Below, piece after piece: positions 1 to 39,183 of a DNA stretch of 39,183 bases. A program made the position numbers and the translations under genes. The stretch spans positions 3,892 to 43,074 of the forward strand of contig JAHDFR010000020.1 in NCBI GenBank assembly GCA_020628065.1, in the 5' to 3' direction. The notes beneath the pieces were generated by a model. The model was not told where the DNA came from and made no database searches. It saw only the letters and a list, made by a program, of their open reading frames with translations. The DNA comes from Acidimicrobiales bacterium (GTDB lineage: Bacteria; Actinomycetota; Acidimicrobiia; Acidimicrobiales; SZUA-35). Each line of letters starts with the position of its first letter. The stretch's first letter is position 1.

Positions 1-57
1 CGCACCACAATTGGATACAACCCCGACGTCCGCCCCGATGGAGTCCCCTGTCTCTGA
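1..57 (+). CDS. Possible C-terminal end of a CDS starting upstream of the window (…RTTIGYNPDVRPDGVPCL*)
   Basis: Frame 1 is open from base 1 to TGA at 55-57 with plausible codon usage; too short for identification. Confidence 0.3.
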   Translation, partial: RTTIGYNPDVRPDGVPCL

Positions 58-77
58 TACGGCTCTTCGGTCGAACG

Positions 78-95
78 ACCTCATAGCGGTGAGGT
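78..95. terminator. Possible hairpin terminator (ACCTCA-TAGCGG-TGAGGT) near the 3' end of the PhyH gene
   Basis: Perfect 6-bp inverted repeat; no clear U-tract. Confidence 0.25.
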
Positions 96-105
96 GGGCG
101 TCGTG

Positions 106-930
106 TTAGCTCATCTTGGCCAGGGGAAAGCGTCTGTCGTCGGCGGGGTAGTGGCCCGGCTCCACGGACACGTCGGCCTGGGTGACGGTGGGATCCGAGC
201 CGGGGTGAGGGGACCAAACGGCATCGTCGCCCAGCCACCGGGTTGACACCGCCACTCGTCGACGGTCGCCGCTGTTACCCGGTGCTCCGTGGAGAATCCA
301 CGAGCTGAAGACGATGGCGTCACCAGGCTCGACGTCAAATCCGATGATGTCGTAATCGCAGCGAGCTGTGTCGATATCGGGAACTCGCTCACCTTCGAAG
401 TCGGAAGCCCACTCGATGGAGGAGTCGGTGAAACTCTCGGGAGCGTAGTAGGCGTCCCAGCGGTGAGAACCCCGGACAAACTCCAGCGAACTCTCGTTCA
501 CAGTGGCCGGCGTCAGGGCAACCCAGGCCGAAGCGATCTGGCGCCCAAGGAACGGCCAGTACGGAATGTCTTGATGCCATGGCGTCGGAGCAGTAGTGCC
601 CGGTTCCTTCACCAGGGTGTGATCAAAGTACAGACGAGCGGAGGCTGAACCAAGAAGGTCAGCCACGATCGCCCCGATACCGGAAGATAAAGCGAAGCTG
701 CGAATCGTCTCATCGGTAGGCCACAGATAACGGGTGGTGAACAGCCGGTCGGTTGCCTGGCCAGGGTTACTGTCGGTGACCCACCGGCTGGGTTCGGCGA
801 GCTCCCGTTCGGCTACTGCAAGCAACGGGTCGATCCACGATGGGTCGATGGCTTTGGGAATCAGGACGGCCCCGTCGGCATCGAACCTCGCGCGCTGTTC
901 GTCGGTAACCCGAACGTTGGTGTGACCCAT
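106..930 (-). CDS. Phytanoyl-CoA dioxygenase (PhyH) family protein
   Basis: FDADGAVLIPKAID…TPWHQDIPYWPF…SLEFVRGSHRW…DAIVFSSWILHGAPGN is PhyH-like. Internal ATG at 930 (MGHTNVRV) with AGAGG upstream preferred over the longest ORF start at 1056. Confidence 0.85.
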   Translation of the reverse strand: MGHTNVRVTDEQRARFDADGAVLIPKAIDPSWIDPLLAVAERELAEPSRWVTDSNPGQATDRLFTTRYLWPTDETIRSFALSSGIGAIVADLLGSASARLYFDHTLVKEPGTTAPTPWHQDIPYWPFLGRQIASAWVALTPATVNESSLEFVRGSHRWDAYYAPESFTDSSIEWASDFEGERVPDIDTARCDYDIIGFDVEPGDAIVFSSWILHGAPGNSGDRRRVAVSTRWLGDDAVWSPHPGSDPTVTQADVSVEPGHYPADDRRFPLAKMS

Positions 931-1054
931 CCCGGACCTCTCATGTTGGAGCCCATCTCGTGTTTGTGACGGAGCAACATTTGCTGCGGATACAGGATGA
1001 CGCGGCTTGGCTGCTCTCGGCAAGCCACGCCGAGCTGCGCTAGCGTCTTGAGTC

Positions 1055-1675
1055 ATGGGGGCGTCAGTTGAACACCGGGACTTCTACGAAGAGGAGGCCC
1101 GAGTAGGTCGTCGCAAGCCGCAGCTGGCCAACAGTGAACGAGGCAGACTGCGAGCGACCTTCATTAGAGAGCTCCTTGCCGAGGGCCGTAGCTCCGTCAT
1201 CGACTTCGGTGCCGGGCCCGGATTGGAAGGGCCGGTGTTTAAGGCCGAGGGCATCCACTATTGCGGAGTTGATCTGGCTGTAGGCAATGCCGTACTGGCC
1301 GCTGACTCCGAGGTGGCGGTGGTCCCTGCGTCGCTCGGTGCTCTACCGCTGCGGGCCGGTGTCTTCGACGCCGGCTGGTCGATGAGTGTGATCATGCACT
1401 TCAGCGACACTGACGCCGGAGCAGCTCTGGTTGAGATGGCGACAGTCCTCAAGCCGGGCGCTCCGATGATCATTGGCACCTGGGGGAGCGCCGACTCCCG
1501 CCATGTGGTCGACGACCAGGATCTCCCGGGCGTGAGGCGACACTTTCACCTGCGTTCCCTCCAAGCCAATGCCGATCTGGCTGATGCTGTTGCACAGGTG
1601 GAAGCTGCGGAAGCCTTGGATTTGGGTCCGGCTGATTGGGAGTACCACGTGCTGCGATTGCGGATCGAGGTTTAG
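1055..1675 (+). CDS. Class I SAM-dependent methyltransferase
   Basis: VIDFGAGPGLEGPVFKAEG motif I; methyltransferase-like fold pattern. Confidence 0.75.
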   Translation: MGASVEHRDFYEEEARVGRRKPQLANSERGRLRATFIRELLAEGRSSVIDFGAGPGLEGPVFKAEGIHYCGVDLAVGNAVLAADSEVAVVPASLGALPLRAGVFDAGWSMSVIMHFSDTDAGAALVEMATVLKPGAPMIIGTWGSADSRHVVDDQDLPGVRRHFHLRSLQANADLADAVAQVEAAEALDLGPADWEYHVLRLRIEV

Positions 1676-2298
1676 TCGAGCCCGGTGCCTGCGACGAGAC
1701 CGTCGTCGGGGTCCCAAAGGTACTCCAGCTGGCGGGCGGTGCTCACGGCAAGCCGGCGGCTGTGCAGTCGCTCGACGAGTCGCAGGGCCATGGCCAGCCC
1801 GCTGCTCAAACCACCGGCCGTCACCACGTTTCCGGCGTCCACCCAACGGATGTTTGCCATGCCCAGCGTTGATCCGATTCGTTGCCCGAGGTCGGCAACA
1901 TCTTCGAAGTGGGTGGTCCACTGACGGTCGGCCAGAAGGCCCTGATCGCCGAGGAGGAATGCTCCGGTGCATACCGAAGAAACAAGGCGCGCCTGATCGG
2001 CCAGCGTCTTAACCGCACGCTGCACGTCGACCCGATCGCTTACATCCAAGATCGCAATGGCTCCCGGCACCACGGCCACATCGATCTCGCCGATGTCGGC
2101 TGCCGCCATTGACGGCGCCAGGCCCATCCCGCCATAGGAGGTAACCGGGTTGCCGTCGGCGGAGACTGTGACCACCTCGAACTGTTGATCCTCCCCGTCG
2201 CGTTGGGCCAGGCGGTCGGCGGTCAAGAAGACCTCGTACGGTCCTCCGACGTCAAGCAGATCGACGTCGTCAAACAACAGGATGGCTATCCGTTTCAT
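1672..2298 (-). CDS. DJ-1/PfpI family (class I glutamine amidotransferase-like) protein
   Basis: MKRIAILLFDDVDLLDVGGPYEVF…LVSSVCTGAFLLGDQGLLADRQWTTHF with nucleophile-elbow CTGA motif. Confidence 0.88.
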   Translation of the reverse strand: MKRIAILLFDDVDLLDVGGPYEVFLTADRLAQRDGEDQQFEVVTVSADGNPVTSYGGMGLAPSMAAADIGEIDVAVVPGAIAILDVSDRVDVQRAVKTLADQARLVSSVCTGAFLLGDQGLLADRQWTTHFEDVADLGQRIGSTLGMANIRWVDAGNVVTAGGLSSGLAMALRLVERLHSRRLAVSTARQLEYLWDPDDGLVAGTGLD

Positions 2299-2366
2299 CT
2301 TGGGGTCGTCCCGGCGTCGTCGGGTGTCATGGTGTTGTCGGGTGTCATGGTGTTGCCAGGTGTCAT
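2295..2366 (-). CDS. Possible 23-aa coupled mini-ORF MTPGNTMTPDNTMTPDDAGTTPR
   Basis: ATG overlaps the upstream TGA as ATGA, and its own TGA overlaps the downstream ATG; made of in-frame 18-bp repeats. Confidence 0.35.
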   Translation of the reverse strand: MTPGNTMTPDNTMTPDDAGTTPR

Positions 2367-2373
2367 GGTGTCG
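2320..2373. repeat. Three tandem 18-bp units (TCGGGTGTCATGGTGTTG x2, CCAGGTGTCATGGTGTCG)
   Basis: Direct reading; two identical copies and one degenerate copy. Confidence 0.95.
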
Positions 2374-3034
2374 GCCGCCTGTAGTCGACCACTGAGTCGG
2401 ACGGGGGTAGATCCATTCGCATGTCGTCGGCAGTGACCGGCGGACCGAAGGACGTGTTGACCGGCAGGAGGCCGGCCCAAACGGGAGCGTTCATGTCTTC
2501 CTCATCGTCGACTGGCGGGCCGTTGCGAATCTTGGCCGACGCCTCGTTGATTGGTAGACGAAGCACAGCAGTAGCCCTGATCTCGTTGCGGGTGTTTGGT
2601 CGAACTTCCGAGCTGCGACCCGGTACCAGGGCGTCAACCAGAACGTTCAGGGCGGCGTCGGCCTCGTCATCATCGGTGATCTGCTCGGGAACGCCGAAGA
2701 TGACCACCGAGCGGTAGTTGGCCGAGTGATGAAAGCCGGTGCGAGCAAGCACCAGGCTGTCAATCAACGTGATGGTGATACAGACTTCGGTGTTGCGGGC
2801 GGAGCGGAGCAGGCGACTGGCAGCCGATCCATGAATGAGGAGGTCGTCGCCGTCACGTCCATGGAAGGTGGGGATGACCACCGGCCGACCGTCGGCGTCG
2901 ACGATGCCGACATGGCAAATCATGGCTTCGTCGATAATGGCGTTAACGGTCTCGCGATCGAAGTGGCCCCTCTCGGGTATTCGTTTGAGTTCTGTTCGGT
3001 CGGTCGAGTGGATTGCAGATTCACCCATCAGCAC
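2363..3034 (-). CDS. Pyridoxamine 5'-phosphate oxidase (FMN-binding split-barrel) family protein
   Basis: RGHFDRETVNAIIDEAMICHVGIVDADGRPVVIPTFHGRDGDDLLIHGSAASRLLRSAR resembles PNPOx-like/NimA-like proteins. GTG start at 3034 preceded by GAGAAGG. Confidence 0.82.
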   Translation of the reverse strand: MLMGESAIHSTDRTELKRIPERGHFDRETVNAIIDEAMICHVGIVDADGRPVVIPTFHGRDGDDLLIHGSAASRLLRSARNTEVCITITLIDSLVLARTGFHHSANYRSVVIFGVPEQITDDDEADAALNVLVDALVPGRSSEVRPNTRNEIRATAVLRLPINEASAKIRNGPPVDDEEDMNAPVWAGLLPVNTSFGPPVTADDMRMDLPPSDSVVDYRRPTP

Positions 3035-3066
3035 ACCATGCCTTCTCTATGTCCTCTGTGTGTTGG

Positions 3067-3108
3067 TTTGTATCACTACCAGCTGCATGTAGTATGTATT
3101 GATACAAA
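3067..3108. promoter_or_regulatory. Inverted repeat TTTGTATCA…TGATACAAA in the divergent PNPOx-MocR intergenic region
   Basis: Arms at 3067-3075 and 3100-3108; the right arm overlaps the predicted -35 box. Confidence 0.6.
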
Positions 3109-3127
3109 ACATTGTTTGTTCTAATAT
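3099..3127 (+). promoter_or_regulatory. Sigma70-type promoter TTGATA-N17-TAATAT for the MocR-like gene
   Basis: -35 TTGATA 3099-3104, 17-nt spacer, -10 TAATAT 3122-3127, 86 nt upstream of the ATG. Confidence 0.65.
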
Positions 3128-3213
3128 GAACGTATCAGGTGAATGTACCGCCCGACAGAAGACAGCGCAAACGAATAGTGCCCGCAAACGAATAGACGGA
3201 GTGGACGGTCACG

Positions 3214-4512
3214 ATGGCCAAAGTTGACGAGTTGGAAGCTGACATCGAACAACAGATTCGGACCGGTCAGCTCGTTCCCGGTGATCGGCTCCCCCCGGTG
3301 CGGGCCATGGCCGACCAACGAGGAGTGGCACCCAACACCATTGCTGCGGTCTACAAGGCGTTGGCCAGCCGCGGACTGGTGCAAGGCGAAGGACGGCGAG
3401 GCACCTTCGTCTCGTCAAAACCCGCAGTTCGAATACCGTTCGACGAATCCATCCCCGACCATCTTGTCGACATGGCCCGTGGTAACCCTGACCCCTCCCT
3501 GTTCCCCGACTTAACGGCCGCTCTGGCTGAGGTGCCCCCGGAACCGGTTCTCTACGGCAGCGACCAGATCATCCCGGAACTGTCGTCTGCCTTCCGTTCA
3601 GACTTCGAAGCAGACGGAGTGAAAGCCTCCGATTTGGCGGTGGCGGCGGGAGCCCTCGACGGCATCGAACGGGTCCTGGCCGCCAACCTGCGACCGGGCG
3701 ATCAGGTAGCAGTTGAAGATCCCGGCTACTCAGCCGTTGTTGAGCTGGTGGCCGCCATGGGGTTTCGCCCGGTGCCGGTTGCCGTCGACGGCGAGGGACC
3801 GGCAGTCGCTGCTCTCGAAGCGGCAATCGAACAAGGAGCGGTAGCGGTCATCATCACTCCCCGGGCACAAAACCCTACGGGTTGCGCGGTGTCACCGTCT
3901 CGGGCCAAGCAGCTGAGCCGGATCCTGAAGGCTCAGTCTCACGTATTGATCATCGAGGACGACCATGCCGGTCCCATCGCCGGGGTCGACTATCACAGCG
4001 TGATCCCGGCCGATGCCGACAAGTGGGCCGTCGTCCGATCGGTGGCCAAGTCGCTGGGTCCCGACCTGCGAGTATCGGCGTTGGCCGGTGATCCCATAAC
4101 CGTCGCCAGGGTCCGGGGCCGTCAGGCGCTGGGAACCGGATGGGTCAGCCACATCCTCCAGCACATCGTGGCCGCCATGGTGAGCCGGCCCGACTACCAA
4201 GAAACGGTGAGCCACGCAGCGCAGGTGTACCGCCGCCGCAGAGACGTTGTCCGCCAACGCCTGGCCAAAGCCGGTATTGAAACCCAGTCCACGTCTGGTC
4301 TCAACATTTGGGTGCCTGTGCGGGACGAGGCCTCGGTAGTAGGGGCGATGGAGCGTCGAGGGTATGTGATCCGTTCAGGCTCGTCGTTTCGCAGCAATGC
4401 CGCGCCCGGCGTGCGTATGACCATCGCCGGACACAGTCTTGATGAGTTGAAGGCCGCTGCGGAGACCCTGGTCGAGGTGCTGTCAAACCGCGCTCCGGTG
4501 CGGGGGGTCTAA
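3214..4512 (+). CDS. MocR/PdxR-type regulator: GntR-like winged HTH fused to PLP-dependent aminotransferase class I domain
   Basis: N-term IEQQIRTGQLVPGDRLPPVRAMADQRGVAPNTIAAVYKALASRGLV is GntR HTH; C-term contains aminotransferase fold with SVAKSLGPDLRVS. Confidence 0.9.
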   Translation: MAKVDELEADIEQQIRTGQLVPGDRLPPVRAMADQRGVAPNTIAAVYKALASRGLVQGEGRRGTFVSSKPAVRIPFDESIPDHLVDMARGNPDPSLFPDLTAALAEVPPEPVLYGSDQIIPELSSAFRSDFEADGVKASDLAVAAGALDGIERVLAANLRPGDQVAVEDPGYSAVVELVAAMGFRPVPVAVDGEGPAVAALEAAIEQGAVAVIITPRAQNPTGCAVSPSRAKQLSRILKAQSHVLIIEDDHAGPIAGVDYHSVIPADADKWAVVRSVAKSLGPDLRVSALAGDPITVARVRGRQALGTGWVSHILQHIVAAMVSRPDYQETVSHAAQVYRRRRDVVRQRLAKAGIETQSTSGLNIWVPVRDEASVVGAMERRGYVIRSGSSFRSNAAPGVRMTIAGHSLDELKAAAETLVEVLSNRAPVRGV

Positions 4513-4515
4513 GTC

Positions 4516-4691
4516 GGCGATCCGGAGGATCGCCTTCACGAGTTGCTTCGCAACTCTCTGGCTTTGCGGGGGTGCGCTGGAGGTCGGGTTTTGTCGCCGG
4601 CGCAGAGCGCCGGCTTCACGAGTTTGCGTTGCAAACTCTGTGGCTTTGCGGGGGTGCGCTGGAGGTCGGGTTTCTCCGGCTGTTCAACAGC
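4516..4691. repeat. Two-copy hairpin-rich intergenic repeat (~80 nt units) with a third hairpin in register
   Basis: Hairpins at 4516-4534, 4540-4556, 4596-4614, 4620-4638 and 4679-4691; the conserved block TGGCTTTGCGGGGGTGCGCTGGAGGTCGGGTTT is repeated. Confidence 0.9.
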
Positions 4692-5992
4692 TACGGCAGG
4701 GGGTGCCAGGTGCCGTCAACACCTAGGTACTCCGACGGCCGATCGCCCTCGCTGCCGCGGTAGAAGCCGCTGGCTCCGGCATCGCGCATGATGGCCAGCA
4801 TCGACGGAACCTCACCGCCTTCGGCCTCGATCTTGTCGATCACCCGGTCTGCACCGATGGCGTCAAGCATCTCAAACGGGCCCAGGGCCCAGTTGAAACC
4901 CCAACGGATGGCGTTGTCCACGTTGACGATGTCATCGGCGATCTCCGGCACCAGCCCGGCGGCGTAGCGCAGCGTGCCGCCGAAAATCTGCCAGGCCAGC
5001 TGTCCCTGAGGCGTATCGGTGAACATGACCTCACCGAGGTCACCAGGTACGCCTTCCAAGTCAGGCTCGGCGGCGTCTCTCCACTCGCCCGACTGGAGGT
5101 CGAAGCTCAGCTTCTTTTTGGCGCCGTCCTCCAGCTTCTCGACCTTTCCGAAGCCGCCCACCGCCCGGGCTTTGCGACCCAGCTGGCCTCGTTCCAACAT
5201 GGCCTGCTCGGTATCAGGGAATGAGGTGTAGGCCAGTCCGGCGTCACCTTCCGGAAGGTTGACGGCCAGGTTCTTGCCGACCAGGTCCATGACGTCCAGG
5301 CCGATCAGATCAATCAGGCCGTACAGACCCGTTGGCGGCAGACCGACCGGCTTACCCAGAACGGCGTCGATGGTCTCCTGGGTCATGCCGTCGGCCAGGA
5401 ATGGCTTGGCCAGGTGAAGGCCCGACAACATGAAGTAGCAGCCGATTCGGTTGGCTATGAAGTTGACGGTGTCCTTGGCGTGGACCACGCCTTTGCCCAG
5501 CTTGTCGGCGCCGAAAGCGCTCAACGCTTCGATCACCTCGGGATTGGTTGACTCGCCGGGCACCAGCTCCAGCAGTTTCATGACCTGAACCGGGTTGAAG
5601 AAGTGGGTGATGGCCACATCGTTCAGCAGGCGGTCGTCGCTGCCTTCGGTCAGATCACGCAGTGGAATGCCGGAGGTGTTGGAAGTTATGACCGATCCGT
5701 CACGCCGCAGCGGTTCGATCTTGGCGAACAGTTCCCGCTTGACCTCGACGTCTTCGATGATGGCTTCGCAGATCCAGTCGTAGTCTGCGATCTTGCCCAA
5801 GTCGTCGGTAAGCGACCCGACCTCAACCATGTGTCGATGTTGTTCGTCGACATTCTCCAATGCCGCCTGGGCAGCCTCGGTGGTTACGTCCAGCATGAGG
5901 ACTTTGCACCCTTGGGCGGCCGAGATGGCGGCGATGCCGGATCCCATCGTTCCGCATCCCAGGACCGCTACCGATTCGATTTGTCGTGCCAT
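4691..5992 (-). CDS. 3-hydroxyacyl-CoA dehydrogenase (FadB/HbdA-like)
   Basis: ESVAVLGCGTMGSGIAAISAAQGCKVLMLDV NAD-binding motif; ITHFFNPVQVMKLLELVPG; FIANRIGCYFM. ATG at 5992. Confidence 0.9.
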   Translation of the reverse strand: MARQIESVAVLGCGTMGSGIAAISAAQGCKVLMLDVTTEAAQAALENVDEQHRHMVEVGSLTDDLGKIADYDWICEAIIEDVEVKRELFAKIEPLRRDGSVITSNTSGIPLRDLTEGSDDRLLNDVAITHFFNPVQVMKLLELVPGESTNPEVIEALSAFGADKLGKGVVHAKDTVNFIANRIGCYFMLSGLHLAKPFLADGMTQETIDAVLGKPVGLPPTGLYGLIDLIGLDVMDLVGKNLAVNLPEGDAGLAYTSFPDTEQAMLERGQLGRKARAVGGFGKVEKLEDGAKKKLSFDLQSGEWRDAAEPDLEGVPGDLGEVMFTDTPQGQLAWQIFGGTLRYAAGLVPEIADDIVNVDNAIRWGFNWALGPFEMLDAIGADRVIDKIEAEGGEVPSMLAIMRDAGASGFYRGSEGDRPSEYLGVDGTWHPLP

Positions 5993-6078
5993 GCCGTGCT
6001 CTCTGTCCACTCGCTGTTATCGCAGTTGTAGAGGGCATTCTGGCAGCGCCAACGGCAGATGCGGCACCGAAGTTTGTG

Positions 6079-7470
6079 TTAGCTGGTGGAGAAACCCTTG
6101 CGGACCTGCTGGCCCCACTCGGTTCGCCCGGCGAGATACAGCCGGATTCCCCAGAGTCGCCAGATCATCGTGAGGTGGCGATAGAACAGCTGCTCAGCCA
6201 CGGCGAAGAAGGCCAGACGCAAACGGTATCGAGTCTTGGGATAGGACCGGAACGAGTGATCGTCAAACCACAGCGTCATGATGGTGACCGCTGCGCCGAA
6301 GCCATAGGCGGCACCCAATAGCCAAAGGGCTCCTGGATCGATCACACCGGTGATGATGGCCGCGCCCAGAATGATCAAGCTGAAGATCTCCACTACGGGA
6401 GAGAGGAACTCCACCAACAGGAAGTAGGGCATGGCCAGCACGCCGGCGGTCCCGTACTTCGGGTTGAACACCATCTTCTGGTGGCGGTTGAGGACATCGA
6501 GTAGGCCGCGCTGCCAGCGATTCCGTTGCCTGGCCAAGACCCGCATCTCCTCTGGGGCTTCGGTCCATGCCACCGGGTCCGGCAGGAAGTCGACCCGGGC
6601 GAAGCGCCCCTCCTCGTAGCCGTGGCGACGTAGCCGCACGATAAGTTCCATGTCTTCGCCGATGGATGAACGCTCGTAGCCTCCGGCATCAAGTACCTCA
6701 CGGCGGCGGAACACTCCGAACGCTCCGGAGATGATGAGGTTTCCGCCCAGCGGATTCCATCCCAGGCGGCCCACAATGAACGCTCGGATGTACTCGACCA
6801 CCTGCAGAGCGGGCAGCGTTTTCTTGGGGACGACCAGCTCTACAACGCGACTGCCTTTGACCGGGGAGTCGTTGGTCAGGCGAACGGTTCCGCCGGCGGC
6901 CACCGTCTGTTCGTTCAGCAGGAACGGAACCACCAGGTGTTGCATTGCCTCCGGGGCTACCAAGGTGTCGGCATCGATGGCGCACACCAATTCCCCGCTG
7001 GCCACATTCAATCCGGCGTTGAGGGAGTCGGCCTTACCGCCGTTGAATTTGTCGACCAGAACCAGTCTGGGCTCCCGTCGGGACCGGTAGATGCTTTTGA
7101 CGTCGGCGGTGGCGATCACCTTGCGGAAGATCGGATGCACCGGTTGGAGATCGAACCGTTCGATGAGCACCTCGGCGGTTCGGTCCGGCGAGCCGTCGTT
7201 TACCACCACGATCTCAAGGTTGGGGTACGAAAGCGCCAGCAACCCAAGCACGGTGTCGGCCACGGTCACTTCTTCGTTGTAGGCCGGTACCAGCACTGAA
7301 ATCTTCGGGACGAGAGGTGAGCTCATCACCCGCCGCCAGACCTGATGGCGGTCCCGTTGCCGCAGACGCCGAAGCTCGACCATGGCGGCGATGATGATAA
7401 GCAGCTGAAGGGAGGTTACGGCGACAACCCAGAGGGCCGTCCAGTAGTCGACAAGCTGAGAGAAACTCAC
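6079..7470 (-). CDS. Membrane glycosyltransferase family 2 (processive synthase-like)
   Basis: KISVLVPAYNEEVTVADTVLGLLALSYPNLEIVVVNDGSPDRT…AIDADT…ERSSIGEDMELIVRLRRHG…RQRNRWQRG, plus N- and C-terminal TM helices. Confidence 0.9.
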   Translation of the reverse strand: MSFSQLVDYWTALWVVAVTSLQLLIIIAAMVELRRLRQRDRHQVWRRVMSSPLVPKISVLVPAYNEEVTVADTVLGLLALSYPNLEIVVVNDGSPDRTAEVLIERFDLQPVHPIFRKVIATADVKSIYRSRREPRLVLVDKFNGGKADSLNAGLNVASGELVCAIDADTLVAPEAMQHLVVPFLLNEQTVAAGGTVRLTNDSPVKGSRVVELVVPKKTLPALQVVEYIRAFIVGRLGWNPLGGNLIISGAFGVFRRREVLDAGGYERSSIGEDMELIVRLRRHGYEEGRFARVDFLPDPVAWTEAPEEMRVLARQRNRWQRGLLDVLNRHQKMVFNPKYGTAGVLAMPYFLLVEFLSPVVEIFSLIILGAAIITGVIDPGALWLLGAAYGFGAAVTIMTLWFDDHSFRSYPKTRYRLRLAFFAVAEQLFYRHLTMIWRLWGIRLYLAGRTEWGQQVRKGFSTS

Positions 7471-8582
7471 AACCAGTATCCGATCTTGGCGTAAGGGTCG
7501 AGCTCCTCGAGACCGTCAAGCGGGTCGTGGGCCGGGGTGGTGATTGCCAGGCCGGCACGTGTGGCGGCGCTGTCGAGAACCTGGCGGGCCATGTCCCGGG
7601 CGAACTGATCGGAGTCTTCAAGGTGGCGGCGCAGCGCCAGATGACCTGCCGGGCGGAGATCGTCCAGGGCCTGGCCTGCGGCTCGACGTACGTTGAAGTT
7701 GCGATCGGCCAGACACCGGCCGATCTGGGTTACCGCGGTCATGACTCCCAGTCGGGCCAGAGCCTCGATGGCGTTGACCCGGACTTCGGCCTCCGGATCT
7801 TGAAGCATCTGCTCGAGTAGCCCGACCGCCATGGTTCCCGTTCCGTTGCCGAGGACGTTGGCTGCCAGGGCTCGGATCTCGTCGTTTTGGGAGCGGGCCA
7901 GGCCGACCACCGGGTCCACCAGCCGCAGATCGGGCAGATGGGCGGCCACACCCAACGCCGACATGACCATTGGGTGCTGATCGCTGTCGAGATGCTGCAG
8001 CAGGCCCGGTACCGCCAGCGGGCCGGCCTGCAAGAGGGAGTGCTGGGCACTTAGGCGTACCGCCGGTGATGGATCTGACAGCAGGCTCAGCATCATTGTC
8101 GTGTGCTGCGCCGCCTCAGTGGCGGCCATGGCTTCAGCTGCCCTGGCACGAACCAGTGGGCTGTCGTCGGTTAGCAGTTCAGTCCGGTCGAAGTCGGGGT
8201 GGGTTATCAGATGATGAAGCTGAGCGGCCTGAACTCGAACCCGCCATCGTTTACTGGAGGCCTTCTTAATGATGTGTTTCTCCAAGCCGGTACTTCTCAC
8301 CAGGGTGCGAAGTCGTTCGTTGGCCTGACCGTCAAGGTCGACCGCTAAACCCTGGACGACGTCAAGTAGCGGTCCCGTTGGCAAGTCCAAGACCTCGTGG
8401 AAGACGTCACCGGCTTCGTTGTGGGTTCCGAAGAGTACGACCTCCATGATCTTGAGGACACGGGTTCGGATCCTGTCGTTCCGCTTGACGATGAGATCCT
8501 TGGCAAAGCCGGTTACCACGTAGAGGAATGTCATGACGCCGACTGATGCCCAGGCGGCGACGAAGATGGCAAAACGATCCAC
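7467..8582 (-). CDS. HEAT-repeat protein with N-terminal TM helix
   Basis: N-term FVAAWASVGVMTFLYVVTGF; repeated LLSDPSPAVRLSAQHSLL / MLQDPEAEVRVNAIEALARLG / CLADRNFNVRRAAGQALDDL. Confidence 0.82.
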   Translation of the reverse strand: MDRFAIFVAAWASVGVMTFLYVVTGFAKDLIVKRNDRIRTRVLKIMEVVLFGTHNEAGDVFHEVLDLPTGPLLDVVQGLAVDLDGQANERLRTLVRSTGLEKHIIKKASSKRWRVRVQAAQLHHLITHPDFDRTELLTDDSPLVRARAAEAMAATEAAQHTTMMLSLLSDPSPAVRLSAQHSLLQAGPLAVPGLLQHLDSDQHPMVMSALGVAAHLPDLRLVDPVVGLARSQNDEIRALAANVLGNGTGTMAVGLLEQMLQDPEAEVRVNAIEALARLGVMTAVTQIGRCLADRNFNVRRAAGQALDDLRPAGHLALRRHLEDSDQFARDMARQVLDSAATRAGLAITTPAHDPLDGLEELDPYAKIGYWL

Positions 8583-8583
8583 G

Positions 8584-10572
8584 TCAAGCCTCCAAGGCCC
8601 GGCTCAGGCGATGGATGAGCAGCGGAGCACTGAACGGTTTGGTGACATAGTCGTAGGCGCCGAGCTCGAAGGCCCGTTGCAGCTCCATCTCTCGGGACCG
8701 GGTCGCCAATACCACAACGCGGTATCGGCCCAGACCGCCGGCTTCTCTCAGTTGACGCAACATTTGCAGGCCGTCGAGACCCCGTTGGTCAAGCTCCATG
8801 AGAACCACCCTCGGCAGGGGGGGACCGCCGGGACGAGTCAGGTCGTCCATGGCATCGAGGGCCTGTCGGTAGTGCACCACCTTGAGTCCCCGTCGCACGA
8901 GAGTTCCTACCAACACGTCTCCCAGGTTGCGGTCCGGGTCGATCAACATGACGTCAGGGATCTCAGTATCGGTGTCGCGCCAGTCGGCTCGGACGATCAT
9001 CGGTGCGTCTTCGTTCGCAGCCCGATCCAACGCCGCCTGGCCGATTTCCACCAGCTCTTCCAGCGATCGCCCGTCGGCGGGGAATGACACTGCGGCTGAT
9101 CTGACCCCCAGTTCATTGAGCCCGTATTTGGTGTGGACCTGTTCAAGACGGCGGGTGAGAACCTGCCGGGAAGCGCCACGAAGAACAATGACCAACAGGT
9201 CCGGTGAATAGCGGGCGATCACGTCCTCGCTGCGAAACTCGCGGGCGATGTCGTCGGCCAAAGGGTCGATGGTTCCGTCGTTGTCGACACCGAGCGGCAA
9301 CGTCACAAGACCAATGCCGACCGGCTGGTTTTGGCGGAAGGCTGAGAGCAGCAGCCGCTCAATCAGGACGGTTGCCATGCTCCAGGCTTGTAGACTCCGC
9401 TCGCCAACAACGCTACGGACGGGCTCGAGGTGTGCCCGGCGGCGGAGGAGAGCTTTGATGGCCGCGGCCAGATCGTCGGGATCGAGGCTTCCGCCGAAGT
9501 ACCAGTCGGCACCGGCCCGCAGCATGCTGCTTGGGTGCTCATCGTCCCCGATGACAACGACGGCGGCGCGTCTCGTGGCCCGGTCCGACCGGATCACCTG
9601 GACCAGGCTCTCGTTGGTCAGCTGATTGTCGCTGGGGGTTAGCACGACCGCTCGGGCGTGATCAGCTCGGATCACCTCCATCAGGGCGGTCGGCGATCCG
9701 ACAACTGATGCTTCGAGGCCGCGTTCGCTCAACGCCTCCGCCGCCTCGGTGGCATAGTCGCCGACGACGGCCACCGTCGATCTGTAGGTCTGTCGGGCGA
9801 TCTCCCGGCGCACTTCGAGGATGACGGCACCGGGTTTGGTGTCGTCGGTCAAGATGGTGGTGACCCATTCGGCTGCCGCCGCCCGATCTCCAACAGTGCC
9901 CGCCGGTGCCACCAGCACGAAGGGCTTGAGGGGGTAGATCTCCCGCATGCTGCGAAGCAGCGGACGAGCCTGATCCAACTCCGGGTCGTCGACCACGGCC
10001 AGAATTGCCGATGGCATCGGGGCGTTGTGGTCCACACCGTCGGTATGTAGAACAACCGAGAGACCTTGGGCGAAAGCCGACCATACGAGTTCGTCAACCT
10101 CAGCCGAGATCGCTCCAACGACGGCCAGCGGGGCGCTCAGCCTGGGTACCAGCTTTACCTCGGCGACGGTTGTGGCGATGATGGTTCGTGCGTCGTCGAG
10201 TGATGAGGCAAGGGCAACAGCCTTGGTCGGCCCGAGATCGGGAGTTTGAAATTCAGTGGCCGCTTCGCGGAGAAGGTCGGCGGCCTGGCCAAAGCCAAGT
10301 GCGTCGACTTTGACCGCACTGAGTTCGCAGAGTTCCACGGCAGCGTCAACTTCGAAAGGTTCGAGGCTTCGATCGAAGAGCGCCGCCGTTATCTGTTCGA
10401 TCCGGCGTAGCCCCTTTTCGAGCCTGGCGTGAACCCGGTCCCAGGTCTCTTCCAGGGCGCGCTGATTCAACTCTTCCAGGTCATGATTGTCATCACCAAT
10501 GAGCGGTTCACCGCTTGCCACCTGACTCCAGTCGGCAGACCTAAATGGGGGAGTCTGGGCCTTACGACCCAA
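8584..10572 (-). CDS. Multidomain response regulator: C-terminal REC, internal REC-like domain and degenerate GGDEF-like domain
   Basis: C-term DVMLIDPDRNLGDVLVGTLVRRG…VVLMELDQRGLDGLQMLRQLR…AYDYVTKPFSAPLLIHRL. GGDEF-like segment has RYSPDLLVIVL where RYGGDEFAVLL is expected. Confidence 0.78.
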   Translation of the reverse strand: MGRKAQTPPFRSADWSQVASGEPLIGDDNHDLEELNQRALEETWDRVHARLEKGLRRIEQITAALFDRSLEPFEVDAAVELCELSAVKVDALGFGQAADLLREAATEFQTPDLGPTKAVALASSLDDARTIIATTVAEVKLVPRLSAPLAVVGAISAEVDELVWSAFAQGLSVVLHTDGVDHNAPMPSAILAVVDDPELDQARPLLRSMREIYPLKPFVLVAPAGTVGDRAAAAEWVTTILTDDTKPGAVILEVRREIARQTYRSTVAVVGDYATEAAEALSERGLEASVVGSPTALMEVIRADHARAVVLTPSDNQLTNESLVQVIRSDRATRRAAVVVIGDDEHPSSMLRAGADWYFGGSLDPDDLAAAIKALLRRRAHLEPVRSVVGERSLQAWSMATVLIERLLLSAFRQNQPVGIGLVTLPLGVDNDGTIDPLADDIAREFRSEDVIARYSPDLLVIVLRGASRQVLTRRLEQVHTKYGLNELGVRSAAVSFPADGRSLEELVEIGQAALDRAANEDAPMIVRADWRDTDTEIPDVMLIDPDRNLGDVLVGTLVRRGLKVVHYRQALDAMDDLTRPGGPPLPRVVLMELDQRGLDGLQMLRQLREAGGLGRYRVVVLATRSREMELQRAFELGAYDYVTKPFSAPLLIHRLSRALEA

Positions 10573-10633
10573 AGTGGGCCGAAAAGCCCGAATGTTGGTG
10601 GACTCTGGTCCGGTATCGACGCGAACTAGAGCC

Positions 10634-10981
10634 TCACTCCGGAAGGCGGAAGCAGTTCTCGATAACGGCGTGGTGTAGTGCTTCTGTTACCTGTCGGCGG
10701 AGCGCGGCGTCAACTACGGAGTCGCTGGTGTCCATTGTCTGGTAGTGGTGAATAGTCAGGCTGACTCCCCGTGTGACTTCGAGGTTCACCGGATCGGTCA
10801 GGATCTCAAATCGAAGGTCGTTGGCGATGATGGACGGCGTAGGCCCTTCGGCCTTCACGCTGAACATGGATGAACCGGCCCGGCGACTCAATGACCACGA
10901 GTACACGGCGTGAGCATTGCGCCACTCTTCAGCCAGTTCGGCTACTGCCACTTCGTTGTCGACCAGTGTCTCGACCATCAC
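10634..10981 (-). CDS. Hypothetical protein (115 aa)
   Basis: Open frame in a gap between operons; no recognisable domain. Confidence 0.5.
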   Translation of the reverse strand: MMVETLVDNEVAVAELAEEWRNAHAVYSWSLSRRAGSSMFSVKAEGPTPSIIANDLRFEILTDPVNLEVTRGVSLTIHHYQTMDTSDSVVDAALRRQVTEALHHAVIENCFRLPE

Positions 10982-11165
10982 CTACTCCATCGGCCCGTTG
11001 AACGGTGCTGGCATCTGACCGTAGTTGATCGTTCAGCCCGATCCGAGGTTCGGATGAGGTAGACGTGTCATCCGATTGGCACAACGACAAGCTGGACTTG
11101 GCATGGTCAATCGGACATAATCTATTTCCGGCGGGTCGAATCAGTCTTTGGTTCTGGGAGGGATC

Positions 11166-11261
11166 ATGAGGGGAAATCGAGTTTTTGCTTTTGCCATTGC
11201 CGTGGTGACGGCGATGATAGCGGCCGCGTCGACGACGCCGGACACACACTGCGAGGCCTAA
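11166..11261 (+). CDS. Possible 31-aa secreted/membrane peptide MRGNRVFAFAIAVVTAMIAAASTTPDTHCEA
   Basis: ATG preceded by GGGAGG at 11157-11162; N-terminal basic residues plus hydrophobic stretch; TAATCT -10-like element at 11118. Confidence 0.4.
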   Translation: MRGNRVFAFAIAVVTAMIAAASTTPDTHCEA

Positions 11262-11273
11262 AGCGTTGCCGGA

Positions 11274-12575
11274 TCAGTTGAAGGTGATGCGGAGAACAGT
11301 CTGATAGCAGAGCCCGTCGCTGGCGCAGATCGAGTAGCGGGCGTAGTCGTCCACATTGCGATGTGCAGCCGAGGGGAGAACGAAGTACAGAGTCGGCCGC
11401 AGTGTGCTCCGGTCGAAACGGAGCCCGCCCTGAGCCGGGGCATCCCACACCGTGAAGGTGTCAGGATCCAATATGAGAGCCGAAGAGGTTGGTCCCAACG
11501 GCACGGCGACTTCAGCGGCACTGGTGCCGCCGGCAAGAGCAAGGTGCTCGCTGGTGGTCACATCGGCCACCTCATCAGGTGGGGGTACCGTGTCGGTCGT
11601 AACCGTTGATGCCACTGTGGTTGATGGTGCCGCCACCGCAGTGACTGTAGGGGTGATGGTGGTCGTGGTGTTGACTTCGGGGGCCTGCTCGCCGGGTTCC
11701 CCGTCGGCCCCGTCGGCCCCGTCGGCTGGCGCGACCTGCTGGTCGCCGGTGTCCGGTGACGGGTCCGCCATCGGTTCATCGACCGCCTGCTCATCTGCTG
11801 GAGGTGGTTGCTGTTCCACCGTCGGTGTCGGCATTGGCTGCTGGCTATCGGTACGGATCTGTTCGATGATCAGCGGATCGTTTGAATCATCGGTGAACGT
11901 GGCCGTTGTCCGATCACTGTCGACTACTGGGGCCGAGTCCTCTTCGGGGGTAGTCGATTCGGTTGGTTCGATCTCGACGTAGTTGGCACCGTCATCGCTC
12001 AACTGGCTGACTGCCACCAGTAGGAGGACAACAGCGGCCACGGCGGCCAAGGCGGCGATGGCCCTGTGCTGCAGGCCTTTGACTGCGGTGATGGACTTGC
12101 CCAGTCGGTGTGCCGTTTCATGGATGGAGAGGTCTTCCATGAACCGCATCTGAATGACTTCGCGTTGTTCAACAGTCAGGTCGGAGATCAGGCTTTCGAC
12201 CGTCATTTGGTCGGCAATGCGATCGTCGAACGAGGACTGACGTTCGTCGGCCACCTCCATGTTGTCGAGCGGTGTCTCGTCCGGCTTGGAGCGACGGCGT
12301 TCGTCGATGAGCCGACTACGGGCTATCGAATGTACGTAGCCCCAAATCTGCTGGTCGGTGTCGAACTGCAGACGGTCGAGGGCCCGAACGAATTCGGCCA
12401 TGACCTGATTGGCCAGCGCCTCGGGCAGTTCCGAGCCCCGTCGGGCCAGGTAGCCCTCAAGATCGGGGAGACACTGCTGAACGAGTTCGTTCGTTGATCG
12501 TTCACAACCATGTCGAGCATCGTAAACGAGCTCAATCAGCGGGACTCTCGTCCGCGCAACCATGCTTCTAGCCAC
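11274..12575 (-). CDS. ECF-type sigma-70 factor fused to a TM helix and a Pro/Thr-rich extracytoplasmic tail with a C-terminal beta-rich domain
   Basis: Sigma2/sigma4 blocks (IWGYVHSIARSRLIDERRR; LTVEQREVIQMRFMEDLSIHETAHRLGKSITAVKGLQHRA) run directly into IAALAAVAAVVLLLVAVSQL, then a low-complexity tail. Confidence 0.82.
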   Translation of the reverse strand: MARSMVARTRVPLIELVYDARHGCERSTNELVQQCLPDLEGYLARRGSELPEALANQVMAEFVRALDRLQFDTDQQIWGYVHSIARSRLIDERRRSKPDETPLDNMEVADERQSSFDDRIADQMTVESLISDLTVEQREVIQMRFMEDLSIHETAHRLGKSITAVKGLQHRAIAALAAVAAVVLLLVAVSQLSDDGANYVEIEPTESTTPEEDSAPVVDSDRTTATFTDDSNDPLIIEQIRTDSQQPMPTPTVEQQPPPADEQAVDEPMADPSPDTGDQQVAPADGADGADGEPGEQAPEVNTTTTITPTVTAVAAPSTTVASTVTTDTVPPPDEVADVTTSEHLALAGGTSAAEVAVPLGPTSSALILDPDTFTVWDAPAQGGLRFDRSTLRPTLYFVLPSAAHRNVDDYARYSICASDGLCYQTVLRITFN

Positions 12576-12640
12576 CTCTGAAGACTCCTTGGTTTTGTCG
12601 CACCCACTCGACTGGGCTCCGTACCCGGCCTAGCGGAGGA

Positions 12641-12661
12641 CCCTACACCTGGGTGTTAGGG
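12641..12661. other. Bulged hairpin between the two sigma-factor genes (CCCTACACC-TG-GGTGTTAGGG)
   Basis: CCCTA/TAGGG and CACC/GGTG pairing with one bulged T. Confidence 0.4.
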
Positions 12662-12768
12662 CCAATGAACCGTATGAACCCCTCCAATAGGGCAAACGGC
12701 GCATCCAGGTCAGATTATCTGCACCTAGCTGCTTCGACCAGAATATTGGTCAAAATAGCCCATAACGG

Positions 12769-13395
12769 TCAAGCGGTGCCGTCGGGTCGACGCTCGTTCT
12801 CTCGGTCTTCGGCCGACGTTTTCGGTGTGGCTTCGTCGGCTTCATCACGTTGCTGTTGCTCGTTCAGAGCCGCCATCGCCCGGTGTTGCAGCCCTTTGAT
12901 CGCCGAGATCGACTTGCCCATTCTGGTAGCCGTCTCCTCCACTGACAGGTCGAGGTAGAACCTCATCTCCAGAACCTGCCGTTGCTCCAATGTGAGATGA
13001 GTCAGCAGGTCGACGAGTGCCAGTCGTTGGGCCAACCGATCCTCGAACAAGTCGGCTGCTTGCGCCCCGATATCTTCCTCGTCGAGCGGGAGATGCTCGG
13101 CTCGTTGTTTGCGCCGCTCGTCAATTAGGCGACTCCGGGCGATCCGATGGAGGTAGGCCCAGACCTGACGGTCGGAGCTGAAACTCAACCGGGGAAGGGA
13201 CAGTACGAATTCGGCCAACACCTGGTTGGTCAGCGCTTCAGCGGTTTCCGCCCCTCGTCGTTGAAGGTAACGGTGTACGCCGGCCCAGCAGTGTCGAACC
13301 AGCTCCTCAACCGCCCGGTCCGATCCGACGTCGGCGTCATCAATCATGCGAAGCAGCACCGACCTCGGTGGTGGTTCCGATTGTCCGGTCGGCAT
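12769..13395 (-). CDS. ECF-type sigma-70 factor (soluble paralog of the adjacent fusion)
   Basis: VWAYLHRIARSRLIDERRKQ…LTLEQRQVLEMRFYLDLSVEETATRMGKSISAIKGLQHRAMAALNEQQ; no TM helix. Confidence 0.88.
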   Translation of the reverse strand: MPTGQSEPPPRSVLLRMIDDADVGSDRAVEELVRHCWAGVHRYLQRRGAETAEALTNQVLAEFVLSLPRLSFSSDRQVWAYLHRIARSRLIDERRKQRAEHLPLDEEDIGAQAADLFEDRLAQRLALVDLLTHLTLEQRQVLEMRFYLDLSVEETATRMGKSISAIKGLQHRAMAALNEQQQRDEADEATPKTSAEDRENERRPDGTA

Positions 13396-13429
13396 GCGCC
13401 CCCTCTGATCGGTTTCGTGGCCGGGTGGG

Positions 13430-14461
13430 CTACACGAAATACCGATAAAGGAGGGCGCCCGCCTTTTCGGTGGTTGAGTCCGGCACCTCCGGCTCGGTAA
13501 GCATTCGGGTCAGTTGGCTGAGCAGGGCTCGAGCGTCATCGTTGGGATGATGATCGTCGGGGGTCCAGGTGAATCGGCCAAGCATTGTGTCGATCGTGCC
13601 GAATCGACGTTTGAAGTCGATCAAGCCGGGCTGGTCGGAGCTGCTTCGGCCCAGATCCAGGTGGCTGCATCCAGTCTCCAAGCCGTAGCTCATCGCCTCG
13701 TAGACAACTCGATGGTTGACTCCTTCGCGGCGGAACTCGGGGTCGGAGGCCGCGTATTTGTAGCAGGCCACACCGCCGACTGTCAGCAGAAGACAGCCGC
13801 CAACCACCCGATCGTCGTGACGGCCGATGATCAGGGCACCGTCACCGGCGCTGACATATTCGTTCCACAGCCGCTCGAACAGGTCGTAGGGCTGACACAG
13901 CAAGTTGTACTTGTGGCGACGAACCCCGCGGTGCAATTCGTAGAACTCGCGTAGCTCACTGGTGCTTTCGGCTACCCCGAATTCAAGGTCACTCTGCTGC
14001 GACCGCTTGATCATGCGCTTTGGCATAGAAGAAAACCGGGTCGAGAGCTCGTCGATTTCGCCGTCGAGGGCAATGACCTGTCGTACCGCGGTGGAAGAAA
14101 CCTTGAATCGGTCGTCTTCGGCCACCGGTGCGTCAAGCGCCGTCATCAGCGCCACCGGCACCGAACGGCTGGTCAGCTCATCAGCCAACGCACTCCAGGA
14201 ACCGCCGTCCATAATGGGCGGCAGAACAAAGTCGCTGAAGGGGCCGACAACGATCCGGTCACCACAGATGTCGCTGACGTGTGAATAGGGAACGCCGGTA
14301 ACGAGCTCGTCGCCGTTCCATGAACCGATACCGTCCAGCGGTAGTTCGAAGGTGTCGGCCAGTACGTTCAGCCATCGGGGGCTCAGAAACAGCTCGCCGT
14401 CACAGCCCTCGATGGCTGTTTGCCACTGTGCTGTTGCAAGCGGATTGAAATGCTTGATCAC
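13430..14461 (-). CDS. FemAB-like/GNAT-fold acyltransferase in the polysaccharide cluster
   Basis: ELFLSPRWLNVLADTF…YELHRGVRRHKYNLLCQPYDLFERLWNEY…GGCLLLTVGGVACYKYAASDPEFRREGVNHRVVYEAMSYGLETGCSHLDLGRSS. Confidence 0.78.
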   Translation of the reverse strand: MIKHFNPLATAQWQTAIEGCDGELFLSPRWLNVLADTFELPLDGIGSWNGDELVTGVPYSHVSDICGDRIVVGPFSDFVLPPIMDGGSWSALADELTSRSVPVALMTALDAPVAEDDRFKVSSTAVRQVIALDGEIDELSTRFSSMPKRMIKRSQQSDLEFGVAESTSELREFYELHRGVRRHKYNLLCQPYDLFERLWNEYVSAGDGALIIGRHDDRVVGGCLLLTVGGVACYKYAASDPEFRREGVNHRVVYEAMSYGLETGCSHLDLGRSSSDQPGLIDFKRRFGTIDTMLGRFTWTPDDHHPNDDARALLSQLTRMLTEPEVPDSTTEKAGALLYRYFV

Positions 14462-15495
14462 GACTCTCTCATACCCAGGTGTGCTTCGATAATTGTTTGG
14501 GCGGCGGGGGCGTCGGTTGGTTCAGGAAGCGACGGAGGCGTAACCGGACGACCGCCTCCGGCCTGATGAGCAGGTCGCTGACCAGTGGCCGTGCCGGACA
14601 CCGAACTAGGGGACTGCTCGGATGGCGCCGAGCCGCCGGAGGTGGCCGTTATGCCGATATGAGTGGCGAAGATGCTGGTCGACACCTGGTTCGGTGAACC
14701 GACCCGACTTGTCACCACCGACACCGGACTGCCTGAATCCATGTAGGTCTGCTCCAGTCGTCGGATGACCGAATCGACCGGCAGGTCCCGGTGAGGAATC
14801 CGAACCCGAATGCGTTCCGAGGCCGATGCCTCTTCGGTCCCCGACGGGTCGTCGAACACGACGTCGGCCACCGAACGGGTGTCGACGCAGTACCGCTCCA
14901 GCCGGGTCAGCAGACGGTGCCGCCGAGCAGCAGCCGGCGTCGAAGGCCAGGCCATGATGGCCAGCGGTTCGCCGTCGACCACCAGAACCGAACCCGGTTG
15001 CCCCAGACGACCGCTGATGGACATCAGGTCGCCTGGTCGGGACCGAACCGATTGCAGCTCGATCCGCAACGCCTCGATCTCGCGGGCCAGCTCGGCTTTC
15101 TCCCGTTCCAGCCGGTTCATTTCCCGTTCGTGCGAGTCGCCGGTGCGCTGGAACCGGATCTGCCACTCCTCGATTGCGGCATCGTGGCGCACCTGCAGGT
15201 CGATGAGTTGCCGTTCGCCGACCTCGACCATGTCGTGGATGTGACGTTCGGTCTCGGCCATGGCGGTCTTTAACCGGTCTACCCGGGCCCGCTCCTGAGC
15301 CGCCGTCTGCTGGATATCTCGAACTTCAGACTTGCTGCGCTCAAGTTCGGAGGCCAGACGCTGGGAGTTCTCCCGCTCGGCGTCCCGCTCGGCCAGCAGG
15401 CGTTGCCGATCGGATCGGAGCCGGGTAAGGCTGGCCTCGATCTCGGAGAACACCGCGGCGAAGTCACTTGGGCTTGATGGGTTGGATTCGGTCAT
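14458..15495 (-). CDS. Coiled-coil protein with a C-terminal globular domain (possible degenerate NYN/YacP-like)
   Basis: Long heptad-rich N-terminal half; C-term SVLVVDGEPLAIMAW…DVVFDDPSG…DSVIRRLEQTYMDSGSPVSVVTSR. Confidence 0.6.
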   Translation of the reverse strand: MTESNPSSPSDFAAVFSEIEASLTRLRSDRQRLLAERDAERENSQRLASELERSKSEVRDIQQTAAQERARVDRLKTAMAETERHIHDMVEVGERQLIDLQVRHDAAIEEWQIRFQRTGDSHEREMNRLEREKAELAREIEALRIELQSVRSRPGDLMSISGRLGQPGSVLVVDGEPLAIMAWPSTPAAARRHRLLTRLERYCVDTRSVADVVFDDPSGTEEASASERIRVRIPHRDLPVDSVIRRLEQTYMDSGSPVSVVTSRVGSPNQVSTSIFATHIGITATSGGSAPSEQSPSSVSGTATGQRPAHQAGGGRPVTPPSLPEPTDAPAAQTIIEAHLGMRES

Positions 15496-17162
15496 CCGAC
15501 CGTCCTTTCGATCAGTGGCACCGAGTGATGCCTAGAGTCGAATCGTTGTTGCGAACTGGTTGAGGTGGCCGGGATGTCGGGCGGCTGCCATGAGCGCGAA
15601 GTTCTTCCCACCGCCATCAGTGCAGCCAATGGGTATAGAACGTCGGCCGTGCCTCGAAGAGTGATGTGAGGGTCAAAGGTCTGGGCCACGAACAACATGG
15701 CCAGACCGGCGACCACGGCCGCTCCGACGATGCCGACAGGTCCCGGGTGGCTGTTGGCCAGCCTGCGCCCGGTGAAGGCCCCAACGGCGATGAAGGCAAA
15801 GAAGGCCACGAACAATGGAACGCCGCCGCTCCACAGGAGCCACAGATGACCGGACTCGATCCAGATGAAATCTTCGCCCTCCAGCGGTGACGGCACACGA
15901 GCTTGGGGGGTGACCCCCCACATGACGTTGGCGGCGTCGTCGAACTCCGGAATGAAGTAGGTCTCCAGGTTGTAGAGGCGGACTTCCCAGCTTGAACCCG
16001 GGTTGGCCTCGAACAGAAGAACGGACTCGTCCTGGCCGCCGGCTTCAGCGATCGACTGGCGGGTTGCGCCGGTGACCTCGGCTCCCCCGAAGCCATCTAC
16101 TCGCTGGCTGATCAACGGTGTGATCAAAATGGCGCAGAGCAGAACAAACGGCAGCGACCAGCGCACAAGCTGAAGCACCGACTTGGTCACCAGGGCCAAG
16201 ACGCCGAGTCCGACGATGAACGACAGTGCCGGGCCGATCTGCCCGCTTCCGAACACTCCGATGGAACAACACAGGGCGGCCGCCGCCAACGGCACCCGGG
16301 GGCGCTCACCTCCGAGCAACATGGCCAAAGCCAAAGCAGCGTTGATGCCCTGATAGACACCGAAGCCGATGGGGTTCCCGATGGTGGCGGCCCCTCGGCC
16401 GTCATCGGCCTGCGGACCGGCATTGGGGAAGTACGGGTTGAGCCGCTCGGCCATGTCCAACACGTTTAGTGAATCGGCCAGTCCCAGCAGGCCGAGGAAG
16501 CTGGCGGTGGCCAAGCTGAAGCCGATGGCGGCCCGGACATGTTCCGGCCGCCGAATGGTGTAGCGGAACACGCCGTAGAGCAGACCCAACTTCACGAACA
16601 CCAGGGCATATAGGACGTCGTCGAAGCCGAGAGGGCGCAGACGAATGGTCTGGGTCAGCAGCGGCAGGAGGAAGCCGGTGAAGACCAGCCCGATCATGGT
16701 CAGGTCGACCCCGTTCGGTTTGACGACGATCCGTCTCGACTCGTACAACCAGTGGAGCGACAACACCCCGACCAGCACAATCAGAAGCGCCTCGTTCGGT
16801 CGAAGGATGGGAATGACCTGATCCCGGTCCAGCCCGACGATGAGAGGGGCCAACGCCAACATGATGTAGGCCGCCATCGGCGGGTGAGTCCACGTGATGG
16901 CGATCACGGCCACAAGCCCGACCATGGCCACGCCGATTTTGGGGTCGATGATTCCGCTGCCGGCGCCGACGACAAACGCACCCAGTGGCGCCAGCTTGAG
17001 AAGCAGTAGCTGCAGCCGGGTGGGCGGGGACGGATGGAAGTAGGCCAGCAGATAGTTGATCCACCCGATGGTTGTCTGCACCGGTATAGGTGCGCTGGTC
17101 GAGCGCTGGGCAACCTGGCGATCGGTGCGGTCGGCCTCTGATGAACTCAAACTGGTGGTCAT
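15492..17162 (-). CDS. Polytopic membrane protein, O-antigen ligase/polymerase (Wzy)-like
   Basis: More than 10 hydrophobic segments; position in EPS cluster; extracytoplasmic loop before WIESGHLWLLWSGGVPLFVAFF. Confidence 0.75.
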   Translation of the reverse strand: MTTSLSSSEADRTDRQVAQRSTSAPIPVQTTIGWINYLLAYFHPSPPTRLQLLLLKLAPLGAFVVGAGSGIIDPKIGVAMVGLVAVIAITWTHPPMAAYIMLALAPLIVGLDRDQVIPILRPNEALLIVLVGVLSLHWLYESRRIVVKPNGVDLTMIGLVFTGFLLPLLTQTIRLRPLGFDDVLYALVFVKLGLLYGVFRYTIRRPEHVRAAIGFSLATASFLGLLGLADSLNVLDMAERLNPYFPNAGPQADDGRGAATIGNPIGFGVYQGINAALALAMLLGGERPRVPLAAAALCCSIGVFGSGQIGPALSFIVGLGVLALVTKSVLQLVRWSLPFVLLCAILITPLISQRVDGFGGAEVTGATRQSIAEAGGQDESVLLFEANPGSSWEVRLYNLETYFIPEFDDAANVMWGVTPQARVPSPLEGEDFIWIESGHLWLLWSGGVPLFVAFFAFIAVGAFTGRRLANSHPGPVGIVGAAVVAGLAMLFVAQTFDPHITLRGTADVLYPLAALMAVGRTSRSWQPPDIPATSTSSQQRFDSRHHSVPLIERTVG

Positions 17163-18817
17163 AGCGTCGCCTCCATCGAGTCGCCGGCCCGCAGCGTGGC
17201 CACGAGATTCGACAGTTCGTCATCGACCCGCCAGCGGACGAGCCCGAAGGCCGCCAGGGCCACGGCACCTGCGGCAGCGGTGATGGCCAGCACCGTCAGC
17301 TGACTCAACGAAGGTCGGGAGCCGAACACCAGCCAAAGGACAACGGCCACACCGGCAAAGGGGGCGACGGCGGCCAAGGTGGTGGTCGCCAAGGACCGTT
17401 TGAGGTCGTAGGCGGCGGCCGGCATGGTTCGGGCGATACGTACATGTAGAGCGACGGAGGCCACCAGGTCGCCGACGCTCATGGCCACCACGATGGCGAA
17501 GATGCGGGTGACTCCCGAAGTGATCAGAGAGGCGACAACCACCAACGCCAGGGTGGTGGCGAAACGCACGGCGTAGCCAAGCAGGGTTGAGCGGGCATCG
17601 TCCATGGCGAAGGTTGCCGATGTGAGCAACTGAAACAGGCCTTCGCCCAGCACCGCCCCGGCGATACCGGTCAGTACCGCCATCATCAGGGCCGGTCCGT
17701 CGCCGTCGGCCATCTGACCAATGGCGAAGCCCGGCCCGGCGAACCAGCTGAGGAACAGCGCCGCCACCGCCGCCGGGACGGCCACAAGGGCGGCCATGCC
17801 GACGCTGCGCAGATAGGTGTCGGCCAACAAACCGGTATCGCGCCGCTTGAACTGCAGCGACAGCCTCGGAAGCAGGGCGTAGGCGATGGGCTTGGAAACC
17901 AGCGCCACCGGCAGGTTCAACATGTTCAGACCGAACTGAAGGGCAACGACACCGCCGGGAATAGCATTGCAGAACACGAACAACACCAGGTAGCGCAGAC
18001 CGTTGAGCGCCGCTGTACCGGAAGAGGGCTTGGCTTGACGCCAAATGGCACTCATCCGTTCGCTGCGCCAGTTGCCGTTCGGGCGAAGCCGAAAGCCGAG
18101 ACGTCGGACCCCGTACAACTGGACGGCGGCGTGAGCGGCAACACCGATTGAGGAGCCGACACCGAGAAGAACGACGTGTTCCATTTGTACGGTGTCGAGG
18201 GTGACGTTGTCGCCGGCCATGACGGCGAACACGATGAGGGTGGCGATGACGACCACGTTCTCGACGATTGAGGCGGCGGCCGGAAGGGCGAAGCTTCCCA
18301 TGGCCTGTTGGACGGCCTGACCGGTGATGGCGATGCCGTAGCCCACAAGCTGGGGAGCGGTCAACAGCAGCAGAGGCACGCCCAGCCGAATGAAGTCAAC
18401 CCGTTGGCCGGCGTCGTCGATGGGCGCTGCCAGCAGGCCGGCCACCAACCACGACGCCGCCATGACAACCACGGTGATCACCGCGAACGCCGCCATCACG
18501 ACGGTCAGGAAGCCTCCGGCCAGCTTCTCGGCGTCACGCAACCGTCCGGAGCTAAGCGGCTCAACCAACGAAGGAATGATCAATGCGTGCAGCAGCGCCC
18601 CGACCGCCAGCTCAAAGGTGATCCATGGAAGCTGGTTGGCCAGCTGGAACAGATTGCCGAGGTAGGAAGGCCCGAACACCGCGCCGAGAAGGAGAACGCG
18701 CCCAAAACCGGTGATTCGGGAGACCAGCGTCCAGGCGGCGCCGGTCGCCGAGTCACCGATGAGCGTCGCCTCGCTCTCAGTGTCTGTTGTTGTCTTGGTG
18801 TTGGCCCCGCTCGTCAT
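17159..18817 (-). CDS. MurJ/MviN- or Wzx-like polysaccharide flippase
   Basis: TGAAWTLVSRITGFGRVLLLGAVFGPSYLGNLFQLANQLPWITFELAVGALLHALIIPSLVEPLSSG is MviN-like; about 14 TM segments. ATG at 18817. Confidence 0.85.
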   Translation of the reverse strand: MTSGANTKTTTDTESEATLIGDSATGAAWTLVSRITGFGRVLLLGAVFGPSYLGNLFQLANQLPWITFELAVGALLHALIIPSLVEPLSSGRLRDAEKLAGGFLTVVMAAFAVITVVVMAASWLVAGLLAAPIDDAGQRVDFIRLGVPLLLLTAPQLVGYGIAITGQAVQQAMGSFALPAAASIVENVVVIATLIVFAVMAGDNVTLDTVQMEHVVLLGVGSSIGVAAHAAVQLYGVRRLGFRLRPNGNWRSERMSAIWRQAKPSSGTAALNGLRYLVLFVFCNAIPGGVVALQFGLNMLNLPVALVSKPIAYALLPRLSLQFKRRDTGLLADTYLRSVGMAALVAVPAAVAALFLSWFAGPGFAIGQMADGDGPALMMAVLTGIAGAVLGEGLFQLLTSATFAMDDARSTLLGYAVRFATTLALVVVASLITSGVTRIFAIVVAMSVGDLVASVALHVRIARTMPAAAYDLKRSLATTTLAAVAPFAGVAVVLWLVFGSRPSLSQLTVLAITAAAGAVALAAFGLVRWRVDDELSNLVATLRAGDSMEATL

Positions 18818-18822
18818 GGTTT

Positions 18823-19710
18823 CTACGTTCCGGCGGATGCCTGTCGCGCCGCTTCGTTGCGTCGTCGTACCATGGCGTTCCACTGGGCGCCCAGGAATCC
18901 GAGCCCGATCAACAGGCCGATGACGGCTCCGGCGGCGGTGAAGATCTTGGGTCGGGGGAAGACCTGCTCTTCGAACACGAACGGCTCCGTGATCAGCACC
19001 GGCAATCCGTTGACCGACTCGTCCAAGGACTGGATTTGGTTCTCCAGTAGTCGGGTCTCCAGATCGTTCTGTCGGGCGCGAAGCGAGTTGACTATCGCCT
19101 GGTTGGCCGCCTGGTCCGCTCGACCGGCCGGCGTGTCGATTCGGGTGGAGATGTCAAGCGCCAGCTCGGCCTGGGCCAGCTCGACCTCAACGGTGTCGAG
19201 TTCTTCCTGAAGGGTGTCGCGGATGGTCTCCGGCGTGCGCTCCGAGATGCGATCCAGGTACAGGTCGGCCAGTTGCCCCACGGCCGACTCGGCTACGGCC
19301 GGATCGGGGTTGACGAAGTCAATCTGCACGATCTGGGTGCCCGGGACCAGCCCGGCGTCAAGCTTCTCCTCGAAGTCCTTAATGTCAATGCCGTGCTCGG
19401 CCGCTACCGGAGCGACCAGCGAACGGCTTTGAACCGCAACTTCCTGGGTCTCGGTCCATGCTGTTCCCCGGTACTGGACCTGGGCCCTGGCCATCCACTG
19501 CGGCTCGAAGATCAGCGTCGAGGCCAGCCCGACCTGGGTGCCCACCATGGTCAATACAAAGGTGAGCAGGAGGACGCCAAGCACTTGCTTGGTTGAAGGT
19601 CGGTCAAACAAGTCTGGCTGTGGAGAGGTGCTTGCCGTCGGTCGGCGGTGCGCGGTGCGTCGAGCGCCGATCGGTCGCATGTGGGTTTGGGTGTCGCGTA
19701 TTGCTCTCAT
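18823..19710 (-). CDS. Wzz/chain-length-determinant-like protein
   Basis: TM helices near both ends, GTQIVQIDFVNPDPAVAESAVGQLADLYLD, coiled-coil centre. Confidence 0.75.
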   Translation of the reverse strand: MRAIRDTQTHMRPIGARRTAHRRPTASTSPQPDLFDRPSTKQVLGVLLLTFVLTMVGTQVGLASTLIFEPQWMARAQVQYRGTAWTETQEVAVQSRSLVAPVAAEHGIDIKDFEEKLDAGLVPGTQIVQIDFVNPDPAVAESAVGQLADLYLDRISERTPETIRDTLQEELDTVEVELAQAELALDISTRIDTPAGRADQAANQAIVNSLRARQNDLETRLLENQIQSLDESVNGLPVLITEPFVFEEQVFPRPKIFTAAGAVIGLLIGLGFLGAQWNAMVRRRNEAARQASAGT

Positions 19711-20399
19711 TGGTCGCTGGCTCCCGCTCGTTCGGCGATGGGGTCAAGGTCGGCCACCGCTTTGCGGGGCACCGCAGGCGAACCGAAGCAGACCATGCCG
19801 GCCGGAACATCTCGGGTGACGACCGAGCCGGACCCGACGAGGGCGCGTTCACCGATGGTCACGTAGGGAAGAATGGTGGCGCCGGCACCTATCTGAGCCC
19901 CTGCTTTGATGATCGGACCCCGCATGAGTTTGGCCGACTCGTCGTCTCCGGGGTACAAGTCGTTGGCGATGGTGACGCCTGGTGCGAGGAAGGCCCCATC
20001 TTCGATCACGGTGAATTGAGCAACGTAACAGCCGACGTGAATTTTGACGTTGTTGCCGATTCGACAGCCGTAGTCGACGAACGAATTACTCCAGATGGAG
20101 ACATCGTCGCCAATAACGCACTCTTCCCGGATGACTACGTTGTGGCCGAGGTTGAGGCCCGTACCAATGACGGTTGCGTCGTAGATGACGCTGTTGGAAC
20201 GGATACGCGCTCCAGCTCCCAAAGCCGACGGATGGTCGACCGGGCGGTCCACCGGGTACCGGAGGATGTAGTGGTCGGGCCCGTCACCGTTTTGGGAGGC
20301 GTCTTCCGGTTGTTGACCGTTGGAGTGACCGTTGGCGGTCGTCGACCGATCTGAATGTGTCTGATTGGGGTCGGTAACCGACCCGCCGTTGATGATCAC
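19707..20399 (-). CDS. Left-handed beta-helix (hexapeptide) acyltransferase, sugar N-acetyltransferase-like
   Basis: Hexapeptide repeats (VIGTGLNLGHNVVIREECVIGDDVSIWSNSFVDYGCRIGNNVKIHVGCYV…IGAGATILPYVTIGERALVGSGSVVTRDVPAGMVCFGSPA). Confidence 0.88.
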   Translation of the reverse strand: MIINGGSVTDPNQTHSDRSTTANGHSNGQQPEDASQNGDGPDHYILRYPVDRPVDHPSALGAGARIRSNSVIYDATVIGTGLNLGHNVVIREECVIGDDVSIWSNSFVDYGCRIGNNVKIHVGCYVAQFTVIEDGAFLAPGVTIANDLYPGDDESAKLMRGPIIKAGAQIGAGATILPYVTIGERALVGSGSVVTRDVPAGMVCFGSPAVPRKAVADLDPIAERAGASDQ

Positions 20400-22111
20400 C
20401 TGGCACCATCTCCTCGAAGCATGACCAGCGGCGTGGATAGCAAGATTCCCAGGTCGCGCCGTAACGACCAGTTGTCGATGTACTCCAAGTCGAACTCCAA
20501 CATTTCCGGCACCGAAAGGGTGCTACGTCCCGACACCTGCCACAGGCCGGTGCAGCCGGGAGGGGCGATTGTCCGCACCTGGTACTGGTCACCGAACATC
20601 GAGTGCTCCCAGTCGAGAGCCGGGCGTGGGCCGACCAGTGACATGTCGCCTTTGAGGACGTTCCACAGCTGCGGCAACTCGTCGATGGAGAGTCGTCGCA
20701 GCCAGCGGCCGACCCCTGTTACCCGCGGATCGGTGTGCTTGAATGTCTCGCCGGTGGTGACGGCGGCGTCCCCGGTCAGCTGCCGCATGACGTTGGCCAC
20801 ATGCTGGGAGTCGTCGGCGTTGGTGACCATGGTGCGGAACTTGTAGATCCGAAACGGCTGACCGTACTGCCCAATCCGACTCTGGCGGAAGATGGCTGGT
20901 CCCGGACTGGTGAATCGAACCAGCAAAGCAACCACTGCCAGCAGTGGCGACAAAACGATGAGCATTGTCAGAGACACCAGAATGTCGATGGACCGTTTGA
21001 CGCTCCGTTGCAGGGCCGAGCCCAACGGTCCCCGCATGCCGACGCGAGTCCTGTAGTCGACGCCGGTGGCGAATGGTTCGACCGGCCGTCCCTGCCGGTC
21101 GCGGCCGGTCGGCGAGTCGCCGAACGCCACGGAACGGTCGGCGTGGCCGCCTCCCAGCGTCCTGGCGATTGTTCTGGTGGAGGATGCCGAGCCGAAGGGC
21201 CCGCCGGTTCGTGCCGACGGTCCCGATATCGGCACGGTGACCGCTCGATGGAAAGCGAGGTAGACGCCGACTACACCGATCAGACCGCCGGCTACACCGC
21301 CGAAGACCAACGCCTGCAGCGGGTTCGGAGTGGTCGGTTCTTCCAGGATGAACCCGGGGGTGACCACCCTCGGGTCGGTGAGCCGCCGCCGATTCTCCTC
21401 AGCCTCGCGACCGGCCAACAAGATGGCCGCCTCGTTGATTTGACGCTGTACCCGAACCAATTGATCCTGGAGGTCGATTTGTCGGGCGGTGGAGATGAGC
21501 TCTCGGTTTTCCAGCGTCGCCGACAGGCTTTCCTCCAGCGAGCGGAGGTCGCTGAGTCGTTCCTCGACGACGCTGTCGGCCAGGCTGGTGTCGGGCGTGC
21601 TGAACTGCTCGACGTAACTGTTCACGATGTCGTTTACGATCCGGGTGGCCCGCTCCGGGTCTTCGTCGATGAAACGAACGCGGATGATCTGGGTTCCCCC
21701 GGTCACCGCTGCGTCGTAGTGTTTCTGGAACTCCTTGTCGGTGATGCCTTCCCGTTCGGCGATCGGATTCCACATCGCCGGACTCTCCAACGTCACGGCC
21801 ACCGTCTCGTTGAGCACGGCCGGATCGCGGAACTCCACTTCGGTTACCGCCTCCCATTCGGGAGTTTTGAGGAACTCGGCGATCACGGCTCCTTGAGCGC
21901 CGAGACCTACGGTGACGATGCACAGCAGAATCGCCCCCAGGACCGTGGGTAGGGGAGGGCGAAGCTGTGGCGATTCGTCGAAGACGACGGTCGGCGTCGG
22001 GTCGCTAACACGACCCGGCGGTTCTTCGGGCAGACCCGACTGGGCGTCGAAGCCGTCAGGTCGGCTGGTTGTCAGCACCCAGCACCTCACAGACCCGTCC
22101 GGTCGACTCAC
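20396..22111 (-). CDS. Fusion of a Wzz-like domain to a bacterial sugar transferase (initiating phosphoglycosyltransferase)
   Basis: C-term KRSIDILVSLTMLIVLSPLLAVVALLVRFTSPGPAIFRQSRIGQYGQPFRIYKFRTM…RRLSIDELPQLWNVLKGDMSLVGPRPA; N-term Wzz-like GTQIIRVRFIDEDPERATRIVNDIVNSYVEQ. Exact start uncertain (GTG 22111 or GTG 22078). Confidence 0.85.
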   Translation of the reverse strand: MSRPDGSVRCWVLTTSRPDGFDAQSGLPEEPPGRVSDPTPTVVFDESPQLRPPLPTVLGAILLCIVTVGLGAQGAVIAEFLKTPEWEAVTEVEFRDPAVLNETVAVTLESPAMWNPIAEREGITDKEFQKHYDAAVTGGTQIIRVRFIDEDPERATRIVNDIVNSYVEQFSTPDTSLADSVVEERLSDLRSLEESLSATLENRELISTARQIDLQDQLVRVQRQINEAAILLAGREAEENRRRLTDPRVVTPGFILEEPTTPNPLQALVFGGVAGGLIGVVGVYLAFHRAVTVPISGPSARTGGPFGSASSTRTIARTLGGGHADRSVAFGDSPTGRDRQGRPVEPFATGVDYRTRVGMRGPLGSALQRSVKRSIDILVSLTMLIVLSPLLAVVALLVRFTSPGPAIFRQSRIGQYGQPFRIYKFRTMVTNADDSQHVANVMRQLTGDAAVTTGETFKHTDPRVTGVGRWLRRLSIDELPQLWNVLKGDMSLVGPRPALDWEHSMFGDQYQVRTIAPPGCTGLWQVSGRSTLSVPEMLEFDLEYIDNWSLRRDLGILLSTPLVMLRGDGAR

Positions 22112-23177
22112 TGTCGAGCGACGGGAACATCGGTAGCGACAGAATCTGGTCCGCCAGTACCTCGGTTACGGACAGATCAGCCCTTCGGGAGGTGGCGAAC
22201 GGCTCGTGACGATGGCATGGAATGGGGTAGTGCAGACCCCACCCGACGTTGGCCTCGTCCAATCGGCCGGTCACCGTCGAGCGGTCCTCAACCATGCAAC
22301 GCACGATGTAGAGGTGATAGACCGAGGTCACGTCATCTCGTGACGTGAGGGCGGTGAAGCCCTCGGGCAGGGCGGCCTGGTATGACTTGGCCGCTGCCCG
22401 GCGACCTTCGTTCGCCTCGTCGAGTCGGTGGAGCTTGACTTCGAGTGCCGCCGCCTGGAGGCCGTCGAGGCGGGAGTTGCGTCCCAAGAGCACGTGGTCG
22501 TAGCGGGAGTCGAGCGCCCGGCCGTGGTTGGCGATCACGCGGATCCGGTCGGCCAACTGCGGATCGCTGGTGGTTACGGCGCCGCCGTCGCCCAGCGCTC
22601 CCAGATTCTTGCCCGGGTAGAAGCTGAATCCGGCTGCGATTCCAAGTGAGCCCACCGGTCGGCCTCGCAGGGTGGCGCCATGGGCTTGGGCGGCGTCTTC
22701 GATGATGGCCACCCCGGCCGGCTCGGTGACGGTAGCCAGATCGTCAACGTCCACCGGTTGGCCGTAGAGGTGCACGGCCATGACGGCAACCGTTCGGGGC
22801 GACATGACGGCTCGAACCGTTTCAGCGTTCAGCAGCGCGGTTTCGGGGTCGACGTCGGCCAGAACGACGGTGGCACCGCATCGGGCTACGGCTTCGGCGG
22901 TGGCGACAAAAGTGTTGGCCGGAACGATCACCTCGTCACCCGGTCCGACATCCATGCCGGCGAGGATGAGTTCGAGGGCGTCGGTCCCGTTGGCCACGCC
23001 GATGCAGTGGGTGGTGGCGGTGTAGCGGGCGAACGCCTCTTCGAAGGAGTCGACCGCCGCCCCGCCGATGAAGGCGCAGTTGTCGACCGTGGTTTTCCAC
23101 ACGGCGTCAAGATCGTGGCGGACCTCGGCGGTGACCGCCTTGAGATCGAGGAACGGGATGGGAGTTGGTGAGCTCAC
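22056..23177 (-). CDS. DegT/DnrJ/EryC1/StrS family PLP-dependent sugar aminotransferase
   Basis: IPFLDLKAVTAEV…GVANGTDALELILAG…VIVPANTFVATAEAV…IEDAAQAHGA…SFYPGKNLGALGDGGAVTT. GTG start at 23177 overlaps the upstream stop (GTGA). Confidence 0.92.
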   Translation of the reverse strand: MSSPTPIPFLDLKAVTAEVRHDLDAVWKTTVDNCAFIGGAAVDSFEEAFARYTATTHCIGVANGTDALELILAGMDVGPGDEVIVPANTFVATAEAVARCGATVVLADVDPETALLNAETVRAVMSPRTVAVMAVHLYGQPVDVDDLATVTEPAGVAIIEDAAQAHGATLRGRPVGSLGIAAGFSFYPGKNLGALGDGGAVTTSDPQLADRIRVIANHGRALDSRYDHVLLGRNSRLDGLQAAALEVKLHRLDEANEGRRAAAKSYQAALPEGFTALTSRDDVTSVYHLYIVRCMVEDRSTVTGRLDEANVGWGLHYPIPCHRHEPFATSRRADLSVTEVLADQILSLPMFPSLDSESTGRVCEVLGADNQPT

Positions 23178-24250
23178 TTGGCTACCTCCACCAGTCGAAG
23201 GGATGAAGATTCGTCGTTGGTCACCACACTGTTGAGAGTGGGGTGTGGGACCTCGACCCAGCTTCCACCGAGTCGCTGGGAGGCGTCCGCGGCGCACAGG
23301 GTGGACACGACGTCAAGGCCACTTCGACCGTCGGCCACCGGCCGTTCTCCGGTGCGAATGGATCGCACGAAGGCGCTCAGCTCCAGCATCAGCGGTTCCT
23401 GAAAGTCGATGTAGGGCGAGACGATGTTGCCGTTGCGGTAGTGGAGGGGGTGGCTGGGAGAGTTTTCCCGAGTGCCCTTGTCCACTCCCTTGTCGAACAC
23501 CCGCAGGCGTTCGTCGGCTGACACGTCGTCGTAGACGGCCATGCAGTTCTCACCGACCACCGTGGTCTTGCGGACCTTGAGGGGATCCAACCAGCTGACG
23601 TGGATCGAGGCGTTCACGTCGATGTCGCCGTATCGCAGGGACAGGTAGGCAACGTCCGACTTGTCACCCATCAGTTTCAGGCCCCAGGCCGAAACCGAAG
23701 TGGGGCGGGAGTCCAGAATTCGGTTGATGATCGAGATGTCGTGCGGGGCCAGATCCCACAGGACGTCGGTGTCCTGCTGGTAGAGGCCAAGATTGAGTCG
23801 GGCCGAGTTGATGTAGCGGACCCGGCCGAACTCGGGGTCGCGGATGGTGTCGGCCAGGCTCCAAACCGCCGGGTTGTACTCGAAGGTGTGGCCCACCATG
23901 AGGCACCGGTTCTGTTCTTCAGCCAGCCGATTGAGATGAACGGCGTCGTCGATGTCAGTGGTCATCGGCTTTTCCACCAGAACGTGCAGTCCGGCTTCCA
24001 AGGCAGCCTTGGCCACCGGGTAGTGGGTCGTCGGTGGGGTGGCGATTATGACCGCATCCAGCGAGTCGGCAACGTCCTCCAGCCTGGCCACCGTGGCGAA
24101 CACGGTGTAACTCTCGGTCAGCTTGTTCCGGCGCTCGGCGTCCTGATCGATGAGAGCTACGTCAACGTCGGAGATCGAGCTCAAAACACGAACGTGTTTT
24201 GATCCCCAGTATCCGCATCCCACTACACCTATTCGAAGTTCTTGAGTCAT
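23174..24250 (-). CDS. Gfo/Idh/MocA family NAD(P)-dependent sugar oxidoreductase
   Basis: LRIGVVGCGYWGSKHVRVL…DAVIIATPPTTHYPVAKAALEAGLHVLVEKPMT…VGHTFEYNPAV. ATG at 24250. Confidence 0.92.
   Translation of the reverse strand: MTQELRIGVVGCGYWGSKHVRVLSSISDVDVALIDQDAERRNKLTESYTVFATVARLEDVADSLDAVIIATPPTTHYPVAKAALEAGLHVLVEKPMTTDIDDAVHLNRLAEEQNRCLMVGHTFEYNPAVWSLADTIRDPEFGRVRYINSARLNLGLYQQDTDVLWDLAPHDISIINRILDSRPTSVSAWGLKLMGDKSDVAYLSLRYGDIDVNASIHVSWLDPLKVRKTTVVGENCMAVYDDVSADERLRVFDKGVDKGTRENSPSHPLHYRNGNIVSPYIDFQEPLMLELSAFVRSIRTGERPVADGRSGLDVVSTLCAADASQRLGGSWVEVPHPTLNSVVTNDESSSLRLVEVAK
24181..24202. promoter_or_regulatory. 22-bp palindrome TCAAAACACG-AA-CGTGTTTTGA inside the 5' end of the Gfo/Idh gene
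   Basis: Perfect 10-bp arms with a 2-nt centre. Confidence 0.5.
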
Positions 24251-24276
24251 AAATAACAACGTTTCTCTTGAGCAAT

Positions 24277-24394
24277 TTCGCACCAACGGATTGGTGTCGA
24301 ATCTGCCTAGCCACCTGTCGTTTGTGTCGACCGGCCGGTTTTGGTGAATTGCCACCCGAGGTGGAACCAAAACTTGTCCGGAATCGACATTCCG
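24277..24394. promoter_or_regulatory. Three consecutive hairpins in the divergent EPS intergenic region (candidate structured leader)
   Basis: 24277-24301 TTCG-CACCAA-CGGA-TTGGTG-(T)-CGAA; 24338-24373 GTTTTGGT…CCACC-CGA-GGTGG-A-ACCAAAAC; 24379-24394 CGGAAT-CGAC-ATTCCG. Confidence 0.5.
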
Positions 24395-24577
24395 AACATG
24401 ACCAACGAGCCCCAATTCGGTGAAGATACGGGCTTTTGTGAATTAGGTAAAAATGCCCACTAACCGTCTTCGCCCGTCCTTCGGTTGTCATGAGTGGATC
24501 GCCGCTCGCGGGCGCCGGTCATCATTCGCACATCGCGACGACTGCGGACGCCGCACGCGCTGACAAGGACTTGGACA

Positions 24578-24880
24578 ATGGATCTGGCAACGGAAGTGAT
24601 CATCGGCCTGATGGTTGTGGGCAACTTGATTCTGCTCGGCTTGGGGTATGTGTCGTGGCGCCTGATTTTCGGAACGCCCCGGCCGACGGCCCCCGTCTAT
24701 CAGCAGTCGACCCAGGCCGCCGCCTCCCCCGACGTCGGGTGGGAAGCGCAGGCTGCAGGTGGACCCCAGGCCTACGGCGAAAGTGACCCTCTGGCCGGCC
24801 TGTTCCGGTACGACAGCTGGCACGGCGACGACTCGGACGTTGACGACGCCCGCTTCGGCGACTCCGGTGGGGTGCGCTGA
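24578..24880 (+). CDS. Small membrane protein with one N-terminal TM helix
   Basis: MDLATEVIIGLMVVGNLILLGLGYVSWRLIF…; ATG at 24578 with AAGGA upstream; ends 2 nt before asnB-like gene. Confidence 0.65.
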   Translation: MDLATEVIIGLMVVGNLILLGLGYVSWRLIFGTPRPTAPVYQQSTQAAASPDVGWEAQAAGGPQAYGESDPLAGLFRYDSWHGDDSDVDDARFGDSGGVR

Positions 24881-24882
24881 CC

Positions 24883-26769
24883 GTGTGCGGCATATCGGGA
24901 ATTCACCGTCGAGACCGAGGCCCGGTTGAGCCGGCACTGCTACGGCGCATGGCCGATTCGTTGATCCACCGGGGGCCTGACGACTCCGGGTTCCACAACG
25001 GTCCCGGCATCGGGTTTGGGTTTCGGCGGCTGTCGATTGTTGACTTGGAAGGCGGGAATCAGCCGCTTTCCAGCCACGACAGCGTCTTCGTGTTGGGCAA
25101 CGGCGAGATCTACAACCACCAAGCGCTGAGGCAGGAGCTGCAGGCCGAGGGCTATCAGTTCCGAACCAACTCCGACATGGAGGTCGTGGCTCATGGCTAC
25201 CACCGATGGGGCGAGCGTATTGCAGAACGCCTGAACGGCATGTTCGCCCTCGCCATCTGGGACGCCCACGAGGAACGGCTGGTGCTGGTCAGAGACCACC
25301 TCGGGATCAAGCCGCTGTACTACAGCGACAGCTCCGGCGTTCTCCGATTCGGCTCCGAGATCCGAGCCATCGTCGCCGACCCCGATCTCGAACGACGGGT
25401 CGACCCCGACGCTGTCCGGCTGCTGTTGCACTTCGGCTATGTCCCCGCTCCGCACACGTTGGTTTCCGGCGTGGAGAAGCTTCGTCCCGGACACCTGCTG
25501 GTATCCGATCGTGACGGTTCAAGGGTCAGCCGATACTGGCATCCGGTCGCCCAGAACCGAGGTCCGATGGGCTTCGACCAGGCCGTCGACTCCTACGCCG
25601 ACCTGGTCGAGCGGGCGGTTGACCGGCAGCTCCTGGGCGACGTTCCTATCGGCTTGCTGCTGTCCGGAGGCGTCGACTCGTCGTACGTGTTAGCAGAAAT
25701 GGCTCGCTCTTCCAAAGAACAAATTCGCACCTTCTCGGTGGGATTCGGATCTTCATTTGAATATGACGAGCTGGCAGCTGCTAAAGAGACGGCTGAGCTG
25801 TACGGAACAAGACATCACGAACTGCAGCTTAAGTTCGACTCCTTCGAGAGCATCTATCAGCAAACAATGTGGCACCTGGAAGAGCCGGTGTTGTCACAGA
25901 GCACATTCGCCTTCCACCTGCTGACCGCCGAGGTTCGCAAGCACGTCAAGGTGGTGTTGACCGGTCAGGGAGCCGACGAGCTGTGGGCCGGATACGACCG
26001 CTATCTGGCCGAACGTTACGCCGGCCCGGTGCGCTGGTTGCTTGGATCCCCGGCCTTCGGGGCGGCGACCGGTGCTACGTCACGAACTCAGCGGCTGGCC
26101 CGAGCGGCCCAATCGTTGGGCCATAGCGATCCCGTCACCCGGTTCGCCGCCATCCACCAGGTGTTCGCCCCTGAGGATCTCGGTTCGGCCCTCGGCGTGG
26201 CCGGCTCGCACGCCCGGGCCGAGGACGTCATCGAGTACTGGCAACAGCCGGTTGCCGACCTGGGTGAACTCGATCAACTGCTGCACATTGACGTTCGCAT
26301 GTCGCTGGCCGACGATCTGCTGTTCTACGGCGACAAGTTGTCGATGGCCAATTCGGTTGAGGCCCGGGTCCCGCTGCTCGACCGCGAAGTCGTTGAGTTT
26401 GTCGAGTCGTTGCCGGCCGAATTCAAGTTGCGTGGCCGCACCGGCAAGCTTGGCCACAAGGCGGCGGCTGCCGGCCGGATCAAGCCGGAGGTCATCAAAC
26501 GGCGAAAGCTCGGTTTCGCCACACCGGTCGACAAGTGGTTCGCCACCGAGCTGGTTCCGGCCCTGGAGGGCACGGTTCTGGCCTCCGATTCCTGGTGTGA
26601 GCGACACCTGGACCCCGGCGTACTCAAAGGCCTGGTTGACGACCACATTTCCGGTCGACGCAACAACCGGAGGCAGCTGACCACGTTGCTGTCCTTCGAA
26701 TACGCCTGTCAGCAACTGTTCGACGGCGCCAGTCCGGCGACCACACAACCTGTTGGAGTTTCGACATGA
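24883..26769 (+). CDS. asnB: Glutamine-hydrolysing asparagine synthetase-like amidotransferase
   Basis: N-terminal MCGISGIHRRDRG (catalytic Cys2), NGEIYNH, GLLLSGGVDSS PP-loop, SVEARVPLLDREVVEF. Confidence 0.93.
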   Translation: MCGISGIHRRDRGPVEPALLRRMADSLIHRGPDDSGFHNGPGIGFGFRRLSIVDLEGGNQPLSSHDSVFVLGNGEIYNHQALRQELQAEGYQFRTNSDMEVVAHGYHRWGERIAERLNGMFALAIWDAHEERLVLVRDHLGIKPLYYSDSSGVLRFGSEIRAIVADPDLERRVDPDAVRLLLHFGYVPAPHTLVSGVEKLRPGHLLVSDRDGSRVSRYWHPVAQNRGPMGFDQAVDSYADLVERAVDRQLLGDVPIGLLLSGGVDSSYVLAEMARSSKEQIRTFSVGFGSSFEYDELAAAKETAELYGTRHHELQLKFDSFESIYQQTMWHLEEPVLSQSTFAFHLLTAEVRKHVKVVLTGQGADELWAGYDRYLAERYAGPVRWLLGSPAFGAATGATSRTQRLARAAQSLGHSDPVTRFAAIHQVFAPEDLGSALGVAGSHARAEDVIEYWQQPVADLGELDQLLHIDVRMSLADDLLFYGDKLSMANSVEARVPLLDREVVEFVESLPAEFKLRGRTGKLGHKAAAAGRIKPEVIKRRKLGFATPVDKWFATELVPALEGTVLASDSWCERHLDPGVLKGLVDDHISGRRNNRRQLTTLLSFEYACQQLFDGASPATTQPVGVST

Positions 26770-28196
26770 CCCAGACCGTTACCGGACCCGTGGGCGGCGC
26801 AGGTGCCGCTGACTGGTCCGCTGTTTCCGACCTGCTGACCGGCGATATTCAGTCGGCCGAGACGTCGCGTATCGCCGTGTTCGGCCTTGGCTACGTCGGC
26901 ACCGTGACCGCCGCCTGTTTCGCCGGCCTCGGCCATCAGGTGACCGGAATCGACACCAATCCGGACAAGGTGGCTCAGCTCGAGCGAGGTGACAGCCCGG
27001 TCCTGGAGCCCGGAGTGGAAGAACTCCTGGCTTCAGGGCTCGGACTGGGTCGGGTGGCGGCCACAGTGGACATCGACCAGGCGGTGGCCGACAGCGACCT
27101 GGCACTCGTTTGTGTGGGCACGCCGAGTCTCCCCAACGGCAACATCGATCTTCGCTACATCCTGGCGGTGGCCGATGACATCGCCGGAGCGCTGCGTCGG
27201 GCCGACAAGAAGCACTACACCATCGTGATCCGCAGCACGGTGCTCCCCGGCAGCGCCGACAAGGTTCGAGCTGTTCTGGCCGAAAACGGCATCACGACGC
27301 CCGACCATGACGTTCATGTGGTGGTGAACCCGGAGTTTCTACGGGAGGGTCAGGGAGTCGAAGACTTCCTCCGGCCGCCCCTGATCCTGGTTGGGGCCGA
27401 CGACGATTCCGCCGGTGACCGGGTGCTGTCGCTCTACGACGGCATCGAAGCCGAACGGCAGGTGGTTCCGACCCGAGTGGCCGAATTGGTCAAGTACGCC
27501 AACAACAGCTGGCATGCGGTGAAGGTCACGTTCGCCAACGAGATAGGGGTGGTGGCCAAAGCCCTGGATGTTGACGGCGTTGAGGTCATGAGGCTGCTGT
27601 GCCGCGATCACAAACTCAACATTTCCTCGGCCTATATGCGGCCCGGGTTCGCCTGGGGTGGCTCGTGTCTACCCAAGGACGTTCGGGCGGTGAACTTCGC
27701 CGCTAAGAACTCCGATGTGGTGGTTCCGTTGCTGTCCGCCCTGTTGCCCAGCAACGGGATCCACACCTCTCGTCTCATCGATCTTCTGTTGGAGATCGAT
27801 CGCCCCCGCATCGGCTTTGTCGGTCTGGCCTTTAAGCCCGGCACCGACGATCTACGGGAGAGCGCCATGGTTGAGGTGGTCGAGCGGATGAGTGGCAAAG
27901 GCTTCCAGTGCCGGATCCACGACCGGGAGCTGGTGCCCGATGAGCTGGTCGGGGGAAACCTGGCGTTCATTCAACGTGAGCTACCGCACCTCGGTCAGCT
28001 GATGGGTGACGGTCTGGCCGAGCTGGTGGCCGACTCCGACGTGATTGTCGTCTCCAAAGGCTCTGATGAGCTGAACGGATTGCTTTCAAGCGCCGGTCGG
28101 GGGCCCGACTCGGCCAACCCGGTTCACGTGGTCGACCTTGTCGGTCTGCCCGACGATGTTCGGGATTCGATCTCCTACCACGGGGTGGCGTGGTGA
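26766..28196 (+). CDS. Nucleotide-sugar dehydrogenase, GDP-mannose 6-dehydrogenase (AlgD)-like
   Basis: IAVFGLGYVGTVTAACFA; VCVGTPSLPNGNIDLRYI; NPEFLREGQGVEDF; KYANNSWHAVKVTFANEIGVVAKALDVDGVEVM…DHKLNISSAYMRPGFAWGGSCLPKDVRA. Confidence 0.9.
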   Translation: MTQTVTGPVGGAGAADWSAVSDLLTGDIQSAETSRIAVFGLGYVGTVTAACFAGLGHQVTGIDTNPDKVAQLERGDSPVLEPGVEELLASGLGLGRVAATVDIDQAVADSDLALVCVGTPSLPNGNIDLRYILAVADDIAGALRRADKKHYTIVIRSTVLPGSADKVRAVLAENGITTPDHDVHVVVNPEFLREGQGVEDFLRPPLILVGADDDSAGDRVLSLYDGIEAERQVVPTRVAELVKYANNSWHAVKVTFANEIGVVAKALDVDGVEVMRLLCRDHKLNISSAYMRPGFAWGGSCLPKDVRAVNFAAKNSDVVVPLLSALLPSNGIHTSRLIDLLLEIDRPRIGFVGLAFKPGTDDLRESAMVEVVERMSGKGFQCRIHDRELVPDELVGGNLAFIQRELPHLGQLMGDGLAELVADSDVIVVSKGSDELNGLLSSAGRGPDSANPVHVVDLVGLPDDVRDSISYHGVAW

Positions 28197-29404
28197 TGGA
28201 GCAGTCGGAGCAGCAACGTCACGCCCTGTTGGTGGTTGAAAACTGCCCGGTGCCTCACGACCGTCGGGTGTGGAATCAGGCTCGTTCGCTGGTGGCTGAG
28301 GGGTACGACGTCACCGTGATCTCGCCGTCCAGCGAACGGCATGGTCAGAGCACGGAACGTGAACGACGCGACGGGGTGGACATTATTCGCTTCCCCATGC
28401 CGTTCGGTGGGCCGAGGAAGCAGGACTTCATCCTGGAGTACGGCTGGGCCATGCTGGCCATTCACGCGCTGGCACTAAGGCTGTGGTTTTCCAAGCGCTT
28501 CCACATTGTTCATGTGGCCAACCCTCCCGACCTGTTCTTCGGGCTCAAGTGGATGTTCGGCTGGCGGGGCGTGAAGTTCGTGTTCGATCAGCACGACCTT
28601 GGGCCGGAGACCTACCAGAGCAAATTCGAGACCGAACGTACCGGAGCCATGCATCGGCTTCTGTTATGGATCGAGCAGCGTTCCTACCGGGCGGCCGATG
28701 TGGTGGTGGTGACCAACGAGAGTTACCGGGAGCGGGCCGTAGGTCGAGGTGGGAAAGTCCACGATGATGTGTTCACCGTGCGCAACAGTCCCGACCCGGC
28801 GTTGTTCACCCCTCGCCAGGCTCGACCGGAGTTGAAGTCCGGCTACCAGCATCTTGCTGTCTTTGTGGGAACGATGGGCCACCAGGACGGCGCCCACGTA
28901 GTGGTTGACACCGCCCATTACGTACGGTTCACCCTGGGTCGGGACGACATCTTGTTTGTGATGGTGGGAACAGGCGATGCCTTCGAAGAGGTCGAACGTC
29001 GCCACCACGAGTTGGGGCTTGGTGACGGTCTCCGGTTGACGGGCTTTATTTCCGATGACGACATGTTGGACTATTTGGCCACCGCCGACATCGGCTTGGC
29101 CCCCGATCTGGACAGTCCACTCAACAACATCTCCACCATGATCAAAACCATGGACTACATGTCCATGGGCATTCCCGTGGTCAGTTTTGATCTGGTCGAG
29201 TCGAGGCGCTCGGCCGGCGACGCCGCGCTGTACGTCGCCGACAACACCCCGGAGGCCTTCGGCGACGCCGTTGTGGCTTTGCTCGATGACGGCGAGCGCC
29301 GACGGCAGATGGCCGAGTTGGGTCGGGCCCGTATCACCGGCGACTTGTCATGGGCCAACAGTGCCAAGCAGCTGGCGGCCGCCTACGAGCGGGCCTTGGC
29401 CTAG
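28196..29404 (+). CDS. Glycosyltransferase family 4 (GT-B)
   Basis: NCPVPHDRRVWNQARSLVAEGYDVTVISPSS…DNISTMIKTMDYMSMGIPVVSFDLVE-like donor site; ATG overlaps upstream TGA. Confidence 0.88.
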   Translation: MEQSEQQRHALLVVENCPVPHDRRVWNQARSLVAEGYDVTVISPSSERHGQSTERERRDGVDIIRFPMPFGGPRKQDFILEYGWAMLAIHALALRLWFSKRFHIVHVANPPDLFFGLKWMFGWRGVKFVFDQHDLGPETYQSKFETERTGAMHRLLLWIEQRSYRAADVVVVTNESYRERAVGRGGKVHDDVFTVRNSPDPALFTPRQARPELKSGYQHLAVFVGTMGHQDGAHVVVDTAHYVRFTLGRDDILFVMVGTGDAFEEVERRHHELGLGDGLRLTGFISDDDMLDYLATADIGLAPDLDSPLNNISTMIKTMDYMSMGIPVVSFDLVESRRSAGDAALYVADNTPEAFGDAVVALLDDGERRRQMAELGRARITGDLSWANSAKQLAAAYERALA

Positions 29405-29440
29405 CGACTTGTCGTTGCCGACGTCGTTGCCACCTTTTTG

Positions 29441-31147
29441 ATGAGACACCTTCAATCCCCGTCTGGTCGGGTCGCTCTTTGGCCTGCGGCGATGGCCGTT
29501 GCCTTGGTGGCGTCGTCGTGTGCCCCGGGGTCGTCTGAGGGTGGTTCGTTGCCGGACACAACCGTCGTTCTTGCTCCGGATGCCGAGGATGCTGCTACTG
29601 CCGCTGACGGTGACGGCGGGGGGCAAGAGCCGGTCGGTGACGAGTCGTCGGAATCCGCCTCCGACTCGCCGGCCACTATCGACGGAGAACAGGTCGAGAT
29701 CGCTCCCGACCTGCTGGTGGACGTCCTGCCGTACGTCGATTGGTCGGCGGTCGGAGCACGTCGGGCGGCAGCAGGTGCCACTGTTTCCGTCGCCGAATTT
29801 GGTGCTGTGCCTGATGACGGGCAGTCCGACAGTGCGGCGTTTGCGCAGGCCATCCGCTCGGTTGATCGTTCCGACGGCGACGTCGGTGTCGTCGACATTC
29901 CGGCCGGGCGGTTCTTGTTGACCGAGACGTTGCAGCTTCCCAGTTGGACCGTGCTGCGAGGAGCCGGTCGGGACACTGTCCTGAGTATTGATCTCAACGG
30001 CCGCCAGGAGAAAGGCATCGTGGCTGAGGGGCGTGACCCTGGTGGTTGGATGAGCCTTCCCGTCGGTGCCCAGTTGCGCTCAGGCGTGGTCGAAGTCTCC
30101 GATTCCAGCCCGTTCGCTGCTGGTTCGGTTGTCGAGTTCGAACAGGACAACGACGCCGTGGCCATGTACACCGACCCGGCCTGGGATGTTGATTGGGGCG
30201 ATGGTTCGGTTGGAGAGCTGGCTCGTGTGGTCGAAGTGCAAGACGACAGCCTCCGGCTGGAGACCGGATTGAAGAGCGACTATTTGACCGACCTTGGCGC
30301 CCGGGTTCGGGTGACCCGGCCGGTGGAGCAGGTGGGCATCGAGTCGCTGAACGTCGAACGGGTGGACGACGGCTTTGACGACACCATCGTTTTCACCTCG
30401 GCGGTGGATGTTTGGCTGAACGACGTCGAAACCATTCGGACCAACTCGGCTCACATTGAGTTTGTCGAGACCTATCGCTGTTCGGTTACCGATTCGGTGG
30501 TGCACGGCGCCTCCGATTTCGGTGATGGTGGCCGGGCTTACGGTCTGAGCCTGGCCCGCCACGCCACCGACTGCCTGTTGATGAACAACACGTTGTTCGA
30601 CCTGCGACACGCCATCATCATCCAGCTGGGGGCCAGCGGGAACGTCGTCGCCTACAACGATGCTCGGGGTTCTGCTGGTTATGAGGACCGTCAACCGCGG
30701 GCCGACCTGTCGCTCCACGGGCACTGGCCTCAAGCCAACTTGTTTGAGGGCAACATTTTCGACCGGGTGGTTTTTGCCGACTGGTGGGGCCCGGTCGGCC
30801 CGGGCAACACGCTGTTCCGTTCCTGCATACTTGACCATGTGATTGTCACCGATCATTCGCAGGATCAGGCCGTGGTCAACAACACTATTGGTGGCGGCGG
30901 TTTCGGGGTGGACCCGTCGGTTAAGCGGATCTTGTCTTCCGGCAATCGATCGGATCGATCTCGCAGTGACAGTGACAGTCGCAGTGACAGTGATAATGAC
31001 AACGAGCCGGTGGCCGACAACGCCGCCCCCTCTCTTTGGTTGGACGAGCCGCCCGACATCGGATTGGCTGACTGGCCGCCGTTCACTCCAAACACCAATC
31101 CGGCCGACTGCCGTTTGCCGGCATCGGAGAAGTCACCGTTCGGCTGA
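29441..31147 (+). CDS. Secreted lipoprotein with pectate-lyase-like right-handed parallel beta-helix
   Basis: Lipobox-like VALVASSCAPGS; VSVAEFGAVPDDGQSDSAAFAQAIRS…VDIPAGRFLLTETLQLPSWTVLRGAGRDTVL is pectate_lyase_3-like. Confidence 0.82.
   Translation: MRHLQSPSGRVALWPAAMAVALVASSCAPGSSEGGSLPDTTVVLAPDAEDAATAADGDGGGQEPVGDESSESASDSPATIDGEQVEIAPDLLVDVLPYVDWSAVGARRAAAGATVSVAEFGAVPDDGQSDSAAFAQAIRSVDRSDGDVGVVDIPAGRFLLTETLQLPSWTVLRGAGRDTVLSIDLNGRQEKGIVAEGRDPGGWMSLPVGAQLRSGVVEVSDSSPFAAGSVVEFEQDNDAVAMYTDPAWDVDWGDGSVGELARVVEVQDDSLRLETGLKSDYLTDLGARVRVTRPVEQVGIESLNVERVDDGFDDTIVFTSAVDVWLNDVETIRTNSAHIEFVETYRCSVTDSVVHGASDFGDGGRAYGLSLARHATDCLLMNNTLFDLRHAIIIQLGASGNVVAYNDARGSAGYEDRQPRADLSLHGHWPQANLFEGNIFDRVVFADWWGPVGPGNTLFRSCILDHVIVTDHSQDQAVVNNTIGGGGFGVDPSVKRILSSGNRSDRSRSDSDSRSDSDNDNEPVADNAAPSLWLDEPPDIGLADWPPFTPNTNPADCRLPASEKSPFG
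30961..31005 (+). repeat. AGTGAC-type hexamer repeat encoding an SD/DS-rich tract
   Basis: CAGTGACAGTGACAGTCGCAGTGACAGTGATAATGACAAC. Confidence 0.85.
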
Positions 31148-31149
31148 AC

Positions 31150-32268
31150 CTACGAGCCGTCGACGGGAACAATCCCGGAGGGCTGCCAGAACCCACCGCC
31201 GGGGAAGAAGGTGGTGTAGTCGGCCGGGAACGAAGTGAAGCCGGGGAGCACGTCGAGGTTGCCTCCGGTTCCCGAGACTTGAACACCGCGATCGGCGGTC
31301 CAGGTTCCGGAGCCGTCGGTTGCCTCCAGCTGGTCGCCGGATCGTTGTAGCTCGACGGTTCGTCCGTCTACCTGACGGGAGAACACCGACCAGGTGTCAT
31401 TGGCGTCGTCAACGGTGACGGCTACGGCTACGCCTCCGATATCGGCATTGGCCACTCCGGCCGCTCGAACATCGGTGGCCGGGAAGGCCAGCGAGTCCGG
31501 TCCGAATTCGACCACGATGGCCATCTGTTCCAGCTCGAAGCCGTTGATTCGTGCCGGCGCGTCGAGGGCCACTGTGTCGGGGTGAAGCTCGACCCAGTCA
31601 CCCCACTTCGTGAGTGATGAGGGCAACAGCTCCAGTCGGGTTCCGGTCAAGGGGCCCATGATCGCTTCACCTATTGGTTGGCTCCAGACGCTGCCGGTTT
31701 CGTGATCGAACCAGGTCATGGCGTTGCCCCACAGGTCACCCTGGTTGCCGAGAACGATTGGCTGTCCGTTTACTTCTCGGCGATGAACCATCGCCGTGCC
31801 GCAAAGCGGTCACCAGGAGACGAATGTTGGGATACCCCTGTGCATGTCGACCACGATTTCCCGCCTGATCAGGAACCCGACCGGGTAGGCCCGGGCGTCG
31901 CCGTCGATTTCCACTCCGATGATCAGTTCGTCACTGGGCCAGTCGGTGTTCTCCACCGTGCGGAACTCGGGCGTGTACACCGGGAAAATGCCGTCGCGCG
32001 GTATCGACGGGCGGTAGCCGGCCGGGGCGGGCTCACCGGCCGATACCGGGTCGTACAGGTCGGAAGCGAAGTTGGCACTGACCCCTTCCCAGCCGTCGGG
32101 GTGGAAAGAGTCGTCGGAGCTTCCGGGGCCGCTTTGGTCGGGAACGAAGACGACGACGGCGATCACGGCCAGTCCGGCGAGCAGGGCCGACACGGTGGCC
32201 AGGGACAAAAACCGACTCGAACGTTCGGTCGGATACTGATCCGCCTGGTGGGTCGAGGTTGGCTCCAC
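31150..32268 (-). CDS. DUF3179-like membrane-anchored protein with in-frame TGA (31810-31812) at a CxxC position; candidate selenoprotein
   Basis: ORFs 31810-32268 and 31150-31791 are in one frame separated only by TGA: …GIPTFVSW[TGA]PLCGTAMVHRREVNGQPIVLGNQGDLWGNAMTWFDHETGSVWSQPIGEAIMGPLTGTRLELLPSS. N-terminal TM helix; GTG start. Confidence 0.75.
31778..31796 (-). promoter_or_regulatory. Candidate bacterial SECIS hairpin downstream of the in-frame UGA
   Basis: On minus strand UGA-N13-CGGCGAUG-GUU-CAUCGCCG: perfect 8-bp stem, apical loop GUU starting at +22 after UGA. Confidence 0.6.
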
Positions 32269-32358
32269 GGTGGTTGAACCTCTGGTGTGGTCGCTGCTAT
32301 TCCCGCTAGCGACACGGCCGGCTCAGATCAGGTAGCCGGCGCTAGCGTTGGAGTCCGA

Positions 32359-33450
32359 ATGATGATGTGGCTGCAATTTCCGTTCGCCGACTTGGGCTCG
32401 TTCGTCAGTGCCGGTTTTCCGTTGGGGTTGGTGCTGACTGCGTTTGCGTTCGGTGTGCGCCACGGGTTCGACTGGGACCACATCGCCGCCATTTCCGATC
32501 TCAGTGGGTCGGCTGAAAGTCGTCGACGCGGGTTCTCGCTGTCCATGCTGTATGCCGTGGGGCACGCCGCAGTGGTTTTGGCCATTGGCGTGGTCATCGT
32601 GTTGGCCGGTTCGGCCATCCCTGAGGGTTTCGCCCAGGCGTTGGACCAATGGATGGGTCGGGTTGTGGGCGTTACGTTGGTAGCACTCGGCCTTTGGATC
32701 ATCGTTGAACTTGTCCGCAAGGGACGGGACTTCCGCCTGCAGAGCCGATGGATGCTGGTGCTCAAGGGGACCTTCGCCGGTTTCCGGCGGGTTCACCGCT
32801 CGATCGACCCGGCGACCCGGCGATCAGCCCGCCATCTTGAGGTTGAGCACGATCATGAGCACGATCATGAGCACGGACACAGTGACGGTGCTCATGATGA
32901 TGTTCAGGCCCACGATCATGATCATCTCGACCAGTCGGGTGCCTTCGATGTGGTTGAGGACCGCCCCCTGGTCGGGGTCAATGCCGCAGCCGAATCGGAG
33001 CTCGGCGCGGATTCGCCCCGTTGGGTTTCAGGTTGGTTCGGTGGTCGGCACGGCGGCTCACACTCGCACCCTCATTCACATTCACATTCACATTCGCACT
33101 CACACTCACACCGGCATCGGATGTCGTTGGGTGACGTGGGCGGTGGTGCTGCTGTGGGTATTGGTGTTCTCCACGGGGTGGGGATTGAGAGCCCCACACA
33201 GATCGCATTGTTCACCGCTTCGGCGGCCGTGGGTCAGGGCGTCACCGCTTTTGCTCTGCTCATGGCCTGGGTTGTCGGCTTGGTGGTGGCCAATGCCATC
33301 TTGGCCGTGGTCGCCGGCTTCGGTCTGCTGCAAGCCGAACGGTACTTCACGGTTTATGCCGCGGTGGCAGTGACCGTCGGTCTACTTAGCGTCGTGATGG
33401 GTGCCGCCCTACTAGCCGATGTGGAGCTACCGCTTCCCGAACTCAACTAG
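32359..33450 (+). CDS. NiCoT/NicO-like nickel/cobalt transporter with two His-rich loops
   Basis: FGVRHGFDWDHIAAISDLSG; polytopic; EHDHEHDHEHGHSDGAHDD and HSHPHSHSHSHSHSHSHRH. ATG 32359 preceded by TTGGAG. Confidence 0.78.
   Translation: MMMWLQFPFADLGSFVSAGFPLGLVLTAFAFGVRHGFDWDHIAAISDLSGSAESRRRGFSLSMLYAVGHAAVVLAIGVVIVLAGSAIPEGFAQALDQWMGRVVGVTLVALGLWIIVELVRKGRDFRLQSRWMLVLKGTFAGFRRVHRSIDPATRRSARHLEVEHDHEHDHEHGHSDGAHDDVQAHDHDHLDQSGAFDVVEDRPLVGVNAAAESELGADSPRWVSGWFGGRHGGSHSHPHSHSHSHSHSHSHRHRMSLGDVGGGAAVGIGVLHGVGIESPTQIALFTASAAVGQGVTAFALLMAWVVGLVVANAILAVVAGFGLLQAERYFTVYAAVAVTVGLLSVVMGAALLADVELPLPELN
33061..33116 (+). repeat. CAYTCR hexamer repeat encoding (HS)n
   Basis: CACTCGCACCCTCATTCACATTCACATTCACATTCGCACTCACACTCACAC. 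Confidence 0.9.
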
Positions 33451-34886
33451 GGGAGAAGCTCCTGCGCCAGGCTCAGCTGGTCAGGAGTGAATTCCCCGTA
33501 CGTCGAGTTGCTGGGTGAGCCGACCCACAGTCGGGCTACCGCTTCGGCGAAGTCGCCGGCACCGACGCTGAAGTCGTTCAGCCCGTCACCGGCCCACCAG
33601 ACGGCGGGCATGTCCCGGGCCTCGATCCATTCGGCTCGTTCGGAGCCGCCGAAGTGGGTGACGTCGATGGCGTGTCCCAACTCGTGGGCCAGGATTTCGG
33701 CTATGGAGCCCGGAGTGTCGTCATCGTCGACATAGATTTCGATGGATCGGGTTTGCGGGAACGTGAGTCCTCGGTACCCGGGTCGGTCGGTCAGGTAACT
33801 GACTCTCCAACCGGGGAGCACGGCGCGCCAGTCGTAGCTGATTAGTGCTTCGGCCTCGACTCCGAGGGTGGTCGGATCGGTGGCCGCCAGCTCGGTCGGC
33901 GCATCCGCCTGCCTTTCGATCGTTCGCTCCGTTGACTCGTCTACCGATTCACTCACCGATGTTTCGTCTGCTGATTCTTGTATTGCATCGTTTGACTGTT
34001 CGCTGGCTGACTCCCCGTTTGGCCGGGTTGGCTCTTGGGTCGGAGCACCAGACGATCGGGCTTGGATGGCCTGCTCGGTTGTTGTTCCGGTTCCCGATCC
34101 GTCGGTGGTTGAGGCGGTGGACTGACGGGACTCGACGATGACAGTGGTGGGGAACGATGGTGCCTCGATCAGCTGCTCGGCTGCCGGCCGGGCGCCGTCG
34201 GCCCCGACAGTCGTTTGAGATCCGACGATCTCGTCGGGAGAAACCGACGAGATCACAAACGAACCGACAACCGTGGCCGCTACCAACAGCCCGCAGTTCG
34301 GTATAAGGAAGCGGCCGATAAGCGAACGGGTCCGGCTGTCGACCGACTCGTCCAACATGAGCTGCGCCAGCCGGCGCTCGAGCTTGGCCAGCTCAACCTC
34401 AAGGGACTCGCCCAAAACGGCGATGTCGTCGTCGCGAATGGACAGCTCGCTACCCGGCTCGACTCCTCTGAGCAGGTACAGCAGCGAGAGATACCGTTCG
34501 AGGACGGCGTCGACCAGCTGGTCGCCGGACAGCGGGCCGGTTGTGCCTCCGATTTCGAAGCTTTGGCTGCCGACCGCCAGGCGTCGCCCGGGCAGATCAA
34601 CAATCAGTTTGTTGTTGCGTTCAGCCGACACCGATCCAGGTTCCAGGTTGTACAACTCGACGAGCTGCTTCGCCACCGGGTCGGTGAGAAGCACCAAACC
34701 TTGTTCGGCCCGGCTGAGGTAACCGGAGGTGAAGCCACCGTCCGATTGTCGGGCCAGTTCGTCGAGTTCAAGTCCCCGTTCGGCCCGTTTCGATTGCAGC
34801 AGAGCACCGAGTCGATCAGCCGAGATCAGGGAGGGTTTGGTGTCCTGATCGGACTGTGTCGGGCTAAGGGGAGGGGAGGATGTCAT
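33447..34886 (-). CDS. XRE-like HTH - TM - extracytoplasmic HExxH metallopeptidase fusion (paralog A)
   Basis: RLGALLQSKRAERGLELDELARQSDGGFTSGYLSRAEQG HTH; PNCGLLVAATVVGSFVISS TM; EILAHELGHAIDVTHF and GDFAEAVA. ATG at 34886 rather than 35144, because the N-terminal extension is out-of-frame sequence of the neighbour. Confidence 0.8.
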   Translation of the reverse strand: MTSSPPLSPTQSDQDTKPSLISADRLGALLQSKRAERGLELDELARQSDGGFTSGYLSRAEQGLVLLTDPVAKQLVELYNLEPGSVSAERNNKLIVDLPGRRLAVGSQSFEIGGTTGPLSGDQLVDAVLERYLSLLYLLRGVEPGSELSIRDDDIAVLGESLEVELAKLERRLAQLMLDESVDSRTRSLIGRFLIPNCGLLVAATVVGSFVISSVSPDEIVGSQTTVGADGARPAAEQLIEAPSFPTTVIVESRQSTASTTDGSGTGTTTEQAIQARSSGAPTQEPTRPNGESASEQSNDAIQESADETSVSESVDESTERTIERQADAPTELAATDPTTLGVEAEALISYDWRAVLPGWRVSYLTDRPGYRGLTFPQTRSIEIYVDDDDTPGSIAEILAHELGHAIDVTHFGGSERAEWIEARDMPAVWWAGDGLNDFSVGAGDFAEAVARLWVGSPSNSTYGEFTPDQLSLAQELLP

Positions 34887-36030
34887 TAAGCAGATCCAGT
34901 TGGTCGGGGGTGAACTCGCCGAAGTTCGAGTTGCTGGGGGAGTCCACCCAGGAAGCGGCGACTGCCTCGGCGAAGTCGCCGGCGCCCACGCTGAAGTCGT
35001 TGAGGCCGTCACCGGCCCACCAGACCATTGGCATGTCCCGGGCCTCCAGCCATTTGATGCGGTCGTCGTCTTCCATGTAGGTGACGTCGAGGGCATGCCC
35101 GATTTCGTGAGCCAGTACGCCGGCCACGTCTTCGGCGCTGGCACCGCGGTCGATGTAGATCGTGATCGACTTGGTGGGCAAGTGGGTCATGCCTTTGTAT
35201 CCAGCGCTGTCGTCTTCGTATTTGACCGTCCAGTCGGGTAACAGCGATTGCCAGTCGTAGCTGATCATCGATTCGGCTTGAGCCCCGATTTCGGCCAGCT
35301 CGGCTCTCGACACCTGGTTCGCGTTCGAAGTCACGGTTATCGACTCGCTCTGAGTGTCTTCACTGAAAGCGGCGGAGACCGCTTCGCTCTGAAGACTGGG
35401 GTTGCCGATGGTGTCGCTGCCGAGTCCGCTGACGATTACCAGCGACCCGAGGGACATGGCAGCCACCAACAACCCGGCGCTCGGTACCAGATAGCGCTTG
35501 AGGATCGACTTGGTTCGGTTGCTTACCGATGGGCTGAGCATGAGCTCGGTGAGCCGCCGTTCGATCATCTCGATCTCGGCGGTCAGCGAACCGGAGAGAA
35601 CAACGAGGTCTGGTTCCCGTAGCGGCAGTTGGCTGCCGGGGTCCACCTGGCGGAGGATGTACAGCAGGGACAGGTACCGCTCGAGAATGTAGTCCACCTG
35701 GGTTTCGTATGTCTTGCCTCCCTCCGTTGAGGAAAGCTCGATGACGTCTCCACCAACAGATAGTTGCCCGCCGGGCAGGTCGAGTACCAGCTCGCTGGTT
35801 CGCTGGTCCATGGTCTGTTCCTGGACTCCGTAGAGGAGCGCCAGCCTCTGCATGGTCTGGTCGGCCAACGGCACCCGACCTTTCTCCACGATCGAGAGGA
35901 ACTCTGGTGTGAACTCACCGTTGGAACGGCGGGACAGTTCATCAAGATCGGCGCCCTGTTCGGACCGATGGGTATTGAGGAGAGCGCCGAACCGCTGGGT
36001 TGGCACCGGGGAGAGCACGGTCGAGGTCAT
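34864..36030 (-). CDS. XRE-like HTH - TM - extracytoplasmic HExxH metallopeptidase fusion (paralog B)
   Basis: RFGALLNTHRSEQGADLDELSRRSNGEFTPEFLSIVEKG; VPSAGLLVAAMSLGSLVIVSG TM; GVLAHEIGHALDVTYM; GDFAEAVA. Confidence 0.8.
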   Translation of the reverse strand: MTSTVLSPVPTQRFGALLNTHRSEQGADLDELSRRSNGEFTPEFLSIVEKGRVPLADQTMQRLALLYGVQEQTMDQRTSELVLDLPGGQLSVGGDVIELSSTEGGKTYETQVDYILERYLSLLYILRQVDPGSQLPLREPDLVVLSGSLTAEIEMIERRLTELMLSPSVSNRTKSILKRYLVPSAGLLVAAMSLGSLVIVSGLGSDTIGNPSLQSEAVSAAFSEDTQSESITVTSNANQVSRAELAEIGAQAESMISYDWQSLLPDWTVKYEDDSAGYKGMTHLPTKSITIYIDRGASAEDVAGVLAHEIGHALDVTYMEDDDRIKWLEARDMPMVWWAGDGLNDFSVGAGDFAEAVAASWVDSPSNSNFGEFTPDQLDLLNDILPSP

Positions 36031-36189
36031 GGCCTGATCTTCGGCTCAAAGCGATTGTCGATTTAGGCGATGAAGGGCCTAGCCGATGGGCCGATGTTCC
36101 CGGGCACGGCGAACAACTTTGTTGCGAACCGGGGGCAGGACTAAAGGACTGTTCGTGAGGGTCGACACATAACCGGATAGTCAATTGAT

Positions 36190-36202
36190 CTCCCATTGGG
36201 AG
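36190..36202 (+). promoter_or_regulatory. Short hairpin CTCCC-ATT-GGGAG pairing with the Shine-Dalgarno of the repeat lipoprotein gene
   Basis: GGGAGGAG SD at 36198-36205; 5-bp perfect pairing with upstream CTCCC. Confidence 0.4.
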
Positions 36203-36214
36203 GAGTCTGAAACC

Positions 36215-37732
36215 ATGTACCACCATCACGACAAGGCATCGGGGCGACGCCTTGGCTGGCGACGGGGCGCGTTGTTCGCTGCCATGTCTCTGGTTGCCGC
36301 CTCCTGCGGGTCCGACGTCGATCTGGCCGAGCCGGGCGACTCGTTCGCTTTCGACGATTCGGGCATAACCGTCATCTGCGACAAGAGCGGTGCCGACATC
36401 ACCACCTCGGATCACGACATCTCAAATGTTGTCGTGGCCACCAAGAACGGTCAGGAAACCAAATTCGACGACCTGACCGGTAAGAGCTACCGGGTTGACA
36501 TGCGCAATGTGGCAACCGTCTGGGTCAAGTCGGCCAACAACAAGAGTGGCGACGGCTCGGGCTACGGTGAGCGCTTCGAGTGCGGCGCCGACGGCGATGC
36601 CGCCGCCCAGGTCTCCGGTCAAGATCCCGTCGTCGAGGAGCCGGGTGCCGACGATCCGGCAGCCGAGGAACCGGCCGGCGATGACGTCGCGGCTGAAGAG
36701 CCCGCCGGCGATGACGCTGCCGCCGAGGAGCCTGCCCAGGACGGCAATGTGGCCATCAACTACGGTCCTATTGTTTCCGACACCGGAATCACCGTGACCT
36801 GCAATGCCGACTCCATTGGTGTCACCACCACCGATCACGACATCTCCAACGTTGTGGTTGCGCTGTGGGACGGAACCCACATCAAATACGACAACCTCAA
36901 GGGCAAGTCCTACAACATCGACCGCTCAGGCGTGGTGACCGTTTGGGTCAAGTCGGCTGACAACGATTCCGGTGACGGTCCCGGTTACGGCGAGCGCTTC
37001 GACTGCGCCAAGACCCAGGATGACATCGACACCGGCGCCGTTCAGGCACCGGCTCCGGCCCCGGCGGCGGTTGAGGTTGAAGCCTCCGACACCGGTATCG
37101 CCGTGGCTTGCACCAATAGCTTCGTCTACGTGACCACCGATCAGCACGAGATTTCCAACATCGTTCTTGGCTTCGGTGGCGATGAGACCACCAAGTACGA
37201 CGGTCTCCGTGGTTACGAGTTCAAGATCGAGCAAGACGGGGTCCAGACTGTCTGGGTCAAGTCCGGCGACAACGACTCCGGTGACGGCCCCGGCTACGGC
37301 GAGCGCTTCGAGTGCAAGGATAATGCCGGTGGCGTCTTAGTCGATGATGAGGCTGCAGCCGACGCCGGTGACGGCGACGGCGCGGTCAAGGCCAAGGGCA
37401 ACGGTGGCGACGACGCTGGGGCTCCGGCCGGTGTCGATCTTGAGGCTGCTGACAGCGGTATCGCTGTGGCCTGCACCGCCAACTCGGCCTACGTGACCAC
37501 CACGGTTCACGACATCTCAAACATCGTTGTCGCTCTGCAGGACGGCACCCACGTGAAATACGACAACCTGAAGGGTAAGAGCTACACCGTGCCTGAGGCC
37601 AACGTCGTAACCGTCTGGGTCAAGTCCGGTGACAACGATTCCGGTGACGGTCCCGGTTATGGCGAGCGTTTCGACTGCAACGTCCCCGAGGTTGTCGGTG
37701 GCGAAGATGACGCCGAGTACGTCTCCGGCTGA
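36215..37732 (+). CDS. Secreted lipoprotein with four 76-aa repeats, each with a conserved N- and C-terminal Cys
   Basis: Lipobox SLVAASCGSD; repeats at 36356-36583, 36779-37006, 37088-37315 and 37451-37678, all exactly 228 nt. Confidence 0.85.
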   Translation: MYHHHDKASGRRLGWRRGALFAAMSLVAASCGSDVDLAEPGDSFAFDDSGITVICDKSGADITTSDHDISNVVVATKNGQETKFDDLTGKSYRVDMRNVATVWVKSANNKSGDGSGYGERFECGADGDAAAQVSGQDPVVEEPGADDPAAEEPAGDDVAAEEPAGDDAAAEEPAQDGNVAINYGPIVSDTGITVTCNADSIGVTTTDHDISNVVVALWDGTHIKYDNLKGKSYNIDRSGVVTVWVKSADNDSGDGPGYGERFDCAKTQDDIDTGAVQAPAPAPAAVEVEASDTGIAVACTNSFVYVTTDQHEISNIVLGFGGDETTKYDGLRGYEFKIEQDGVQTVWVKSGDNDSGDGPGYGERFECKDNAGGVLVDDEAAADAGDGDGAVKAKGNGGDDAGAPAGVDLEAADSGIAVACTANSAYVTTTVHDISNIVVALQDGTHVKYDNLKGKSYTVPEANVVTVWVKSGDNDSGDGPGYGERFDCNVPEVVGGEDDAEYVSG

Positions 37733-37783
37733 TCATCGGACCTCCTTCTTCCGGCCTGGACCGGTCTAGGGAACACGTCGAAA

Positions 37784-37819
37784 ACAGTGGCTCGGATGCT
37801 TCGGCGTCCGGGCCACTGT
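37784..37819 (+). terminator. Strong hairpin with UUCG tetraloop, probable terminator of the repeat lipoprotein gene
   Basis: ACAGTGGCTCGGATGC-TTCG-GCGTCCGGGCCACTGT, 16-bp stem including U-G wobbles; no U-tract. Confidence 0.65.
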
Positions 37820-37917
37820 CGCGTCGTGCCGATCACAGAATTGCTGAGCGATTACCGGTTAAGAAGCGATAGCCTTGGGATCCGGGTCCGGTGGCTTCCG
37901 GCCCGAAAAGTTCATCC

Positions 37918-37994
37918 GGCGACGTAGCTCAGTTGGTAAGAGTGCTCGACTCATAATCGAGAGGTCGTGGGTTCAAGTCCCACCGTCGCTACCA
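37918..37994 (+). tRNA. tRNA-Met (CAU), elongator type, CCA encoded
   Basis: GGCGACG/CGTCGCT acceptor (terminal G-U), CTCGA-CTCATAA-TCGAG anticodon arm, GTGGG-TTCAAGT-CCCAC T arm, ACCA end; 77 nt. A tRNA-Ile2 (lysidine) identity cannot be fully excluded. Confidence 0.93.
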
Positions 37995-38112
37995 AGTTTC
38001 CGGGGTGAACAGGTCCGTTGCTACGTCGGCGGTTTGTCCACCTGCGGTGGCTTAGGGCCTGTTCAGCCGGGACCACCGAGAGACTACGCAGCCATTGGAC
38101 TATGGTCGGTCC

Positions 38113-38871
38113 GTGGACAGTTTTGAAGGTGTGGCCCAGACCTATGAAAAGTCACGACGTGGCTATCCGGTTGCGCTACGACAGTGGCTGATTGAGAGTG
38201 GCGCCCTGGACAACTCTTCTTTCGTGGTTGATCTGGGCGCCGGTACCGGTCAACTCGTTCGCCTGCTGGCTCCGGCCGCAGCTCAGACAGTCGCCATGGA
38301 ACCCTCCGCCGAGATGCTGACTGTCGGGCGTCGAGCGACCGCTGATCTCTCGAACGTCAGTTGGATCCAAGGTAAAGATTCCGACATGCCTGCGCACTTC
38401 GGTAGCCGAGAGGTCGACCTGGTGACAATCGGCAACGCCTTCCATCACATGGATCAAGCCGAGTTGTTGGGTGACCTCGACGATCTCGTTGGCAACGGTG
38501 GCGCGGTGTGTATCGCCACGTCCAGTGTCCCGGTGTGGCTTCAGGACTCGGATTGGTCCCGAGCGATTCGTCGGGAGTTGGAAACCGTTTTCGGACCGCT
38601 ACCTCGTTCCGGTGTTCCCGATCTTGAAACATCCGTTTCGGCGCTGCAAGACTCGTCGTTTGGCGACGTGTCGACCTGGTCGTTTGAGCAGACTGACCAC
38701 CGGGCGTGCGAGAACGTGGTGGGCGAGCTAATCAGCAGCTCATCGGGTGAGTTGTCCTCGGGCATGGTCGACCGGATCCGACTTGTCGCCCAGTCATTCA
38801 GCAAAGATGGAGCGCTTCCCGAGCTTGTGCAGGCAACGGCGGTGCTCGGTCGAAGGCCCACCGGTCGTTAG
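38113..38871 (+). CDS. Class I SAM-dependent methyltransferase
   Basis: GVAQTYEKSRRGYPVALRQWL…FVVDLGAGTGQLVRLLAPAAAQTVAMEPSAEML; GTG start at 38113. Confidence 0.85.
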   Translation: MDSFEGVAQTYEKSRRGYPVALRQWLIESGALDNSSFVVDLGAGTGQLVRLLAPAAAQTVAMEPSAEMLTVGRRATADLSNVSWIQGKDSDMPAHFGSREVDLVTIGNAFHHMDQAELLGDLDDLVGNGGAVCIATSSVPVWLQDSDWSRAIRRELETVFGPLPRSGVPDLETSVSALQDSSFGDVSTWSFEQTDHRACENVVGELISSSSGELSSGMVDRIRLVAQSFSKDGALPELVQATAVLGRRPTGR

Positions 38872-38962
38872 GCGCCACCGTCGGGTAGGCTCGCATCTCA
38901 TATAGCCGCATTCTCGGGTGGCGGGCGGTAGCCTGTGGCTCTACCAAAACCGCCTGGCTAGG

Positions 38963-39001
38963 CCGCACCACTCGGGTGCGGTCGGAAAATCGTGCTCCGA
39001 C
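38963..39001 (+). promoter_or_regulatory. Two adjacent hairpins in the tuf leader
   Basis: CCGCACC-ACTCG-GGTGCGG (38963-38981) and GTCGGA-N9-TCCGAC (38981-39001), immediately before SD GAGGAAGGA. Confidence 0.4.
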
Positions 39002-39022
39002 ACGAGGAAGGACAACACCGCT

Positions 39023-39183
39023 ATGGCCAAGGAAAAGTTTGAGCGTAATAAGCCTCACGTGAATGTGGGGACGATGGGTCACATCGACCACGGGAAAACA
39101 ACGTTGACGGCGGCGATTACGAAGGTGTTGTCGGACCGGGTTGAGGGTTCGAATGCTACGGCGTTTGAGGATATTGATAAGGC
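39023..39183 (+). CDS. tuf: Elongation factor Tu, 5' part (truncated by window end)
   Basis: [40 protein letters not shown]1 motif [19 protein letters not shown]. Confidence 0.97.

Follow-up and report, generated by a model that had tools for sequence, protein, structure and literature searches.

An in-frame TGA in a DUF3179 gene of an Acidimicrobiales bacterium very probably encodes selenocysteine

A DUF3179 gene with an in-frame TGA

We analyzed a 39,183-nucleotide stretch of an Acidimicrobiales bacterium genome (assembly GCA_020628065.1, contig JAHDFR010000020.1, positions 3,892 to 43,074; hereafter the window) and found a minus-strand gene in which an in-frame TGA very probably encodes selenocysteine (Sec), which would make the product a true DUF3179 selenoprotein. 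This reading, drawn from sequence comparison, follows from conservation of the TGA at one alignment column, Cys at that column in sister and outgroup proteins, a SECIS-type hairpin, Sec machinery in the genome and selection past the TGA. DUF3179 with a UxxC/T motif is catalogued as a selenoprotein family (PMC9312934 Table 1; PMC13188914), and the initial annotation was therefore wrong to suppose that it is not a standard one; the source cited there is Zhang and Gladyshev 2007, for a deltaproteobacterial symbiont of Olavius algarvensis. The window gene shares the Pfam domain and UxxC arrangement of the catalogued family. It belongs to a large, mostly Sec-containing clade of Acidimicrobiia (Actinomycetota) and Chloroflexota with its own conserved SECIS hairpin. 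The family is thus already known, if little studied, and for these lineages we found no earlier report; full-text literature searches returned none on Acidimicrobiia selenoproteins, and DUF3179 was named in only three of the papers searched.

The initial annotation had described a minus-strand frame open except for one TGA, and reading from 32268 to 31150 confirms a 372-residue product with its sole in-frame stop in the local context GIPTFVSW-U-PLCGTAMV (Table 1). The read-through product scores 172 bits against Pfam DUF3179 (PF11376; gathering cut-off 27 bits) with both flanks of the TGA aligned. As had been proposed from the motif alone, the TGA occupies the first Cys of C-P-L-C in DUF3179 homologs, and U153, P154 and C156 are invariant across 54 diverse sequences, with Sec or Cys at position 153. 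Downstream of the TGA, dN/dS is 0.14–0.29 between the window gene and six orthologs, and ~0.15 against its nearest relative, by which measure this part of the protein is under strong purifying selection. Selection 3′ of the TGA, and its placement at the motif's invariant first Cys, show that the in-frame TGA is not a chance occurrence. A PDB sequence search with the protein gave no real match, no NCBIfam model was found for the Sec-rich clade, and a search of viral contigs found no relatives.

Table 1. Features of the DUF3179 locus, in window coordinates
Feature	Position	Strand	Description
Putative Sec-containing DUF3179 gene	31150..32268	−	GTG start at 32268 with AGAGG upstream; TAG stop 31150-31152; 372 residues
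In-frame TGA, predicted selenocysteine U153 of U153-P-L-C156	31810..31812	−	Sec-TGA or Cys in all homologs checked
Predicted SECIS hairpin, CGGCGATG-GTT-CATCGCCG	31778..31796	−	8 bp stem; 3 nt loop, first base G; TGA-to-loop distance 21 nt
N-terminal hydrophobic segment, probable membrane anchor	32140..32205	−	Residues ~22-43; Kyte-Doolittle maximum 2.7, residues 24-42
Beta repeat 1, carries U-x-x-C	31549..31941	−	Residues ~110-240
Beta repeat 2, homologous to repeat 1, without U-x-x-C	31165..31539	−	Residues ~244-368; hhalign 99.6% probability, E 8e-23
Divergent neighbor, NicO-type nickel transporter-like membrane protein	32287..33450	+	His-rich loop; beside DUF3179 in the two nearest relatives

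Putative selenocysteine and cysteine alternate at one column

Relatives with TGA at the same column, which the initial annotation had proposed to look for, number about 80. Within the clade the column is TGA in 80 copies and TGC or TGT in 7, counting the two copies of the window's genome, a ratio that does not represent a random DUF3179 sample, as one of the two scan patterns (NAMTW[WF]D) is typical of the Sec clade. The 80 loci came from a scan of named genomes and derive from Acidimicrobiia metagenome-assembled genomes, Chloroflexota (Dehalococcoidia, Anaerolineae, Caldilineaceae) and a few genomes labeled Acidobacteria, whose loci fall within the Acidimicrobiia branch of the tree. Random other stops in relatives had been named as a sign of plain gene decay; in 149 genomes from this order, TGA accounts for all in-frame stops within DUF3179 matches, with no TAA or TAG, and no other stop type appears at the column.

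Whole-genome search of the window's genome recovered three DUF3179 proteins with Cys and two with a single TGA. The second TGA copy is a paralog on contig C6 (6044-7129, minus strand) reading IVVTW-U-PLCATAMVHRRE, with its TGA in the same column. Cys-type proteins from the same genomes (YCPLCN and YCTLCG types) share the domain and the CxxC column with the Sec gene but carry TGC or TGT in place of TGA and form separate tree branches; outgroup DUF3179 proteins likewise have Cys at this position.

The main Sec clade has a tree support of 98 and contains both phyla. The Sec/Cys distribution needs seven changes on the tree, several of which are Cys arising within the Sec clade, as in two tandem Cys-Cys-Sec triplets (L164 and L168) and a Cys/Sec pair (L125). 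In the triplets, both from Chloroflexota, three DUF3179 genes lie side by side and the two Cys copies lack the hairpin. In L125 (3920-6052) the adjoining Cys copy still has it, as a recent conversion of Sec to Cys would predict. A distant DUF3179 branch (loci L061, L062 and L063; genomes G097, G129 and G055) also carries TGA in this column, within Y-U-[VGA]-[VI]-C-SSGVGF, followed by a different hairpin at an unchanged distance from the TGA.

A conserved hairpin follows the TGA

In 62 genes a hairpin begins 16 nt past the T of the TGA, with the form CGGCGATG-GTY-CATCGYCG or a paired variant. Its positions pair in 99.6% of 496 pair cells, two stem pairs show compensatory changes (L147, L162 and L167), and shifting the partner strand by 1–3 columns lowers pairing to 14–56%. 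Synonymous codon choice in the stem is fixed (ACG 60/60, GCG 58/58, CAT 59/59, CGC/CGT 59/59) compared with ~30, 27, 30 and 41% for the same choices elsewhere in these genes, and the covariation score was equaled by none of 500 shuffles, although the sequences are related by descent and both codon and shuffle counts overstate independence. Unlike the stem, the loop codon varies between GTC, GTT and GTG. In Chloroflexota Cys copies the His codon is CAC in 4/4.

The published bSECIS model specifies a stem of 4–16 bp, a loop of 3–9 nt with G in the first two loop positions, a spacing of 16–37 nt and a minimum free energy of at most −7.5 (PMC13188914). The window hairpin conforms to it, with 8 bp, the 3 nt loop GUU, 21 nt and −11.7 kcal/mol; in the Chloroflexota form, with a 6 bp stem and a loop of 8 nt, G first appears at loop position 3, narrowly beyond the model. 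We rejected the hairpin as stand-alone evidence for Sec because, of the 1220 TGA triplets that the window contains, 45 (3.7%) are followed by one at least as long. Comparison across the family strongly supports a mechanism in which SelB, bound to the hairpin past the UGA, would deliver selenocysteine to position 153.

Selenocysteine machinery and further candidate selenoproteins

The search for Sec machinery proposed by the initial annotation succeeded for selA and selB, adjacent on contig C89, and for selD, on contig C14 with its own TGA at the catalytic Cys position (GAG-U-ACK), but not for tRNA-Sec (selC), which was absent from the window's assembly by Rfam family search, BLAST with a relative's gene and a degenerate pattern. 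The assembly is fragmented into 432 contigs and ~95% complete, so that a gap is the simplest reason. A clear tRNA-Sec with anticodon TCA is present in 9/10 relatives searched; it was likewise not found in relative G072, which retains a Sec-type selD. The sigma factor that neighbors selC in two relatives was located in the window's genome with no tRNA-Sec beside it. Among 149 genomes of the order, selA occurs in 8/8 that have a TGA copy of DUF3179, which is consistent with Sec use but not discriminating because most Cys-only genomes also carry selA.

Elsewhere in the same genome as the window, an active-site TGA interrupts another nine thioredoxin-fold frames (L193-L201; contigs C353, C264, C263, C4, C261 twice, C277, C107 and C364). 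They include peroxiredoxin-like TPG-U-T, TlpA-like WFWAPW-U-PTC and relatives, and AhpC/TSA-like DW-U-PYC types; together with selD and the two DUF3179 genes they bring the number of candidate selenoproteins in this single actinobacterial genome to at least 12. One TlpA-like frame (L200; C107:8500-9500) has two TGA codons in WFWAPW-U-PH-U, a possible U-x-x-U motif, and is followed by a hairpin, CTGCGGTCGCAG, in common with L195 and L201.

Predicted structure and proposed envelope function

An AlphaFold2 model built with 54 family sequences (pLDDT 88.7) has an N-terminus that is modeled at low confidence and includes one hydrophobic segment, followed by two similar beta repeats whose origin by internal duplication is confirmed by profile comparison (Table 1). 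The U-x-x-C motif is in repeat 1 only, with U153 at the end of a strand. A membrane-anchored Sec protein had been predicted at the outset; the single hydrophobic segment, a probable anchor, agrees with this, and the product is probably an extracytoplasmic, membrane-anchored DUF3179 selenoprotein. Foldseek placed Rieske [2Fe-2S] ferredoxins (PF00355) first (probability 1.00, marginal E 4e-3, TM ~0.5–0.6 by target length), but the Rieske cluster ligands CxH and CxxH are absent from the conserved DUF3179 columns. Profile comparison did not establish Rieske kinship (repeat 1 at background; repeat 2 at E 0.015 versus 0.16–0.24 for controls), and only the structural resemblance was kept.

Within the cell envelope, U153 and C156 would most likely work as a selenenylsulfide/thiol redox pair, with a thioredoxin/CcdA-type system of the envelope restoring their reduced state. 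We infer such an envelope selenenylsulfide protein from the placement of U-x-x-C in the model, the invariance of U153, P154 and C156, the N-terminal segment and nearby redox genes, and consider the redox-pair mechanism likely. Close to DUF3179 there are DsbD_TM/CcdA genes at 5-6 loci and genes for TlpA-like redoxins at 3-4; these loci are a minority, and the window is not among them. The window itself also holds, at 33447-36030 on the minus strand, two adjoining and mutually similar HTH_31 helix-turn-helix proteins kept in the two nearest relatives, and, at 39023-39183 on the plus strand, the beginning of an EF-Tu gene truncated where the contig stops, which explains a weak selB match there.

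Alternative explanations

The single in-frame stop and the missing selC might suggest a pseudogene created by nonsense mutation, or a sequencing error. Independent genomes in two phyla share this TGA in ~80 genes, the region past it is under strong selection and the hairpin is conserved; as every relative would need the same error, this explanation is refuted, and we give it practically no weight. Some termination is usual at Sec codons, and the TGA could accordingly serve programmed termination, or be read as an ordinary amino acid, with an N-terminal fragment as the main product. This too is very improbable given Cys in all non-TGA homologs, a SECIS-type hairpin and machinery specific for selenocysteine, and strong selection on the C-terminal part.

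The main rival to the redox pair accepts the same selenoprotein and supposes that U153 and C156 bind a metal or metal cofactor with no redox cycling. The NicO-type metal transporter-like gene next door and the Rieske iron-sulfur proteins at the top of the fold search fit this idea, and the UxxT variants listed in reviews suit a two-residue redox pair less well. We nevertheless consider metal binding unlikely, as the Rieske ligands are absent, H189 is not invariant, and U-x-x-C is the usual Sec redox arrangement (PMC9312934).

Implications

Taken as a selenoprotein, the DUF3179 gene offers a clean example of a coding-region RNA element that fixes synonymous codons and of Sec-to-Cys changes accompanied by decay of that element. 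Standard gene callers split the gene at the UGA, and the family is therefore likely mis-annotated in many environmental genomes. The data point to Acidimicrobiia as heavy selenium users. More tentatively, and with the whole conjunction rather doubtful, Acidimicrobiia may be an overlooked selenoprotein-rich lineage in which DUF3179 is an envelope protein with a double Rieske-like fold that has no Fe-S ligands and uses a selenol-thiol pair, with Sec ancestral in the clade and later returns to Cys.
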